NCBI RefSeq assembly: GCF_008039615.1
Contig: NZ_VDUZ01000012.1
Location: 62,001-126,000 of the forward strand
Direction: 5' to 3'
Length of the DNA stretch: 64,000 nt
Source of the DNA: Vineibacter terrae
GTDB lineage: Bacteria; Pseudomonadota; Alphaproteobacteria; Reyranellales; Reyranellaceae
The position numbers were made by a program, and so were the translations under genes. Shown here piece by piece: positions 1 through 64,000 of this stretch. Within the stretch, counting starts at the first letter, position 1; the number at the start of each line of letters is the position of its first letter. The notes beneath the pieces are model-generated. The model had not been told where the DNA came from. It saw only the letters and a list, made by a program, of their open reading frames with translations, and ran no database searches.

Positions 1-1
1 A

Positions 2-847
2 ACCGGACGCCTTCGCGATGTCCTCCTGTGCCAGCCGGATCACTACACGTGGCTACCCTACAACACCGTCGCGCAGCGCACGCTGTCAGAGGGCGGCAGC
101 ATCGACGCGCAGCAGCTCCATCGCGAGTTCCGCGAGTTCGAGGATGCGCTGGCCCGTGCCGACGTGCGCTGCCATTACCTGGAGCGCGACGAGCAGCTGC
201 CCTATCAGGTCTACACGCGCGATTCGAGCCTGATGACGCCGTGGGGGCCGGTCATCCTGCAGCTGATGCGCCCGCAGCGGCGCGGCGAGGTGCGCGCCGT
301 GGTCGAGTTCTATCAGGACCGCCATCCGCGCTGGCACTGGAGCACGGCGGGCAGCATCGAGGGCGGCGACATCCATATCATCCGTCCCGGCCTGCTGCTG
401 ATCGGCCACTCCGGCGAGCGCACGACCGACGTTGGCGCCCGGCAGCTGGCGGCGGCGTTCGAGGCCAAGGGCTGGGAGGTGCGCCTGCAGCCGTTCCAGG
501 AGCATTTCCTGCATCTGGACGTGCTGTTCTGCATGGCCGCTCAGGGCCTGGCTGTCGCCTGCGTCGATGTGCTCGACGACGACTTCACCGCCTGGCTCGG
601 AGGCAAGGGGATCGAGCTGATCCCGGTTTCCTATCGCGACACTATGCGCCTGGGCTGCAACCTGCTGAGCCTCGGCGATGATCGCGTGATCTCGCCACGG
701 CAGAATGTCGAGCTGAACGCCCGGCTGCGCGCCCACGGGCTGGTCGTCTACGACCCCGAGCTGTCGTTGTTCACGCGCGGCGGCGGCGGCGCGCACTGCA
801 TGAGCATGCCGCTGGCGCGCGACCCGCTCGCCCCGACGCATTCCTGA
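2..847 (+). CDS. Amidinotransferase / dimethylarginine dimethylaminohydrolase-fold protein (5' end outside window)
   Basis: The reading frame is open from the first bases of the window, so the N-terminus is missing; about 281 codons are visible. The protein carries the marks of the guanidine-modifying (amidinotransferase/DDAH/arginine deiminase) fold: an acidic EGGD motif after the first third, an HLD motif in the middle and a GGGGAHCM motif near the C-terminus, whose Cys is the family nucleophile. The family attacks the guanidinium carbon of arginine-like substrates; the exact substrate cannot be read here. The creatininase-family gene follows 23 bases downstream on the same strand, which suggests one operon for a guanidino compound. 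The internal ATG at 164 is too late to be the start, because conserved sequence precedes it. Confidence 0.85.
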   Translation, partial: TGRLRDVLLCQPDHYTWLPYNTVAQRTLSEGGSIDAQQLHREFREFEDALARADVRCHYLERDEQLPYQVYTRDSSLMTPWGPVILQLMRPQRRGEVRAVVEFYQDRHPRWHWSTAGSIEGGDIHIIRPGLLLIGHSGERTTDVGARQLAAAFEAKGWEVRLQPFQEHFLHLDVLFCMAAQGLAVACVDVLDDDFTAWLGGKGIELIPVSYRDTMRLGCNLLSLGDDRVISPRQNVELNARLRAHGLVVYDPELSLFTRGGGGAHCMSMPLARDPLAPTHS

Positions 848-870
848 TCGATCTTCCAAGGAGAACGCCC

Positions 871-1707
871 ATGGCCCAGCCCGCATCGTCCGACTACCGT
901 TCGGTCCCGCTGTTCGACGAGATGACCTCGCCGGAGGTGGCTGCCGCGATCGCCAGCGACGCCGCGATCTTCGTCTCGCTGGGCGCCACGGAGCAGCACG
1001 GCGCGCACCTGCCGCTGGGCTCCGATACGATGCAGGGCCTCGACATCTCGCGCCGCGCCGTCCATCGGCTGCAGCAGGAAGGCATTGCCGCGATCGTCGG
1101 GCCGGTCATCCCCTTCGGTCCGCGTCCTTTCCTCAGCGAGACGCCGCGCGACTATCCGGGCACCGTCAACATCTCCAACAACACGCTGCGCATCCTGCTC
1201 GAGGAAGTCTGCCGCGAGCTCATCGGCCAGGGCTTCCGGCGCATCTACCTGGTGCTCGCCAATGCCGAAAGCGATCCGCCGATGCAGATCGTGGCCAAGG
1301 AGCTGAGCGAAACGACGGAGGCGAACCTCGTCACCCTGAACTGGCTGGTCGGCGTGCGGCCGCACTATCCCAAGTTGATGAAGGCCACCAAGCCACAGGG
1401 CCATGGCGGCGAGGGCGAGACCTGCCGCATGCTGGCCACCGCGCCGCATCTGGTGCGCATGAACGAAGCGCGGCCCTGGCACCCGACCGTGCCCGACGGC
1501 GTTCCCTTCGCCGACTACCTGCCCTATCTCGGCGGCGGCGTGGGCCGCTACAAGATGCCTGATCCGTTCTTCGCCGGCTTCAGCGACGGCATCACCGGCG
1601 ATCCGCAGCTCGCCAGCGCCGAGGTCGGCGAGAAGGTCTACGAGCTGGTGACCGACTGGATCACCTCGATCGTGAAGTTCGATCTGGCCACGACGAAAAA
1701 AGGCTGA
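871..1707 (+). CDS. Creatininase-family amidohydrolase with altered metal motif
   Basis: A 278-residue protein of the creatininase family, which are metal-dependent amidohydrolases opening cyclic amides or hydrolysing formamides. The first metal motif is present (E41, H43, D52 in EQHGAHLPLGSD), and a second conserved segment follows at H178/E181/E183 (HGGEGET). The usual NGHxxN segment of the family reads NAESDP at residues 131-136, so the expected His is Glu and the following acidic position is Asp. An AAGGAG ribosome site lies 8 bases before the ATG. It sits between the guanidine-modifying enzyme and a Rieske oxygenase, all on the plus strand, so a shared catabolic role is likely but the substrate is unknown. 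Confidence 0.85.
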   Translation: MAQPASSDYRSVPLFDEMTSPEVAAAIASDAAIFVSLGATEQHGAHLPLGSDTMQGLDISRRAVHRLQQEGIAAIVGPVIPFGPRPFLSETPRDYPGTVNISNNTLRILLEEVCRELIGQGFRRIYLVLANAESDPPMQIVAKELSETTEANLVTLNWLVGVRPHYPKLMKATKPQGHGGEGETCRMLATAPHLVRMNEARPWHPTVPDGVPFADYLPYLGGGVGRYKMPDPFFAGFSDGITGDPQLASAEVGEKVYELVTDWITSIVKFDLATTKKG

Positions 1708-1726
1708 TGCCAGCGCGGAGGCGATC

Positions 1727-2962
1727 ATGAATGCGGACATCGAGAAACAGAAGCGCGCCCTGCGCGATGCGTTGCCGGCGTTGGAGCAGCCGGTAGCGCA
1801 GGCCGAAGGCCTGCCGGCTTTCGTCTATACCGATGCCTCGTGGTTCGAGGCCGAGCGCCAGGCGCTGTTCGCGGCCGGCTGGATGGCAGTGGCCTTCAAG
1901 AGCGACGTGCCCGAGCCGGGCTCGCTGGTGCCGGTCGAGATCGCCGGCTGGTCGCTGCTGGTGACGCGCGCCCGCGACGACACGATCCGCGTCTTCCACA
2001 ATCTGTGCCCCCATCGCGGCATGAAGCTGGCCGCAGCGCCCAAGACGCAGTGCAGCGGCCTGACCTGCCCATGGCACGCCTGGACGTTCGATCTGGCGGG
2101 CAAGCTGCTGAGCACGCCCAATATCGGCGGTCCCGGCGTGCGCACGCAGGACGGCTTCGACCGCGACGGCCATGGCCTGCGCGAGGTGCGTGCTTCCGTC
2201 TGGCTCGACGTGATCTTCGTCAACATCGATGGCCAGGCGCCCGCGCTCGACGACTACACGCGAAGCTTCCGGCAGCGCCTGTCCGACTTCGATTTTGCGC
2301 GCACGGCGCAAGCCGATCTCGCCTACGAGTACGACTACGACTGCAACTGGAAGATCGCCATCGAGGGTGGCATCGAGGACTACCACATCCCCTTCGTGCA
2401 CCCGCAGCTCGGGCCCGGCGGCCGCTTCTTCGCCGAGCACGGCGATGACCGGCATGTCGGCATCTCCTGCCGCCGCACGGTGGAGGACGGCAAGCGCCGC
2501 TTCCTGGATGCTGCCGAGGGCGGGATCAAGCCACTGCCGGCCTTCCCGCACGTGCCCGACAGCGGCGAGGTTGAGGCTTCGCTCATCCTGCTGCTGTTCC
2601 CGAACCTGTTCATGGCGACCGTGCTCGACCACTCTACGGTCAGCATCATCATGCCGCAGGATGCCGGCCGGACGCGCTATCGCCGGCGGTTCCGCCTCGT
2701 CGAGCCGGCGGCGACGGGCGCCGACTACGCGGCCACCCGTGCCCGGCTGCTGGACGGCTGGATCAGCGTGACGTCACAGGACGGCCCGGTCTGGGGCGAG
2801 GTGCAGCGCATGATGGCCCAGCGCGCCGAGCTTGGTTTCCGTTCCGCCTTCTCGGCGCATTGGGAGTCGGCGATCCACGAGTTCCAGCGCAAGGTCGCCT
2901 ACAAGATGCTGGGCGAGACACCGCCGCCGCGTGTGCGCGAGGTGCGGGCTGCGGCAGAGTAG
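1727..2962 (+). CDS. Rieske aromatic-ring-hydroxylating / N-demethylating oxygenase alpha subunit
   Basis: A 411-residue oxygenase alpha subunit. The Rieske [2Fe-2S] ligands are C94/H96 (CPHRG) and C114/H117 (CPWHAW). The mononuclear iron site is seen at N207-W-K and in the EDYHIPFVH segment (H220, H225). The residue three before the first iron His is Glu217, where classical ring dioxygenases have Asp; a bridging Glu is known in the carnitine/glycine-betaine oxygenase branch, so oxidative demethylation of a quaternary or N-methylated amine is a reasonable guess. No beta subunit and no reductase gene is nearby. It begins 19 bases after the creatininase-family gene and probably shares its transcript. 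Confidence 0.88.
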   Translation: MNADIEKQKRALRDALPALEQPVAQAEGLPAFVYTDASWFEAERQALFAAGWMAVAFKSDVPEPGSLVPVEIAGWSLLVTRARDDTIRVFHNLCPHRGMKLAAAPKTQCSGLTCPWHAWTFDLAGKLLSTPNIGGPGVRTQDGFDRDGHGLREVRASVWLDVIFVNIDGQAPALDDYTRSFRQRLSDFDFARTAQADLAYEYDYDCNWKIAIEGGIEDYHIPFVHPQLGPGGRFFAEHGDDRHVGISCRRTVEDGKRRFLDAAEGGIKPLPAFPHVPDSGEVEASLILLLFPNLFMATVLDHSTVSIIMPQDAGRTRYRRRFRLVEPAATGADYAATRARLLDGWISVTSQDGPVWGEVQRMMAQRAELGFRSAFSAHWESAIHEFQRKVAYKMLGETPPPRVREVRAAAE

Positions 2963-2964
2963 GG

Positions 2965-3041
2965 ACCTCAGCGAGCGAAGCAGAGGATCTTTCCGGGCGC
3001 AAGGTCGCCTTCAGAAAGATCCTCGCTCTGCTCGGGATGAC
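2965..3041. repeat. Imperfect palindromic intergenic element
   Basis: The segment forms a stem in which GAGGATCTTTC pairs with GAAAGATCCTC, with further imperfect pairing outside. It ends with CTCGGGATGAC, the same end as the longer repeat family A described elsewhere in the window. It lies between two convergent genes, so it may also end transcription of both, but no T-run follows. Confidence 0.6.
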
Positions 3042-3048
3042 GTGACGG

Positions 3049-4155
3049 TCAGGAAACGGCTTCAAGATAGGCCGTGAGCGCGCTGGCGCTGTTCTTCGCA
3101 TACCATTCGGCGCTGACCTGGACCTGCTTGGCGTAGTTCTCGGCCGAGCCGGGGTCGATCACCTTCAGATCGTTCGGCACCAGGGCCGAGGCTGCCGGAT
3201 TGATTGGGCCGTTGCCCAGCAGCTTGAACAGCTCCACCTGCTTGGCCGGGTCCTGGGTCGATGCCATGAAGCGGAAGACATCCTTTCCGGCCGGGTTGTT
3301 CTTCGGCACGATCCAGGCGCCGACCCAGAGCAGCGCCTCGTTGAAGTGGAAGTCGACCTGCTGCTTGGATTCCCGCCGCAGCACGCTGGCGCGGGTGTTC
3401 CACAGGTTCGCCATCACCACTTCCTTGTCGCGCAGGATCTGCTGGCTTTCGGCGCCCGAGCTCCAGAAGATGCAGTGGGGCTTGATCTCCTTGATCTTGT
3501 TCAGCGCCCGCTTGAGGTCGAGCGGATAGAGATCCTTCGGCGCGACACCGTCGGCCAGCAGCGCGGCCTCCAGCTGCCCATCGATATGCTTGCGCAGGCC
3601 GCGCTTGCCAGGGAAGTCCTTCACGTTCCAGAAGTCCTTCCAGGTCATCGGCTTGCGGCCGCCGAAGGCGCCGGTTTGATAGGCGATGACGTTGGAGAAG
3701 ATGTAGCTGCCGCAGCCCCATTTTGCGGCATGCTCAGGCCGCACCTTGGCCTTGTCGACGATGGTGTAGTCGATCGGCTCCAGCAGGCCCTGCTCGCCCA
3801 GCTCCAGGGCCGCCGGCAGGTTGCGGTCGCAGATGTCCCAGGTGGTGTGCTTGGCCTCCACCATGGCCTTGATCTTGGCCGAGGCCGGCAGGGTGCCGTC
3901 GACCACCACCTTGGTGGCCGGCACCGCCTTCGTGTACGGCTCGGCCAGCACCTTCTGCATCGCGCTTGCGGCATCGCCGCCGGCGTTCGCCAGCACGATC
4001 TCCTTGGCCTGCGCCAGGGCCGGGGCAGCGATGGCCGTCGACGCGCCGAGCAAGGTTGCAAGCTGCAGGAAGCGCCGGCGATCGATGGCGCCACGGGCAA
4101 GCTGCTCGTTCAGCAACGCCAGGGTGTCTTCACGGTGGCTGTGATGGTCACGCAT
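3049..4155 (-). CDS. Extracellular solute-binding protein of an ABC importer (family 1, spermidine/putrescine-like)
   Basis: A 368-residue periplasmic binding protein. The N-terminus has the twin-arginine-like DRRRFLQLATLLG stretch followed by a hydrophobic core and an APALAQA cleavage site, so export is clear and Tat export is likely. The body resembles polyamine or iron-type family 1 binding proteins. No permease or ATPase gene accompanies it: the neighbours are a Rieske oxygenase (convergent) and a VOC protein. It is therefore an orphan binding protein in this window and must use membrane partners encoded elsewhere, if it is functional. Confidence 0.85.
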   Translation of the reverse strand: MRDHHSHREDTLALLNEQLARGAIDRRRFLQLATLLGASTAIAAPALAQAKEIVLANAGGDAASAMQKVLAEPYTKAVPATKVVVDGTLPASAKIKAMVEAKHTTWDICDRNLPAALELGEQGLLEPIDYTIVDKAKVRPEHAAKWGCGSYIFSNVIAYQTGAFGGRKPMTWKDFWNVKDFPGKRGLRKHIDGQLEAALLADGVAPKDLYPLDLKRALNKIKEIKPHCIFWSSGAESQQILRDKEVVMANLWNTRASVLRRESKQQVDFHFNEALLWVGAWIVPKNNPAGKDVFRFMASTQDPAKQVELFKLLGNGPINPAASALVPNDLKVIDPGSAENYAKQVQVSAEWYAKNSASALTAYLEAVS

Positions 4156-4341
4156 GGCAGTGCTCCTTCAGAATGAAAGTCTGGATGTCATTATCTATGG
4201 CGGCAGGTCGTGTTCCATTGCCGATCGCCGTAGTTTTCATCGCCTTTTTGCGATCTTGCCCGCGCAGTGGCATCGGCCGGATGCTCCGAGGAGCGCACGC
4301 CGCGGAAATTTGAGAAGGCTTCGTCGCAATCGGGCCGGGCG

Positions 4342-4722
4342 TCAGCGATATGCTTCCTCGACGCGGCGCAGCTGCGCCGCGTCGAGCGGCTCCCAGAGCT
4401 CGATGGGGTTCCCTTCGGGGTCGTGCAGGCGCGCGAAGCGCCCGACCTCGTGCGTCTGCGGGTCCTGGACGGTCACGCCGGCTTGGCGCAGCTGCAGCAC
4501 CATCGCGTCCAGATCGCGGACGCGGAAATTGATCATCCATTGCTGCTCGCGCCGGCCGAAATAGTCGGTGTCCTCGGCGAACGGTGCCCAGACCGTGGGA
4601 CCAGCCTCCTGCCAGAACGGCCCGTCGAGTGGTATGCCCAGATGCCGGGCATACCACTGGCTCAGCGCCTTGCCGTCCCGCGCGCGGAAGAACACGCCAC
4701 CAATTCCCAGAACCCGCTCCAT
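4342..4722 (-). CDS. VOC (glyoxalase/bleomycin resistance/dioxygenase) family protein
   Basis: A 126-residue single-domain protein with the beta-alpha-beta-beta-beta pattern of the vicinal oxygen chelate superfamily. It opens with VLGIGGVFFRARD and ends with the typical HDPEGNPIELWEP segment, whose Glu is a usual metal ligand. The family includes lyases, isomerases, dioxygenases and antibiotic-binding proteins; nothing here fixes the reaction. It is alone between the binding-protein gene and the broken dicarboxylate transporter. The gaps on either side (4156-4341 and 4723-4904) show no convincing gene. Confidence 0.85.
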   Translation of the reverse strand: MERVLGIGGVFFRARDGKALSQWYARHLGIPLDGPFWQEAGPTVWAPFAEDTDYFGRREQQWMINFRVRDLDAMVLQLRQAGVTVQDPQTHEVGRFARLHDPEGNPIELWEPLDAAQLRRVEEAYR

Positions 4723-4904
4723 CGTCGGACCTCCCCAACACCTTCGGCAGGCTGACTATAGCTTTCCTTGACCGGAGATCGTCGGCCGGGCAGCGCCTGC
4801 TGACGGTCGACGAGACGGTGAACTCATGCCGGACCTGCGGCGCGGCGCCCAGTGCGTATTCGACTGGACGCCGTCCGGCGCGCATGTGATCGGCGGGTAG
4901 GCGG

Positions 4905-6142
4905 TCAGGCCCGGCCGCCTACCGCCCGCAGGCGCTCGCCCGCGGCCTCGGCGGGAGTCCCGCCGACTGTCGTCGCCGGCGCATCGGCGTCGGGCAGCGG
5001 GCTGCCGGCCAGGGCCGCGTTCAGGCGTGCCTGATCCAGCTCGCCTTCCCACTTCGCCATGACCACGGTGGCGACGCCGTTGCCGATCATGTTCACCAGC
5101 GCCCGGGCCTCGCTCATGAAGCGGTCGATGCCCAGGATCAGGGCCATGCCGGCGACCGGGATGGCAGGCACCACCGACAGCGTGCCGACCAGGGCGATGA
5201 AGGATGCGCCGGTCACGCCCGAGGCGCCTTTGGAGGTCAGCATCGCCACCGCAAAGATGGTGAGCTGCTGGGTCAGCGTCAGGTCGGTGTTCGTCGCTTG
5301 CGTCACGAACAAAGCCGCCAGCGTCATGTAGATCGACGTGCCGTCGGTGTTGAACACATAGCCGGTCGGCACGACCAGCCCGACCACCAGGCGATGAGTC
5401 CCAGCACGCCGAGAACGAACACGATGCTCGTGACATAGAACGTGGCGATCGGGACCACCAGCGGCCCCAGCGATGACACGCCGTACTTCCCGACAGTGAA
5501 TGCCATGGCGCCGAACGCGCCGATCGGGGCCAGGTGCATGATGACGTTGATCACGCTGAAGACCAGGCGCGAACCCGCATTGATCAGGTCGCGCACCGCC
5601 TTGGCGCGGTCGCCCAGGTGCGACAGCACATAGCCGAACAGCACCGAGATCAGCACCACCGGCAGGATGTCGCCCTTGGCGAAGGCGTCGATCACGGTGT
5701 TGGGAATGACGTTCAGCAGGAATTCGGTGACGGACTGCTCGTGCGCCTTGCCGGCGTAGGCTGCCACCGCGCGTGCATCCAGCGTTGCCGGATTGGCGTT
5801 GAAGCCGGCGCCGGGGTGCACGACGTTGGCGATCACCAGCCCGATGGCCAGCGCCGCGGTCGACACGACCTCGAAATAGACCAGCGCCTTGCCGCCGACC
5901 CGCCCGACCTTCTTCAGGTCGCTCATGCCGGCGATGCCCGACACGACCGTGCAGAAGATCACCAGCGTGATCACCATCTTGATGAGCTTGAGGAACGCAT
6001 CGCCCAGCGGCTTCATGTCGGTGCCGACATGCGGCCAGTAGTGACCCAGGACAATCGCCACCGCGATGGCGATCAGCACCTGGACATAGAGCACCTGATA
6101 CCAACGCTTACGCCTGCGCGACGGGGATTGCGTGTCGGCCAT
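4905..6142 (-). pseudogene. dctA: Dicarboxylate/amino acid:cation symporter (DctA-like), broken by internal deletion and frameshift
   Basis: Two frames together give a DctA-type sodium/dicarboxylate symporter. The first frame runs from the ATG at 6142 to about 5395 and ends normally at GVLGLIA; the second frame continues from about 5394 with [10 protein letters not shown] and runs to the TGA at 4905, including the [17 protein letters not shown] and [20 protein letters not shown] motifs. Compared with E. coli DctA, about 46 residues between these points are absent. The missing piece contains the serine-rich GTSSSESALP hairpin loop needed for transport. As the deletion also shifts the frame, the gene cannot make a working protein unless the assembly is wrong here. 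The start region looks normal. Confidence 0.85.
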
Positions 6143-6283
6143 GATGTCCTCCCGGGAGCGAATGGCACGGTTGCGGCAGGCATGCGGCCTGCCGGTTGGC
6201 TTGCTTCGATGGTTCGGCGGATCAGCGTTTGCGGGTCAGCTGCCCGGCTTTGTCGGCAACGGCATCACCAGCAGGATGGATGC

Positions 6284-6991
6284 CGGGTGGTCGGTGTCGT
6301 TGCGCCGCTGGTGGCCTTCGTGCGGCGCGATGCGGCAGGAGTCCCAGCGCTGCTGGCGGACGGTGTCGCGGCCGTTCGACACCATGACCTCGCCATCGAG
6401 GGCCACGTACAGCCGACGGTTCTGGTCAACCGGGGCGAGGACCGGCTCCGCGCCGCGTCGGTCGTCTCGGATGACAGCGGCGGCATGGCGCTGGCGGTCG
6501 AGCACCTGGCTGACCTCGGGCATCGGTCGATCGGGCATCTCGCCGGTCCGGAAAACCTGTCGACGGGCCTGCTGCGGCGCCAGGGCTTCGAGGCTGCAAT
6601 GACCGCAGCCGGCCGGGATCCATCCGCCATCGCCATCGCAGTGGCCTACAGCCGCGCGGCAGGCCAGGAGGCCACAGCCTCGTTGCTGGACCGCTGGCCC
6701 CGGCTGACGGCGATCGTGGCCAGCAACGACCTGCTCGCGCTCGGCGCCTACCTGGAGCTCAGGCGCCGCGGGCTCGCGTGCCCGCAGGACATCTCCGTCG
6801 TCGGGCACAACGACATGCCGCTGGTCGACATGGTCGACCCGCCGCTGACGACAGTGCGCATCGCCCATGCTGCGATGGGGCGTGCCGCCGCCTGCCTGCT
6901 GCTGGAACGGCTCCAGGATCCGGGCATCGACGCGATCGTTCGTCTCGTTCCGGCGGGGCTGATCGTAAGGGCGTCAACCAGGGCGCTTTGA
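6284..6991 (+). pseudogene. LacI-family regulator remnant lacking its DNA-binding domain
   Basis: The frame encodes the ligand-binding half of a LacI/PurR-type regulator: VLVNRGEDRL, VVSDDSGGMALAVEHLADLGH, the GHRSIGHLAGP segment, IVASNDLLALGAYLELRRRG and ISVVGHNDMPLVDMVDPPLTTVRI are all typical. The N-terminal helix-turn-helix and the first strand-helix units of the sugar-binding domain are missing or scrambled, and no plausible start with a ribosome site precedes the conserved part. It lies divergently next to the broken dicarboxylate transporter, so regulator and transporter may have decayed together. It ends two bases before the stop of the EamA gene on the other strand. Confidence 0.7.
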
Positions 6992-6992
6992 A

Positions 6993-7853
6993 TCAGGCAA
7001 ACCGTCGGGCGAGGGCAACGCAGAGGATCACGAGACCGGCAGCGGCGATCATGGTCCAGGCCACGGGCTCGCGCAGGAGCAGGCCGGCGAGTGCGAGGCC
7101 GAGGAACGGCTGGACCTGCTGCAGCTGTCCGATGCGCGCGATGCCGCCCAGCGCCAGGCCGCGATACCAGAAGACGAACCCGACCAGCATGCTGAAGACC
7201 GAGACATAGGCCAGCCCGAGCCAGGCCGGCGCATCGATGCCGGTCCACGTGTCCGGCAGGGTCGCCAGCGCCACCACGGCCATCACGGGCGATGCCAGGA
7301 CGAGCGCCCAGGAGATGACTTGCCAGCCGCCGAGCCGTCGCGACAGCGCCGCGCCCTCGGCATAGCCCAGCCCGCAGAGCAGGATTGCTGCCGCCATCAG
7401 GAGGTCGCCGGTCAGCGACGCCGAGCTGTCGTTCGACAGCGAGAAGCCCGCCACGACGGCGCTGCCCAGGCCCGAGAACAGCCAGAAAAGCGGCTTCGGG
7501 CGCTCGCCCCCGCGCAGCACGCCGAAAAGCGCGGTGACCAGCGGCAGCAGACCGACAAAGACCACCGAATGCGCGGCGGTGACGTGCTGGAGCGCCAGTG
7601 CCGTCATCAGGGGGAAACCCACCACCACGCCCAGCGCGACAACGGCGAGAGCGCCGAGGTCGTGTCGCTCCGGCCGCTTTTGGTGAAGCAGCGCCAGCAG
7701 GGCCACGCCGAGGATGGCCGCGATCACGGCCCGCGCCGACGTCAGGAACAGCGGCGAGAATCCGCCGACGGCGACCCGGGTCGCCGGCAGCGAGCCGCTG
7801 AAGATGATCACGCCCAGAAGCCCGCTGCCCCAGCCGTCGGCCGTCGCCTTCAT
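6993..7853 (-). CDS. EamA/DMT-family metabolite exporter
   Basis: A 286-residue membrane protein of the drug/metabolite transporter superfamily with about ten transmembrane segments in two EamA repeats; the second repeat holds the typical FSMLVGFVFWYRGLALGG and IGQLQQVQPFLGL segments. An upstream ATG at 7913 is in frame, but the ATG at 7853 directly precedes the first membrane segment and is preferred. The gene is divergent from a MocR-type regulator and shares its control region, so it is the likely target of that regulator. The substrate is unknown; amino acids or vitamin B6-related compounds would fit the partner. Confidence 0.85.
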   Translation of the reverse strand: MKATADGWGSGLLGVIIFSGSLPATRVAVGGFSPLFLTSARAVIAAILGVALLALLHQKRPERHDLGALAVVALGVVVGFPLMTALALQHVTAAHSVVFVGLLPLVTALFGVLRGGERPKPLFWLFSGLGSAVVAGFSLSNDSSASLTGDLLMAAAILLCGLGYAEGAALSRRLGGWQVISWALVLASPVMAVVALATLPDTWTGIDAPAWLGLAYVSVFSMLVGFVFWYRGLALGGIARIGQLQQVQPFLGLALAGLLLREPVAWTMIAAAGLVILCVALARRFA

Positions 7854-7936
7854 GTCCCGCCTCGCCCTTCCGGTCGGGGATGCTAAGGCCGGAGTGGCTG
7901 GTCGAGACAGCAACAGCTCAATACAATTTGACCGAA

Positions 7937-7962
7937 CTGTATGGTTATACTACTCCATACAG
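7937..7962. promoter_or_regulatory. Probable MocR operator in the EamA/MocR divergent promoter
   Basis: A perfect inverted repeat CTGTATGG / CCATACAG separated by ten bases lies midway between the two divergent genes. The spacer holds TATACT (7946-7951), a good -10 candidate for the regulator gene, so a bound regulator would block RNA polymerase. It is the only clear dyad in this 127-base gap. A weaker -35-like TTGACC is at 7928-7933, although its spacing to TATACT is short. Confidence 0.6.
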
Positions 7963-7980
7963 TGGAGATTCGAGGCGAGG

Positions 7981-9378
7981 ATGGGCAGCGCACCGAGAAC
8001 GCGGACGGGCGACGTCATGGCGGCCATCCGCGCCAGGATGGCGAGCCGCGCGTTGACGGGCGGCGACCGCCTGCCGTCGATCCGCAGCTTCGCGGCCACG
8101 ATGGGCGTGTCGCCGTCGACGGTGGTGGAGGCCTATGACCGGCTCGCTGCCGAAGGCCTGATCCGAAGCCGCCGCGGTTCGGGGTTCTACGTCGCCAGCG
8201 CGCACCTGCCGCCGCTGGCGCTGGCGGCGATCGAGCCGCGGCGCGACCTCGCCGTCGACCCGTTCTGGGTGTCGCGGCAGTCGCTCGATGCCGATCCGGC
8301 GACCCTCATGCCGGGTTGCGGCTGGCTGCCGCCGGACTGGATGCCGGCTCCTGCGTTGCGGCGCGCCTTGCGGGCGCTGGCGCGCGCCGCGGATCCGGTG
8401 CTGGCCGATTACGGCGGCACGCGCGGCTCGCCGGCCCTGCGCCGGCTGCTGCTGGCGCGGTTCGCGGAGGAGAGCATCCCGGTGTCGCCCGACCAGCTCC
8501 TGCTGGCGGCGTCGGGCACGCAGGCGATCGACCTGATCTGCCGCTTCCTGCTCAGGGCCGGTGATACGGTGCTGGTCGACGATCCCTGCTACTTCAATTT
8601 CCAGGCGCTGCTGCGGGCCCATCAGGTGGCCATCGTCGGGGTGCCCTGCACCCCGTCCGGTCCGGACATCGCGGCCTTCGAGGCGGTGCTCGCGGCGCAG
8701 CGCCCGCGCCTCTACATCACCAACTCGGCGCTGCACAATCCGACCGGCGCGACACTCTCGCCGCAGACGGCGCACCGCCTGCTGAACGCGGCGGCGGCCC
8801 ACGACCTGACGATCGTGGAGGACGACATCTTCGCCGATTTCGAGCCCGATCCGTCGCCGCGCCTGGCCGCGCTCGACGGCCTGGACCGCGTCATCCGGAT
8901 CGGCAGCTTTTCCAAGACGCTCTCGGCCTCGGTCCGCTGCGGCTACATCGCCGCGCGCGCCGACTGGATCGACGGGCTCGTCGATCTGCAGGTCGCCACC
9001 AGCTTCGGCGGCCCGAGCCCGGTCGCGACAGAGCTGATCGCCAGCGTTCTGGCGGGAGGTGGCTATCGCAAGCACATGGATGGCCTTCGCCGCCGGCTGG
9101 CGCGGGCTCGGCGCGACACGGCCCAGAGGCTGCGCCAGCTCGGCATCGAACCATGGCTGATGCCGCGCGGCGGCTTCTACCTCTGGTGCCGGCTGCCGGA
9201 AGGTGGCGACGCGACCGCGATCGCCCGAGCGGCGCTCGCCGAAGGTGTCGTGCTGGCGCCGGGCAACGTGTTCAGCATCTCGCAGACCGCGACAGCCTTC
9301 ATGCGCTTCAACGTGGCGCAGTCGGCCGACCCGCGTGTCTGGGAGGTCCTGCGCCGCGCGATGCCGGCTGCGCGGTGA
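7981..9378 (+). CDS. MocR/PdxR-type regulator: GntR winged helix fused to aminotransferase-like domain
   Basis: A 465-residue two-domain regulator. Residues 1-75 form a GntR-type DNA-binding domain (GDRLPSIRSFAATMGVSPSTV and GLIRSRRGSGFYV). The rest is a fold-type I aminotransferase domain with the PLP-binding lysine in RIGSFSKTLSAS and the conserved YITNSALHNPTGATLS segment. Such proteins usually sense PLP or an amino compound and activate or repress a neighbouring transporter or biosynthetic gene. The ATG at 7981 is chosen because the winged-helix domain starts directly after it. The divergent EamA gene and the shared palindrome point to local control. Confidence 0.9.
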   Translation: MGSAPRTRTGDVMAAIRARMASRALTGGDRLPSIRSFAATMGVSPSTVVEAYDRLAAEGLIRSRRGSGFYVASAHLPPLALAAIEPRRDLAVDPFWVSRQSLDADPATLMPGCGWLPPDWMPAPALRRALRALARAADPVLADYGGTRGSPALRRLLLARFAEESIPVSPDQLLLAASGTQAIDLICRFLLRAGDTVLVDDPCYFNFQALLRAHQVAIVGVPCTPSGPDIAAFEAVLAAQRPRLYITNSALHNPTGATLSPQTAHRLLNAAAAHDLTIVEDDIFADFEPDPSPRLAALDGLDRVIRIGSFSKTLSASVRCGYIAARADWIDGLVDLQVATSFGGPSPVATELIASVLAGGGYRKHMDGLRRRLARARRDTAQRLRQLGIEPWLMPRGGFYLWCRLPEGGDATAIARAALAEGVVLAPGNVFSISQTATAFMRFNVAQSADPRVWEVLRRAMPAAR

Positions 9379-9482
9379 AGGAGGTATTGAGAATGATTTG
9401 CAGTTGCGTATGATAAGTGGCGCCGTTCGGCACAGGCTGGCATGCACGGACTTTTCAGTGAGCGAAGCGAACGCCGCTGCAA

Positions 9483-9893
9483 TCAGTCTGGAAGCCGATA
9501 ACGACGAACGTCCAAAGCGTCCTCGCCCCAGGTGATCTCCAAGACCTTGTTCACGAGATCAGCGTCGGCCTCCAACTCGTCCAGCGCCTGCTCGAAGAGC
9601 TCGATCTGCATATCCAGATCCATGCCCGGCGGTCCGTTGAGGCAGACCAGGCCAGCGTGAAGGGCGACATCGGCGTACTGACCGTTGACCCCCGGCCGTT
9701 CCGCGGGACCGCGGAAGTCCACGGAATTCTCGGTCACAAAGGTCCAATCTCCGTCGACGATGATGGGCGTCAGTTCCCAATCCTTCAGGCCGGCGCACCT
9801 GAGTCAGACGACGTGGGACGACTCGCCATGGCCTTTGGCACGAGCGAGCTTGGTCAGTTCCGGGCTCAGGCACTCATCGACCAAAAACTTCAT
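9483..9893 (-). pseudogene. DUF5615 PIN-like toxin with in-frame nonsense codon
   Basis: Read from the ATG at 9893 the frame gives MKFLVDECLSPELTKLARAKGH, then ESSHVV, a TGA at 9806-9804, and continues in the same frame with LRCAGLKDWELTPIIVDGDW and TFVTENSVDFRGP to the stop at 9483. This is a complete DUF5615 (PIN-like nuclease) toxin except that the position where the family normally has Trp (HVVW) is TGA, one base from TGG. The start overlaps the DUF433 antitoxin stop by four bases (ATGA), the classic arrangement of these pairs. Only an 84-residue C-terminal piece could still be translated, from the ATG at 9737. Confidence 0.8.
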
Positions 9894-10540
9894 CTCGCCT
9901 TCCTGCGGCGAGGGACCGGCCGGTCAGTGACGACGACAGCGCCTTGGGGAAGTTCATTGCTCGCTCTCGGGCGGCCCCGTGCAGGGTTTGCCTCAGCATA
10001 GATCGCGGCAAGCTCGATCTTGTCCATATCGAGAAGCGGATAGGCCGCAAGGATGCGGTCCATCGGCAGGCCACCGGCGACGGAGGCGGCAACATCGTGA
10101 ACCGGAACGCGCGTTCCGCGCACGACAGGAGCCCCCCCGAGCACTTCCGGGTCGGATACGACCATCTCGCGGGCGGCCGCCAGACGCTCCATGCGTTCTT
10201 TCGTACGCTGGACGAAAGGGGCCAAGTCGATGGTGAGGAAGTCGTCGCGCACGATCCAATCCTCGTCGACCAACACGGCAAGGGCGGCACGGGACTTATA
10301 GAGACGCCTGCCAATTTCCCGGATGGCGAACAGCCGTTCCTCCGAGGTCAGGCGCTTGGCGCTGTCGAAGTAGAATGAGATGAGCGTGCAGGCGGTCGCC
10401 GCAATGCGCCGACCGTCATCCAGCGAGAAGAAGCCCTCGGGCAGGATGCGCTCGTCGATGACGCGGTTGACATCGCGCAGAGCAACCCGGGCGACCACAG
10501 CGGCCTCCGTCGGCTTGAGCATATCCGCAGCAGAGCCCAT
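9890..10540 (-). CDS. DUF433-domain antitoxin
   Basis: A 216-residue protein. The C-terminal part (about residues 130-190) is a DUF433 domain with VVSDPEVLGGAPVVRGTRVPV and the GLPMDRILAAYPLL segment; the N-terminal part looks like a winged or MerR-like DNA-binding region plus a helical linker. DUF433 proteins pair with DUF5615 PIN-like toxins, and here the toxin frame follows with a four-base overlap but carries a stop codon. A GGAGA ribosome site precedes the ATG. A long palindrome lies directly upstream and is the likely autoregulation site. Confidence 0.8.
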   Translation of the reverse strand: MGSAADMLKPTEAAVVARVALRDVNRVIDERILPEGFFSLDDGRRIAATACTLISFYFDSAKRLTSEERLFAIREIGRRLYKSRAALAVLVDEDWIVRDDFLTIDLAPFVQRTKERMERLAAAREMVVSDPEVLGGAPVVRGTRVPVHDVAASVAGGLPMDRILAAYPLLDMDKIELAAIYAEANPARGRPRASNELPQGAVVVTDRPVPRRRKAR

Positions 10541-10550
10541 GATGGTCTCC

Positions 10551-10580
10551 GATATATTCCGATGTATCGGAATATATATC
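10551..10580. promoter_or_regulatory. Palindromic operator upstream of the toxin-antitoxin pair
   Basis: ATATATTCCGAT (10552-10563) and ATCGGAATATAT (10566-10577) form perfect 12-base arms around a two-base centre, eleven bases before the antitoxin start. The AT-rich arms stand out from the GC-rich surroundings and probably overlap the promoter. Autorepression by the antitoxin is the usual arrangement for such systems. Confidence 0.65.
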
Positions 10581-10726
10581 CTGGGACTGAAACTTCAATG
10601 GCATAGGGCCAAAGCAGCAAGCTGGCGCCGGTTGCCCGCTGTTGTGGACATCGTGCGGGCACCACACCAGAACGACAAAGGCCGCCTTGCGGCGACCCTC
10701 AACATTCTAATTTCCTTGAGGAAAAA

Positions 10727-10801
10727 TGGAGCGGGCGAAGGGATTCGAACCCTCGACCCCAACCTTGGCAAGGTTGTGCTCTACCCCTGAGCTACGCCCG
10801 C
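10727..10801 (-). tRNA. tRNA-Gly (GCC anticodon)
   Basis: On the minus strand the sequence starts GCGGGCGTAGCTCAGGGGTA, has a CCTTGCCAAGG anticodon arm with GCC as anticodon, a T arm with GGTTCGAATCC, and closes with CGCCCGC, discriminator T and an encoded CCA. All four stems pair. Length with CCA is 75. Confidence 0.97.
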
Positions 10802-10844
10802 GCTCCGTGTCTTCGCCCGGGTGTCGTCGGCGAGGACGGGCGCG

Positions 10845-10873
10845 GAGATAGCCGCTTTCCCGGCTTTTGGCAA
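10845..10873 (-). promoter_or_regulatory. Likely promoter of tRNA-Gly
   Basis: On the minus strand TTGCCA and TATCTC are separated by exactly 17 bases and lie about 44 bases before the 5' end of the tRNA. This is the only good -35/-10 pair in the gap between the tRNA and the divergent deacylase gene. Confidence 0.45.
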
Positions 10874-10915
10874 GACGATTGCCTCAATTGGCTGTCGCCG
10901 CTACCAAGGCGGCCC

Positions 10916-11461
10916 ATGAACGCCGAAACTATCGCCGATCCCGAGGGCAACGACCTGCCGACCACGCCTGCCGCCCTGCTGGCGCGGCTGTCGGCGCTGG
11001 GCCTGGCGCACGAGACGGTGACGCACGAGGCAGTGTTCACCGTCGAGCAGTCGACGGCCGTGCGGGCCCGCCTGCCGGTGCTGCAGCAGGGCGTGCACAT
11101 CAAGAACCTGTTCTTGCGCAACAAGCGCGAGGAGATGTGGCTGGTGACGGCGGAAGCGCACCGGCCGATCGACCTCAGGCAGCTGGGGGAGCGGATCGGC
11201 GCCGGCCGGGTCTCCTTCGGCAGCCCCGAGCGGCTGATGCGCTATCTGGGCGTACGCCCGGGCTCGGTGACGCCCCTGGCGCTGATCAACGACACCGCCC
11301 ACCGGGTGCGCTTGGCCGTCGACCGGGCTGTGCTGGATGCGGACATCGTCTGGGCGCATCCGCTGGTCAACACCATGGTGACGCGGCTGTCGGGGGCCGA
11401 CCTGCGTCGGTTTTTCACCGCTACCGGCCACGCGCCCGCCGCGATTGATTTCGCTGCCTGA
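10916..11461 (+). CDS. YbaK/ProXp-type aminoacyl-tRNA deacylase
   Basis: A 181-residue protein of the YbaK / prolyl-tRNA synthetase editing-domain family, typified by ProXp-ala (PrdX). These trans-editing enzymes hydrolyse mischarged tRNA, usually Ala-tRNA(Pro). Visible family marks are HIKNLFLRNKREEMWLV in the first half, GVRPGSVTPLALIND in the second, and the WAHPLVNTMV segment near the end. It lies divergently from tRNA-Gly and upstream of CnoX. Which tRNA it edits is inferred only from the family. Confidence 0.9.
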   Translation: MNAETIADPEGNDLPTTPAALLARLSALGLAHETVTHEAVFTVEQSTAVRARLPVLQQGVHIKNLFLRNKREEMWLVTAEAHRPIDLRQLGERIGAGRVSFGSPERLMRYLGVRPGSVTPLALINDTAHRVRLAVDRAVLDADIVWAHPLVNTMVTRLSGADLRRFFTATGHAPAAIDFAA

Positions 11462-11549
11462 CGGCCGGCCTTGCCTTCGCGGCGGTCAGCGGCCACATTC
11501 CCGGAACCGAAGGCGGCCCTGGCCGCCATGCGAACCTTGTCGAGGACAG

Positions 11550-12467
11550 ATGGACCAGATCATTGGTGGCGATCCGGCGGCAGACGCCGACCTCGTAAAG
11601 GACTCCGACCAGCGGCGCTTCGCCAAGGACGTGCTGGAGGCCAGCCGCGCGCGCCCGGTCATCGTCGATTTCTGGGCACCCTGGTGCGGCCCCTGCAAGA
11701 CGCTGGGGCCGATCATCGAGAAGGCGGTCAAGAGCGCCAAAGGCGCGGTGCAGCTGGTCAAGATCAACATCGACGAGAACCAGATGCTGGCTCAGCAGCT
11801 GCGCATCCAGTCGATCCCGGCCGTGTACGCCTTCTTCCAGGGCCGCCCGGTCGACGGCTTCGTCGGCGCCCTGCCCGAGGGCCAGATCAAGCAGTTCATC
11901 GACCGCCTCGTGCAGGCCACCGGCGGCACGCCCGGTGGCGACCAGCTCGCCGAGCTGCTGGAGCACGCCAAGGCGGCGCTGGAGGGGGGTGACGTCTCGC
12001 TGGCGGCCCGGGTCTACGGCGAGATCCTGCAGCAGGAGCCGGAGAACCCGGCGGCGATCGCCGGCATGGCGAAATGCTACCTGCAGAGCGGTGATGGCGA
12101 TCGCGCCAAGGCGCTGCTGGCCAAGCTGCCGCCGGTCCTGGCCAGCAATGCCGAGATCGCCGCCGTGCGCTCGGCCATCGAGCTGGCCGAGCAGGCGGAG
12201 CAGGCCGGCCCGGTCGGCGAGCTCGAAGCCAAGGTCGCGGCCGATCCCAAGGATCACCAGGCACGGCTCGACCTGGCTACGGCGCTCTATGCCGAAGGCA
12301 ACCGCGAAGCCGCGGTCGATCACCTGCTGCAGTCGATCAGGATCGACCGCAAGTGGAACGACGAGGCGGCGCGCAAGCAGCTGCTGAAATACTTCGAGGC
12401 GTTGGGCTTCAACGACCCGATATCGGTCGACGGCCGCAAGCGGCTGTCGTCGATCCTGTTCGCGTAA
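11550..12467 (+). CDS. cnoX: Thioredoxin-fold co-chaperone CnoX with C-terminal TPR-like region
   Basis: A 305-residue protein. Residues 1-125 form a thioredoxin domain with an intact WCGPC active site (C46, C49). The remainder is helical tetratricopeptide-like sequence, as in CnoX/YbbN, a chaperedoxin that protects proteins from oxidation and hands them to GroEL and DnaK. A GAGGA ribosome site lies just before the ATG at 11550. The next gene encodes a LON-substrate-binding-domain protein, a neighbour seen with this gene in many alphaproteobacteria. Confidence 0.88.
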   Translation: MDQIIGGDPAADADLVKDSDQRRFAKDVLEASRARPVIVDFWAPWCGPCKTLGPIIEKAVKSAKGAVQLVKINIDENQMLAQQLRIQSIPAVYAFFQGRPVDGFVGALPEGQIKQFIDRLVQATGGTPGGDQLAELLEHAKAALEGGDVSLAARVYGEILQQEPENPAAIAGMAKCYLQSGDGDRAKALLAKLPPVLASNAEIAAVRSAIELAEQAEQAGPVGELEAKVAADPKDHQARLDLATALYAEGNREAAVDHLLQSIRIDRKWNDEAARKQLLKYFEALGFNDPISVDGRKRLSSILFA

Positions 12468-12547
12468 GGGGCACGCATTCCGATCCGGAGCGTTGGCGTG
12501 GCACGAGGGCTGCCCTCATAGGCAGCCGAGGAGAGACCGTCACGGTC

Positions 12548-13255
12548 ATGACCGAGCAGCGCAGCGGCAGGAATCCGTTCGATCCGGCGTTCGAGCAGCT
12601 GCCGGAAGCGATCCCGGTGTTCCCGCTTTCCGGGGTGCTGCTGCTGCCGGGCGGACGCCTGCCGCTCAACGTCTTCGAGCCGCGCTACCTGGCGATGGTG
12701 TTCGATGCGCTGGCTGGCCATCGGATGATCGGCATGGTCCAGCCCGCCAAGCCAGGCGGCTTCGCCGGTGACGGCCTGCCGGCCGGCGAGGGCCCGCCGC
12801 CGATCCACCCGGTCGGCTGCGCCGGCCGTATCGTGCAGTTCGCCGAGACCGAGGATGGCCGGCTGCTGATCACCCTGGCCGGCATCATGCGCTTCCAGGT
12901 CGGACAGGAGCTGGCGCTGCACCACAGCGGCTACCGCCGGATCATGACGCATTTCGAGCCTTACCGCGACGACCTCGATCATGCCGACGAGATGATCGAC
13001 CTGGACCGCCCGCGCATGATGGCTGCCCTGCAGGCCTATTTCCACGGCCACAAGCTGTCGACCGACTGGAAGGCCGTGCAGGATGCGGGCGACCGCAACC
13101 TCGTGACCTCGCTCAGCATGGTGCTGCCCTTCGGTCCGGCCGAGAAGCAGGCGCTCCTGGAAGCCACCGACAGCACGGCGCGGGCCCGCCTGCTGATCGC
13201 GCTGCTCGAGATGGACAGCCGCGGCGAGGACGGCGGCAGCACCTCACGGCACTGA
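12548..13255 (+). CDS. LON peptidase substrate-binding-domain protein
   Basis: A 235-residue stand-alone LON N-domain protein: IPVFPLSGVLLLPGGRLPLNVFEPRY at residues 21-46 is the domain's opening. There is no AAA+ or protease domain, so it is not a Lon protease; a role in substrate recognition or protein quality control is inferred. It follows the cnoX gene by 80 bases on the same strand. The ATG at 12548 has a GGAGAG sequence, but rather far upstream. Confidence 0.85.
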   Translation: MTEQRSGRNPFDPAFEQLPEAIPVFPLSGVLLLPGGRLPLNVFEPRYLAMVFDALAGHRMIGMVQPAKPGGFAGDGLPAGEGPPPIHPVGCAGRIVQFAETEDGRLLITLAGIMRFQVGQELALHHSGYRRIMTHFEPYRDDLDHADEMIDLDRPRMMAALQAYFHGHKLSTDWKAVQDAGDRNLVTSLSMVLPFGPAEKQALLEATDSTARARLLIALLEMDSRGEDGGSTSRH

Positions 13256-13285
13256 GCTACATCTCTCCGTCATCCCGAGTTCACT

Positions 13286-13371
13286 GTCATCCCGAGCGCA
13301 GCGAGGGATCTCCTGCGGCAATGCGCACGGTGCGCTCTTCGCGGGAGATCCCTCGCTGCGCTCGGGATGAC
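13286..13371. repeat. Family A palindromic element, copy 1
   Basis: An 86-base element that starts GTCATCCCGAGC, ends with its complement GCTCGGGATGAC, and pairs along most of its length around a GCGCACGGTGCGC centre. A short broken half copy lies just upstream at 13268-13285. It stands between two convergent genes. Other copies are at 17832, 26216 (half), 30819, 43062 and 46539. Confidence 0.9.
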
Positions 13372-13383
13372 AAGTCGCCCCGA

Positions 13384-14562
13384 TCAGCCGCTGCGCACCT
13401 GCTTGAACGGGACGTTGCGGTCGAGCTCCGGCTCCTTGGGAAGTCCCAGAACGCGCTCGCTGATGATGTTCTTCTGGATCTGGTCGGTGCCGCCGCCGAT
13501 CGAGGTGAAATAGGCGTTGAGCGCCAGGAAGTTGACATCGTCGGCCGTCGGATGGGTCTCGCCGGCAAGCAGGCTCTCGACGCCGATGATGGCGGTGCGC
13601 ACGCGCGCCTCCTCGTGCAGGATGCGCGACATCGCAAGCTTGCCCAGCGACATGATGGAGGACGAGGTGCCCTGCTCCAGGTCGGCCTTGGCGCGTGCAT
13701 TGTTCAGCGCGTTGAGGCGGCGCAGGGCGATGACGCGGGCGATGTCCTGGCGCAGCAGCGGATCGTCGAGCCGACCGGCGGCGCGCGCCAGCGCGATGAT
13801 GTCGTCGGCAGATCCGTGCCGCGACTTGCGTGCGTTGGCGCCCATGGTCGAGCGCTCATAGGCCAGCGCCGTCTGGAGGACCCGCCAGCCCTGGTTCAGC
13901 CCGCCTACGAGATTGGCCGCCGGCACGATGGCGTTGGTGAAGAACACCTCGTTGAAGTGCGCCTCGCCGGTGATCTGGCGCAGCGGCCGCACTTCCACGC
14001 CGGCCTGCTTCATCGGCAGGAAGAAGAAGCTCAGGCCGCTGTGCTTGGGGACCTCCCAGTCGGTGCGTGCGATCAGCATGCCGTAGTCGGCGGTCGCCGC
14101 GCCCGACGTCCACACTTTCTGGCCGTTGACGATGAACCTGTCGCCGTCGCGCTCGGCGCGCGTGCGCACCCCGGCCAGGTCGGATCCGGCGCTCGGCTCG
14201 CTGTAGAGCAGGCAGGTCGTGATCTCGCGCTTGAGCAGTCCGGGGATCAGGGCGTCCTTGAGCGCGTCGCTGGCGAGCGCCAGCAGCGTGTTTGCCGGCA
14301 GGTTGAACCGGTCCTGTCCGGTCCCGGGCGCGCCGACGCGCGCGAAGGCTTCGATGACGATGCTCGTCTGCTCGTCGGAGAGGTTGCGCCCGAACCATTC
14401 GACCGGCCAGCTGGGCACCGACCACCGGGCCTCGAACACCTTGGTGTACCAGGCTCGCATCTCGGCATTCGTGTCCCACATGCCCTGGGCGATGGAGCCG
14501 GCGCCGCCCCAATGGGCGGCGAGCCAGTCGTTCACCTCGCGGCGCAGATCGTCGTTGGTCAT
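13384..14562 (-). CDS. Acyl-CoA dehydrogenase family protein, larger subunit
   Basis: A 392-residue acyl-CoA dehydrogenase. Family marks are YSEPSAGSDLAGVRTRAERDGD in the flavin-binding region, the VNGQKVWTSGA segment, and the C-terminal GGGTDQIQKNIISERVLGLP. Its start codon overlaps the stop of the preceding acyl-CoA dehydrogenase gene by four bases (ATGA). Two such unequal genes in tandem are typical of heterotetrameric enzymes acting on bulky acyl-CoAs such as steroid side chains. The substrate here is not known. Confidence 0.9.
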   Translation of the reverse strand: MTNDDLRREVNDWLAAHWGGAGSIAQGMWDTNAEMRAWYTKVFEARWSVPSWPVEWFGRNLSDEQTSIVIEAFARVGAPGTGQDRFNLPANTLLALASDALKDALIPGLLKREITTCLLYSEPSAGSDLAGVRTRAERDGDRFIVNGQKVWTSGAATADYGMLIARTDWEVPKHSGLSFFFLPMKQAGVEVRPLRQITGEAHFNEVFFTNAIVPAANLVGGLNQGWRVLQTALAYERSTMGANARKSRHGSADDIIALARAAGRLDDPLLRQDIARVIALRRLNALNNARAKADLEQGTSSSIMSLGKLAMSRILHEEARVRTAIIGVESLLAGETHPTADDVNFLALNAYFTSIGGGTDQIQKNIISERVLGLPKEPELDRNVPFKQVRSG

Positions 14563-15695
14563 GGTGCGGCGCTCACGTTGTGGGGTTGGGCGGATATCTT
14601 CGTCAGGAAGCGCTCGCGGTACAGATCCGAGGATCCGAACAGGTAGCTGTAGGCGCGGGCCCGCCGCAGATAGAGATGCGCCGGGTGCTCCCAGGTGAAG
14701 GCGATGCCGCCATGCATCTGGATGGCCGTCGCCGCGATCTTGGCGAAGGCATCGGCGCAGGCGAAGGCGGCAAGATCGATCGCTTCGCCGGCGCCGGCTT
14801 CCTCGAGCGCCAGCTGCAGCGCCGCATCCCGCGCCGCCGACGTCGCCGACTCGGCCTCGAGCAGGAGCTCGGCGGCCATGTGCTTGATGGCCTGGAAGCC
14901 GCCGATCGGCCGGCCGAACTGGATGCGTGTCCTGGCATACTCGACCGTCATGTCGAAGATGCGCCGCGCGCCGCCGGCCTGCTCGCCGGCGCGCGCGACC
15001 AGCGTCAGGCGCAACGCGGCCTCCATGGCCGGCCAGCCCGCTTTGCCGATGCGTGTGGCCGGGACACGGTTGAAGGTGATGCGGTCGAGCCGCAGTGTCC
15101 GATCGAACGTGGGCAGCGCCGCGATCGTGATCCCTGGATTGCGGGGCGCGACCTCGAAGAGGGCGGGACCGTCGGGTGTCGTGGCCACGACGAGCAGCAC
15201 GTCGGCTGAGCCCGCGTGCGTGACGTAGGAGGCGGTGCCCGTGAGAACGGCGGCGCCGTCCGTCTCCTGGGCGGCCACGGCCACGTCCTCGGGCTTCCAG
15301 GAGCCACGCTCTGCGGTCAGCGCCGCGGTCGCTATCGTGGTGCCGGCGGCGATGCCCGGCAGCAGGCGGGCGCAGGCCGCCTCGTCCTGGCTGGCGACCA
15401 GCAGGCCGGCCGTCAGCACGCTGCTCGAGAGGAACGGGGTGCAGGCCAGGGCGGCGCCGGTTTCCTCCGCGATGAGCTCGAGCTCCACGGGCCCCAGGCC
15501 GGCGCCGCCGAACCGGGACGGAACCAGCAGGCCAGCGATGCCCATCTCCGCCAGCCGCGACCATAGCGGCCGGTCAATCCCGTCCTGCGTCTCCATGACG
15601 GCGCGCACGCGCTTCTCGCCGTTCTCGTCCGCCATGAGCTTGCGGACGGTCTCGGCAATGGCGCGGCGTTCTTCGAGGGTTGTCGCGATGGCCAT
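14559..15695 (-). CDS. Acyl-CoA dehydrogenase family protein, smaller subunit
   Basis: A 378-residue acyl-CoA dehydrogenase homologue, first gene of a two-gene operon. It has the N-terminal helical domain (SRLAEMGIAGLLVPSRFGG), a reduced middle domain and a C-terminal helical domain with TRIQFGRPIGGFQAIKHMAAE. A GGGAGG ribosome site precedes the ATG. A TetR-type regulator is divergent, 92 bases away, and probably controls the pair. In known two-subunit enzymes only one partner keeps full catalytic residues; this one is the more diverged and may be the non-catalytic partner. Confidence 0.88.
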   Translation of the reverse strand: MAIATTLEERRAIAETVRKLMADENGEKRVRAVMETQDGIDRPLWSRLAEMGIAGLLVPSRFGGAGLGPVELELIAEETGAALACTPFLSSSVLTAGLLVASQDEAACARLLPGIAAGTTIATAALTAERGSWKPEDVAVAAQETDGAAVLTGTASYVTHAGSADVLLVVATTPDGPALFEVAPRNPGITIAALPTFDRTLRLDRITFNRVPATRIGKAGWPAMEAALRLTLVARAGEQAGGARRIFDMTVEYARTRIQFGRPIGGFQAIKHMAAELLLEAESATSAARDAALQLALEEAGAGEAIDLAAFACADAFAKIAATAIQMHGGIAFTWEHPAHLYLRRARAYSYLFGSSDLYRERFLTKISAQPHNVSAAP

Positions 15696-15787
15696 CCCGC
15701 CTCCCTTGACAATATCAGTCTATTTCCGTCTGTAATTACGCCGACGGATCATGGCGCGCAAGGGACTCGACCATCTTGAGACGGCTC

Positions 15788-16417
15788 ATGACAAGGCCGG
15801 CGGTTGACGGGGAGGTCCGCAGCACCCGCGGCCGGCCGCGGGATCCCGGTCTCGAGGGCCGGGTGTTCGATGCCGCCATCGCGCTTTACGCCGAGGTCGG
15901 ATGGGCGGGCTTCAGCTTCGATGCCCTGGCGAAGCGGTCCGGCGTCGGCAAGGATGCGCTGTACCGGCGCTGGGGAGCGTCGCGCGCCGGCCTGCTGCGA
16001 CAGACGCTCGAGGCACGATGGTATGGCCTCGAGCAGATTGACACCGGATCGATCCGCGAGGACCTGCTGGCGCTGGCGCGCATGTGGCTGCGCCTGCGCA
16101 CGGGCCCCTACGGCAAGGTCGGCCTGCACATGATGATCGACACGCTGCGTTTTCCCGAGGTTGCCGACGTCCTGGCCGGCTACAGGGAAGACGCCGTCCG
16201 GCAGGCGCGATCGATCGTCCGCCGCGCGATCGATCGCGGCGAGATTCCGCCGAGCACCAACCCCGGGCTGGTCCTCGACATCGTTGTCGGCGGCGTGACG
16301 AACCATGTCGCCACCACGCCGCAGCGGCTGCGGCCGGCGATGACGGCCAAGATGGATGAGTTCGCCGTGTCCCTGGTCGACGTTCTCCTGAGCGGCGTGA
16401 AGCAGGCCGGCCAGTAG
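15788..16417 (+). CDS. TetR-family transcriptional regulator
   Basis: A 209-residue regulator with an N-terminal TetR helix-turn-helix (about residues 20-65, ending AKRSGVGKDALYRRWGASRAG) and a helical ligand-binding domain. A TTG at 15776 could extend it by four residues; the ATG is preferred. In the gap to the divergent acyl-CoA dehydrogenase genes there is TTGACA (15706-15711) and TGTAAT (15731-15736), a possible promoter for this gene, and a direct repeat GTCTATTTCC / GTCTGTAATT. Control of the dehydrogenase pair is the likely role. Confidence 0.88.
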   Translation: MTRPAVDGEVRSTRGRPRDPGLEGRVFDAAIALYAEVGWAGFSFDALAKRSGVGKDALYRRWGASRAGLLRQTLEARWYGLEQIDTGSIREDLLALARMWLRLRTGPYGKVGLHMMIDTLRFPEVADVLAGYREDAVRQARSIVRRAIDRGEIPPSTNPGLVLDIVVGGVTNHVATTPQRLRPAMTAKMDEFAVSLVDVLLSGVKQAGQ

Positions 16418-16432
16418 ACGTCCCGCATCGCT

Positions 16433-17773
16433 TCAATCGCGATCGGCTCGACGGGAGGACTTCCGGGCCAGGGCCGCAAGGGTCCGACCCCAGACAGCCA
16501 CCATGACGGTGCTCTCCACGGCGCACAGCAGAAGGCGCACGGCGGCGATGCCGGCGAGGCCATGACCCAGCTGCACGCCGACATACCAGCACAGCGGCAG
16601 CTGCGCCCCCCATTGCAGCGCGAAGGTGATCATGGCCGGCACCTGCGCGACGCCGGCGCCGCGCAGGGCGAACACCAGCACGCGGCCGACCGCGTCGATG
16701 CACATCGATAGCGCCATCAGCCGCAGCGGCGTGGCCGCGAGGTCGATGGTGGCTTCGTCGACGACGAACAGAGCCAGCGTGCCGTGCGGCGCCGCCATGA
16801 TGGCCACGCTCAACGGCATCACCACCAGGGCGCCGACGCGGCTTGCGTCCCAGCCCCAGCGGCGCACCGCTGGAACATCGCGGCGGCCCAGGGCCTGGCC
16901 GACCAGCGTGGCGGCCGCGATGCCGACACCGGTCGATGCCAGGATGGAAAGCAGCATCAGCGCGATCATCACGTTGGCGGCTGCGATCTCGCGTGTGCCC
17001 AGCCGCGCGACGATGGTGAAGAAGACGACGACGCCCGCGTACAGGAAGGCCTGCTGGATGCTGACCGGCAGGCCCTGCGACAGCAGCGTGGCGATGCCCG
17101 AAGCCATAGGCCGGAGGGAGATCGACGCGCGCCGCGTGATCAGCCTGATATGGACCGCAAGCGCGATGAGAGCCGCTGCCGCAGCGCCGAGGCCGGCGCC
17201 GGCGGTGTCGAGCCGCGGACACCCGAACGCGCCGAAGATCAGGGCGTAGCTGAGCGCGCCGTGGCAGGGCAGCTGGACACAGATCGCGCGCAGCGGCAGC
17301 GCCGGCATGCCGCGGCCGTTCCAATAGGCGCTGAAGGCGAAGCCGGCGCCGATGAACAGCAGCGTCGGGCTGAGCGCGCGCAGATAGTCGATCGCGGTGG
17401 CGACCACCGCCGGATCGTCGACCATCATCGCAAGGACAGCCGGTCCGCCGACGTAGGCGGCAGCTGCCAGGAGCAGCCCGGCCGGCAGGGAGATCGCAAC
17501 ACCATCGGCCAGCACGGCGGCCATCCCCGGCATGTCGCCGGCGCCGGCCCGGCGGGCAACCGCGGCCTGCACGGCGGTGTCCAGCGCGAACAGCATCGCC
17601 AGCATCATCGAGAACACCGTGCCGCCGACCGCGATGCCGGCCAGCGCCGCATCGCCCAGCCGGCCGACCAGGGCGATGGTGATCAGGCTCATGGCGTTCT
17701 GCGCCACCAGCGCGAGGATGACGGGCCAGGACAGCTCCAGGATTGTCCGCGCGCGTTCACACGGCACGATCAT
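16433..17773 (-). CDS. MATE-family efflux transporter
   Basis: A 446-residue multidrug/toxic compound extrusion protein with twelve predicted membrane segments; LVAQNAMSLITIALVGRLGDAALAG is the usual opening of the first repeat and GIAAATLVGQALGRRD lies in the second. The start at 17773 is chosen because GGAG sits at the right distance before it. The in-frame ATG at 17836 is formed by the end of a palindromic repeat and has no ribosome site. It is convergent with the TetR gene. The substrate is unknown. Confidence 0.85.
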   Translation of the reverse strand: MIVPCERARTILELSWPVILALVAQNAMSLITIALVGRLGDAALAGIAVGGTVFSMMLAMLFALDTAVQAAVARRAGAGDMPGMAAVLADGVAISLPAGLLLAAAAYVGGPAVLAMMVDDPAVVATAIDYLRALSPTLLFIGAGFAFSAYWNGRGMPALPLRAICVQLPCHGALSYALIFGAFGCPRLDTAGAGLGAAAAALIALAVHIRLITRRASISLRPMASGIATLLSQGLPVSIQQAFLYAGVVVFFTIVARLGTREIAAANVMIALMLLSILASTGVGIAAATLVGQALGRRDVPAVRRWGWDASRVGALVVMPLSVAIMAAPHGTLALFVVDEATIDLAATPLRLMALSMCIDAVGRVLVFALRGAGVAQVPAMITFALQWGAQLPLCWYVGVQLGHGLAGIAAVRLLLCAVESTVMVAVWGRTLAALARKSSRRADRD

Positions 17774-17831
17774 CTTCGCGCTCCGGCATGCCGCCGTCGG
17801 TCTTGTGCCGGGAATCGCCGCTGATACATCT

Positions 17832-17932
17832 GTCATCCCGAGCGTAGCGAGGGATCTCCTGCGAGGGACGCACGGTGCGCCATTCGCGGGAGATCCCTCT
17901 CCTGAGCCTGTCGAAGGGGCGCTCGGGATGAC
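17832..17932. repeat. Family A palindromic element, copy 2
   Basis: A 101-base copy with the GTCATCCCGAGCGTAGCGAG end and the GCTCGGGATGAC end. The second arm is interrupted by an extra segment, CTCCTGAGCCTGTCGAAGGG, at about 17899-17918. It lies between the divergent MATE and LysR genes, a place where a terminator would make no sense. Confidence 0.9.
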
Positions 17933-18009
17933 AGCCGCGACTCACCCTCTACCGCACCGATAGCCAGGTACTAGCGATCGCACACGGACCAGGATAATGA
18001 TTTCATGCC

Positions 18010-18915
18010 ATGCGTGATATCGATCACAGCCATATCCGGTTGCTGGACGGGAGCCTGCTGCTGGTGTTCCGCGAGCTGTCGCGCGCCCGGCGCACCACCG
18101 AAGCGGCGCGGCGCTTGGGGCTGACGCAGTCGACCGTCAGCCACGCGCTGGCGCGGCTGCGGGACCTGTTCGACGATCCGCTCTTCGTGCGCCGGCCGCA
18201 TGGCCTTGAACCCACAAGACGGGCGCTGGAGCTGGCGCCGCGCATCGACGCGCTGATCGACTTGGCGGGCGCCGTGATGGGGCATGATGGCGGCTTCGAT
18301 CCGGCCCGCAGCGATCGGCGCTTTCGTCTCGCCGCAGCGGAGTTCGTCATGGCGCTGATCGGCGCGAAGCTGGCGCAGGCCTTCGCGCAGCAGGCGCCGC
18401 AGGCTTCGTTCTCGGTCGAGTTCCTGCTGGGCAGGGCATCGCTGGACAGCCTGCGCCGCGGCGAAACCGACCTCGTGCTGGGGCAGTTCCTGACGCTGCC
18501 GCCGGGCTTCGAGGCCGAGACGCTCTACGAGGACGGCTACTGCGTGGTGGCCCGCAAGCGCCATCCGCGAGTCAATGGCACGGTCGACGCGGCAACATAC
18601 GCATCGCTGCCCAACATCTTCGTCGGACCTTCGGGCGAGACCGGCATCACGGATGCGACGCTGCCCAGCCGGCGCGTGGTGTCCACCGTCGCGCTCGTGC
18701 CGCGCTGGCTGACGGCGCTGACCATGGTGGCCGGCAGCGATGCCATCGCCACCTGCCCGCGGCGGCTGGCCGAACGGCAGGCGAAAAGCCTCGGGCTCCA
18801 GGTGATCGACACCCGATTCGCCGGGCCGCGCTTCATGGTTTCCGCCGTGCGCCGCGCCGGCCACGCCGATGCCGGCCTCGACTGGCTGCTGTCTGCGATC
18901 CGTGCCGCCGTATGA
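18010..18915 (+). CDS. LysR-family transcriptional regulator
   Basis: A 301-residue regulator with an N-terminal winged helix (SRARRTTEAARRLGLTQSTVSHALARLRDLF, residues about 22-52) and a substrate-binding domain. The pattern LRDLFDDPLFVRRPHGLEPT is characteristic of the NodD/PcpR branch. Its target is not obvious: the divergent MATE gene is separated by a palindromic element, and the downstream Trm112 gene is housekeeping. Confidence 0.88.
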   Translation: MRDIDHSHIRLLDGSLLLVFRELSRARRTTEAARRLGLTQSTVSHALARLRDLFDDPLFVRRPHGLEPTRRALELAPRIDALIDLAGAVMGHDGGFDPARSDRRFRLAAAEFVMALIGAKLAQAFAQQAPQASFSVEFLLGRASLDSLRRGETDLVLGQFLTLPPGFEAETLYEDGYCVVARKRHPRVNGTVDAATYASLPNIFVGPSGETGITDATLPSRRVVSTVALVPRWLTALTMVAGSDAIATCPRRLAERQAKSLGLQVIDTRFAGPRFMVSAVRRAGHADAGLDWLLSAIRAAV

Positions 18916-18998
18916 GCACGACAACCGGGCGCCGTCCGGGATGACAGCCGGGGGCACCATGATGCTATAAGCGCCATCAGCATCCGGAGCGCCCCGCC

Positions 18999-19208
18999 AT
19001 GAGCCCCCCTGAAGGTCCCGCCCGCCGGGTGGGTATTGATCCCAAGCTGCTCGAGATCCTCGTATGCCCGGTGACGCACGGGCCGTTGGAGTTCGACGCT
19101 GCAAGCAATGAGCTGATCAGCCGCAAGGCCGGGCTCGCCTATCCCATCCGCGACGGCATTCCCATCATGCTGCCGGGTGAGGCGCGCCGGCTGGACGACG
19201 CAGGCTGA
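18999..19208 (+). CDS. Trm112-family protein
   Basis: A 69-residue small protein with the family pattern [17 protein letters not shown] and [26 protein letters not shown]. Bacterial relatives (YcaR) are zinc-ribbon-like, but here only one Cys of the usual sites is retained. In eukaryotes Trm112 activates methyltransferases; the bacterial role is unclear. GGAG precedes the ATG. The DUF971 gene starts four bases after the stop, so the two are co-translated. Confidence 0.88.
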
Positions 19209-19212
19209 CACG

Positions 19213-19641
19213 ATGAGCAAAGGCAACGGTACCGCGCCCTTTGCGCAGTCGGCGCCCGCGGCTGGCGGCTACGAGCCGTCCGCTGGCACGCCTTGGCCGA
19301 CGGAAGTGCGTCTGCTGCGCGAGAAGGCCGAGCTCCAGGTCGATTTCGACGACGGCCGCACCTTCCGCTACCCGGCGGAGTATCTGCGGGTGGAGAGTCC
19401 CTCGGCCGAGGTCCAGGGCCATGGCCCCGGCCAGAAGACGATCGTTCCCGGCCGCCGGCATGTGCGCATCGAGGCGATCGAGCCGGTCGGCAACTACGCC
19501 ATCCGCATCCGCTTCGACGACAAGCACGACACCGGCATCTTCAGCTGGGCCTATCTCCACGAGCTGGGCAGCCAGCAGCAGGAGAAATGGGAGGCCTACC
19601 TGGCGGCCCTGCACGCCCGCGGGCTGAGCCGCGATCCCTGA
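19213..19641 (+). CDS. DUF971 domain protein (gamma-butyrobetaine hydroxylase-like N-terminal domain)
   Basis: A 142-residue protein whose residues 27-125 form the DUF971 domain (VRLLREKAELQVDFDDGRTF, PAEYLRVESPSAEVQGHG, YAIRIRFDDKHDTGIFSWAYL). In other proteins this domain precedes 2-oxoglutarate oxygenases or accompanies iron-sulfur cluster handling; stand-alone forms have no proven role. It begins four bases after the Trm112 stop. Its TGA abuts the stop of the convergent MFS gene with no base in between. Confidence 0.88.
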   Translation: MSKGNGTAPFAQSAPAAGGYEPSAGTPWPTEVRLLREKAELQVDFDDGRTFRYPAEYLRVESPSAEVQGHGPGQKTIVPGRRHVRIEAIEPVGNYAIRIRFDDKHDTGIFSWAYLHELGSQQQEKWEAYLAALHARGLSRDP

Positions 19642-20934
19642 CTATCGCCGATGCGGCGCCCGGCGCAGGCTCGATGCCAGCGCGAAGCCGATCAGGGGCA
19701 TGCCGATCGCGGCGCCGAGGAACACCGGCGTGGCGCCGATATGGTCGACGATCGGCGCGGCGATCGCGACACCCAGGGACTGGCCGAGGAACAGCGCCGT
19801 GGCGAACGCCGCGACGCCGGCGCCGCGCGCCTTGGGCGCCATCTGGGTGCCGTGCGTCTGCAGGGTGTTGTGCAGCATGAAGAAGCCCAGCCCGCACAGC
19901 GCAATGGCGAGCACCGAGACCCAGAGCGCCGGCGCCAGGACCAGCACCACGAAGCCGGTTCCCAGCAGCGTGCCGCCGACGCGTGCCAGGCCGGCCTCGC
20001 CCAGCATCTGGACCAGGCGCCCGACGCCGGCGGTATACACCAGCCCGCCGCCGCCATAGGCGGTCATCGCCAAGCCCACGATGGTGTAGTCGATGGCGAA
20101 GCGATGCCGCAGTTCGTTGCCCACATAGGTGAACGCGCCGAAGAACAGAAATCCCTCGGCGGCGACCGCGGTCAGGATCACGCGCACCCACGAATCACGC
20201 AACAAGCCGATCGTGTCGCGCCAGGACCGGACCAGGCCGGCGAGGCCGGGAACGCCGCTGCTGTCCCGCAGCCGCGTCAGCGGATCGAAACGCAAGTGCA
20301 GCAGCAGCACCAAGCCGGCCACGACATAGGCGATCGCGAGCGCGCCGAAGACCCAGCGCCAGCCGAAGGCGTCGCCCAGGATGCCGCCGGCCACCTGCCC
20401 GAAGATCATGCCCAGGATCTGTCCGGTGATGAATCGCGCCAGCACCGGCTGGCGGCGTGCGTAGGGGATGACGTCGCCGATCCAGGCGAAGGACAGGGGA
20501 ATGATGGCGCAGGCCACGGCGGCGGTGGCGAACCGCGCCACCGTCAGGGCCAGCAGCGAGGGCGCGAGCGCGCAGGCCAGCGAGCCCGCCGCCGCCAGCA
20601 GCGTCGTGATCGCGATCAGCCGCACCTTGCCCATGCGGTCGCCGGCGGCGCCGTAGAAGATCTGCATCAGCCCGTAGGCCAGCGTGAAGGCGGTGACGAT
20701 CGCCGATGCCTCGCCGGCGGTGGTGCCGAACGATGCGGCCACCTGCGGCAGCAGCGGGTCCGATACCCGGATGCTGGCGGCGCTCGAGAACGTCGCGCAC
20801 GCGAGGATGGCGAGCGACAACGTGGGCGTGGCGGATAGTGTGGGAGGCGGATTGTCGGGCGAGGCGGTCGTCACACGTCCGACAATGCGCCGTGGCGTGC
20901 GTCGGCGCCACCGGATCATGTGTCGCACGCTCAC
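19642..20934 (-). CDS. MFS transporter
   Basis: A major facilitator of up to 430 residues with twelve membrane segments. The loop 2-3 motif reads GAAGDRMGKVRLI. The start is uncertain: GTG at 20934, ATG at 20919 and GTG at 20874 are in frame, and none has a good ribosome site; the hydrophobic part starts about residue 40. The closest general type is a drug or metabolite exporter (arabinose-efflux-permease-like). It is not linked to a pathway here. The 158-base gap to the TauE gene shows nothing recognisable. Confidence 0.82.
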   Translation of the reverse strand: MSVRHMIRWRRRTPRRIVGRVTTASPDNPPPTLSATPTLSLAILACATFSSAASIRVSDPLLPQVAASFGTTAGEASAIVTAFTLAYGLMQIFYGAAGDRMGKVRLIAITTLLAAAGSLACALAPSLLALTVARFATAAVACAIIPLSFAWIGDVIPYARRQPVLARFITGQILGMIFGQVAGGILGDAFGWRWVFGALAIAYVVAGLVLLLHLRFDPLTRLRDSSGVPGLAGLVRSWRDTIGLLRDSWVRVILTAVAAEGFLFFGAFTYVGNELRHRFAIDYTIVGLAMTAYGGGGLVYTAGVGRLVQMLGEAGLARVGGTLLGTGFVVLVLAPALWVSVLAIALCGLGFFMLHNTLQTHGTQMAPKARGAGVAAFATALFLGQSLGVAIAAPIVDHIGATPVFLGAAIGMPLIGFALASSLRRAPHRR

Positions 20935-21092
20935 GCGTTGGCCGCGGTCATGCCCACCACCGCCGCCTCATGGCGACGGAACCCGCCGATGCCGGGCCCT
21001 GCTGACGAGATGGGCCCGGCTGCACGCCATGCGGACCGGCCTGGGATGCGCTGCTGCCGCCGTGCTCCTCTGGGCGTCGCTGCGATGACGCA

Positions 21093-21851
21093 TCACGCCG
21101 CGGGCGCCGCCAGCAGCCATAGGCCGCGCGCCAGGTAGACGGCGCTGACGGTCAGGATCAGGCGGCGGCTCCAGCGCCGGAAGCTGTCGTCGGTCATGCG
21201 GTGCAGCACCCCGGCTGCCAGCGACGTGCCGGCCAGCGCCAGCGCCACGGCGCCGACATAGACCCACCATGGCAGGACGTCGTTGCCGGGGATCGCGAAG
21301 GTGCCGAAATAGACGATGCGGCAGACATGGGCGATGACCTGGGTGACCGCCTTGGTGGCGACGATCGCCTTGCGGTCCAGCGGGCTGCGCTGGAAGAAGA
21401 TGTCGAGCACGCTGCCGGCGGCGCCGGCCATGAGCTGCAGGGCCATGATGAAGGCGCCGCAGGCGAACGGCATGAAGCGCCGGGTGATGTCGGGCCGCCA
21501 CGCCGGCGGCACGAAGGTGCCGGCGATCGGCAGCACGCCCAGCCCGATATAGACCATCGTCTTGTCGGGCAGGAAGGCGGCCACCTTCATGAAGCCGAAC
21601 ATCGCCAGCGCGCCGGCGACATAGCCCCCGATCAGCCGCCATACGACGTGCCCGCGCCACAGGAACGCACGCCAGCCGTTGGCGCCCAGCTGCGTCGTGC
21701 CGAACAGGATCATCGCCGACGCGACGTCGAGGATGATCAGCAGCACCCCCAGCAGGATGAGCCCGCCGGCCATGCCGAAGATGCCGGAGAGGAACGACGT
21801 GACCAGGACGACAGCGGCAACGATGGCCATCGTGACGGCGGACATGGCCAC
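21093..21851 (-). CDS. Sulfite exporter TauE/SafE family protein
   Basis: A 252-residue membrane permease with about eight membrane segments. The glycine-rich FLSGIFGMAGGLILLGVLL near the N-terminus is the family signature, and a half-repeat with GAAGSVLDIFF follows in the second half. Members export sulfite, sulfoacetate or other organosulfur anions. Two in-frame ATG codons (21851 and 21845) are possible starts. No sulfur gene is adjacent. Confidence 0.85.
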   Translation of the reverse strand: MAMSAVTMAIVAAVVLVTSFLSGIFGMAGGLILLGVLLIILDVASAMILFGTTQLGANGWRAFLWRGHVVWRLIGGYVAGALAMFGFMKVAAFLPDKTMVYIGLGVLPIAGTFVPPAWRPDITRRFMPFACGAFIMALQLMAGAAGSVLDIFFQRSPLDRKAIVATKAVTQVIAHVCRIVYFGTFAIPGNDVLPWWVYVGAVALALAGTSLAAGVLHRMTDDSFRRWSRRLILTVSAVYLARGLWLLAAPAA

Positions 21852-21924
21852 ACCATAGACGCCGCTGGGCTCTTGCGCATCCGCCGGTCGCCGACGAAAG
21901 TGCGGTCCTCGATTTTTCTCGAGC

Positions 21925-22031
21925 CTTCATGGTGAGCTTGTCGAACCATGGAGGCGTCGCACGGACAATCGTGCGGATGCTTCATGGTTCGATTCCGAAA
22001 TGCGCAGCTTTTGCCTGAGCTCACCATGATG
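21925..22031. repeat. Family B palindromic element, degenerate copy
   Basis: The left arm matches the perfect copy at 60314-60399 (CTTCATGGTGAGCTTGTCGA...). The right arm starts normally but is interrupted by about 22 extra bases before GAGCTCACCATGA completes it. It fills most of the 218-base gap between the TauE and lactonase-like genes. Confidence 0.8.
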
Positions 22032-22069
22032 CATCCACGTTAGATGATCCTTGACGCAGAGGAAGCGCC

Positions 22070-22885
22070 ATGGCCAATCCGCCGACCTACGAAGTCCATG
22101 CCTGCAAGTACGCCCATCTGCCGCGCAAGGGCCATGAGGTGCAGATCATGGCCGATCCACACGACGCCGACTGGCCGATGGACTATTTCGTGTGGGTGGC
22201 AATCCCCCTGGGCGAGGACGGACGGCGGATGATCGGCGCCCGGCCGGTCGTCATCGACACCGGCTTCAGCGCCGAGGTCGGCGCGCGCCGCGGCCGCAAG
22301 ATGCTGCGCGACCCGGCTGTCACCTTGCGCGATCTCGGCATCGAGCCCAACGAGATCCAGGACGTTGTCATCACCCACCTGCACTACGACCATGTCGGCG
22401 GCTGGGCGATGTTCCCCAAGGCGCGGTTCCACATCCAGGACAAGGAGATGAATTTCGTCACCGGCCGGCACATGACCAAGAAGACGTTCCGCCACGCCTA
22501 CGAGGTCGAGGAGGTCGTGGCCATGGTGCGGGCGCTCTACGGCGATCGTGTTGTGTTCCACGATGGCGATGAGGAGATCGTGCCCGGCCTCAGCGTGCAC
22601 CATATCGGCGGCCATACGGCCGGCATCCAATCGGTGCGCATCTGGACGCGCAATGGCTGGCTGGTGCTGGCCTCGGACGCCAGCCACTACTACTGGGGCC
22701 TGCACGACGAGAAGCTGTTCGCGATCGTCTTCAGCGTCGCCGACATGCTGAGCGGCTACGACAAGCTGAAGGCGCTGGCCGGCGGCCGCGTCGAGATGGT
22801 CGTGCCCGGCCACGACGCCGAGGTGATGAAACGCTACCCGGCATCGACGCCGGAGCTTGCCGGCTGGGCGGTGCGCCTCGACTGA
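22070..22885 (+). CDS. Metallo-beta-lactamase-fold hydrolase, N-acyl homoserine lactonase-like
   Basis: A 271-residue protein with the dinuclear zinc motif HLHYDH (H103, H105, D107, H108) and further ligands in VHHIGGHTAGIQSV and the LASDASHYYW segment. Length and motif spacing fit the AttM/AiiA-type lactonase branch, which opens the lactone ring of quorum-sensing signals; other lactones are equally possible. GAGGAA precedes the ATG. Its last 52 bases overlap the 3' end of the convergent MFS gene. Confidence 0.87.
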   Translation: MANPPTYEVHACKYAHLPRKGHEVQIMADPHDADWPMDYFVWVAIPLGEDGRRMIGARPVVIDTGFSAEVGARRGRKMLRDPAVTLRDLGIEPNEIQDVVITHLHYDHVGGWAMFPKARFHIQDKEMNFVTGRHMTKKTFRHAYEVEEVVAMVRALYGDRVVFHDGDEEIVPGLSVHHIGGHTAGIQSVRIWTRNGWLVLASDASHYYWGLHDEKLFAIVFSVADMLSGYDKLKALAGGRVEMVVPGHDAEVMKRYPASTPELAGWAVRLD

Positions 22886-24066
22886 GGACGCAGGCCGCCG
22901 ACCGCCACATCGACGATCAGGGCCAGCACCAAGGCAGCGGCGCCAATGCCGAACAGCAGGACATGGCTGCCGCCGTGCGCGAACAGGAAGGACATCGCAT
23001 AGGCGGCGCCCGCCTGCCCGACGGCGAACGCCGTGGTCGCGGTGCTCCACGCCGCCTGGCGCGCGTCGTCATCAGGCGACGCCAGCGCCTGCGTGCGGCC
23101 GAGCACCAGCGGCACGATGCCGGGCACGAACGCACCGACGATCAGGCTCGACAGGCCGAGCGCGACGGCGGTGCTGGATACGGCGATCAGCGCGATGGCG
23201 CCGGCCTGGACGAGCAGGGCCAGCCGCAGCGCCGGCCCGAAGCCGATGCGATCGGCGAGGTGGCCGGCCAGCACCGGGCCGACGGTCGCACCCAGTCCGA
23301 ACAGCACCCAGCACCGGGCGCCGGCGTCGAGCCCGTGGCCGAGCCCGCGGGCCACGAAATCCACCAGGAAAACCATGTGCGGCACGAGGCCCACCGCATT
23401 CAGCGCGTACTCGAGGTAGAGCGCCTTCAGCGTTGGCGCCGCGCGCCGCTCGACACGTGGCGACGAATGGGCGGCGGGCTGGGCCGCCGCGTCCGGGAAG
23501 CCGTTCCACGCCGCGATGGTCAGAGCGAGCGCCAGGATGCCCAGCGCGCACCATGTCTCGACCAGCCCCCAGCGCAGCAGCGGCGGCACCAGCGTGCCCG
23601 ACGCCGCGATTCCCAGCCCGACACCGGCGAAGATCACACCGCTGGCCAGGCCGCGCCGGGCTGGCGGCACGTGCGGCAGCACCATGGTGGCCGGCAGCAC
23701 CATCACGGCACCGCCGGCGAAGCCCGAGATGAAGCGCCAGACGAAGAACCAGGCAAAAGAGAACGGCGCGGCGCAGGCGAAGAAGGCCAGGACGGCCGAT
23801 GCCAGCATGATGCGCATGGTTCTGCGGGCGGAGATCCTGGCCGCCAGGTGGCGGGCGGCCAGCGCCCCGCCGAGATAGCCCGCCAGGTTGGCGGCGCCGA
23901 GATAGGCGGCGTCGGCGGGCGAGAACCAGCCCGCCGCGACCAGCGCCGGGATCAGGGGCGTGTAGGCGAAGCGCGACAGCCCGATGCCGACCAGGCTGGC
24001 GCTCAGTCCTGCCGCTACCGCGCGCGCGACGTTGACCCGATTGGAAAGTGCCGCCACCTGCGCCAT
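22834..24066 (-). CDS. YbfB/YjiJ-family MFS transporter
   Basis: A 410-residue major facilitator of the YbfB/YjiJ branch: GLSASLVGIGLSRFAYTPLIPAL is the distinctive first membrane segment, and PARRGLASGVIFAGVGLGI follows. The ATG at 24066 is preferred over 24090, because GAGGGAG lies at the right distance before it, inside the longer frame. A LysR gene lies immediately upstream on the same strand and probably regulates it. The 3' end overlaps the lactonase-like gene on the other strand by 52 bases. Confidence 0.87.
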   Translation of the reverse strand: MAQVAALSNRVNVARAVAAGLSASLVGIGLSRFAYTPLIPALVAAGWFSPADAAYLGAANLAGYLGGALAARHLAARISARRTMRIMLASAVLAFFACAAPFSFAWFFVWRFISGFAGGAVMVLPATMVLPHVPPARRGLASGVIFAGVGLGIAASGTLVPPLLRWGLVETWCALGILALALTIAAWNGFPDAAAQPAAHSSPRVERRAAPTLKALYLEYALNAVGLVPHMVFLVDFVARGLGHGLDAGARCWVLFGLGATVGPVLAGHLADRIGFGPALRLALLVQAGAIALIAVSSTAVALGLSSLIVGAFVPGIVPLVLGRTQALASPDDDARQAAWSTATTAFAVGQAGAAYAMSFLFAHGGSHVLLFGIGAAALVLALIVDVAVGGLRPQSRRTAQPASSGVDAG

Positions 24067-24156
24067 GAGCCGCTCCCTCGATGGCGCCAATCTAGGGCAG
24101 CAGAGATCTCATAAAAAACGGTTTGAGATGATAAAATATATCTGAGTTACAGATAT

Positions 24157-25044
24157 CTATTCAGCTGCCTGGGCGTGCAGCAGCGGCGGCCGCACATGGT
24201 CCAGGAAAGCGCGCAGCGCGCTCGAGACGTGGCTGTCGCGGCGGCGGATGAACAGCGTCTCGACATGGGCCTCGTGCACCGGCAGGGCGTGAAGGGCGAT
24301 GCGCTCGCCATGCCGCGAGCCGGCCACCAGCGCGCGCGGCAGCAAGGTGACGCCCAGGCCAGCCGCGACGCAGCCCAGGATGGCCTCGATGGTGCCGAAC
24401 TCCAGCAGGCGTGCGCCGACGGCGCCGCGGCGGGCCAGGATATCCTCGAGCCGCTGGCGATAGGAGCAGCCGGCGCGCAGCACCACGATCTTGAGGTCGC
24501 CCTCGCCGATCAGGGCGTCGAGCGTGCGCACGCCGCGGGCCGTGGCCAGCACCAGCTCCTCGCGGAACAAGGCCTCGCCGGCCAGCTCGGGATGATCGAC
24601 AGGGCCGCAGACAAACGCGCCTTCCAGCTGGTGGGCCGCGACCTGCTCGACCAGCTCGCATGTGGTGCCGGTGCGCAGCGCCAGGTCGACCTCCGGCCAG
24701 GCCGTGACATAGCTCGACAGCAGCGGCGACAGGCGCAGCGCCGCCGTGGTCTCCAGCGCGCCGATGACCAGCGGGCCGCGCGGCGTGCCGTCATCGACGG
24801 TGGCGCGGCGCGCATCGACGAGAAGCTGCGCCATGCGCTCGGCGTAGGGCAGCAGGCGCTGGCCGGCCGGCGTCAGGGCGACGCCGCGGCTGTGGCGATG
24901 GAACAGCGGCGTGCCCAGCTCGTCCTCGAGCAGCCGCACGCGCGCCGTGACGTTCGATTGCACGGTGTTCAGCTCAGCCGCAGCGCGGTTCATGCCGCCC
25001 AGCCGCGCCACCGCTTCGAAAATCCTGAGATCCGCCGCGTCCAT
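24157..25044 (-). CDS. LysR-family transcriptional regulator
   Basis: A 295-residue LysR protein: residues 1-60 are the winged helix ([41 protein letters not shown]), followed by the effector domain. It is divergent from the EmrE-type gene 74 bases away and upstream of an MFS gene, so it may control one or both transporters. Directly after its stop an inverted repeat ATATCT / AGATAT (24138-24156) lies in the AT-rich gap. Confidence 0.88.
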
Positions 25045-25118
25045 CGGACGCCTCCACCGCTTACCTATCGGAATTAATGATATATGGTCGCGTCGGAAAA
25101 GGCATCTGGAGATTTCCG

Positions 25119-25448
25119 ATGAGCTACGTCTATCTCGGCATCGCCATCGTCAGCGAGGTGATCGCGACCTCGGCGCTGAAGGCATCCGAGGAATTCAGCC
25201 GGCTGGTGCCGTCGATCATCGTCGTGGTCGGCTACGGCGTGGCTTTCTACTTTCTGTCGCTGACATTGCGGACGATCCCCGTGGGTATCGCCTATGCCAT
25301 CTGGAGCGGCGTCGGCATCGTGCTGATCGCCCTGGTCGGCCTGCTCTGGTTCCGGCAGGCGCTGGACCTGCCGGCGATCATCGGCATGGCACTGATCATC
25401 GCCGGCGTCGTCGTGGTGAACCTCTTCTCCAAGTCGGTGCCGCATTGA
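25119..25448 (+). CDS. emrE: Small multidrug resistance (SMR) efflux protein, EmrE type
   Basis: A 109-residue protein of four membrane segments, very close to E. coli EmrE. It keeps the essential membrane glutamate (E13, in [13 protein letters not shown]), the [15 protein letters not shown] segment and the [16 protein letters not shown] segment. Such proteins work as antiparallel dimers exchanging protons for quaternary cations. GGAG precedes the ATG at 25119. The gap to the divergent LysR gene is only 74 bases, so a guanidine riboswitch would not fit. Confidence 0.92.
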
Positions 25449-25573
25449 GGGCTGCCGCCGCAGAGGCGGCGACAGTGGTTCGGCTCAAGCCCCGCCCTAA
25501 TCAGGTGCCCGCCGGGCGGAAACAGAGGTAGCAATTTCGTTCCGCCGTCGAGTTTGACGATACGATCAACCGT

Positions 25574-25795
25574 CTATGATCGAGGTGCGTCTGCCAGGTC
25601 GGCAAGCATCTCCTCGACCCATTCCTCATCCCTGGATCGCAGCAGCACGGCCGCCAGCAGCTGGACCATGCGCGGCACCTCAGCGGTAGCAGGATAGTCA
25701 GGCAACAGGAACGAGATGTCGCCAGACGCATCGACGACGAGCGCCGCTGCGTCTGGCGGCAGCACACTGCCATGGTCGGTTGAAATATCAGTCAT
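25574..25795 (-). CDS. Small hypothetical protein, acidic
   Basis: A 73-residue frame, MTDISTDHGSVLPPD at the start and RDEEWVEEMLADLADAP at the end. It is acidic, has no membrane segment or signal, and is not recognised. It starts five bases after the stop of the small basic gene 25801-26010 and is probably co-translated with it. The ribosome site is weak. Support comes from the tight spacing and plausible protein composition, not from a known family. Confidence 0.45.
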   Translation of the reverse strand: MTDISTDHGSVLPPDAAALVVDASGDISFLLPDYPATAEVPRMVQLLAAVLLRSRDEEWVEEMLADLADAPRS

Positions 25796-25800
25796 CTCAT

Positions 25801-26010
25801 TTACCAGTAGTACCTGTGTGGGCGACTGTTTCCGAGGTCCCAGACAAGGGCGTCAGGATCGTCGCCGCGATGCACGCGTTGCAGGCCCTTCGCGTTGCGT
25901 CGGCGGCGGGGCCTGTTGTGAAACAGGATATTCCAATGCGCGGGCGTTCCAGACAGGAAGGCGCCGACGCTGCGGCTCTTCGTGCGCGGCTTCTTGCGTT
26001 TATGGTGCAT
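25801..26010 (-). CDS. Small hypothetical protein, basic
   Basis: A 69-residue frame, MHHKRKKPRTKSRSVGAFLS at the start and LVWDLGNSRPHRYYW at the end. It is rich in Lys, Arg and aromatic residues. The ATG at 26010 is preceded by GGAGACCATC, the same ribosome-site context as the DUF433 antitoxin gene. The family is not recognised. With the acidic 73-residue frame directly downstream it forms a basic/acidic pair. Confidence 0.5.
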   Translation of the reverse strand: MHHKRKKPRTKSRSVGAFLSGTPAHWNILFHNRPRRRRNAKGLQRVHRGDDPDALVWDLGNSRPHRYYW

Positions 26011-26215
26011 GATGGTCTCCGGGGCTTCTGGGCACGGAAATACGTGCCGACCCGGAGGTCCGCGGATGGCGGGCAGAAATGCAGCGTGATGAAAAGCGTC
26101 GTCTGCGCTCCCAATAGCAGATCGGGCCGCGCCGGCAAAGCCTGCTTTCCTGGGGACAGGCGCCGCCAACCTCATGGTGCTATGGCGTAAACATAGTTCT
26201 CACCATTACCTGTCA

Positions 26216-26261
26216 CGGCGCGCCATTCGCGGGAGATCCCCCGCAGGGCTTGGAATGACAG
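26216..26261. repeat. Family A palindromic element, half copy
   Basis: Only the second arm is present: GCGCCATTCGCGGGAGATCC matches the inner part of the other copies, and the outer part has decayed to CCCGCAGGGCTTGGAATGACA. The first arm is missing. Confidence 0.7.
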
Positions 26262-26390
26262 CGCGATAAAAAATTTCCTTCGCCGCTTTTCGTTCCGTTG
26301 TCGCTGTGCGCGGCGGTGCGCATATGCACCGGGAAGTTCGTGTTCACACCTGCCGGGCCGATTCATGACCGCGACCGTCCTGCCGCCCAC

Positions 26391-26427
26391 GAAAGTCGCG
26401 CACGCTGCCGGCGCATGCGCGACTTTC
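26391..26427. repeat. Perfect 12-base inverted repeat
   Basis: GAAAGTCGCGCA and TGCGCGACTTTC enclose 13 bases about 75 bases after the stop of the esterase/phytase-like gene (minus strand). It can form a strong hairpin, but there is no T-run, so factor-independent termination is only possible, not shown. Confidence 0.6.
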
Positions 26428-26502
26428 AGTCATTGTTGTCGTTCTTGTCACGCATTTCGCGGTGACGGTATTGGCGCCGACGGGTCGGTGTGGCGCATCC
26501 GC

Positions 26503-27876
26503 TTATTGCGCGCGCAGGAGCTCCGGCACGCGCAGCAGGATGAGCTCGTTGTCGTCCTGCCTGCCGATCTGGCGGCCGGACGAATAGGGCAGGTTGTTGT
26601 CGTTGGCGACGATGATGTGGTCGGCGTCGACGATGGCCACGTCCTCGATGGTCACGAACGGGAAGGTGAAGACGCCGTCACGTGTTGCGGTGCGCGCCAG
26701 CTTCTTGGGGTCGGCGATGCGCATCAGGTCGATGTAGCCCACCTTCTTCACGAAGCCCTCGGCGTCGGCCTGGGTGAGGTCGATCTTGTAGATGCGCTTG
26801 AACCTGGCCGGAACGTTCTGGCAATCGGGCCGGGCCGGCCCGTTGCAGGCCGTCGCCGGATCGCCCTCGCCGTTGTCGCGCTCGATGATCAGGCCGGTGG
26901 CGGCGTCGATCATGTTGAAGTCGCCGATGTTGTTGTCGTTGAGCTCCAGGCGGTACTTCCACGAGCGGCCGGTGTACGCGCCCCTGGCGACATCGAACTC
27001 CAGGATGCGCAGATACTCGCGCCCGTCCTTCATCTCCCAGGTCTTGGCGGCGGCATCCCACAGCGGCCCTTCCAGCAGCGGATACAGGAGCTTGCCGTCG
27101 ACGGCGGCGGCCATGCCCTCGAAGCCGCGCGAGCGGCGCACCTCGAAGGTGACCGCGCCCGGCACGGCCGGCGTCGTCATGCCGTAGTGGTCGGGCGAGC
27201 GCACGACCTTGCCGTCGACCCTGGTCTCGAAGAAGCCGGTCACCTTGCCGTCGAGATCGGTGCGCACCAGGTACGGCCCGAACTCGTCGCCGAACCACAG
27301 GCTGTCGCCGATCGGCTGGATCGATTCGATATCGAGATCGGCGCCGGTGAGGTAGCGCCGCGGCGTATGCTCGTTGACGATCACGAAGGGCAGCTTGCGG
27401 TCGGGGTCATGCAGGAACTTCGTGCCGACACGGTCGACCTTGCCGGCTGTCCAGTCGGCCTTCAGCTCGTGGAACATCAGCATGGCGTCGGACGAGTTGG
27501 CCTTGCTGCCGAAGCCGTTGTCGGTCAGGACGATGAAGTTGCCATTGGCCAGCGTCTTGATGCCCGAGAAGCCTTGCACGGGCTGGCCCTTGAAGGGCAG
27601 CGACAGGCCGGTCTCGCGCGGCGCTGTCTTGTCCGACAGAAACGACGTGCCCTTGATCGAGCCCACGGTCTCGTTGCGGCCCTTGGCCGGCTCGGCGAAA
27701 CGGCCCGAGACCGCCAGGCTCTCGGGTGCGTCGGACGGCGGCGGCACGAAGGTGGCCGCCGGCAGCACGGCATGGCCCGCCAGCTCGGCCGGATAGTCCT
27801 TGGCCAGGGCCGGCGCCGCGGCCAGCGATGTTCCGATCAGGAGCGCCCCGATCAGGCGCGTGTGGCTCAGTCTCAT
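26503..27876 (-). CDS. Secreted esterase-like activity of phytase family protein
   Basis: A 457-residue exported protein. The start at 27876 is chosen because AGGGGGTGAG precedes it and a signal peptide follows at once (MRLSHTRLIGALLIGTSLAA, cleavage after PALA). The mature part is the beta-propeller-like domain named esterase-like activity of phytase: GFSGIKTLANGNFIVLTDNGFG, LVIVNEHTPRRYLTG-like segments and the AIVDADHIIVANDNNLPYS C-terminal part are typical. Natural substrates are poorly known; phosphate esters are likely. Both neighbours are separated by gaps without shared promoters. Confidence 0.85.
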   Translation of the reverse strand: MRLSHTRLIGALLIGTSLAAAPALAKDYPAELAGHAVLPAATFVPPPSDAPESLAVSGRFAEPAKGRNETVGSIKGTSFLSDKTAPRETGLSLPFKGQPVQGFSGIKTLANGNFIVLTDNGFGSKANSSDAMLMFHELKADWTAGKVDRVGTKFLHDPDRKLPFVIVNEHTPRRYLTGADLDIESIQPIGDSLWFGDEFGPYLVRTDLDGKVTGFFETRVDGKVVRSPDHYGMTTPAVPGAVTFEVRRSRGFEGMAAAVDGKLLYPLLEGPLWDAAAKTWEMKDGREYLRILEFDVARGAYTGRSWKYRLELNDNNIGDFNMIDAATGLIIERDNGEGDPATACNGPARPDCQNVPARFKRIYKIDLTQADAEGFVKKVGYIDLMRIADPKKLARTATRDGVFTFPFVTIEDVAIVDADHIIVANDNNLPYSSGRQIGRQDDNELILLRVPELLRAQ

Positions 27877-28105
27877 CTCACCCCCTTGGTCGCGCTGTGC
27901 GCACGCCGGTGTAGGAAGACGGCATGACGTGCCGGTTACACGGTGGTGGCGGAACGGCGACGGTGCCGTGGACAGGGCCGATCGGGGTGGCGTCGGGCGT
28001 TGGTGCGCACGCCATGGGAATGAAATGCGCACCTGAAGTGTCTGTTGCGGTCAGGTCGCTCCATCGGGCGGCCTTCGGTTTCGATCCAGCAGGGGGAGCA
28101 GAACC

Positions 28106-29428
28106 ATGACCACAAACGATGCCCGCGGCCTGGCCATGACCGGCGCCGACGCGGCCGCCGTCGACGGCTTCGAGGCGGCCCTGGCGGAATTCCAGTGCTA
28201 TGTCGGCAATCCCGCCGGCACCATCGAGGCGGCGCTGCAGGCCAGGCCCGATCTCACCATGGGCCACGTGCTGCGCGGCTATCTCTACGGCTCCAGCCTC
28301 GAGGCGCCGGGCCTGCGCGAAGCCGGCCTGTCGCTCGAGGCGGCGCGGGCGTTGCCCGCCAATGCCCGCGAGCGCCAGCACGTCGCGGCCCTGGAAGCGC
28401 TGGTGGCCGGCGCCTACGAGCGCGCGGCGCATCTATGGGAGGGGCTGCTGGTCGAGCATCCGCGCGACGTCCTGGCGCTGCAGGTCGCGCATCTGATGGA
28501 CTTCATGCGTGGCGATGCACGCAACCTGCGCGATCGCGTCGCGCGGCGCCTGCATGCCTGGACCAAGACCGATCCCGGCTATCACGCGGTGATCGGCATG
28601 CATGCCTTCGGCCTGGAGGAGATGGGCGAGTACGATCGTGCCGAGGAGCGCGGCCGCGAATCGGTGAGCCTGAATGCGCGCGACGGCTGGGGCTATCACG
28701 CCGTGGCCCATGTGCTGGAGATGCGCAACCGTCCGGAGGACGGCGTACGGTGGTTGTCGTCGAGCAGCGCGCACTGGGCGCCCGATTCGTTCTTCGACGT
28801 GCACAACTGGTGGCATCTTGCGGTCTACGAGCTGGAGCTCGATCACCTTGATGCCGTGCTGGCGCTCTACGACGGGCCGATCCGCGCTGAGCATTCCGCC
28901 ACCGCGCTCGACCTGATCGACGCCGCGGCGCTGCTGTGGCGCCTGACGCTGCGCGGCCATGATGTCGGCACGCGCTGGGACGAGATTGCCGACGCCTGGA
29001 CGCCGATGATCGATGACGGCGTCTATGCCTTCAACGACGTCCATGCCGTGATGGCCTTTGTCGGTGTCGGCGACGAGGCGCGCATCGCGCAGCAATACGC
29101 CACGTTGCGGCGCAGCGCGGCGGCTGCCGCCGGTATCAGCAATGGCGCGATGGCGCGCGAGGTCGGCCTGCCGGTGGCCGAGGCTTTGATCGCCTTCGGC
29201 CGCGGCCGCTATCGCGACGCCATCGACAGGCTGCAGCACCTGCGGCCGCTGGCGCACCGCTTTGGCGGCAGCCATGCGCAGCGCGACCTGCTCGACCTGA
29301 CCCTGATCGAGGCCGCCAGCCGCGCCGGGGACAAGGGCCTGCTCGCGGCCCTGGCGAGCGAGCGCAGCATGAGCCGGCCGCGCTCTCCCCTGGCGCGCCG
29401 CTATCGGCAGGCGGCGCTGGCGGCGTAG
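28106..29428 (+). CDS. Tetratricopeptide repeat protein, TTC38-like
   Basis: A 440-residue soluble helical protein with TPR-like repeats, similar in layout to the TTC38 family: GHVLRGYLYGSS near residue 52, RERQHVAALEALVAGAYERA near 90, and the central VHNWWHLAVYELELDHLD segment near 233. AGGGGGAG lies before the ATG. No enzymatic motif is seen. It stands alone between a divergent secreted protein and a CoA-transferase gene. Confidence 0.82.
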   Translation: MTTNDARGLAMTGADAAAVDGFEAALAEFQCYVGNPAGTIEAALQARPDLTMGHVLRGYLYGSSLEAPGLREAGLSLEAARALPANARERQHVAALEALVAGAYERAAHLWEGLLVEHPRDVLALQVAHLMDFMRGDARNLRDRVARRLHAWTKTDPGYHAVIGMHAFGLEEMGEYDRAEERGRESVSLNARDGWGYHAVAHVLEMRNRPEDGVRWLSSSSAHWAPDSFFDVHNWWHLAVYELELDHLDAVLALYDGPIRAEHSATALDLIDAAALLWRLTLRGHDVGTRWDEIADAWTPMIDDGVYAFNDVHAVMAFVGVGDEARIAQQYATLRRSAAAAAGISNGAMAREVGLPVAEALIAFGRGRYRDAIDRLQHLRPLAHRFGGSHAQRDLLDLTLIEAASRAGDKGLLAALASERSMSRPRSPLARRYRQAALAA

Positions 29429-29605
29429 CCTCTTCCCGAGGCCGCGGGCAGGGTCCGGAGGACCTGACCAGGCGGCTGCCGCCGCCGTGCCGCCACCCTG
29501 TCCTGCAAGCCAGACATCGTATATCCCGGGATGTCGGAGGGGCGCCTACGCCCTATGGTGCGGCCGCGCCGCTGGCATCCGGCGGGTGCGGCGAGGAGGG
29601 ACATG

Positions 29606-30808
29606 ATGGCTGGGCCTTTGGCAGGTGTGCGGATTCTGGATTGCACTTCGGTCGTGCTGGGGCCGTGGGCGGCCCAGCAGCTGGGCGACCTCGGTGCCGA
29701 TATCATCAAGATCGAATCGCCGGAAGGGGACACCACGCGCCAGCTCGGCCCGCGCCGCAACAAGAACATGGCGGCCTTCTTCCTGGGCTGCAATCGCAAC
29801 AAGCGCAGCATCGTGCTCGACCTCAAGAAGGAGGACGGCCGCGCTGCCCTGTTCCGCATGGCCAAGACCGCCGATGTGCTGATGCACAACTACCGGCCCG
29901 AGCCGGCGGCGCGCCTGGGCGTGCCCTACGAGGCCTTCGAGAAGGTCAACAAGCGGCTGATCTACGTCGCCACCTACGGCTACCGCGCCGCCGGGCCGAT
30001 GGGGCCCAAGGCGGCCTACGACGACATCATCCAGGCCGGCTCCGGCCTGGCGTCGCTGCAGACCGTGGTGGCGGGCGCGCCGCGCTTCCTGCCCACGATC
30101 GTCGCCGACAAGACCAGCTCGAACGCCGTGGTCGCGGCCGTGCTGGCGGCGCTCTACGAGCGCGAGAAATCGGGCCTGGGCCAGGCGGTCGAGGTGCCGA
30201 TGTTCGAAAGCCTGGTCTCCTACGTGATGGTCGAGCATCTCTACGGCGAGAGCTTCGTGCCGGCGATCGACACCGCAGGCTACAAGCGGGTCCTCAACAA
30301 GGAACGCCGGCCCTATCCGTCGAAGGACGGCTTCTTCGCGCTGCTGCCCTACAACGATGCCAACTGGCACGAGTTCTGCCAGCTCGTCGGCCGGTCCGAC
30401 ATCATGCAGGATCCGCGCTTCCAGTCGCTTGAGGCCCGCCTGACCAACGTCGAGGTGGTGTACGCCACGCTGGCCGAGATCTGCGCCACCCGCACCAACG
30501 CCGAATGGGTCGCGCTGCTGAAGGACTCCAACGTGCCGCACGGGCCGGTGAACACCCTGGAGGATCTGTTCAACGATCCGCAGCTGCAGGCCACCGGCTT
30601 CTGGAAGGAGGTCGATCACCCGACCGAGGGGCGGCTGCGCATGCCCGACATCCCGCCGAGCTTCAGCCGCACGCCGGGCGAGATCCGCTATCTGCAGCCG
30701 CGCCTGGGCGAGCACAGCGTCGAGATCCTGCGCGAGTCCGGCTTCTCGGCCGCCGAGATCGACGCCATGCTCGCGACCGGCGCCACCCGCGACGGCACCA
30801 AGGGCTAG
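29606..30808 (+). CDS. CaiB/BaiF-family (type III) CoA transferase
   Basis: A 400-residue class III CoA transferase. The N-terminus reads MAGPLAGVRILDCTSVVLGPWAAQ-like sequence typical of the family, followed by GADIIKIESPEGD and the NRNKRSIVLDLKKEDG segment. The catalytic Asp is in the YDDIIQAGSG region. The ATG at 29606 has GGAGG six bases before it; the ATG three bases earlier is a less well spaced alternative. The acyl substrate is not known. A family A palindrome separates it from the deaminase gene. Confidence 0.9.
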   Translation: MAGPLAGVRILDCTSVVLGPWAAQQLGDLGADIIKIESPEGDTTRQLGPRRNKNMAAFFLGCNRNKRSIVLDLKKEDGRAALFRMAKTADVLMHNYRPEPAARLGVPYEAFEKVNKRLIYVATYGYRAAGPMGPKAAYDDIIQAGSGLASLQTVVAGAPRFLPTIVADKTSSNAVVAAVLAALYEREKSGLGQAVEVPMFESLVSYVMVEHLYGESFVPAIDTAGYKRVLNKERRPYPSKDGFFALLPYNDANWHEFCQLVGRSDIMQDPRFQSLEARLTNVEVVYATLAEICATRTNAEWVALLKDSNVPHGPVNTLEDLFNDPQLQATGFWKEVDHPTEGRLRMPDIPPSFSRTPGEIRYLQPRLGEHSVEILRESGFSAAEIDAMLATGATRDGTKG

Positions 30809-30818
30809 CACGGCCACT

Positions 30819-30903
30819 GTCATCCCGAGCGTAGCGAGGGATCTCCCGCGAATGGCGCACCGTGCGTCCCTCGCAGGAGATCCCTCGCTGCGCTCGGGAT
30901 GAC
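30819..30903. repeat. Family A palindromic element, copy in reverse orientation
   Basis: An 85-base copy. Its asymmetric centre (GCGAATGGCGCACCGTGCGT) is the reverse complement of the centre of the copies at 17832 and 43062, so it is inserted in the opposite orientation. It sits between two plus-strand genes. Confidence 0.9.
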
Positions 30904-30955
30904 AGGCTGAAACGCGCCGGAAAGGGCTATACTGCCGCCCATTCCGGAGGCTGCC

Positions 30956-31963
30956 ATGACCCTGTCCGCTGTCGAGGCTGCGCCCAAGGCCGAGCTGCAC
31001 ATCCACCTGGAAGGCTCGCTGGAGCCGGACATGCTGCTGGCGCTGGCCGCGCGCAACCAGGTCACGATCCCCTACGCGAACGCCGATGAGCTGCGGGCCG
31101 CCTACGACTTCGCCGACCTGCAGGAGTTCCTCGAGCTCTACTGGGCCGGCCAGAGCGTGCTGCGCACCGAGCGCGACTTCTACGACCTGACCCACGCCTA
31201 CCTGGCGCGCGCCCATCGCGACAATGTCGTGCATGTCGAGGCCCACCTCCTGCCGCAGGGCCACACGCCGCGCGGTGTTCCGTTCGGCGCGGTGCTCGAC
31301 GGCGCGCTGGCAGCCTTCGACGACGCGCGGCATGCGTTCGGCATCACCGGCGGCATTATCCTGGGACTCAATCGCCACGAATCCCAGGACGAGGCGCTCG
31401 CGGTGCTGCGGTCCGCCCAGCCCTGGCGCGACCGGATCCTGGCGCTGGGCCTGGAGGGACCGGAGAAGGGCAACCCGCCATCGAAGTTCACACAGGTCTA
31501 TGATCAGGCGCGCGACTGGGGCTGGCACCTGACGGCGCATGCCGGCGAGGAAGGGCCGCCGGACTACATCGTCGAGGCGCTCGATGTGCTGAAGGTCGAG
31601 CGCATCGACCATGGCGTGCGCTGCGAGCAGTCGCCGGCGCTGGTGCGGCGCCTGGCCGAGCAGGGCGTGCCGCTCACCGTCTGTCCGCTCTCGAACGTGA
31701 TGCTGAAGGTGTTCCCCGCATTGGCGCAGCACAATCTGCGTCGCCTGCTGCAGGCCGGCCTGTGCGTGACGGTCAACTCCGACGACCCGCCGTATTTCGG
31801 CGGCTACGTGAACGCCAACTACACCCAGAGCGCGGCGGCGCTGGGCCTCAGCGCGGCCGAGCAGCGGCGCCTGGTGCGCAACGGCTTCGTTGCCGCCTTC
31901 ATCGACGACGCGCAGCGCCGCCGCTGTCTGCACGACCTCGATGCGGCCTGGCCGCCGCCCTGA
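30956..31963 (+). CDS. add: Adenosine/adenine deaminase family protein
   Basis: A 335-residue amidohydrolase with the ELHIHLEGSL metal motif (H15, H17), the HAGEEGP motif with its zinc His and catalytic Glu, and SDDPPYFGGYVNANY near residue 280. The FGGY after the metal Asp pair is characteristic of the Aah1-type branch that deaminates adenine rather than adenosine, so adenine is the more likely substrate although the family is usually labelled adenosine deaminase. GGAGG precedes the ATG. It serves purine salvage in the cytoplasm. Confidence 0.88.
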   Translation: MTLSAVEAAPKAELHIHLEGSLEPDMLLALAARNQVTIPYANADELRAAYDFADLQEFLELYWAGQSVLRTERDFYDLTHAYLARAHRDNVVHVEAHLLPQGHTPRGVPFGAVLDGALAAFDDARHAFGITGGIILGLNRHESQDEALAVLRSAQPWRDRILALGLEGPEKGNPPSKFTQVYDQARDWGWHLTAHAGEEGPPDYIVEALDVLKVERIDHGVRCEQSPALVRRLAEQGVPLTVCPLSNVMLKVFPALAQHNLRRLLQAGLCVTVNSDDPPYFGGYVNANYTQSAAALGLSAAEQRRLVRNGFVAAFIDDAQRRRCLHDLDAAWPPP

Positions 31964-32046
31964 ACCATCAGCGCGCGTGCAACCTCCCGCGCCGTAGCGC
32001 GTTTTTGATGCGGGACCTGCATGTCCCGACGCATCAGGAGGCAACC

Positions 32047-32370
32047 ATGCTGAAAGGGCTTTGCGCAGCCCTGCTGACGTGCGCCCTGGCGGGTGCGTGC
32101 ACGGTTCGCGAGACGAGAACCGTCGTCGTGCCAGCCGGTGCCGACACTGTCTGCCAGGGCTACGGCTTCACGCCGGGCACGACAGGCTACGACAACTGCG
32201 TCGTCCGTGAAGCCGATGCCCGCCGCCGCGGCCGTATGGCAGCCGACTACACCGAATCAGCGCTCGTCACCGATTCGCAGGCCGCCTGCTACTCCTATGG
32301 GCTGACACCCGGCACGACTCCCTACGATCGCTGCGTGAGCTATGAGATCAATGCGCGCCGCTATCGCTAG
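32047..32370 (+). CDS. Small lipoprotein with duplicated Cys/Tyr motif
   Basis: A 107-residue protein with a lipoprotein signal (MLKGLCAALLTCALAGAC, lipobox LAGAC). The mature part contains the motif CxxYGxTPGTTxYDxCV twice (CQGYGFTPGTTGYDNCV and CYSYGLTPGTTPYDRCV), which suggests an internal duplication and two disulfides or metal sites. AGGAGG is well placed before the ATG, and a hairpin (TGATGCGGGAC with its complement, 32006-32036) lies just upstream of it. The function is unknown. The last four bases overlap the end of the convergent ABC gene. Confidence 0.75.
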   Translation: MLKGLCAALLTCALAGACTVRETRTVVVPAGADTVCQGYGFTPGTTGYDNCVVREADARRRGRMAADYTESALVTDSQAACYSYGLTPGTTPYDRCVSYEINARRYR

Positions 32371-33340
32371 CTCGAACCGGTCAACGGGTGATGGCAGGCG
32401 GCGAGCTGGCCGCCGCTGATCGGCCGCAGCGGCGGCACCTCGTCGGCGCAGCGCTGGTCGGCCCGCGGGCAGCGCGTGCGGAAACGGCAGCCCGAGGGCG
32501 GTGCGATCGGCGACGGCGGTTCGCCGATCGGTATGTTGACGGTGGGCCGGATCGTCGGATCCGGCACCGGGATCGCATCGAGCAGCAGCGCGGTATAGGG
32601 ATGCGCCGGACGCGTGAAGATCTGCTCGGTCGGGCCGACCTCGCACAGGCGGCCCAGATACATCACCGCGATCCGATCGCTCACGGCTTTCACGACCGCC
32701 AGATCATGCGCGATGAACAGCAGCGTCAGCCCGTAGCGGCGCTTCATGTCCTCGAGCAGGTTCAGGATCTGGGCCCGGATCGAGACGTCGAGCGCTGACA
32801 CCGGCTCATCGCAGATCACCAGCTCAGGCTCCAGCACCAGGGCGCGGGCGATGCAGATGCGTTGGCACTGCCCGCCCGAGAACTCGTGCGGCAGGCGGCC
32901 GCCGGCCGTATCGGGGTCGAGGCCGACCGCCGTCATCACCGCGCGCACCTGCCTGTCGCGCTCGGCGCGGTCCTTGATGCCGGCGATCACCAGCGGCTCG
33001 GCGATGATGTCGGCGATGCGCCGGCGCGGGTTGAGCGATGCGATCGGGTCCTGGAAGATCAGCTGCAGCCGGCGGCGCATGCGGCGCAACGCTTCCCCGC
33101 CCAACCGGGTCAGGTCAGTGCCGTCGAACACCACCCGGCCGGCGGTCGGCCGGCGCAGCTGCAGCACGGCGCGGCCCAAGGTCGACTTGCCGCAACCCGA
33201 CTCGCCGACCAGGCCCAGGGTCTCGCCGCGGTCGACATGCAGGCTCACGTCGCTGACGGCGTGCACGGTCTTGCTGCCGACAGGGTATTCGACGACGAGG
33301 TTCTCGACCTCCAGCAGCTTGCCGTTCTTCACGCCGGCCA

Positions 33341-33344
<4 letters not shown>
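32367..33344 (-). CDS. Dipeptide/oligopeptide ABC importer ATP-binding protein (DppF/OppF type)
   Basis: A 325-residue ABC ATPase, last gene of a five-gene importer operon. It shows Walker A GESGCGKST, the signature FSGGQCQR (Cys where Arg or Gln is usual), Walker B LVICDEP and the C-terminal oligopeptide-transporter extension with the CRFRTRCPRADQRC cysteine cluster. The ATG at 33344 overlaps the stop of the preceding ATPase gene by four bases. Confidence 0.92.
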
Positions 33345-34333
<989 letters not shown>

Positions 34334-34336
<3 letters not shown>

Positions 34337-34421
34337 GTTTTGGACCGCGCGCGTCCACGCGCGCACCGGTTCAGCGGCGCCGGATCATGAGCGCGCGTAG
34401 ACGCGCGCGGTCCGAAACATG
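34334..34421. repeat. Family D palindrome covering the start of the DppD-type gene
   Basis: Arms 34334-34364 and 34391-34421 are 31 bases long and pair with only two mismatches, both of which are G-U pairs in one RNA strand. The inner arms are alternating GC (GCGCGCGT..). The element is inside an operon, between a permease gene and an ATPase gene, and contains the ATPase start codon. Confidence 0.85.
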
Positions 34422-34433
34422 AGCTCACCCTCC

Positions 34434-35303
34434 TCACAGGGCCCCCGGCCGCGGGTCGGTCAGCGCCCGCAGCGTGTCACCGATGATGTTGAAGGCCAGC
34501 ACGGTGATGAACATCGTGCCCGCCGGCAGGAAGGCGAGCCATGGCGCGATGTCCAGGCTCTCGCGGCCTTCGGCGATCATGCTGCCCCAGCTTGGCGCCG
34601 GCGGCGGCACGCCCAGCCCCAGGAAGCTCAGCGCACCCTCGACCACGATGGTGACGGCGACCCCCAGAAGGAAGAAGGCGACCAGCGGCAGCGAGACGTT
34701 GGGCAGCAGCTCGCGCAGCAGGATGCGGCCGTGCGTGGCGCCAAGGGCGCGGGCGGCGACGACGAATTCGCGCTCGCTGAGCGACAGGGTGACGGCACGG
34801 GCGACGCGCGTGAACGCCGGGATGCTCAGCACGCCGATCACCAGGGTGATGTTCAGGACCGTCTGCCCGAGATAGGCGAGGACGGCGAGCAGGAAGACCA
34901 GTGGCGGAAAGGCCAGCAGCACGTCGACGCCGCCAACTGTCAGGGTCTCGAGGCGGCCGCGGAAGTAGCCTGCCAGCATGCCCAGCGCGCCGCCGATCGT
35001 GACGCCGATCACCGACGACAGCAGCCCGACCGTGAGCGAGACGCGGGCGCCGTAGATCAGGCGGGAGAGTATGTCGCGGCCCAGGCTGTCGGTGCCCAGC
35101 AGATGCTCGGCGCTGGGCAATGCGCGCTTGCCAAGCATGTCCATGTCGGTGGGGCTGGCGATGGGCAGAATGGTGGCAAACACCGCCGCCAGGCCGATCA
35201 GCAGGACCCAGGCGACGGCGCAGAGGAAGAGGCCGCCCAGCTTGCGGCGCTTGGCGACAGGTGAGGCCAGCGCGGTGTCGCCGTCGATCTCAAGCACGGC
35301 CAT
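34434..35303 (-). CDS. Dipeptide/oligopeptide ABC importer permease (DppC/OppC type)
   Basis: A 289-residue inner-membrane permease. The N-terminal membrane segment precedes the HLLGTDSLGRDILSRLIYGARVSL motif, and the coupling loop REFVVAARALGATHGRILLRELLPN is the EAA loop contacting the ATPases. The start at 35303 overlaps the end of the DppB-type gene by 14 bases, which indicates translational coupling. Confidence 0.92.
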   Translation of the reverse strand: MAVLEIDGDTALASPVAKRRKLGGLFLCAVAWVLLIGLAAVFATILPIASPTDMDMLGKRALPSAEHLLGTDSLGRDILSRLIYGARVSLTVGLLSSVIGVTIGGALGMLAGYFRGRLETLTVGGVDVLLAFPPLVFLLAVLAYLGQTVLNITLVIGVLSIPAFTRVARAVTLSLSEREFVVAARALGATHGRILLRELLPNVSLPLVAFFLLGVAVTIVVEGALSFLGLGVPPPAPSWGSMIAEGRESLDIAPWLAFLPAGTMFITVLAFNIIGDTLRALTDPRPGAL

Positions 35304-36240
35304 GGCGGATCCTCGGATCAAGCACGCCGTAGAGCATGTCGACGATGAAGTTCACGATGACGAAGCCGGCGGCGACGAACAGCACCACGCCCTGCAGGAT
35401 GATGAAGTCTCGGGCGTAGATGGCGCCCACCAGCAGCCGGCCGATGCCGGGCAGCGCGAAGATCGTCTCGACGATCAGGGCGCCGCCGATCAGCCGGCCG
35501 ATGTTGATGCCGGTGATCGTGACCAGGGTGAGCGACGAGGGCTTCAGCGCATGGACCAGCAGGATGCGCGCCGGCCGCAGCCCCTTGGCCTTGGCCATCG
35601 CGATGTAGTCTTCCTGCAGGGTGGCGATCATGTCGGAGCGCAGCACCCGCATCAGGGCCGGCCATTCGGCGAAGGCAAGCGTCAGCGCCGGCAACACGAA
35701 GCTGCGCAGGTTGCCGACCGGATCCTCGCTGAACGGCACCCAGCCCGTCGCCGGCAGCCAGTTGAACTGCACCGCGAACAGGAAGATCAGCAGGATCGCC
35801 ACCATGTAGGACGGCAGCGACAGGTTGGCGAAGGCGAAGCCGGTGAAGAAGCGATCGATCGCGCTGCCGCTCTTCACCGCGCACAGGATCGCGAGCGGAA
35901 TGCCGATCATGAGCCCCATCACCTCGGCCATGATCATGAGCTCGATCGACACCGGCAGGCGATCGAGCACGGCGTTGAGCACCATCTCGCCGGTGCGGAA
36001 TGACCGGCCAAGGTCGCCCTGCAGGACGCCCCACAGCCAGTGCAGGTAGCGCTGCCAGATCGGCAGGTCGAGCCCCATCTTGGCACGCAGCGCCGCGAGC
36101 TTCTCCGGCGTCGCCTGATCGCCCAGGATGGCGTAGGCGAGATCGCCCGGCAGCAGCGAGGCGATCAGGAACGTGAGCAGGCTGACGGCAAGCAGGACCG
36201 GCAGCAGATAGAGCAGCCGCCGGCCGATAAAACGGGCCAT
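35290..36240 (-). CDS. Dipeptide/oligopeptide ABC importer permease (DppB/OppB type)
   Basis: A 316-residue permease with the usual first segment (RRLLYLLPVLLAVSLLTFLI), the LPGD motif, and the EAA loop DYIAMAKAKGLRPARILLVHALKP. It starts two bases before the stop of the binding-protein gene region ends on the same strand, so it belongs to the same transcript. The substrate is inferred only from the family: peptides, or in some members nickel, glutathione or opines. Confidence 0.92.
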   Translation of the reverse strand: MARFIGRRLLYLLPVLLAVSLLTFLIASLLPGDLAYAILGDQATPEKLAALRAKMGLDLPIWQRYLHWLWGVLQGDLGRSFRTGEMVLNAVLDRLPVSIELMIMAEVMGLMIGIPLAILCAVKSGSAIDRFFTGFAFANLSLPSYMVAILLIFLFAVQFNWLPATGWVPFSEDPVGNLRSFVLPALTLAFAEWPALMRVLRSDMIATLQEDYIAMAKAKGLRPARILLVHALKPSSLTLVTITGINIGRLIGGALIVETIFALPGIGRLLVGAIYARDFIILQGVVLFVAAGFVIVNFIVDMLYGVLDPRIRHGRA

Positions 36241-36242
36241 GC

Positions 36243-37778
36243 CTATTCAAGCCACGCGTTGGACACGTCGATCACGCCGCCATACAGCTTCGGCACGCCC
36301 TTCACCTTGGCCTTGGCCATCGCGTAGTACGTATTCTGGAAGGTCCAGAACCAGATGGCCTCCTGGTTGATGATGCGGCTGATGGCGCAGTAGTCCTCGG
36401 TGCGCTTGGCCTCGTCGGGCGTGACCCGGGCATGCTCCAGCAGCTTGTCGAGCTCGGGGTTCGAGTAGTTGGCGAGCGCCACCGGGCTGCCGGTGTGGAA
36501 GTTGGCGTACATCTGCACGTCGGGATCCGGGAAGTCGACGATGCGCCAGCCGATGACGTCGAACTTGCGCTGGAAGGCGCGCGGCGGGAAGGTCGCCTGG
36601 TCGACCATCTCGATCTCCATATCGGCGCCGACCTGCTTCCACAGCTGCTGGTATACCTGGGCCGCGGCCCGGCCGCGCGGAGTCGCGGTGAACAGCATCT
36701 TAAAGGCTACCGGCTTGCCGTATTCCTTGATCAGCGCCGCGGCCTTCTTGGGATCCTCGGGCAGGGCGCCGTCATCCTTGCATTTGACCCACGAGCCGTC
36801 GCCGTAAGGATTGCTTGCCGGCCGGGCGAGGCCGTTGGTCAGCGCCTGCGACATCTTCTTGCGATCGAGCGCCATGACCAGGGCGCGACGCACGCGAACG
36901 TCGTCAAGCGGCGCGACCTTGGTGTTGATGGCGTTCACCGCCGCGCCCGACCCGGCATAGGTCAGCACCTGCAGGGTCTTGTCGTTGCGGGCGCGCATGA
37001 TGTTGTCGGCTTCCGACTCGTCGGCCCACACCAGGTCGGTCTCGCCCGACTTCAGGCTGGCAAAGCGTGATTGCGCATCGGGCAGCGGCCGCAGCACGAC
37101 GCGGTCGAGGTACGGGCGACCCTTGTCCCAGTAGCTGGGGTTGCGCTCCACGACCAGGCGATCGCCCGCGGTCCACGATTTCAGCACGAACGGCCCGGTG
37201 CCGACGGGATTGCGGTTGTAGTCGTCGCCCTTGGCCAGCATCGCCGTCGGCGAATGGATCGTGCTGTTCTGGTCGGGGCGCGTGATCAGGGCGGGGAAAT
37301 TCACCGCCGGATCCTTGAGGTTGTAGACGACCGTCAAATTGTCCTTGGCGTCGATGCTCAGGATGTTGGCGATATAGAACGCGCAGCGGCAGTTGTTCTT
37401 GGGGTCCTTCTGGCGGTCGAAGTTCGCTTTCACCGCCTGGGCGTTGAACGGCGTGCCGTCGTGGAACTTGACGTCCGGCCTGAGCTTGAAGGTCCAGGTC
37501 TTGAAGTCCTCGGAGCTGGACCATGAGAGCGCGAGCCTGGGCTTGGGCTTGCCGCTGTCGTCGAGGCTGACGAGCGTCTCCAGGATCAGGCTGGCGGCAA
37601 TGTTGGCCGCCGTGTCGTAGACGCCGACCTTGAGCGGATCGAACCCGGGGATATCGAGCTCCAGCCCTACCGTGAGCGAGCCGCCTTGCTTCTGTGCTGC
37701 CGCGGGCGCGGCCGCGAACGCTGCCGCCAGGGCCAGCGAGCACGCGATGGAACCGAGACGCAATCCAGACCGGGTCAT
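36243..37778 (-). CDS. Dipeptide/oligopeptide ABC importer substrate-binding protein
   Basis: A 511-residue family 5 binding protein, first gene of the importer operon. A Sec signal peptide (RLGSIACSLALAAAFAAAPAA, cleavage near AAAQ) opens the protein; WTFKLRPDVKFHDGTPFNAQ and NPVGTGPFVLKSW are family marks. The ATG at 37778 has GGAGGAAACGTC directly before it. Ligand specificity cannot be read from the sequence. Confidence 0.92.
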   Translation of the reverse strand: MTRSGLRLGSIACSLALAAAFAAAPAAAQKQGGSLTVGLELDIPGFDPLKVGVYDTAANIAASLILETLVSLDDSGKPKPRLALSWSSSEDFKTWTFKLRPDVKFHDGTPFNAQAVKANFDRQKDPKNNCRCAFYIANILSIDAKDNLTVVYNLKDPAVNFPALITRPDQNSTIHSPTAMLAKGDDYNRNPVGTGPFVLKSWTAGDRLVVERNPSYWDKGRPYLDRVVLRPLPDAQSRFASLKSGETDLVWADESEADNIMRARNDKTLQVLTYAGSGAAVNAINTKVAPLDDVRVRRALVMALDRKKMSQALTNGLARPASNPYGDGSWVKCKDDGALPEDPKKAAALIKEYGKPVAFKMLFTATPRGRAAAQVYQQLWKQVGADMEIEMVDQATFPPRAFQRKFDVIGWRIVDFPDPDVQMYANFHTGSPVALANYSNPELDKLLEHARVTPDEAKRTEDYCAISRIINQEAIWFWTFQNTYYAMAKAKVKGVPKLYGGVIDVSNAWLE

Positions 37779-37948
37779 GACGTTTCCTCCAGGACATGCG
37801 GCGTTCGATGCGCTGCTTGGGCGGTACTGTAGACAGGGTCGCACGGCGACGTCCATGGGATCGCGCGCCGGATCGATCACCGATACGTGGCCACCCTCGA
37901 CGGCCGCAACCGGGCCCTGTACCGTTCCCCGAAATGGGGGAGGCAAGC

Positions 37949-38998
37949 ATGGTAACCGTCTACTTCGCGACCAATCGCCAGAATGAGGGGACGGAACGAT
38001 CACCGAAATTCGGCCGGAATTTCAGCGAGAAGGGCTTAACCTACCTGCGCTTCGGTTCGGCGGAGGTCGAACCGCCAGCGCGCCCCGGCGGACGCTACAA
38101 GGTCACGCAGGTGCACCTGCCGCCAGAAAACATCATCGATGACCCGGACGCGCCCAAGCGCGAGAAGGCCAAGGAGAAGCTCGGCAGCCGCGAAATCTTC
38201 GACGAGCTGCGGGCCTCGATGGTCGCCAACCAGAGCGATGCGCTGGTGCTGATCCACGGCTTCGCCTGCAAGTTCGAGGAGGTGCTGGAGCGCGGCGCCC
38301 AGCTCAAGGAGATCTATCAGCTCGACGAGAAGCCGCTCGAGGTCTTCGTCTTTTCCTGGCCGGCCGACGGCAAGATGATCCCGCTGATTTCCTATCCCCG
38401 GGATCGGGACGATGCGCGCGCATCGGGGCCGGCGATGCAGCGGGCGCTCACGATCCTGCTGCGCTATCTCGCTGGCATCGGCCGCGACGCCCATTGCGAG
38501 CAGAACCTCCATCTCGTGGCGCACAGCATGGGCAACTATGCCTTGCGCCATGCGGTCCAGGCGATCGTCGGCGACCTCGGCGCCAACCGGCTGCCGCGCC
38601 TGTTCAAGAACGTGTTCCTGATGGCGGCCGACGAGGACAACGACAGCTTCGAGCTCGCCTACAAGTTCGCGCCATTGGCCGGCCTTGCCGACGCCATCCA
38701 TGTCTACTTCGCCGCCAACGACGGTGCGCTCAAGATCAGCCGCGACACCAAGAACGCCCAGGATCGCCTCGGCGCCACGGGCCCGCGCACGTTGTCGGAC
38801 CTGCCGCTGAAAGTGACGCTGGTGGACTGCGAGCGGGTCAGCGCCACGACCGATGGCGACCGCGGGCACCAATACTACCGCAATCGCCCCGAGGTGGTGG
38901 CCGACATACGCCAGGTGTTGCGCGGATTGCCGCCGGACGAGGTTCAGTTCCGCGACTGGGTGCCGGAGAAACGGGCGTACCGGATCAGGCCGACATAG
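37949..38998 (+). CDS. Alpha/beta hydrolase (DUF900 family)
   Basis: A 349-residue alpha/beta hydrolase-fold protein. The nucleophile elbow is AHSMG (LHLVAHSMGNYALRH), the oxyanion strand reads LVLIHGFACKFEE, and a conserved MVTVYFATNR N-terminus is typical of DUF900 proteins. No signal peptide is seen. GGGGGAGG precedes the ATG, and the sequence CCCC-GAAAT-GGGG just before it could fold over the ribosome site. Substrate unknown. The VanW-like gene follows 137 bases downstream on the same strand. Confidence 0.82.
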   Translation: MVTVYFATNRQNEGTERSPKFGRNFSEKGLTYLRFGSAEVEPPARPGGRYKVTQVHLPPENIIDDPDAPKREKAKEKLGSREIFDELRASMVANQSDALVLIHGFACKFEEVLERGAQLKEIYQLDEKPLEVFVFSWPADGKMIPLISYPRDRDDARASGPAMQRALTILLRYLAGIGRDAHCEQNLHLVAHSMGNYALRHAVQAIVGDLGANRLPRLFKNVFLMAADEDNDSFELAYKFAPLAGLADAIHVYFAANDGALKISRDTKNAQDRLGATGPRTLSDLPLKVTLVDCERVSATTDGDRGHQYYRNRPEVVADIRQVLRGLPPDEVQFRDWVPEKRAYRIRPT

Positions 38999-39135
38999 TC
39001 TGGCACGGCCGTGGTGATTGTCCTCGCTCGGGGCAACCAGAGCGCACCACCTTTGCGCATGACCGCCCTATTCCTGCCGTGGCGGTGGGAAAACCTGCGG
39101 TGTTCCGGGAACCCGTCCCGCCAGATGCCGCAGGC

Positions 39136-40926
39136 ATGACCGATCTTTCTGGCACGTCATCACCGTCCGTCGTCGCCCGGGTCGCCGTCGCGCAGGCGGT
39201 GCCGACGCGATCGGATGCCGCGCTGTTCAAGGTCAAAGCCGCCCTGCTGCGCGTGCGACGCCATGGGCAGGACATCGCCAGCGGGCTGCGACTGCGGCGT
39301 CATCCGACAGGCGCATCTCTCGCGGATGCACCCGTCATCGCCCAAACCCGCTCACCGCTGTGGGCTCCTGAAGCGGACCCGCGGGAATGGGCACTGACGG
39401 CAGGCAAGATCCAGAACCTGCGCATCGCTGCGCGTTGCCTTGACGGCATTGAGGTGCCAGCCGGCGCGGTTTTCAGCTTCTGGCGCCAGATCGGCCGCGC
39501 CACGCGGCGTCGTGGCTTCGTCGCCGGCCGTGAGCTGCGCGAGGGCTGCATGATCAGCACCGTGGGCGGCGGACTGTGTCAGTTGTCCAACGCGCTCTAC
39601 GAGGCGGCGCTCGACGCCGGCTTCGAGATCGTCGAACGCCACGCGCATAGCCGCGTGGTGCCGGGATCGCGCGCGGTGCTGGGCCGCGACGCGACGGTCT
39701 TCTGGAACTATGTCGATCTGCGCTTTCGCAGTGCGCACGCCTTCCGGATCGAGGCGCGGATGACCGGCAGCGACCTGGACATTCGGTTTCGCGGCATCGG
39801 CAGTGCGGATGCGACCGGCATGCCGCCGCTTCTGACGCCGCGCGGCGACATCCACGACTGTATGAGCTGCGGACAGGTCGCCTGCTTTCGCCATACGTCC
39901 CGGCCGGTTGCGTCACAGACACACCAGACGGCATGGCTGATCGATGCGTGCTGGCCGGAATATGCCGACCTGTTCGCACGACAAACCGGACCGCGCGACA
40001 TGCTCTTCCTGCCCATGCGTGGGTCCCTGGCGCGGCGTTATGCCTGGCCGGCGGCCGCCGGCCGTGAAGTCCGCGCAACGGTCGTCGCCTTGGCCCGAGC
40101 GATCGCCGCGCGGCGGCAACCGGCGCAAGGCCGTGCGCTCCAGACGCTGGCGCTGACCTATGACCGCCGCCTGGCCGAGAGCTACGCCCGGCGGCTGCCG
40201 CACACGCATACCCATCTCGTGGTCGGTCAATCCCTCTTGCCGCATCTCTGGAAGCTCGGCTGCTTGCGGGGTCGGACGTTCGACGTGCTGATGGAACGCT
40301 GGCCGCTGGCCGAATTGCAGCGCCGATTGGACCAGGCGCTGCTGGTGTATCCGCACAGCCCCACGTTGGGTGATTTCCGGGCGCCGCCGGAGATTGTCGC
40401 GGCCGAGGCTGCAGCGCTTGCCGCCGCCGATCATCTGTACACGCCACATCACGCGCTCGCCGAAGCGCTGCACGGTCACGCGACGCTGGTGCCGTGGGCA
40501 GTGCCGAAGCCCGCGGCGACCGCGCGGGTCGCCGGCGGCCGCGCGCTGCTGTTTCCGGCATCTCCCGTGGGACGCAAGGGCATCTACGCGCTGCGGGCGG
40601 CGTTGTCCGGACTGGATGTGGAGGTGCTGATCGCCGGACGCGCCCGCGAAGACGGCGCGAGCCTGAGCGACTTCTGGGGCAGCATCCCGGTTCGGAGCCT
40701 GGAAGGCGCAGGGTGGCCGGAGCGCCTGGCCGGAGTCGTGCTGCCGGCCATCATCGAGCATCAGCCGCGCGCGTTGCTGCGTGCCCAGGCGCTGGGCATT
40801 CCCGTCATCGCGTCGACGGTCTGCGGTCTGGCGCCTCGTCCGGGCACCACACTGGTCGACTATGACGATGTGCCGGCGCTGCGCGCCGCCATCATCACGT
40901 GCCTCGATCACGTCTCCGCGAGGTAG
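39136..40926 (+). CDS. VanW-domain protein fused to a glycosyltransferase-like domain
   Basis: A 596-residue protein. The N-terminal half is a VanW domain: GAVFSFWRQIGRATRRRGF, GGGLCQLSNALYEAAL and ERHAHSRVVPGSRAVLGRDATVFWNY are its marks. A Cys/His cluster with the spacing CX2CX4CX2H (CMSCGQVACFRH) closes the domain. The C-terminal part resembles a GT-B glycosyltransferase: LLFPASPVGRKGIYALRAAL and RAQALGIPVIASTVCGLAP. VanW is linked to glycopeptide resistance clusters and spore or envelope proteins, but its activity is not established. No signal peptide is evident, so a cytoplasmic or membrane-associated envelope role is inferred. The start is not firm. Confidence 0.75.
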   Translation: MTDLSGTSSPSVVARVAVAQAVPTRSDAALFKVKAALLRVRRHGQDIASGLRLRRHPTGASLADAPVIAQTRSPLWAPEADPREWALTAGKIQNLRIAARCLDGIEVPAGAVFSFWRQIGRATRRRGFVAGRELREGCMISTVGGGLCQLSNALYEAALDAGFEIVERHAHSRVVPGSRAVLGRDATVFWNYVDLRFRSAHAFRIEARMTGSDLDIRFRGIGSADATGMPPLLTPRGDIHDCMSCGQVACFRHTSRPVASQTHQTAWLIDACWPEYADLFARQTGPRDMLFLPMRGSLARRYAWPAAAGREVRATVVALARAIAARRQPAQGRALQTLALTYDRRLAESYARRLPHTHTHLVVGQSLLPHLWKLGCLRGRTFDVLMERWPLAELQRRLDQALLVYPHSPTLGDFRAPPEIVAAEAAALAAADHLYTPHHALAEALHGHATLVPWAVPKPAATARVAGGRALLFPASPVGRKGIYALRAALSGLDVEVLIAGRAREDGASLSDFWGSIPVRSLEGAGWPERLAGVVLPAIIEHQPRALLRAQALGIPVIASTVCGLAPRPGTTLVDYDDVPALRAAIITCLDHVSAR

Positions 40927-40930
40927 AGGC

Positions 40931-42241
40931 TCAGGGCGTGCCGCGAGCCGTCTGCTCGAGCAGATGCCACGCGGCCAACTTGACCCGCGGCCGGCCTTCG
41001 GCCTGACCTGCGGTGTTCTCCGCCGCTTCGATGCGCTGCCATGCAGCGGTGTCGATGACACGCGTGCCGCGCGCCGCAAGCAGCGCGTCGAGACCGCCCG
41101 GGCCGGCTTTCCGTGACGTTGGTACGGCTGCGAGATCGTCGACAACGACCTTCACCAGCGCCAACGAGTCGGCGCGGTTGGTCGGGATGACGCCGGTCGG
41201 GCCGCGCTTGGCCCAGCCCACGACATAGGTGCCGGGCAGGCCGCGCACGCGGCCATCGTCGTGCGCGATATGGCCGCGTTCCAGGGGCAGGCCGGCGGGC
41301 GGCGAGGGATCGTAGCCGATGCAGGTCACCACCAGATCGGCCGGCACGCGCCGGCGCTGCTCGGGATGCCGCGTGTCGGCCAGCTCCAGCGCGCGCACCT
41401 TGCCGTCCACGCCGTGCAGAGCGACGGGCGTGCACCAGAACAAAAAGTGCAGCCGGCGATGTTTCGCGGCGGCCGGACCCACCGCGAAGCCGCGCAGGAT
41501 CTCGAGGTTCTTGGTCTTGCGCATGCGCTCGGGTGCCGGATCGCTGTTGGGGGCCGTCACACCGTCCAGCAATTCGGGCTGCGTGACGGCCTGGAAGGCA
41601 GCCAGGCGGCCGAGCTCGGCGAGCTCATTGCCGGTGAAATTCGCATCGGCCGGGCCACGGCGGGCGACAAGGCTGACGGCTGCGAGATCGAGCTTGGCGA
41701 TGGCCGCCGCGGCGTGCGGCGCGATGTCGGACTTCGCCATCTCGTCTGCCGTCTTGGCCAGCACGCGCGCGACATCGATGGCGACGTTGCCGGCGCCGAT
41801 CACCGCCACCGTGCGCATGTCGGGCCGCAGCGGATCCAGATCAGCAAAGTCGGGGTGGCCGTTGTACCAGCCGACGAAGGCGCCGGAGCCGACGACGCCA
41901 TCGAGCGTTTCGCCCGGGATGCCCAGCCGGCGGTCGTGGCTGCAGCCGGTGGCGATGATCAGCGCGTCGTACAGCGCCGACAAATCTTCAATGGTGACGT
42001 CGCGACCGACCTCGACATTGCCGATAAAGCGCACCGTGGGCTTGGCCAGCAGGCGCTCGAACTGGCGCTGCACCGCTTTCGTGCCCTGGTGGTCCGGCGC
42101 GACGCCGTAGCGCACCAGGCCATAGGGGCAGGGCAGCCGGTCGATGATGTCGATACGGGCTTCCGGCAATGCCCGCACCAGCCCGTCGACGGCATAGAAG
42201 CCCGACGGCCCGGCTCCGATGACGGCGATGGTCCGGCTCAT
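40931..42241 (-). CDS. Ferredoxin--NADP+ reductase, adrenodoxin-reductase type (FprA-like)
   Basis: A 436-residue flavoprotein of the adrenodoxin reductase type. The N-terminal FAD motif is IAVIGAGPSGFYAVDGL, followed by YGLVRYGVAPDHQGTK and the NADP-binding VAVIGAGNVAIDVARVL; the C-terminal GWAKRGPTGVIPTNRADS is the family signature. It moves electrons between NADPH and ferredoxin. Such reductases can feed Rieske oxygenases or P450s, but nothing here ties it to the oxygenase at 1727. It is divergent from the dehalogenase-like gene, with 78 bases between starts. Confidence 0.92.
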   Translation of the reverse strand: MSRTIAVIGAGPSGFYAVDGLVRALPEARIDIIDRLPCPYGLVRYGVAPDHQGTKAVQRQFERLLAKPTVRFIGNVEVGRDVTIEDLSALYDALIIATGCSHDRRLGIPGETLDGVVGSGAFVGWYNGHPDFADLDPLRPDMRTVAVIGAGNVAIDVARVLAKTADEMAKSDIAPHAAAAIAKLDLAAVSLVARRGPADANFTGNELAELGRLAAFQAVTQPELLDGVTAPNSDPAPERMRKTKNLEILRGFAVGPAAAKHRRLHFLFWCTPVALHGVDGKVRALELADTRHPEQRRRVPADLVVTCIGYDPSPPAGLPLERGHIAHDDGRVRGLPGTYVVGWAKRGPTGVIPTNRADSLALVKVVVDDLAAVPTSRKAGPGGLDALLAARGTRVIDTAAWQRIEAAENTAGQAEGRPRVKLAAWHLLEQTARGTP

Positions 42242-42319
42242 GGTGTCGCGACCATATCGACTGCGCCGGGCGCGTGCTAGCGTGGACTGATCGTCATCTG
42301 GTTTCGCCGTGGAGGCCGC

Positions 42320-43051
42320 ATGCTTCTGAAAGACCGTGTCGTGCTGATCAGCAACGCCACCAAGTTCACCGGCCGGGCCGCCACGGCGGCGGCGCTGGGC
42401 GAGGGCGCGACCGTCCTCGTGACGGACGAGAGCTTCGCTGACGCCGACAGGCGCAAGGCCTGGGAGAAGGAGTTCAAGGGCAGCACGGCGCTGGCCGAGC
42501 AGGCGCCGGCCGAGATCGGCGCCGCCGTCAAGGCGCGCGGCCGCATCGACGCCCTGGTCAACAACGACGCCTGGCCAGCGACGCGTGCACCGCTGGGCGA
42601 GGCCAAGCTCGACGAGTTCCGCGCCGCCTTCGAGACGATGGTGGTGCGCCCCTTCGCGCTCACGCAGCACATCGCGCCGCTGATGCGCCAGCGCGCCTAT
42701 GGCCGCATCCTCTTCGTCTCCTCGGCAGCGCCGCTGCGCGGCATTCCCAACTATTCAATGTACGTCTCGGCGCGCGCCGCCGCCAACGGCCTGGTGTCGT
42801 CGCTGGCCAAGGAGCTGGGCAAGGACCAGATCACGGTCAATGCGCTGGGCTCCAACTATGTCGAGAACCCCGACTATTTCCCGCCAACGCTGCTGGCCAA
42901 CAAGGAGGCGATGGCGCGCATGACGGCGCAGGTCCCGCTGGGCCGCCTGGGCAAGCCGCAGGAGATCGCCGCCACCATCTGCTTCCTGGTTTCCGAGGGT
43001 GCCGGCTTCATCACCGGCCACGTCCTGCCGCATGCCGGCGGCTGGGCATAA
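42320..43051 (+). CDS. Halohydrin dehalogenase-like protein of the short-chain dehydrogenase fold
   Basis: A 243-residue protein that would be named an SDR oxidoreductase, but three features point to halohydrin dehalogenase (HheC type). The catalytic set is S135-x12-Y148-x3-R152 (SAAPLRGIPNYSMYVSAR), with Arg instead of the SDR Lys. The glycine-rich cofactor motif is replaced by SNATKFTG (residues 11-18), matching the T-x4-F-x-G motif except for Ser at the first position. The segment VTDESFADAD (34-43), the VRPFAL segment at 109-114 and NALGSNYVENPDYF (174-187) align with HheC. Such enzymes turn vicinal haloalcohols into epoxides without NAD(P)H. GGAGGCC precedes the ATG. Confidence 0.8.
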   Translation: MLLKDRVVLISNATKFTGRAATAAALGEGATVLVTDESFADADRRKAWEKEFKGSTALAEQAPAEIGAAVKARGRIDALVNNDAWPATRAPLGEAKLDEFRAAFETMVVRPFALTQHIAPLMRQRAYGRILFVSSAAPLRGIPNYSMYVSARAAANGLVSSLAKELGKDQITVNALGSNYVENPDYFPPTLLANKEAMARMTAQVPLGRLGKPQEIAATICFLVSEGAGFITGHVLPHAGGWA

Positions 43052-43061
43052 CACCGCCAGC

Positions 43062-43146
43062 GTCATCCCGAGCGTAGCGAGGGATCCCCTGCGAAGGACG
43101 CACGGTGCGCCATTCGCGGGAGATCCCTCGCTGTGCTCGGGATGAC
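43062..43146. repeat. Family A palindromic element
   Basis: An 85-base copy with almost perfect arms (GTCATCCCGAGCGTAGCGAG to CTGTGCTCGGGATGAC) around GGACGCACGGTGCGCC. It lies eleven bases after the dehalogenase-like gene and about 150 bases before the phosphofructokinase gene, both on the plus strand. Confidence 0.9.
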
Positions 43147-43298
43147 AGAAAAATGCGGCGGTGCGGAATCTTTCTGTTCGACGGCAAGATCCCGCGCTTC
43201 ATCCGGGCAGACAGCATGGCCTGGTTCGCGTGTCCGTCTCATCGTGCTAGGTGTCAGGCGATGGCGGCGCACGAGCGCCGCGCGATGGAGAGCAGCCA

Positions 43299-44366
43299 AT
43301 GGGCAAGCGGATCGCACTCCTCACCAGCGGCGGTGATTGCGCCGGGCTGAACGCCGTGATCCGTGCCGTGGTGCGCCGTGCCCATCACGCCTACGATTTC
43401 GACGTGATCGGCATCCGCAAGGGCACGCATGGCCTGCTGGCGCGGCCGGTCGAGATCGAGGAGCTGAAGCCCGGGCATGACGATACGGCGCTGCTGCGGC
43501 TGGGTGGCACGGTGCTGGGCACCACCAACAAGGGCGATCCCTTCGCCTTTCCGATGCCCGACGGCACGCTGAAGGATCGCTCCGAGGAGATCGTCGAGGG
43601 CTTCCGCGCGCTCGACCTGGATGCCCTGATCGGCGTCGGCGGCGACGGCAGCCTCAAGATCCTGTCGCGGCTGGCGCTGCAGGGCGGCATCCCCTTCGTG
43701 GGCATTCCCAAGACCATCGACAACGACGTCGCCCGCACCGAGCGGGCCGTCGGCTACACCACCGCCGTGGCCACCGCCACCGAGGCGCTGGACCGGCTGC
43801 AGCCCACGGCCGCCAGCCACGATCGTCTGATGGTGCTGGAGCTGATGGGCCGCGACGCCGGCCACATTGCGATCGCCGCCGGGGTGGCCGGCGGCGCCGA
43901 CGTCGTGCTGATCCCGGAGATCGACTGGACCCTGCAGATCGTGGTGCGGCGCGTGAAGGACCTGCGCGTCGCGGGCCGCAATTTCGCGCTGATCGTGGCG
44001 GCCGAGGCGGCGCGGCCATCGGACGTCGACGGCTCTGCGGTCGAGGCCGCAGGCGGCATCGGCCACTGGCTGGGTGTCGAGCTGGGCCGGCTCACCGGCG
44101 CGGAGACGCGCGTCACCGTGCTGGGTCATGTGCAGCGCGGCGGCGTGCCCAATGCCGAGGATCGGCTGCTGGGCTCGGCCCTCGGCGTGCATGCCGTCGA
44201 CCTGGTGGCGCAGGGCCGCACCGGTCGCATGGTGGCATGGTGGAACCGCGACGTGGTCGACGTGCCTCTGGAAGAGGTCGTGGCGGTGCCCAGCGTCGTC
44301 GACCCGCAGGGTCCGGTGGTGCGCACGGCCAGGGGGCTGGGCATCTGCCTGGGGGACACCCTGTAG
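43299..44366 (+). CDS. pfkA: 6-phosphofructokinase
   Basis: A 355-residue phosphofructokinase with LLTSGGDCAGLNAVIRAVV at the N-terminus, GGDGS at residues 114-118 and PKTIDND at 137-143 with the catalytic Asp. The two residues that separate ATP from pyrophosphate enzymes are mixed: Gly117 (ATP-like) and Lys138 (pyrophosphate-like). This combination is known from ATP-dependent actinobacterial enzymes, so ATP is the likelier donor, but not certain. GGAG precedes the ATG at 43299. It acts in the upper glycolytic pathway. Confidence 0.9.
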   Translation: MGKRIALLTSGGDCAGLNAVIRAVVRRAHHAYDFDVIGIRKGTHGLLARPVEIEELKPGHDDTALLRLGGTVLGTTNKGDPFAFPMPDGTLKDRSEEIVEGFRALDLDALIGVGGDGSLKILSRLALQGGIPFVGIPKTIDNDVARTERAVGYTTAVATATEALDRLQPTAASHDRLMVLELMGRDAGHIAIAAGVAGGADVVLIPEIDWTLQIVVRRVKDLRVAGRNFALIVAAEAARPSDVDGSAVEAAGGIGHWLGVELGRLTGAETRVTVLGHVQRGGVPNAEDRLLGSALGVHAVDLVAQGRTGRMVAWWNRDVVDVPLEEVVAVPSVVDPQGPVVRTARGLGICLGDTL

Positions 44367-44435
44367 GCAGGTTCTTCTTCTCGGAATGAGGACTTCGACG
44401 TTTCGCCGCAGCCGGCAGCCTCTTGACTCTGAGCG

Positions 44436-44458
44436 ATTACTCATCAATTGTGAGTAAT
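44436..44458. promoter_or_regulatory. Inverted repeat upstream of a secreted hypothetical protein
   Basis: ATTACTCA and TGAGTAAT form a perfect 8-base dyad with a 7-base spacer, 21 bases before the ATG at 44479. A TTGACT (-35-like, 44423-44428) lies just upstream, so the dyad would overlap the promoter. It is AT-rich in a GC-rich context and looks like a repressor site. Confidence 0.5.
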
Positions 44459-44478
44459 TGATCACACAAGAGGCCTCC

Positions 44479-44964
44479 ATGGTGCTTCCCTATTTCCGGC
44501 TGGCGGCGCTCGGGGTGGTGGTATCCGGTATTCTTTCGGTCCCGGCGCCGGCGCGGGAGCGGACCGTCGCCGCCCTTTCCGCCGTCGGTTTTCCGATCGT
44601 CGGCGGCTCGACGGTCGAAATGTCGCATGTGCGTCCCGCCGGCGCCGCGGCGGCGCCGGCGTCGGCGTCGGTCCATGATGCTGCCACGGCGCTGAGCCGG
44701 GCCGGCAAGTGGTCGACGGCAGGCGTCGTGGTCACGGGCGCGGTGGCGACGCTGGTGCTGCGCGATGCCAGCGGCGCGATGCAGGCCAGCCTGATCGTGC
44801 CGGCGCGGGCGATCACGGCCTCGGGGCTGCGGGCCGGCGATGCCGTGCGCACCACGGCGACGGAAGCCGGCACGATCCTGCACCGCGACGGGCGGGTGCT
44901 GGCCTTTGTCGCCGCCGATGACCAGGACCATCTCGTGCAGCATGACGCGCTCGTGGTCCACTGA
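44479..44964 (+). CDS. Hypothetical secreted protein
   Basis: A 161-residue protein with an N-terminal signal sequence (MVLPYFRLAALGVVVSGILS, likely cleavage after PAPA). The rest is rich in Ala, Thr and Val, with an internal stretch ASGLRAGDAVRTTATEAGTI, and has no recognised domain. GAGGCCTCC precedes the ATG. The DUF2145 gene follows within 14 bases and is probably co-transcribed. The promoter region holds a clear inverted repeat. Confidence 0.6.
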   Translation: MVLPYFRLAALGVVVSGILSVPAPARERTVAALSAVGFPIVGGSTVEMSHVRPAGAAAAPASASVHDAATALSRAGKWSTAGVVVTGAVATLVLRDASGAMQASLIVPARAITASGLRAGDAVRTTATEAGTILHRDGRVLAFVAADDQDHLVQHDALVVH

Positions 44965-44977
44965 CTGTCGCGCGGCG

Positions 44978-45757
44978 ATGGCCGGCATGCGGATTGCGGC
45001 GTTGGGCACCGGGCCGTCCGGCGCGCGGGCCGGGGAGTCGGCGTGCAGCGACCGGCTGCCGCCCGTCGCTGAGGTGGTGCAGGCGGCCGCGGCCGCGAAA
45101 CGCCTGGAGCGGGCTCTGGACGATACCGGCGCCGACATCGCCATCATCGGCCGCGTCGGCGCCGATCTCAGCCGCCACGGCGTCACCTGGACCCATGCCG
45201 GCATCGCCTGGCGTGACGATCCGGCGGGCCGCTGGCAGATCCGGCACGCGCTCAACGAGCGCGCCGGGCCAACATCGCGCCTGTACCGCCAGGGCCTGAT
45301 GAACTTCTTCCTCGATGGTCCCTGGACCTACGACGCTCTCGTGCTGGTGCCCGGCCCCGAATTGCGCGCGGGACTGCTGGAGCGGCTGGAGGCCGGATCG
45401 ATCGAGACCCTGCATCAGCCGCGCTACAGCGTGATGGCCTATCCGTTCGCCATGGCCTATCAGAACTCCAACCAGTTCGTGCTCGAGAACCTGGCGCTGG
45501 CGCGCGCCGGCAGGCTCGATGGCGACCGCGCGGCGGCGATCGCCGAGCTGCGGCAGTCCGGCTTCGAGCCGCACACGGTGTGCTTCACGCGGCTGGAGCG
45601 CCTGGGCGGCCGCTTCCGCGCCAATGTACGCTTCGACGACCACCCTCGCGCCGCCGCCAACGACAATCGCTACGCGGTGGTCACCGTCCAGGCCATCGAG
45701 CGTTGGCTGGCCTCGACCGGCACCTTGTCGGCCAGCATCGAGGTGCGCCCGCAATGA
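44978..45757 (+). CDS. DUF2145-domain protein
   Basis: A 259-residue protein belonging to DUF2145: AKRLERALDDTGADIAIIGR, DLSRHGVTWTHAGIAWRD, LNERAGPTSRLYRQGLMNFF and a C-terminal region with YSVMAYPFAMAYQNSNQFVLEN and the FDDHPRAAANDNRYAVVTV segment. The pattern of conserved Cys, His and Asn residues recalls papain/NlpC-like enzymes, but activity is unproven. Start ATG at 44978, with 44987 as alternative; the ribosome site is weak and coupling to the preceding gene is likely. It ends twelve bases before the stop of the convergent EipB gene. Confidence 0.75.
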   Translation: MAGMRIAALGTGPSGARAGESACSDRLPPVAEVVQAAAAAKRLERALDDTGADIAIIGRVGADLSRHGVTWTHAGIAWRDDPAGRWQIRHALNERAGPTSRLYRQGLMNFFLDGPWTYDALVLVPGPELRAGLLERLEAGSIETLHQPRYSVMAYPFAMAYQNSNQFVLENLALARAGRLDGDRAAAIAELRQSGFEPHTVCFTRLERLGGRFRANVRFDDHPRAAANDNRYAVVTVQAIERWLASTGTLSASIEVRPQ

Positions 45758-45769
45758 CGGCAGGCGCGC

Positions 45770-46645
45770 TCACCCGCCGCATTTCGGGGTGGCGAAGGCG
45801 TTGAGCTCCTTCACGTCGGCCCGCCAGACGATGCCTTCGCGCCGGAACGTGAAGCGCGCGATCACACCGCTCTCGTGCAGCTCGAAGGTCGACTCCATCC
45901 AGTCGCTGAGCGCCCTGGAGGTCTGCTTCAGCGTCCAGGCCCTGCCACGCAGCAGCGGCGAACTGATCCGCGGCGCCGGCGGCTTCAGGGCCGGCAGGGC
46001 CGCCGCCCGCGCCACGGTGACATCGGCTGCGGCATAGAAGCGGCCCAGCTCAATGGTGCGCAGCGCGAACGGACCGCCCGCCGTGTCGGGATCGCTGCTG
46101 CTGAGCGCATCGATCAGCTTGGCGCGCAGCGCCACGGGCAGCAGCGTGCCGGCCGGCAGGTCGACCTTGCGCGGCAGCTTGTCGGACTTGACGTCGAGCG
46201 TGCCGGCGCCGTCGGCGCCGAGCACGACCGTGCCGCGGGCTTCCTCGCCGCGGGCGCCGACGCGATAGCGGGCCTCGTATTGCAGTATCCGCCCGTCGGG
46301 CTTCTCGCTGAACTTGGTGCCCTCCTGCCAGGACTCCATCCGGGCGCCGGTGCGCCCGAGGCTGTACAGCAGGGCGCTGCTGTAGTCCCAGCTCTCGCAG
46401 GTCTTGCTCAGGCTGGCCGACATCTGGCCTTCCGCCTTGGTCTCGGCGGGCGGCTTCTCGACCGTGATCTGGTAGCTGATCGCATGCCCCTGGATGTCGG
46501 CGGCCTGCGCCGGCAGCGCCGCGGCAAAGAACAGTCCTGTCGTCCCGAGCGCAGCGAGGGATCCCCTGCGAAGGGCGCACCTCGCATCATCCGCAGGAGA
46601 TCCCTCGCTGCGTTCGGGATGACAGGAGGGCTCGAGAATCCGCAT
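45770..46645 (-). CDS. eipB: EipB-family (DUF1849) cell-envelope integrity protein with repeat-derived N-terminus
   Basis: A 291-residue protein of the EipB family, periplasmic beta-spiral proteins of alphaproteobacteria needed for envelope stability. Family marks are ISYQITVEK, the CESWDYSS segment with the first conserved Cys, LDVKSDKLPRKVDLPAGTLLPVAL, and the closing NAFATPKCGG with the second Cys. The signal peptide (RRGSLAALGTTGLFFAAALP, cleavage after AQA) is encoded largely by a family A palindrome at 46539-46623: residues CHPERSEGSP to about SLAALGTT are repeat sequence. The ATG at 46645 has only a weak ribosome site. Confidence 0.8.
   Translation of the reverse strand: MRILEPSCHPERSEGSPADDARCALRRGSLAALGTTGLFFAAALPAQAADIQGHAISYQITVEKPPAETKAEGQMSASLSKTCESWDYSSALLYSLGRTGARMESWQEGTKFSEKPDGRILQYEARYRVGARGEEARGTVVLGADGAGTLDVKSDKLPRKVDLPAGTLLPVALRAKLIDALSSSDPDTAGGPFALRTIELGRFYAAADVTVARAAALPALKPPAPRISSPLLRGRAWTLKQTSRALSDWMESTFELHESGVIARFTFRREGIVWRADVKELNAFATPKCGG
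46539..46623. repeat. Family A palindromic element inside the eipB coding sequence
   Basis: An 85-base copy (GTCGTCCCGAGCGCAGCGAG to GCTGCGTTCGGGATGAC) lying wholly within the 5' part of eipB and read through in frame on the minus strand. The centre differs from the other copies (CACCTCGCATCATCC), so it is a diverged member. Confidence 0.9.
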
Positions 46646-46671
46646 GCATTCATATTACCGACCAGGAACGC

Positions 46672-47631
46672 CTAGCTGAAGGCTTCGTCCCAGGTGCCGC
46701 GGGTCGAGGCGCGGGAGTACTCGGTGGCCCGGTTCTCGAAGAAGTTGGTGTGCTCGACCGCATTGAGCATGAAGTCGATCCAGGGCAGCGGGTTCTTCTC
46801 GACCCGGTAGATCGGCTGCAGGTCGAGCTGCGTGAGGCGGTGGTCGGCGATGTAGCGGATGTAGCGCTTCACGTCCTCGGCGTTCATGCCCTCGATGGCG
46901 CCCATCTCGAACGACAGGTCGATGAAGGCATCCTCATGGTCGACGATGGTCGAGCAGGCGATGTAGATCTCGCGCCGCAGCTCCTCCGTCCAGATGCCGG
47001 GGTTCTCGGCGATGAAGGTGCGGAACAGGCGGATGATCGAGTTGCAGTGCAGGCTCTCGTCGCGCACCGACCACGACACGATCTGGCCCATGCCCTTCAT
47101 CTTGTTGAAGCGCGGGAAGTTGAGCAGCATGGCGAAGCTGGCGAACAGCTGCAGGCCCTCGGTGAAGGCGCCGAACACGGCCAGCGTCTTGGCGATGTCT
47201 TCCTTGGAGTCGACGTTGAAGCCCTGCATGTAGTCGTACTTGTCCTTCATCTCCTTGTAGCGGAGGAAGGCCGAGTACTCCGTCTCGGGCATGCCGATCG
47301 TGTCGAGCAGGTGCGAGTAGGCGGCGATGTGCACCGTCTCCATGGCCGAGAAGGCGGCCAGCATCATCTGCACTTCGGTCGGCTTGAAGATCCGGGAGTA
47401 GTGCTTCATGTAGCAGTTGTTCACCTCGACATCGGCCTGGGTGAAAAAGCGGAAGATCTGCGTCAGCAGATGCCGCTCGCTGTCGCTGAGCTTGTGGCGC
47501 CAGTCCTTCACGTCATCGGCCAGCGGCACCTCCTCGGGCAGCCAGTGGATGCGCTGCTGCGTGAGCCAGGCGTCGTAGGCCCACGGATAGCGGAACGGCT
47601 TGTAGATCGGCTTGGCGTCGAGAAGGGACAT
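46672..47631 (-). CDS. nrdB: Ribonucleoside-diphosphate reductase subunit beta (class Ia-like)
   Basis: A 319-residue radical-generating subunit. The iron ligands are seen in the helical core, with ETVHIAAYSHLLDTIGMPE: E-x2-H are metal ligands and the Tyr three residues after the His spacer is the radical position, so it is a Tyr-radical enzyme and not the Phe-type class Ic. The C-terminus ends GTWDEAFS, the tail that docks on NrdA. It pairs with nrdA 165 bases upstream on the same strand, separated by a nested palindrome. Confidence 0.95.
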   Translation of the reverse strand: MSLLDAKPIYKPFRYPWAYDAWLTQQRIHWLPEEVPLADDVKDWRHKLSDSERHLLTQIFRFFTQADVEVNNCYMKHYSRIFKPTEVQMMLAAFSAMETVHIAAYSHLLDTIGMPETEYSAFLRYKEMKDKYDYMQGFNVDSKEDIAKTLAVFGAFTEGLQLFASFAMLLNFPRFNKMKGMGQIVSWSVRDESLHCNSIIRLFRTFIAENPGIWTEELRREIYIACSTIVDHEDAFIDLSFEMGAIEGMNAEDVKRYIRYIADHRLTQLDLQPIYRVEKNPLPWIDFMLNAVEHTNFFENRATEYSRASTRGTWDEAFS

Positions 47632-47652
47632 GGGTCTCTATCCAAATTCGCT

Positions 47653-47783
47653 GGGAGCGCGCCACTCCAGTGGCGCATCGCCCGTAGCATCAGCGGAGGG
47701 CGACCACGAACTGCTGGGAAGACCGCCGTCGGACGGCCGTCGAGGCCGTCCGACGGCGTGCGCCACTGGAGTGGCGCGCTCCC
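47653..47783. repeat. Family C nested palindrome between nrdA and nrdB
   Basis: The outer arms 47653-47677 and 47759-47783 are perfect over 25 bases (GGGAGCGCGCCACTCCAGTG..). Inside lies a second perfect 15-base hairpin, 47724-47738 with 47744-47758, with a GTCGA loop. The outer arms contain a short inner palindrome of their own, CCACTCCAGTGG. The element fills nearly the whole gap between nrdA and nrdB. Confidence 0.9.
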
Positions 47784-47796
47784 GGCAATCACATAA

Positions 47797-49659
47797 CTAC
47801 TGGCACGCGAGGCACTCTTCGTAGTTGTTCTGCTCCGCTGCGGCGGCCAGCGGCAGCTCGGCGGGGGCGCCGGAACCGTTCTTGTAGCTCGAGGGCATCG
47901 CCACCGCGGCGATGGCCGCGTCGCCCGAGACCGCCTCGGCGCGCTGGATGCTGAGCGAGCGGCAGTAGTAGAGGCTCTTCACGCCGCGCTTCCAGGCCAT
48001 CATGTGGATCTGGTGCAGGTCGCGCTTGTGCACGTCGGCCGGCAGGAAGACGTTCAGCGACTGCGACTGGCAGATGAACGGCGTGCGGTCGGCAGCATGC
48101 TCGATCAGCCAGCGCTGGTCGAGCTCGAAGGCGGTCTTGAAGACGGCCTTCTCGTGGTCGTCCAGGAAGTCGAGATGCTGCACCGATCCCTGGTTCAGCG
48201 CGATCGAGGTCCAGGTGTCCTCGTCGTCGCGGCCCTTCTGCGCCAGCAGACGCTGCAGGTACGGATTGCGCACGCTGAAGGAGCCGCTCAGCGTCTTGTG
48301 GGTGAAGACATTGGCCGCGATCGGCTCGATGCCGGGCGAGGCGCCGCCGGCGATGATCGAGATCGAGGCCGTCGGCGCGACCGCGAGCTTGTTGGAGAAG
48401 CGCTCCTGGATGCCGAAATCGGCCGCGTCCGGGCAGGCGCCGCGCTCGCCCGCCAGCTTCACCGACGCGGCGTCGACGCCCTGCTTGATGTGCTTGAACA
48501 TCTTCTTGTTCCACACCTTGGCCATCACCGACTCGAGCGGGATGGTGTTGGCCTGCAGGAAGGAGTGGAAGCCCATCACGCCCAGGCCGACGCTGCGCTC
48601 GCGCATGGCGGCATAAGCGGCGCGCTGGAAGTCAGCGCCCGAGTTCTCGATGAAGGCCTGCAGCACGTTGTCCAGGAAGCGCATCACGTCCTCGATGAAG
48701 GTCGGATGCTCGTGCCACTCGAAATAGGTCTCCAGGTTCAGCGACGACAGGCAGCACACCGCCGTGCGCTCGCGGCCGTACTTGTCGACGCCCGTGGGCA
48801 GCGTAATCTCGCTGCACAGGTTCGAGGTCTTGACGGTCAGGCCGGCCAGCTTCTGGTGCTGCGGCAGGGCGCGGTTCACGTGGTCGATGAAGACGATGTA
48901 CGGCTCGCCGGTCTCGATGCGCGCCGTCAGGATGCGGATCCACAGCCCCCGCGCCGACACGGTGCGCAGCACGGCGCCGTCCTTGGGCGAGGTCAGGGCC
49001 CATTCGGTGTCGTTCTCGACGGCGCGCATGAAGGCGTCGGGCACCAGGATGCCGTGGTGCAGGTTCAGCGCCTTGCGGTTGGGATCGCCGCCGGTCGGCC
49101 GGCGGATCTCGATGAATTCCTCGATCTCGGGATGGCTGACCGGGATGTAGACGGCGGCCGAGCCGCGGCGCAGCGAGCCTTGCGAGATCGCGAGCGTCAG
49201 CGAGTCCATCACGCGGATGAAGGGCACGACGCCGGACGTCTTGCCGTTCATGCCGACCTTCTCGCCGATCGAGCGCAGGTTGCCCCAGTACGAGCCGATG
49301 CCGCCGCCGCGCGCCGCCAGCCACACGTTCTCGTTCCACAGCCCGAGGATGCCCTCCAGCGAATCGCTGGCCTCGTTCAGGAAGCAGGAGATCGGCAGGC
49401 CGCGCTTGGTGCCGCCGTTGCTGAGCACCGGCGTCGCCGGCATGAACCACAGGTTCGAGATGTACTCGTAGAGCCGCTGCGCATGGGCATCGTCGTCGGC
49501 ATAGGCCGCGGCGACGCGCGCGAACAGGTCCTGGTAGCTCTCGCCGGGCAGCAGGTAACGGTCGGACAAGGTGGCCTTGCCGAAGGCGGTGAGCTTGTCG
49601 TCCCGGCCACGTTCAGTCACAACGCGGCCGCCACTCTGAAGCTGAACTACATCAAACAC
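47797..49659 (-). CDS. nrdA: Ribonucleoside-diphosphate reductase subunit alpha, without ATP cone
   Basis: A 620-residue catalytic subunit. It keeps the active-site set: the Cys of PISCFLNE, the N-x-C-x-E triad in SNLCSEITLP, the second redox Cys in RTAVCCLSSLNLE, the radical-relay tyrosine pair in KSLYYCRS and the C-terminal redox pair ECLACQ. The N-terminal ATP cone of longer class Ia enzymes is absent, so activity may lack the usual dATP control. The start is GTG at 49659, with GGGGG upstream. It reduces ribonucleotides for DNA synthesis together with NrdB. Confidence 0.95.
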   Translation of the reverse strand: MFDVVQLQSGGRVVTERGRDDKLTAFGKATLSDRYLLPGESYQDLFARVAAAYADDDAHAQRLYEYISNLWFMPATPVLSNGGTKRGLPISCFLNEASDSLEGILGLWNENVWLAARGGGIGSYWGNLRSIGEKVGMNGKTSGVVPFIRVMDSLTLAISQGSLRRGSAAVYIPVSHPEIEEFIEIRRPTGGDPNRKALNLHHGILVPDAFMRAVENDTEWALTSPKDGAVLRTVSARGLWIRILTARIETGEPYIVFIDHVNRALPQHQKLAGLTVKTSNLCSEITLPTGVDKYGRERTAVCCLSSLNLETYFEWHEHPTFIEDVMRFLDNVLQAFIENSGADFQRAAYAAMRERSVGLGVMGFHSFLQANTIPLESVMAKVWNKKMFKHIKQGVDAASVKLAGERGACPDAADFGIQERFSNKLAVAPTASISIIAGGASPGIEPIAANVFTHKTLSGSFSVRNPYLQRLLAQKGRDDEDTWTSIALNQGSVQHLDFLDDHEKAVFKTAFELDQRWLIEHAADRTPFICQSQSLNVFLPADVHKRDLHQIHMMAWKRGVKSLYYCRSLSIQRAEAVSGDAAIAAVAMPSSYKNGSGAPAELPLAAAAEQNNYEECLACQ

Positions 49660-49710
49660 TTGGCGCCCCCGTCACAGTCTTGTCCACCCCTGTGGGCAGA
49701 ATTGTTTGTG

Positions 49711-49756
49711 ACACAACATCTCGGTAAGGCTCTCGCCCTGACCACAATATGTCGAT
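49711..49756 (-). promoter_or_regulatory. Tandem NrdR-box-like sequences upstream of nrdA
   Basis: CACAACATCTCGG (49712-49724) and CACAATATGTCGA (49743-49755) match each other at 10 of 13 positions and lie 31 bases apart, about three helical turns, which is the known spacing of paired NrdR boxes. They are 50-100 bases before the nrdA start. The match to the published NrdR consensus is partial. TTGTCCACC at 49680-49688 also resembles a DnaA box. Confidence 0.45.
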
Positions 49757-50236
49757 CATAAGTCGGCATCGCCGCCTGTCACCCCCAAACTTTTCCCTTA
49801 AGCGGGAATTACGAGAATGACGCCGCAAGCGCTTGAAAAGACGAGGGAAAGTGTCATCTAATATTGACCACACCACTCACTCGGATTTCATGCTGCAGCG
49901 CAATAAAAACGAGAACAAACCGCGCTTTGTGGCGGATTCATTGGCTCTTTGACGGAATTGTCAAGCATTCCGCGCCTCGCCTCGTGGCGAGGGCGCAAAA
50001 GGCCGCGAATGATGGGCATCGATGGCGAATCGCGGAATCACCATGCAGCTTGCATCCGCCGCCTGCATGATGTGCCGGGAATGATCCGGCGCCGGCGGTG
50101 TCTGCCAATTCCTGGGTGACCGCTTACCTTTTTAGGAAATGGTGGGCTTCGCGTGATTGGGGTAGCATCTCCCCCCAGTGATGCGGCATCGGTCGGGTCT
50201 GCGGCGGCGTGTTGCCGCTGCCCCAGGGAGGGAACG
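49757..50236. other. Divergent control region between nrdA and glutamate dehydrogenase
   Basis: A 577-base gap (49660-50236) separates the two divergent genes. Besides the NrdR-like boxes it holds a lower-GC stretch around 49855-49935 and a GGGG-TAGCATCT-CCCC hairpin at about 50158-50173, close to the dehydrogenase ribosome site. No reading frame or RNA gene is convincing. Confidence 0.5.
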
Positions 50237-53200
50237 ATGGACGTACGCACGGCCGGCGAGGAAGCCCTCAACGACAAGCTGGTGGCGGTGATCGAGGCGG
50301 CGCGGGCCGACGGCGGTGTCGCGGCGCGCTTCGCGCATCGCCTGTTCGAGGCGCTGGCGCCCGACGACATTGCCGCCGCTGCGGCTTCGGATCGCGCCGC
50401 GCAGGCCCGGGCGCTGTTCGCGTTCATGCGCCAGCGCGAGCCGGAGGCGACCAAGCTGCGGGTCTATGATCCGACGCTCGAGGCGGACGGCTACAGCAGC
50501 CGCTACACCGTGGTCGAGATCGTCAATGACGACATGCCGTTCCTGGTCGACTCGGTGCGCATGGAGTTCGTGCGCCGGGATCTGGCGGTGCATCTGATGG
50601 CGCATCCGGTGATGCCGGTGGCGCGCGACGCCGCGGGCGTCCTCACCGAGTTCGGCGGTCCCGCGCGGGGCGCGCCGCGCGAATCGATGATGCGCATCGA
50701 GATCGACCGCATCGCCGACGCGGCCGGGCGTGACGATCTGGCGGCGGCGCTGCGCCAGGCGCTGGGCGAGGTGCGGCTGGCGGTCGCCGACTGGTTCGCG
50801 ATGCGCCAGACGGCGCTCGACGCGGTCGGCGAGCTCGCCGTGGCGTCGGGCCGCATGCCGGCGCTGCGCGGGCCGCTCGAGGAGGCGGCCACCTTCCTGC
50901 GCTGGGTCGAGGCCAACCACTTCACCTTCTTGGGCTTCCGCCGCTTCAAATATGGCGGCGGCAAGCGCGGGCCGGTGAGCTACGACGTCGTGCCGGGCTC
51001 GGGCCTGGGCATCCTGCGCGGCGACGAGGAGCGGCTGTTCGATCCGCATCCGCAGGGGCGCGCGGCGCTGGCCAGCTTCGCGGCATCGTCGTCGCCCGTC
51101 CTGGTGCTGAAAAGCGACCGGCCCTCGCGCGTGCATCGTGCCGGCGCGATGGACGTGATCGCGGTCAAGATCTTCGATGCCAAGGGAAAAGTCACCGGCG
51201 AGCGGCGCTTCACGGGCCTGTTCACGTCGTCGGCCTACCACGCATCGCCGCGCGACATCCCGCTGCTGCGGCGCAAGGTCGAGGCCGTCATCGACCGCGC
51301 CGGCTACGACCCCGCCAGCCACGACGGCAAGGCGCTGATCAACATCATCGAGACGCATCCGCGCGACGAGCTGTTCCAGGCCGACGAGGACACCCTGTTC
51401 GCCACGGCCACCGGCGTGCTGCAGCTCCAGGAGCGCCAGCGCGTGGCCCTGTTCGCGCGGCCCGATGCGGCGGGGCGTTTCGTGTCGTGCCTGGTCTATG
51501 CACCGCGTGACAGCTACGACACCGATCTGCGCAAGCGTTTCGCCGCGATCCTCGAGCGTGCCTATCGCGGCACGGTCGACAGCTTCTCGGTCAATGTCGG
51601 CGATGAATCCGTCCTGGCGCGGGTGCTGTTCATCCTGCGGCCGGCCGATCCGATGGCCAAGCTGCCCGATCCCATCGCTGTCGAGCGCGAGCTGGCCGAG
51701 GCGGCGCGCACCTGGAGCGACAAGCTCAAGGCGGCGCTGGTCGAACGCCATGGCGAGGCCGACGGGCTGGGCCTGGCGCGGCGCATGGCGACGGCCTTCC
51801 CCGTCGCCTATCGCGAGATGTTCGATGGCGTTGCCGCGGCGCGCGATCTGACGCAGGCGCTGTCGATACAGGGCGGCGTGCCGCTGGGCATCGATCTCTA
51901 CCGTCGCGCCGGCCAGGCGCCGCACCAGATGGCGGTGAAGCTGATGCGGACCGGGCAGCCGATCCCGCTGTCCGACATCCTGCCGCCGCTGGAGGCGATG
52001 GGCCTGCGCGTCATGACAGAAACGCCGTTCCGGCTGTCGCTGCCCGACGGCGCGGTCTGGCTGCACGATTTCAGCATCGAGACCGCCGACGGCCGGGCCG
52101 TCGACGTCGATGCCGAGCGGGCCGGCTTCGCCGAGACGCTGGGCGCGGTGTGGACCGGCGACATGGAAAGCGACGGCTTCAACCGCCTCGTGCTGGGCGC
52201 CGAGATCGAGGCCCGCGACGTCGTCGTGCTGCGCGCCTACGCCAAGTTCCTGCGCCAGGCCGGCTTCCCGTTCAGCCAGGACTACATCGAACGGGCGCTG
52301 GCGGCGCATCTCGATATCGCCGCCGACCTGGCGGCCCTGTTCCGCGCCCGGCTCGATCCTGCGCTGGGCGCTGCCGATTCACCCGAGCGGCAGGAGCGGA
52401 TCGAAAAGACGCGCATGTCGATCGCCGCGGCGCTGGAGCAGGTCGCCAGCCTCGACGAGGATCGCATCCTGCGGCGCTACCTGAACGCCATCGAGTGCAC
52501 GCTGCGCACCAATTTCTGGCAGACCGGCGCCGATAGACGGCTCAAGTCCTATGTGTCGCTCAAGCTCGACAGCCGTCATCTCGATGAGCTGCCGCTGCCG
52601 CGGCCCATGGTCGAGATCTTCGTCTACAGCCCGCGGGTCGAAGGCGTGCATCTGCGCGGCGGCCCGGTGGCGCGCGGCGGCATCCGCTGGTCGGATCGGC
52701 GCGAGGACTTCCGCACCGAGATCCTGGGCCTGATGAAGGCGCAGATGGTGAAGAACGCCGTCATCGTGCCGGTCGGCTCCAAGGGCGGCTTCTACGTCAA
52801 GCGGCCGCCGGTCGGCGGCACCCGCGACCAGATCCAGTCCGAAGGCATCGAGTGCTACAAGACCCTGGTCCGCGGCATGCTCGATATCACCGACAACCTG
52901 AACGCCGACGGCAAGGTCGTGCCGCCGTCCGGCGTGCTGCGCCATGACGGCGACGATCCCTACCTCGTGGTCGCTGCCGACAAAGGCACCGCGACCTTCT
53001 CCGACATCGCCAACGGCGTGTCGGCCGAGTACGGCTTCTGGCTGGCCGATGCGTTCGCATCGGGCGGCTCCGTCGGCTACGACCACAAGAAGATGGGCAT
53101 CACGGCCCGCGGCGCCTGGGAGAGCGTCAAGCGCCACTTCCGCGAGCTGGGCCTGGATACCCAGGCCACACCGTTCACCGCCGTCGGCGTCGGCGACATG

Positions 53201-55081
53201 TCGGGCGATGTCTTCGGCAACGGCATGCTGCGCTCCGACAAGACGCGCCTCGTGGCTGCCTTCGATCATCGCCACATCTTTGTCGACCCCGACCCCGACC
53301 CGGCCGCAAGCGTCGCCGAGCGCCAGCGGCTGTTCGATCTGCCGCGCTCGTCCTGGGCCGACTACGACCGCGCCAAGCTGTCGGCCGGTGGCTTCATCGT
53401 CGAGCGTGGCGCCAAATCGGTGGCGGTGACGCCCGAAGCGCGCGCCGTGCTCGACATCGAGTCCAGCCAGGTCGCGCCCAACGACCTGATGCGCGCCATC
53501 CTCAAGGCGCCGGTCGACCTGCTGTTCTTCGGTGGCATCGGCAACTACGTGAAGGCCTCGGCCGAGGCGCACGCCGATGCCGGCGACAAGGTCAACGACA
53601 CCCTGCGCATCGACGGCCGCGACGTGCGTGCGCGCGTGATCGGCGAAGGCGCCAATCTCGGCGTCACGCAGCGCGGCCGCATCGAGGCGGCTCAGGCCGG
53701 CGTCAGGATCAATACCGATGCCATGGACAATTCTGCCGGCGTCGATACGTCCGACCACGAGGTCAACATCAAGGTCGCGCTGGGCGATGCGGTGCGCCAC
53801 CAGGCGCTGGGGATGCAAGCGCGCGATCAGCTGTTGGCGTCGATGACCGACGAGGTCGGCAACCTGGTGCTGCGCCACAACTACCAGCAGACGCAGGCTG
53901 TCAGCGTCGCTGCGGTGCAGGCCATCACCATGCACGAGCGCCACGCGCGCATGATGCGGGCGCTGGAGCGCGCCAACCGGCTGGACCGGGCGGTGGAGTT
54001 CCTCCCGGACAACGACGCGATGAAGCGGCGGGCCGCCGCCGGACAGCCGCTGACGCGCCCCGAGCTCTGCGTGCTGCTGGCCTACGGCAAGATCGTGGTC
54101 AACGACGAGATCCTGGCGTCGGACCTGCCTGACGACCCGCTGCTCGAGGCGGAGCTGCTGCGCTACTTCCCGCTCGCCATGCGCGAAGGCTTCTCCGACT
54201 CGATCCGCCGCCACCGGCTGCGACGCGAGATCGTGGCGCTGCAGGTGACCAACTCGATGGTGAACCGCGTCGGCAGCACCTTCGTGCACGACATCCGCGA
54301 CCGCACTGGCGCCTCGACGGCGGATATCGCGCGCTGCTTCGCGATCGTGCGCGACAGCTTCCTGCTGCGCGACCTGTGGGCGGAGATTGAAGCGCTGGAT
54401 TCGCAGCTCGTGGCGCCGGCGCAGATCGCGATGCTGATCGCAACCCAGCGCCTGATCGAGCGCGGCACGTTGTGGGCCCTGCGCGGCCTGCCGCGGCCGG
54501 TCGACCTGACGCGCGCGGTCGACGCCCTGCGGCCGGCCGTGGCGACGATGGCCGCCGAGCTCGACGCGCTGCTGCCGCAGGGCGAGCGTGCCGCCATCGC
54601 CGAGCGGGCCGGCACGTTCATCCAGGCCGGCGTGCCCGAGGAGCTGGCGCATCGCATCGCGGCGCTCGACACATTGGCCGCTTCCGGCGACATCGCGGCG
54701 CTGTCGGCCATCGCCCGGGTGCCGGTGGGCGATGCCGCGCGCCTCTATTTCGACCTCGGCGCCCGGCTCGGGTTCGATTGGCTGCGCGCCGCCGCCGACC
54801 GGCTGCCGCGCGAGACCCATTGGCAGATGATGGCCGGCAACGCCGTCGTCGACGACTTTGCGACCGTTCAACGCAGCCTGGCGGCCTCGGCGCTGGCGGG
54901 AGCGCCCACCGACGCCGCCGCGATCGACGTATCTGGCCTGCTCGATGCCTGGACCGCGCCGCGCCGGGAAGCCCTGGAGCGCGTCGACCGGGTCGTCGTC
55001 GACCTCAAGTCGCAGCCGACCGTCGACCTGGCGATGTTGACTGTCGCGGCCAACGAGCTGCGTGGTCTGGCGACGGCTTGA
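50237..55081 (+). CDS. gdh2: NAD-dependent glutamate dehydrogenase, large (about 180 kDa) type
   Basis: A 1614-residue enzyme of the large NAD-glutamate dehydrogenase family, about the usual length of 1,580-1,650. The N-terminal regulatory half holds VEIVNDDMPFLVDSVRMEF and the FRRFKYGG segment. The catalytic part shows HLRGGPVARGGIRWSDRRED, QMVKNAVIVPVGSKGGFY, the VGVGDMSGDVFGNGML dinucleotide site and FFGGIGNYVKAS. It converts glutamate to 2-oxoglutarate and ammonia, mainly for amino acid catabolism. AGGGAGG precedes the ATG. It is a single-gene unit. Confidence 0.96.
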   Translation: MDVRTAGEEALNDKLVAVIEAARADGGVAARFAHRLFEALAPDDIAAAAASDRAAQARALFAFMRQREPEATKLRVYDPTLEADGYSSRYTVVEIVNDDMPFLVDSVRMEFVRRDLAVHLMAHPVMPVARDAAGVLTEFGGPARGAPRESMMRIEIDRIADAAGRDDLAAALRQALGEVRLAVADWFAMRQTALDAVGELAVASGRMPALRGPLEEAATFLRWVEANHFTFLGFRRFKYGGGKRGPVSYDVVPGSGLGILRGDEERLFDPHPQGRAALASFAASSSPVLVLKSDRPSRVHRAGAMDVIAVKIFDAKGKVTGERRFTGLFTSSAYHASPRDIPLLRRKVEAVIDRAGYDPASHDGKALINIIETHPRDELFQADEDTLFATATGVLQLQERQRVALFARPDAAGRFVSCLVYAPRDSYDTDLRKRFAAILERAYRGTVDSFSVNVGDESVLARVLFILRPADPMAKLPDPIAVERELAEAARTWSDKLKAALVERHGEADGLGLARRMATAFPVAYREMFDGVAAARDLTQALSIQGGVPLGIDLYRRAGQAPHQMAVKLMRTGQPIPLSDILPPLEAMGLRVMTETPFRLSLPDGAVWLHDFSIETADGRAVDVDAERAGFAETLGAVWTGDMESDGFNRLVLGAEIEARDVVVLRAYAKFLRQAGFPFSQDYIERALAAHLDIAADLAALFRARLDPALGAADSPERQERIEKTRMSIAAALEQVASLDEDRILRRYLNAIECTLRTNFWQTGADRRLKSYVSLKLDSRHLDELPLPRPMVEIFVYSPRVEGVHLRGGPVARGGIRWSDRREDFRTEILGLMKAQMVKNAVIVPVGSKGGFYVKRPPVGGTRDQIQSEGIECYKTLVRGMLDITDNLNADGKVVPPSGVLRHDGDDPYLVVAADKGTATFSDIANGVSAEYGFWLADAFASGGSVGYDHKKMGITARGAWESVKRHFRELGLDTQATPFTAVGVGDMSGDVFGNGMLRSDKTRLVAAFDHRHIFVDPDPDPAASVAERQRLFDLPRSSWADYDRAKLSAGGFIVERGAKSVAVTPEARAVLDIESSQVAPNDLMRAILKAPVDLLFFGGIGNYVKASAEAHADAGDKVNDTLRIDGRDVRARVIGEGANLGVTQRGRIEAAQAGVRINTDAMDNSAGVDTSDHEVNIKVALGDAVRHQALGMQARDQLLASMTDEVGNLVLRHNYQQTQAVSVAAVQAITMHERHARMMRALERANRLDRAVEFLPDNDAMKRRAAAGQPLTRPELCVLLAYGKIVVNDEILASDLPDDPLLEAELLRYFPLAMREGFSDSIRRHRLRREIVALQVTNSMVNRVGSTFVHDIRDRTGASTADIARCFAIVRDSFLLRDLWAEIEALDSQLVAPAQIAMLIATQRLIERGTLWALRGLPRPVDLTRAVDALRPAVATMAAELDALLPQGERAAIAERAGTFIQAGVPEELAHRIAALDTLAASGDIAALSAIARVPVGDAARLYFDLGARLGFDWLRAAADRLPRETHWQMMAGNAVVDDFATVQRSLAASALAGAPTDAAAIDVSGLLDAWTAPRREALERVDRVVVDLKSQPTVDLAMLTVAANELRGLATA

Positions 55082-55327
55082 GGGGCGGCGAGCCACCGGG
55101 CGCCGAACCCCCGGATCCGATCAAAAGCCGCATGGCCGGCATGCGTTCTGTGCGGAGATATGCATGCAGTGCGTTGCACATACTCTGCGCACACGCGTAA
55201 GTCGCGGTCAGAACAGGGGAAAACAGCTAAGAACCTGAATTGACTGTACTTTATCCCGCGATTGAGGTGTGGCTAAAATATCACAGTTTCGCCCCATTTG
55301 GGCCTAGCGCGAGCCACACGTCGCGCC

Positions 55328-55439
55328 TAACTAAGGGGGGTATCTCCCCCGAACGTGGTTCCCCCAAGCCACGTTCAGCCTCGCAAGAGGCTCTGGCCGC
55401 CGTTCCATCCTCCCCCCGGAACGGCGGCCTTTTCTTTTT
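55328..55439 (+). ncRNA. Structured small RNA with four hairpins and C-rich loops
   Basis: Four perfect hairpins follow one another on the plus strand: GGGGG/CCCCC around TATCT (55336-55350); GAACGTGG/CCACGTTC around TTCCCCCAAG (55351-55376); AGCCTC/GAGGCT closed by a GCAA tetraloop (55377-55392); and a 12-base terminator stem (55395-55429) with loop ATCCTCCCCCC and a T-run. The loops carry C-rich tracts able to pair with ribosome binding sites. The layout recalls alphaproteobacterial sRNAs with anti-Shine-Dalgarno loops, such as the suhB/MmgR type, but the family match is not proven. The 5' end is a guess, and no clean promoter was found. It lies between glutamate dehydrogenase and an AraC gene. 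Confidence 0.65.
55395..55439 (+). terminator. Strong factor-independent terminator
   Basis: GGCCGCCGTTCC pairs perfectly with GGAACGGCGGCC around an 11-base loop and is followed by TTTTCTTTTT. It is the only classical terminator seen in the window. It ends the small RNA and lies about 70 bases before the AraC-family start. Confidence 0.9.
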
Positions 55440-55509
55440 GCGGGCAGCGCGGCGGCACCCGGCAAGTCAGCAACCCAAATCAAGGCGGCTTCACTACCAT
55501 CGCCGGACC

Positions 55510-56382
55510 ATGAACCGGACGCTGACCCGCCAGAGCTACGCCGATCGCATCGCACGCGTGGCCCAGCACATCGCCGAGCATCTCGACGAGCCGCTGGTGC
55601 TCGAGCGGCTGGCGGCGGTGGCCTGCTTCTCGCCGTTTCATTTCCACCGCATCTACAGCGCCATGACGGGCGAGACGGTCTCCGACACCGTCCGCCGTGG
55701 CCGCCTTCAGCGCGCCGCCACGCAGCTCATCAGCTCGGACCAGCCGATCGCCACGATCGCCCAGGCGGCCGGCTACGGCAGCACGGCGGCCTTCGCGCGC
55801 GCCTTCGCCGCCGCGCACGGCCTGCCGCCGGGCGCCTTCCGCAAGGGCCGGCGGCCATCGGCCGTTGTCGGCACGGCATCCACCACGGGAGGTTGCGTCA
55901 TGAACCATGCGATAAGCATCGAGACCTTGCCGGCGCGCCGCCTGCTGGCGCTGCGCCATGTGGGATCCTACGACGGTCTGGACGTCGCCTTCACGCGGCT
56001 CAGCGCCTGGGCGAGCACGCGCGGCCTGCTGGGGCCGCAGTCGCAGGCCTTCGCCATCTACCTGAACGACTGCTTCGCCGTGCCGGCCGACAGCCTGCTG
56101 ACCGATGTCGCACTGTCGATGCCACCTGGAACCGAGGGCGAAGGCGATTTCCGGTTGATCGACCTGCCGGGTGGCCGTCATGCCGTGCTGCATCACCAGG
56201 GCCCCTACGCCGAGCTGGGCGCGGCGTGGCGCTGGCTGTATGGCGACTGGCTGCCGCGCAGCGGCGAGGAGATCGCCGACCAGCCCGCCTTCGATGCCTA
56301 CCTCAACGATCCGCGCACCCTGCCGCCGGCGCAGTGGCGTACCGATCTGTGCCTGCCGCTGGCTGAGCACGACGAGCCATGA
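55510..56382 (+). CDS. AraC-family regulator with GyrI-like effector domain
   Basis: A 290-residue protein. Residues 1-110 hold a double helix-turn-helix AraC DNA-binding domain (HIAEHLDEPLVLERLAAVACFSPFHFHRIY and QPIATIAQAAGYGSTAAFARAFAAAHGLPPG). Residues 130-290 form a GyrI-like domain (SIETLPARRLLALRHVGSYD), which binds small hydrophobic or cationic molecules, as in Rob and BmrR. The domain order is N-terminal DNA-binding, C-terminal effector. The TGA overlaps the next start codon by four bases, so it is coupled to a cysteine-protease-fold protein. Confidence 0.88.
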   Translation: MNRTLTRQSYADRIARVAQHIAEHLDEPLVLERLAAVACFSPFHFHRIYSAMTGETVSDTVRRGRLQRAATQLISSDQPIATIAQAAGYGSTAAFARAFAAAHGLPPGAFRKGRRPSAVVGTASTTGGCVMNHAISIETLPARRLLALRHVGSYDGLDVAFTRLSAWASTRGLLGPQSQAFAIYLNDCFAVPADSLLTDVALSMPPGTEGEGDFRLIDLPGGRHAVLHHQGPYAELGAAWRWLYGDWLPRSGEEIADQPAFDAYLNDPRTLPPAQWRTDLCLPLAEHDEP

Positions 56383-57341
56383 CGGCGCCCATCACGTTCC
56401 ACGACGGCTACTGGTACTGCTACGCCAATGCCACGGCGATGCTGCTGGGCGCGCATGGCGAGGACGTCGCGCCGCAGCGCATCGAGGTGCTCTCCGGCGT
56501 CGGCCTGGGCGCGTTCATCGCCGAGGACGGCCTGCCGTTCTTCAGCGGCCTCGCCGGCACGCCGGACGCGGGCATCTCGTGCGCGCTCGCCGTGCTGGGC
56601 TTTGCGATCGCCGAGCACGCCACCGAGGCGCCCGATCCGGTGCCGTTCGACTGGCTGGCGGCGACGGTGCGGACCTCGCCGGTGGTGATCGGGCCGCTGG
56701 ACATGCAATTCCTGTCATACAACCCCGGCCGGCCATCCGTGGCGGGGGTCGACCACTACGTGCTCGTGTCCGCGATCGAAGGCGATCAGGCCGTGATCTA
56801 CGACCCCGCCGGGTTCGCGGAAATGCTGATCTCGCGGGCCGATCTGGCGCAGGCGTGGCGTGCCGACGCCATTGTCTACAAGCGTGGCCATTTCCGCGCC
56901 TGGTCTCATCCCAGGCGCATCGCCATGCCCACCCGCGCCGCGATCGAAGCGCAGGCGTGGCGGAACTTCAAAGGCCTCCATGCCGAGGCGGCCCGGCTTG
57001 CCGCCGCCAGCGGCCGTCTTGTCGACGAGCGCGCGCTGGCCTGGCTGGCCCGGCAGGTCGGGCGCGACGCGCTGTCGCCGGCGCAATCCGCCCATCTGCT
57101 GCACTTCGCGCTGCCCCTGGGCGTCAAGCGGGCGCTGGATTTCGCGCGGTTCTTCGCCGCGTCGAATCCGGGCCTGGCGCAGTCCAAGCGCCGGCAGGCG
57201 GCGCTGTTCGGCCGCTGCCACAGCCATCTGATGCAGCGCGACCGGTCGGCCGCGGCCGACCAGCTGGGGCACCTGGCGGCGCTGGAGGTGCAGATCCGCG
57301 AGGAAATCGGCGCGCACGAGGTCCAGGCGCCCGGCGGCTGA
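56379..57341 (+). CDS. Putative cysteine-peptidase-fold protein (C39/BtrH_N-like)
   Basis: A 320-residue protein with no signal peptide. The N-terminus YWYCYANATAMLLG resembles the entry of papain/C39-like domains with Cys14 as nucleophile; GVDHYVLV gives His126 and YDPAGF gives Asp142, a complete candidate triad. BtrH_N-domain proteins, which move acyl groups, have the same look. The C-terminal third is helical. It overlaps the AraC/GyrI gene by four bases and may act on the molecule sensed by it. The function is not established. Confidence 0.6.
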   Translation: MTAPITFHDGYWYCYANATAMLLGAHGEDVAPQRIEVLSGVGLGAFIAEDGLPFFSGLAGTPDAGISCALAVLGFAIAEHATEAPDPVPFDWLAATVRTSPVVIGPLDMQFLSYNPGRPSVAGVDHYVLVSAIEGDQAVIYDPAGFAEMLISRADLAQAWRADAIVYKRGHFRAWSHPRRIAMPTRAAIEAQAWRNFKGLHAEAARLAAASGRLVDERALAWLARQVGRDALSPAQSAHLLHFALPLGVKRALDFARFFAASNPGLAQSKRRQAALFGRCHSHLMQRDRSAAADQLGHLAALEVQIREEIGAHEVQAPGG

Positions 57342-57389
57342 TCTCGCGTGCTATGTAGATGGGCCTCGTCGTTCACTGCGCCCGGCCCG

Positions 57390-58049
57390 ATGTCCCTTCT
57401 GTCTGCACAATCGCTTGCCTGCCGCCGTGGCGGACGGCTTGTGTTCCATGATCTCGGCTTCGAGGTGGCCGCCGGCCGGGCGCTGCTGCTCACCGGGCGC
57501 AACGGGGCCGGCAAATCCACCCTGCTGCGGGTTCTGGCGCTGCTGACGCCGGCGCAGCGTGGCGAAATCGCCTGGGATGGCAAGCCCGTGCGTGAGGACG
57601 CCGAAGCCTGGCGCGCCCGCCTGGCGTGGCTGGGCCATGCCGACGCGGTCAAGGGCGACCTGACCGTGCGCGAGACCCTGGAAGCGGCGCAGTGGCTGTG
57701 CGCCGGCGGTCCGCCGTCGCGCGCCCTGTGGGACGGCGTGCTGGCGCGCTTCGATCTGGTGCCGCTGCTCGATCGGCCGGGCCGCTACCTCTCGGCCGGC
57801 CAGCATCGCCGCGTCGCGCTTGCCCGTGTCGCGCTGAGCGCCGCGACCGTCTGGCTGCTCGACGAGCCGGCCGCGGCGCTGGACGAGGCGTCGCGCCAGT
57901 CCCTGCATGCGGCCATCACGGATCACCTGGCGGCCGGCGGCATCGCGGTCATCGCGACGCATGGCGACATCGTGCTGCCCGGTGCGCTGGCGCTCGATGT
58001 CGGCGCCTTCACGCCCGACGGCACCGTCAGCCTGGAGGCATGGGCATGA
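57390..58049 (+). CDS. ccmA: Heme exporter ATP-binding protein CcmA
   Basis: A 219-residue ABC ATPase with Walker A GRNGAGKST, signature LSAGQHRR and Walker B VWLLDEPAAALDE. Together with CcmB and CcmC it drives release of heme-loaded CcmE in cytochrome c maturation (system I). It is the first gene of a ccm cluster running to the window end. The start at 57390 is chosen because MSLLSAQSLACRRGGR is the usual N-terminus; the ribosome site is weak. Confidence 0.93.
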   Translation: MSLLSAQSLACRRGGRLVFHDLGFEVAAGRALLLTGRNGAGKSTLLRVLALLTPAQRGEIAWDGKPVREDAEAWRARLAWLGHADAVKGDLTVRETLEAAQWLCAGGPPSRALWDGVLARFDLVPLLDRPGRYLSAGQHRRVALARVALSAATVWLLDEPAAALDEASRQSLHAAITDHLAAGGIAVIATHGDIVLPGALALDVGAFTPDGTVSLEAWA

Positions 58050-58074
58050 GCGGCGGCCGGGAGGGCAGCGCGCC

Positions 58075-58740
58075 ATGAGCCGCTTCATGGCCCTGGTGGG
58101 ACGCGACCTGCGGCTGGCCTGGCGGCGGCCGGGCGATGCCGCCGTGGTGCTGGCGTTCTTCGTGCTGGCGGCGAGCCTGTTCCCGCTCGGCGTCGGGCCG
58201 GCATTGGAGACCCTGGCCCGTATCGCGCCGGGCGTGCTGTGGGTCGCGGCCCTGTTCGCGGCCATGCTGTCGCTGGACCGCCTCTTCGCCGACGATTTCG
58301 CCGATGGCACGCTGGAGCAGCTGGCGCTGGCGCCGTTGCCCCTGGAGCTGACGGCGCTGGCCAAATGCCTGGCACACTGGATCGTGACTGGCCTGCCGCT
58401 GGCGGTTCTGTCACCAGCGCTGGGGCTATTGTTCGGTCTGGATGCAGCATCCATCGCCACCCTCACCGCATCGCTGCTGCTGGGCGCGCCGAGCCTGTCG
58501 CTGCTGGGCGGGCTGGGGGCGGCTTTGACCCTGGGCGCCCGTCGCGGCGGCGCCCTGCTGTCGCTGCTGGTGCTGCCGCTGGCGGTGCCGGTGCTGATCT
58601 TCGGCGTCGGCGCGGTGGAGGCGTTGAAGGGTGGCGATGGTGTGCTGGCGCATTTTGCGCTGCTGGGCGCCTTCCTGGCCGGGACGCTGGCGATCACGCC
58701 CTGGGCCATGGCGGCGGCCCTGCGTCAGGCGGTGGAGTAG
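58075..58740 (+). CDS. ccmB: Heme exporter membrane protein CcmB
   Basis: A 221-residue inner-membrane protein with six membrane segments. Typical sequence is RDLRLAWRRPGDAAVVLAFF at the start and DRLFADDFADGTLEQLALAPLPLEL after the second segment. It starts 25 bases after ccmA on the same strand and forms the CcmABC complex with its neighbours. Confidence 0.94.
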   Translation: MSRFMALVGRDLRLAWRRPGDAAVVLAFFVLAASLFPLGVGPALETLARIAPGVLWVAALFAAMLSLDRLFADDFADGTLEQLALAPLPLELTALAKCLAHWIVTGLPLAVLSPALGLLFGLDAASIATLTASLLLGAPSLSLLGGLGAALTLGARRGGALLSLLVLPLAVPVLIFGVGAVEALKGGDGVLAHFALLGAFLAGTLAITPWAMAAALRQAVE

Positions 58741-58775
58741 ACAGGCCGTGCAGAACCGGGAATAGAAGCGGCGCC

Positions 58776-59504
58776 ATGGCCATGCCGTCGATCCACTTCC
58801 TCGCCAACCCGGCGCGGTTCCAGCGCTTTTCCGCGCGCATCCTGCCGTGGCTGGGGGCGCTTACGGCGCTGCTCTGGGCGAGCGGCCTCTATATGGCGCT
58901 GCTCGTCGCGCCGCCCGACTACCAGCAGGGCGAGACGGTGCGCATCATGTTCGTCCATGTGCCGGCAGCATGGTGGTCGATGGCGGCCTATGCCCTGCTG
59001 GCCGGCCTGGGCGCCGCCTTGCTGGTCTGGCGCCATCCGCTGGCGGCGCTGATGGCCCGGGCGGTGGCGCCGGTGGGTGCCGCCTATGCCCTGGTCTGCC
59101 TGGTCAGCGGCTCGTTCTGGGGCCGGCCGATGTGGGGCACGTGGTGGGTCTGGGATGCGCGGCTCACTTCGATGCTGCTGCTGTTCTTCCTCTATCTCGG
59201 CCATATCGCGCTCAGCCGTGCTTTCGACGACTCCGAGCGCGGCGATCGCGCCGCCGCCGTGCTGGCGCTGGTGGGCGTGGTGAACCTGCCGGTGATCAAG
59301 TTCTCGGTCGACTGGTGGAACACGCTGCACCAGCCGGCTTCGGTCATGAAGCTCGACGGGCCTGCGATCCATCCGTCGATCCTCACGCCATTGCTGGTGA
59401 TGGCGGCCGCCTATCTGGCGCTGCTGGTCTTCCTGGTGCTGCTGCGCACCGAGACCGAGATCGGGCGCCGCCGCCTCGAGACGGCGGCGCTGACCGGCCG
59501 CTGA
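58776..59504 (+). CDS. ccmC: Heme ABC exporter / heme handling protein CcmC
   Basis: A 242-residue membrane protein with six segments and the heme-binding tryptophan-rich WGTWWVWDARLTS motif. It also has IMFVHVPAAWWSM with the first heme-ligand His, and WWNTLHQPAS with the second. It loads heme on CcmE. It follows ccmB by 35 bases. Confidence 0.95.
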   Translation: MAMPSIHFLANPARFQRFSARILPWLGALTALLWASGLYMALLVAPPDYQQGETVRIMFVHVPAAWWSMAAYALLAGLGAALLVWRHPLAALMARAVAPVGAAYALVCLVSGSFWGRPMWGTWWVWDARLTSMLLLFFLYLGHIALSRAFDDSERGDRAAAVLALVGVVNLPVIKFSVDWWNTLHQPASVMKLDGPAIHPSILTPLLVMAAAYLALLVFLVLLRTETEIGRRRLETAALTGR

Positions 59505-59627
59505 GGCTGGCCGCAGAATGCCGGAGCCCTGCGGTTGCGCTGCAGCAGCAACAGGGACAGCTTGGCGCGATTCGTCGCCGCGACAGGCGGTCGGCCGCAG
59601 CCTATATAGGTGGCCGGAGGTTCGGGC

Positions 59628-59798
59628 ATGGGCGGGTTCCTGTCGATGGGCGGCCATGGCGCATATATCTGGCCGGCCTACGGTATTGCCGTGGCGGCGC
59701 TCGGCGGCCTGCTGATCTGGTCGCTGCGTGCCCGCGCCAAGGTGCAGCGCGAGCTGCAGGACCGCGGGCTGGATCGCCGCGCCCGCGAGCGTCGCTGA
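59628..59798 (+). CDS. ccmD: Heme exporter protein CcmD
   Basis: A 56-residue small membrane protein with one segment (WPAYGIAVAALGGLLIW) and a basic C-terminal tail. This shape and the place between ccmC and ccmE identify it, as the family has little sequence conservation. GGAGG precedes the ATG at 59628. It stabilises the CcmABC-CcmE complex. The 123-base gap before it shows nothing recognisable. Confidence 0.88.
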   Translation: MGGFLSMGGHGAYIWPAYGIAVAALGGLLIWSLRARAKVQRELQDRGLDRRARERR

Positions 59799-59812
59799 CC
59801 GCCGGTTCCGCT

Positions 59813-60274
59813 ATGACACGCAAGCGCAAACGCCTGTGGCTGCTGCTGGGATCGCTGGGTGCGTTCGCGGTCGCTGTCGGGCTCGTGCTGGTGGCCCTCA
59901 ACGACAGTCTGGTCTTCTTCTACTCGCCCACCGAGATCGCCGCCAAGCCGCCGCCGGCCGAGAAGAGCCTGCGGATCGGCGGCCTGGTGGCGCCGGGCAG
60001 CGTCGTCAAGAGCGCGGACGGCCTGACCACCACGTTCGACGTCACCGACACCAGCCATACGCTGAAGGTGAGCTACCGCGGCCAGCTGCCGGACCTGTTC
60101 CGCGAAGGGCAGGGCATCGTGGCGCTGGGAACGCTGCGCGCCGATGGCGTCTTCGCGGCCCGCGAGGTCCTCGCCAAGCACGATGAGAACTACATGCCGC
60201 CGGAAGTTGCCGACGCGCTGAAGAAGGCCGGGCGATGGAAAGAGGGCGAGCCGGTTCCCGGCAACACGAAATGA
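59813..60274 (+). CDS. ccmE: Heme chaperone CcmE
   Basis: A 153-residue membrane-anchored periplasmic heme chaperone. The N-terminal anchor is KRLWLLLGSLGAFAVAVGLV; the heme-binding His123 and nearby Tyr127 lie in LAKHDENYMP, as in E. coli H130/Y134. It begins 14 bases after ccmD. It carries heme from CcmC to the CcmF/H lyase. Confidence 0.96.
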   Translation: MTRKRKRLWLLLGSLGAFAVAVGLVLVALNDSLVFFYSPTEIAAKPPPAEKSLRIGGLVAPGSVVKSADGLTTTFDVTDTSHTLKVSYRGQLPDLFREGQGIVALGTLRADGVFAAREVLAKHDENYMPPEVADALKKAGRWKEGEPVPGNTK

Positions 60275-60313
60275 GAGCGACGCCATGACACTAACGGCCA
60301 TTGAGATTGACCG

Positions 60314-60399
60314 CTTCATGGTGAGCTTGTCGAACCATGAAGCGGGCTGCTCCGCCGTTCGTGCGGAAGCCTTCATGGTTCGACAAGCTCACCATGAAG
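60314..60399. repeat. Family B palindromic element, perfect copy
   Basis: Arms 60314-60342 and 60371-60399 are perfect inverted repeats of 29 bases around a 28-base centre. Each arm contains CTTCATGGT...ACCATGAAG and so is itself a small palindrome. It interrupts the ccm operon between ccmE and ccmF, both plus strand. The degenerate copy is at 21925. Confidence 0.92.
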
Positions 60400-60436
60400 G
60401 CTCCATTGACGCGGGGCGCATGCAAGGGGCGCTGGC

Positions 60437-62416
60437 ATGAGTCCCGAGCTCGGCCACTACGCGCTGGTGCTGGCGCTGTGCGTCGCGGTGGCCCAGGGCA
60501 CGCTGCCGCTGCTGGGCGCGCGCCGCGGCGATCCCGGCATGATGGAATTGGGCCGCACCGCGGCGCTGGCGCAGGTGGCGCTGATCGCCGTCGCCTTCCT
60601 TGCGCTGGTGCAGGCCTACGTCACGTCGGATTTCTCGGTCGCCAACGTGGTGCGCAACAGCCACACGGCCAAGCCGCTGCTCTACAAGATCACCGGCACG
60701 TGGGGGAACCACGAAGGCTCGATGCTGCTGTGGGTGCTGATCCTGGCGGTGTTCGGCGCCGGCGTGGCCGCCTTCGGCAGCAACCTGCCGCCGAGCCTGC
60801 GCGCCCGCGTGCTGGGCATCCAGGGCCTGATCGGCGTCGGCTTCCTCGCCTTCATCCTGTTCACGTCCAATCCGTTCGAGCGCCTCGATCCGGCGCCGCT
60901 CAATGGCGACGACCTCAATCCGTTGCTGCAGGATCCCGGCCTCGCCTTCCACCCGCCGCTGCTCTATCTCGGCTATGTCGGCTTCTCCATCACCTTCAGC
61001 TTCGCCATCGCGGCCCTGATCGAAGGCCGTGTCGATGCCGCATGGGCGCGCTGGGTGCGGCCCTGGACGCTGGCCTCCTGGTGCTTCCTGACGCTGGGCA
61101 TCGCGCTGGGCTCGTGGTGGGCCTACTACGAGCTGGGCTGGGGCGGCTTCTGGTTCTGGGATCCGGTCGAGAACGCCTCGTTCATGCCGTGGCTGCTGGG
61201 CACGGCGCTGCTGCACTCCGCCATCGTCACCGAGAAGCGCGATGCGCTGAAGAGCTGGACCCTGCTGCTGGCGATCCTGGCCTTCTCGCTGTCGCTTCTG
61301 GGCACGTTCCTGGTGCGCTCCGGCGTGCTCACCTCGGTGCATGCCTTCGCGCAGGATCCGGCGCGCGGCCTCTATATCCTGGGGTTCCTGATCGTCGTGG
61401 TCGGCGGCGGGCTGGGGCTCTACGCCTGGCGTGCGCCGAAGCTGGCGGGCGGCGGCCTGTTCGCCCCGGTCAGCCGCGAAGGCGGCCTGGTCTTCAACAA
61501 CCTGCTGCTGGCGACGCTGACCCTGACGGTGTTCCTCGGCACGCTCTTCCCGCTGGTGCTGGATGCGCTCGATGCCGGCAAGGTGTCGGTCGGCCCGCCC
61601 TTCTATGTCGCCACCTTCATTCCATTGTCCCTGCCGCTGCTGATCGCCGTGCCGATCGGGCCGTTCCTGGCCTGGAAGCGCGGTGATCTGCGCATGGCGC
61701 TGCGCCAGCTCGTGGCCGTCGGGGTCGTGGCCGTGGCGGCGGGCATCGTCACGCTGTTCATCGCCCATCGCTCGGTCGTGCTGGCGGCCTGCGGCATCGC
61801 CGTCGCGGTCTGGCTGGTGCTGGGCGCGCTGCGGGAGCTGGCGCGGCGCATCCAGCTGTTCGGCGTGCCGCCGGGCGACTCGCTGCGTCGGCTGGTCGGG
61901 CTGCCGCGGGCGGCCATCGGCATGACGATCGCGCATGCCGCGCTGGGGCTGACCGTGCTGGGCATCACCGGCGTGTCGGTATGGCAGACCGAGACCATCG
62001 TCATGCTGAAGCCGGGCGCATCGGTGGCTCATGCCGGCTACGAGGTGACGTTGGACAGCGTGCAGGACGTGCGCGGCCCGAACTACGTCGCCGAGCGCGC
62101 CCGCCTTGTCTATCGCCGCGATGGCGCCGTCGCCGCGATCCTGCAGCCGGAACGGCGGCTGTTCGCCGTGCAGCGGCGGGTCACGACCGAGGCTGCGATC
62201 CGCACCAGCCCGCTGGCCGATCTCTACGCCACCATCGGCGAGTCGGACGGCAAGGGCAGCTGGACCGTGCGGCTCTACCACAATCCGCTGGCGCCCTGGA
62301 TCTGGCTCGGCGCGGCCCTGGCGGCCCTCGGTGGCTTCATATCGCTGACCGACCGCCGCTTGCGGGTAGGCGCGCCGCGGCGCACCCGGGCGGCCGCGCC
62401 TCAGCCGGCGGAGTAA
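60437..62416 (+). CDS. ccmF: Cytochrome c heme lyase subunit CcmF
   Basis: A 659-residue multi-pass membrane protein with about 15 segments. The heme-handling motif is WGGFWFWDPVENASFMPWL, close to residue 235; GSMLLWVLIL and FHPPLLYLGYVGFS are further family marks. It joins heme from CcmE to apocytochrome c with CcmH/CcmI. It starts 38 bases after the family B palindrome, and the start context has GGGGCGC before the ATG. Confidence 0.96.
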   Translation: MSPELGHYALVLALCVAVAQGTLPLLGARRGDPGMMELGRTAALAQVALIAVAFLALVQAYVTSDFSVANVVRNSHTAKPLLYKITGTWGNHEGSMLLWVLILAVFGAGVAAFGSNLPPSLRARVLGIQGLIGVGFLAFILFTSNPFERLDPAPLNGDDLNPLLQDPGLAFHPPLLYLGYVGFSITFSFAIAALIEGRVDAAWARWVRPWTLASWCFLTLGIALGSWWAYYELGWGGFWFWDPVENASFMPWLLGTALLHSAIVTEKRDALKSWTLLLAILAFSLSLLGTFLVRSGVLTSVHAFAQDPARGLYILGFLIVVVGGGLGLYAWRAPKLAGGGLFAPVSREGGLVFNNLLLATLTLTVFLGTLFPLVLDALDAGKVSVGPPFYVATFIPLSLPLLIAVPIGPFLAWKRGDLRMALRQLVAVGVVAVAAGIVTLFIAHRSVVLAACGIAVAVWLVLGALRELARRIQLFGVPPGDSLRRLVGLPRAAIGMTIAHAALGLTVLGITGVSVWQTETIVMLKPGASVAHAGYEVTLDSVQDVRGPNYVAERARLVYRRDGAVAAILQPERRLFAVQRRVTTEAAIRTSPLADLYATIGESDGKGSWTVRLYHNPLAPWIWLGAALAALGGFISLTDRRLRVGAPRRTRAAAPQPAE

Positions 62417-62419
62417 GTC

Positions 62420-62956
62420 GTGTCCAATCGCTGGCTCTACGTCCTGCCGCTGGTGATGCTTGTCATCATGGCCGGCTTCTTCGCCTATGCCCTGACCCAG
62501 AGCCGCAATCCCACCGATATCGGTGCGCCGCTGGTCGGCCACAAGGCGCCGGCGATCGACCTGGCGCCGCTGCATGACGGCGGCGCGCGCCTCACCGGCG
62601 CCGACTGGCAGGGCAAGGTCACGGTGGTGAACTTCTTCGCCTCGTGGTGCGCGCCGTGCCTTGCCGAGCACCCGTTGTTCCTGCGGCTGAAGAGCGAGGG
62701 CGTGCGCCTGCACGGCATCAATTATCGCAACAAGCCCGAGGAGGCCAAAGCCTGGCTTGCCCGCCTGGGCGATCCCTACGAGCGGATCGGCGCCGACCCC
62801 GAGGGGCGCGCCGGTGTCGAGTTCGGCATCAGCGGCGTGCCGGAGACCTTCGTGATCGACAGGACCGGCACGGTGCGCCTGCACCTGCGCCGCCCGCTGA
62901 TGCCCGACGACGTCAACAAGACCATCCTGCCGCTGGTCAAGGAGCTGTCGAGGTGA
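62420..62956 (+). CDS. ccmG: Thiol:disulfide interchange protein CcmG (DsbE)
   Basis: A 178-residue membrane-anchored thioredoxin-fold protein. The active site is WCAPC (C77, C80), followed by the family loop FGISGVPETFVID. The start is a GTG at 62420, three bases after the ccmF stop. It keeps apocytochrome and CcmH thiols reduced in the periplasm. Confidence 0.95.
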   Translation: MSNRWLYVLPLVMLVIMAGFFAYALTQSRNPTDIGAPLVGHKAPAIDLAPLHDGGARLTGADWQGKVTVVNFFASWCAPCLAEHPLFLRLKSEGVRLHGINYRNKPEEAKAWLARLGDPYERIGADPEGRAGVEFGISGVPETFVIDRTGTVRLHLRRPLMPDDVNKTILPLVKELSR

Positions 62957-62973
62957 GCCGGGAGCGCGACGCC

Positions 62974-63056
62974 GGTCGGGCCGCGCCGCTCCAGCGGCGC
63001 TCTTCATCTTGTCGTGAAGGTACGCATGAGCGCCGCTGGAGCGGCGCGGCCCGACC
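62974..63056. repeat. Family C-like palindrome between ccmG and ccmH
   Basis: Arms 62974-63002 and 63028-63056 are perfect over 29 bases, with a 25-base centre. The arm includes GCCGCTCCAGCGGC, similar in form to the CCACTCCAGTGG core of the element between nrdA and nrdB. It fills the gap between ccmG and ccmH and lies directly before the ccmH start. Confidence 0.9.
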
Positions 63057-63069
63057 CAATGCGCTCGCA

Positions 63070-63525
63070 ATGCTCATGATCATCGTCAGCATGGCGGCAC
63101 ATGCCGTCGACCCGGGCGAGATGCTTGCCGACCCGGCGCTGGAGGCGCGCGCGCGGGCGATCTCGGCCGAGGTGCGCTGCGTCGTCTGCCAGAACCAGTC
63201 GATCGACGACTCCAACGCGGAGATCGCGCACGACATGCGGCGCGCCATCCGCGAGCGCATCACGCAGGGCGACAGCGATGCCCAGGTCGTGGCTTTCCTG
63301 CGCGCCCGCTACGGCGATTTCGTGCTGCTCAAGCCGCCGTTCGACATCCGCACCGGGCTGATGTGGCTGGGCGCGCCGCTGGCGCTGCTGCTGGCGGCGT
63401 TCCTCCTGTGGCGCGGCCTGCGGCGTGCCGCGACGAAGCCGGCGGGTGGCGCGCCCGATCTGTCGTCCGAGGAGCGGGCGCGCCTGGAGGCGCTGCTCGG
63501 TGAGGATCGCGAGGCGCGGCGATGA
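63070..63525 (+). CDS. ccmH: Cytochrome c-type biogenesis protein CcmH
   Basis: A 151-residue protein with an N-terminal hydrophobic signal, the RCVVCQNQSIDDSNAEIA active-site region (C37, C40) and one C-terminal membrane segment (LMWLGAPLALLLAAFLLW). Starts at 63070 and 63076 are possible; no ribosome site is visible, because a palindrome ends only 14 bases upstream. The stop overlaps the ccmI start (ATGA). It reduces the haem-binding cysteines of apocytochrome c with CcmG. Confidence 0.9.
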   Translation: MLMIIVSMAAHAVDPGEMLADPALEARARAISAEVRCVVCQNQSIDDSNAEIAHDMRRAIRERITQGDSDAQVVAFLRARYGDFVLLKPPFDIRTGLMWLGAPLALLLAAFLLWRGLRRAATKPAGGAPDLSSEERARLEALLGEDREARR

Positions 63526-64000
63526 CGCTGCCTTTCGCGCTCGCCGTGATCACGGCGCTGGTGATTGCCGCATTGCTGCTGCCGCTGCTGCGCCGCCGCT
63601 TCGACGCGACGCGCCGGCTGGACCACGATCTGGCGATCTATAAGGACCAGCTGGCCGAGGTCGAGCGCGATCGGCTCGCCGGGCGCCTGAGCGGCGACGA
63701 GGCCAAGGCGGCGTCGACGGAGATCGAGCGTCGCATCCTGGCGGCCGCCGGGGCCGATGACGCGGCGACGATGCCGGTGCCGCCGCGGCGGCGCTTCCTG
63801 CCGACGGCCATCGCCATCCTCGTGCCGGTGGCGGCGCTGGGGATCTATTTCCAGACCGGCCGGCCCGAGCTACCGGCGCAGCCTTTCGCCGAGCGGCCCA
63901 AGCCGCCGGCGCCCAGCGTTGCCGATGCCGGGCCGATGGAGATGGTGCGCCGCCTGCGCGAGCGCGTCGAGAAGGACCCCAAGGATGTCGAGGCCCGCCT
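63522..64000 (+). CDS. ccmI: Cytochrome c biogenesis protein CcmI (3' end outside window)
   Basis: The first 159 codons are visible and the frame stays open to the window end. Two membrane segments (FALAVITALVIAALLLPLL and the LPTAIAILVPVAALGIYF region near residue 90) flank a coiled loop with DHDLAIYKDQLAEVERDRLAGRL, the usual CcmI sequence. The end (RRLRERVEKDPKDVEARL) is the start of the TPR region that binds apocytochrome c. It overlaps ccmH by four bases. Confidence 0.92.
   Translation, partial: MTLPFALAVITALVIAALLLPLLRRRFDATRRLDHDLAIYKDQLAEVERDRLAGRLSGDEAKAASTEIERRILAAAGADDAATMPVPPRRRFLPTAIAILVPVAALGIYFQTGRPELPAQPFAERPKPPAPSVADAGPMEMVRRLRERVEKDPKDVEAR

What the first reader, a model, noticed from the sequence alone, without database searches (positions are those of the whole stretch)
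42320..43051. Probable new halohydrin dehalogenase hidden as an SDR protein
The protein has S135-x12-Y148-x3-R152, the HHDH catalytic signature, with Arg replacing the SDR Lys. Its nucleotide motif is replaced by S-x4-F-x-G, close to the T-x4-F-x-G of known members. Several other segments (VTDESF, VRPFAL, GxNY) line up with HheC. The Ser at the first motif position would be a variation on the published pattern. These enzymes are rare and useful in making epoxides and beta-substituted alcohols.
Basis: partly seen in the sequence, partly recalled or inferred. Interest (0 to 1): 0.8.

Follow-up and report, generated by a model that had tools for sequence, protein, structure and literature searches.

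The report
Halohydrin dehalogenase of a Reyranella-like bacterium
The gene encodes an enzyme that very probably removes halide from halogenated alcohols to make epoxides; it is a new member of a known enzyme family, and close relatives, one with a solved structure, occur in most sequenced bacteria of the same family.

Summary
Window 42320-43051 (+) encodes 243 aa with S11-x4-F16-x-G18 and S135-x12-Y148-x3-R152. Sequence, tree and predicted fold place it with halohydrin dehalogenases (HHDHs), apart from NAD(P)H-binding SDRs. The closest solved structure is 6A41 ("Dehalogenation enzyme"), 68% identical; HheA and HheC are at 38% and 36%. S135, Y148 and R152 are invariant in 51 aligned sequences, the window's included. 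Of 24 SDR paralogues read from the same genome, none shows either HHDH motif.

It is not an isolated discovery. An orthologue was found in 48 of 51 high-quality genomes of the bacterial family, and 6A41 is 98% identical to one of the family's copies. Ser in motif 1 is a genus-level change; the same change left HheC active, and natural variants at this position are in print. Pfam and NCBIfam recognise only SDR families.

The open point is biological: the gene is near-core, under purifying selection, and no pathway partner was recognised beside it. That suggests a native role rather than recent pollutant degradation. Activity is inferred, not tested.

The parts
42320..43051 (+). halohydrin dehalogenase gene, 243 aa, SDR fold without the cofactor motif
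   Evidence: ORF; phmmer 6A41 E 6.1e-105; tree; predicted structure pLDDT 93.5 and fold search
42350..42373 (+). codons 11-18: motif 1, S11-N-A-T-K-F16-T-G18 (nucleophile/halide pocket), in place of the glycine-rich SDR motif
   Evidence: translation; alignment with HheC; role of the motif from PMC11976700 passages
42722..42775 (+). codons 135-152: motif 2, S135-x12-Y148-x3-R152 (catalytic triad)
   Evidence: invariant in 51 of 51 aligned sequences, the window's included
42311..42315 (+). GGAGG, ribosome-binding-site-like, 4 bases before the start codon
   Evidence: read directly in the sequence
43062..43146 (.). dispersed palindromic repeat forming a hairpin just behind the stop codon; possible transcript end (inference), not part of the enzyme
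   Evidence: fold -73.4 kcal/mol, z -11.26; 618 exact arm matches in the genome, 0 for the reversed control

Best explanation
The gene encodes a functional, cofactor-independent halohydrin dehalogenase, probably of the A/C side of the family. By analogy with HheC, Ser135 holds the hydroxyl of a vicinal haloalcohol, Tyr148 (made more acidic by Arg152) takes its proton, the alkoxide displaces the neighbouring halide to close an epoxide, and the halide leaves into a pocket lined by motif 1 (Ser11, Phe16, Gly18) where SDRs hold NAD(P)H. The reverse reaction would open epoxides with halide, azide, cyanide, nitrite and similar anions. Shown here: sequence motifs, their conservation, phylogenetic position, predicted fold, purifying selection. 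Inferred: catalysis, substrate, pocket, tetramer, physiological role.
For: phmmer against the PDB: the 10 best distinct sequences are all named dehalogenases or halohydrin epoxidases, 6A41 at E 6.1e-105, the other nine (HheC, HheA and 8OXF) at 3.2e-39 to 8.1e-34; the first FabG-type SDR (4NBU) follows at 1.9e-24. Identity: 6A41 68%, HheA 38%, HheC 36%, HheB 31%. Tree: the nine SDR paralogues stand against all 47 HHDH and HHDH-like rows at 100/99, and the six solved HHDH chains are one side of a branch in 100% of 200 bootstrap trees; the window is inside a 100/98 clade with 6A41. AlphaFold2 model pLDDT 93.5, pTM 0.91; Foldseek rank 1 6A41 with TM 0.95, ranks 2-15 HheA, HheC and 8OXF chains, FabG at 16; VIA-align Z 36.4 for 6A41, 32.0 for the next. 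S135, Y148, R152 invariant in 51 of 51. dN/dS 0.077-0.090 for the three pairs of congeneric copies (NG86). HheC T7S keeps activity: kcat 1.37 against 1.84 per second on 1,3-dichloro-2-propanol (PMC11976700 passages). Three epoxide-hydrolase (EHN) homologues lie elsewhere in the genome, able in principle to use the epoxide.
Against: No activity data. The strict published motif T-x4-F/Y-x-G is missed at one residue, and T7S in HheC lowered kcat/KM from 4.11 to 1.70. None of the three EHN homologues lies on the window's contig. The label of 6A41 is its depositors'; a search for a paper naming it gave none.
Confidence: 0.87

Rival explanations
1. An ordinary NAD(P)H-dependent SDR whose motifs have drifted.
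For: Pfam and NCBIfam see only SDR families (PF13561, PF00106; best NCBIfam 138 bits, under its cut-off of 215); overall fold is SDR-like.
Against: In all 80 loci the HHDH motifs stand in place of the SDR ones; 0 of 24 SDR paralogues show them; the tree separates it from SDR paralogues at 100/99.
Confidence: 0.04
2. An HHDH-fold enzyme whose native reaction is different, for example ring-opening of a cellular epoxide by an anion or another lyase-type step; haloalcohol turnover would be a side activity. This overlaps with the best explanation, which speaks of what the enzyme can do, not of its native substrate.
For: Near-core in the family, one match per genome in 63 of the 64 genomes with one (the other has a second, 115-residue fragment); convergent with nrdB in 19 of 60 family/order loci; purifying selection; no telling partner among the neighbours identified. 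The 2016 review leaves other physiological functions open (PMC4989007 passages).
Against: The catalytic residues of the HHDH reaction are present; a conserved context says nothing about chemistry; HHDHs in print open epoxides with many anions, so both activities may coexist.
Confidence: 0.3
3. A catalytically dead relative kept for a structural role.
For: Motif 1 departs from the strict published pattern by Thr to Ser.
Against: Triad invariant; Ser at this place retained activity in HheC and HheG; dN/dS 0.077-0.090.
Confidence: 0.03

Closest known systems
PDB 6A41, 'Dehalogenation enzyme' (98.4% identical to locus L013 of the same bacterial family)
   Same: 68% identity over the whole length, same triad, nearly same length (244 against 243 aa), Foldseek TM 0.95, same clade
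   Different: 6A41 has the canonical Thr in motif 1; the window has Ser
HheA (PDB 4Z9F; HheA2 1ZMO)
   Same: 38% identity (4Z9F), both motifs, no C-terminal extension, Foldseek TM 0.91
   Different: Thr in motif 1; on a long branch; grouping with the window's clade only 82/85
HheC (PDB 1PWX, 3ZN2), Agrobacterium radiobacter AD1
   Same: 36% identity, both motifs, DESF, RPFAL and G-x-N-Y segments
   Different: Thr in motif 1; HheC has a C-terminal extension with Trp249 (PMC4989007, section 4 read), while the window protein ends at AGGWA
Parvibaculum / Rhodobiaceae HHDH-like proteins (HheA3 of P. lavamentivorans is named in the 2016 review; the loci here were not compared with it)
   Same: about 47-49% identity, both motifs
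   Different: Thr in motif 1; nrdB not beside the gene in the flanks held
HheB and HheD2 (PDB 4ZD6, 7B73)
   Same: triad and aromatic-x-Gly motif
   Different: separate branch (100/99); 31% identity (HheB) and 37% over 184 aligned residues (HheD2)

Membership tests
Halohydrin dehalogenase (HHDH) | Motif 2, S-x12-Y-x3-R catalytic triad | tested here: met
   S135, Y148, R152; invariant in 51 of 51 aligned sequences
Halohydrin dehalogenase (HHDH) | Motif 1 with aromatic-x-Gly in place of the glycine-rich SDR nucleotide motif | tested here: met
   F16-x-G18, no G-x3-G-x-G
Halohydrin dehalogenase (HHDH) | Thr at the first place of motif 1 (strict T-x4-F/Y-x-G). I treat it as diagnostic, not defining, because PMC11976700 reports natural HHDH variants at this place | tested here: not met
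   Ser11; also Ser in the two congeneric copies L058 and L059, Thr in the other 78 of 80. HheC T7S and HheG T13S are active in print (passages)
Halohydrin dehalogenase (HHDH) | Placement with known HHDHs and apart from SDRs in a tree | tested here: met
   100/99 split, where the SDR side was 9 paralogues of the same genome picked from the 20 used (split 99 there); no SDRs of other organisms and no G-type HHDH were included
Halohydrin dehalogenase (HHDH) | Closest fold matches are HHDHs | tested here: met
   Foldseek ranks 1-15; by VIA-align Z the margin over SDRs is clear only for 6A41
Halohydrin dehalogenase (HHDH) | Halide/nucleophile pocket instead of NAD(P)H site, seen in three dimensions | not tested
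   model coordinates were not measured; only sequence motifs and fold match
Halohydrin dehalogenase (HHDH) | Halide release from haloalcohols, epoxide opening | not testable with these tools
   needs purified protein
Halohydrin dehalogenase (HHDH) | Homotetramer | not tested
   single chain predicted only
HheC subtype | C-terminal extension with Trp249 | tested here: not met
   protein ends at the AGGWA segment
Classical NAD(P)H-dependent SDR | T-G/A-x3-G/A-x-G and S-x(10-14)-Y-x3-K | tested here: not met
   both replaced; glycine motif seen in 19 of 24 and Lys triad in 23 of 24 paralogues

The most novel reading that the evidence does not exclude
In Reyranellaceae a halohydrin dehalogenase is a near-core, vertically inherited housekeeping enzyme with a native substrate (a natural halohydrin or a cellular epoxide) not yet identified, and one genus has shifted motif 1 from Thr to Ser, tuning its nucleophile pocket.
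Probability: 0.35. Interest if true: 0.55.

Novelty: new member of a known kind. Interest (0 to 1): 0.35.

Why it matters
HHDHs are useful catalysts for epoxides and beta-substituted alcohols. The copies here add a lineage with natural Ser (and, in other relatives, Trp) in motif 1, which a strict search with T-x4-F/Y-x-G would miss. The near-core distribution gives a direct handle on the open question of what HHDHs do in bacteria that do not live on industrial haloalcohols: a knock-out in a cultured Reyranella or Enhydrobacter would test it.

Tried and rejected
Rejected: ordinary SDR (tree, motifs); recent plasmid-borne pollutant gene (1 plasmid record matched in PLSDB at E 1e-25, Microbacterium, 38% over 87% of the query, annotated haloalcohol dehalogenase; the gene here is near-core and often beside nrdB); phage-borne gene (6 phage records at E 1e-15, the 5 listed at 30.7-33% identity and without annotation; not followed).

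Led nowhere: a paper naming 6A41 (none); papers naming halohydrin dehalogenase and Reyranella (none) or Reyranella and dehalogenase (two; listing and abstract starts seen, other subjects); the 2014 mining paper PMC4249193 is not held. The two natural variants at the Thr position (refs 14 and 62 of PMC11976700, titles seen) were not read, so I do not know which residue they carry. G-type HHDH entries were seen only in the hit list and are not in the tree. Neighbours pointing to a pathway were sought: 7 representatives of conserved neighbours of relatives were run against Pfam (ABC1 kinase, Dfp flavoprotein, a 3-hydroxyisobutyrate-dehydrogenase-like protein, a GNAT acetyltransferase, an ABC permease, a family 5 solute-binding protein, an alpha-amylase); none is telling, and many clusters (which counted overlapping mechanical ORFs, some on the wrong strand) were not identified. 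Flanks of relatives were not searched for epoxide hydrolases.

Full report
What is there. The ORF at 42320-43051 (+) is intact, 243 aa, ATG start with GGAGG just before it. Of the 98 other SDR-homologous places in the genome the best 25 were examined; one gave no match. Of the 24 left none shows either HHDH motif (four are fragments in which motif 1 cannot be read), 23 have the Lys version of the triad and 19 the glycine-rich motif.

What it is related to. Against the Protein Data Bank the ten best distinct sequences are all dehalogenases or halohydrin epoxidases, led by 6A41 at E 6.1e-105; the first FabG-type SDR has E 1.9e-24. Pairwise identity is 68% to 6A41, 38% to HheA, 36% to HheC, 31% to HheB. 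Pfam sees two SDR families and no NCBIfam model among the 25 shown of 208 reaches its cut-off, so routine annotation would probably call it an SDR.

Tree. With the window, 40 relatives, six solved HHDH chains and nine SDR paralogues (picked from 20), the HHDH side is split from the SDR side at 100/99; a quick tree of 77 rows with 20 paralogues gave 99. The window sits with the two congeneric copies (100/100) inside a clade with 6A41 (100/98). The tie to HheA and HheC is only 82/85, and those two have long branches, so the subtype (A/C side rather than B/D) is likely and not settled. SDRs of other organisms and G-type HHDHs were not in the tree. The C-terminal extension that marks HheC (PMC4989007 section 4) is missing.

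Fold. The AlphaFold2 model from 51 aligned sequences has mean pLDDT 93.5 and pTM 0.91. Foldseek ranks 6A41 first (TM 0.95) and HheA, HheC and 8OXF chains at 2-15, before FabG at 16. VIA-align gives Z 36.4 for 6A41; below that HHDHs and SDRs are nearly tied (32.0 to about 30), so the fold supports but does not decide. The pocket itself was not measured.

Conservation. S135, Y148, R152 and G18 are invariant in the 51 aligned sequences. Motif 1: of 80 genome-contig loci 78 have Thr and 2 Ser, the two being the congeners L058 (Reyranella sp. CPCC 100927) and L059 (SYSU D60007), 92% and 90% identical to the window. Over 106 loci from two searches, which overlap in some genomes, 100 are T-x4-F-x-G, 3 S-x4-F-x-G and 3 T-x4-W-x-G, all with the S-Y-R triad. 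The third Ser case (L162) lies outside the window's clade, so Ser seems to have arisen at least twice. For the three pairs of Ser-type genus copies NG86 dN/dS is 0.077-0.090; YN00 failed for one of the three.

What the Ser means. PMC11976700 (abstract, passages and two of three parts of the reference list seen) reports that in HheC and HheG only Ser replaced the Thr with detectable activity. HheC T7S had kcat 1.37 against 1.84 per second and kcat/KM 1.70 against 4.11 on 1,3-dichloro-2-propanol, and E 57 against 22 on epichlorohydrin. The same paper notes two natural variants at this position. So the Ser is compatible with activity and variation at this place is not unprecedented.

Distribution. 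In the bacterial family 64 of 75 genomes have a match at E 1e-60 or better, 48 of 51 of those at least 90% complete and at most 5% contaminated; of four genomes of the genus three have it and the fourth (87% complete) does not. In a draw of 385 genomes of the class 32 have a match at E 1e-50, five of them from this family, the window's own included. Names come from the record titles: mostly Reyranella, some Enhydrobacter, many unnamed metagenome assemblies. The gene is convergent with nrdB downstream in 19 of 60 family/order loci within the flanks held (14 of the 39 with at least 7.9 kb downstream), including L117, which matches the contig of the genome from another family of the order (G037), and in 0 of 20 more distant loci. 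In the window nrdB is about 3.6 kb downstream. This points to long vertical inheritance. The neighbours identified give no pathway: in the window a divergent pyridine-nucleotide oxidoreductase, a phosphofructokinase, nrdAB and, further off, a DUF900 alpha/beta hydrolase; in relatives those listed under Tried and rejected. Three EHN epoxide-hydrolase homologues are on other contigs.

How it most likely works. By the scheme of HheC (PMC4989007 section 4): Ser135 binds the substrate hydroxyl, Tyr148 is the base, Arg152 lowers its pKa, the halide leaves into the motif 1 pocket, and an epoxide forms; the reverse opens epoxides with anions. All steps are inferred from homology.

Verdict. The finding is right in substance: a probable HHDH that general libraries call an SDR. 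It is a new member of a known kind, with a solved close relative. The part worth following is why a whole bacterial family keeps it.

Noticed in passing
window 43062-43146; also 13288-13369, 30821-30901, 46541-46621 and a single arm at 17834: A dispersed palindromic repeat (arm CATCCCGAGCGNAGCGAGGGATC, paired arms about 51-59 bases apart start to start) forms a very stable hairpin behind the HHDH stop codon; 618 exact arm matches in the genome, 0 for the reversed control. No exact arm match in the congeneric loci L058 and L059.
   Followed up: partly
L140, L141, L143 (N-terminal motif): Three HHDH-like proteins of one lineage have Trp in place of Phe/Tyr in motif 1 (T-x4-W-x-G), with the S-Y-R triad intact; outside the published fingerprint.
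   Followed up: no
L162: Ser at the Thr place of motif 1 in a lineage away from the window's genus.
   Followed up: partly
L134, L080, L092, L106: Record titles (Anaerolineae, Asaia bogorensis, Caenispirillum bisanense) do not seem to fit the Reyranella-like or alphaproteobacterial HHDH they carry; perhaps mis-binned or mislabelled metagenome assemblies.
   Followed up: no
window 44458-44964: ORF of 168 aa directly behind the phosphofructokinase gene, conserved in the two congeners (57-69%), with no Pfam match at E 0.001.
   Followed up: no
window 37796-38998: Alpha/beta hydrolase of the DUF900 family (E 1.9e-28), present near the HHDH in congener L058 (92%) but not seen in L059.
   Followed up: no
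family/order loci L058-L117, for example L062, L066: In 28 of 60 loci a match to a peptide-type ABC permease begins within 400 bases behind the HHDH gene; a possible hint to a substrate, or only a neighbour.
   Followed up: no
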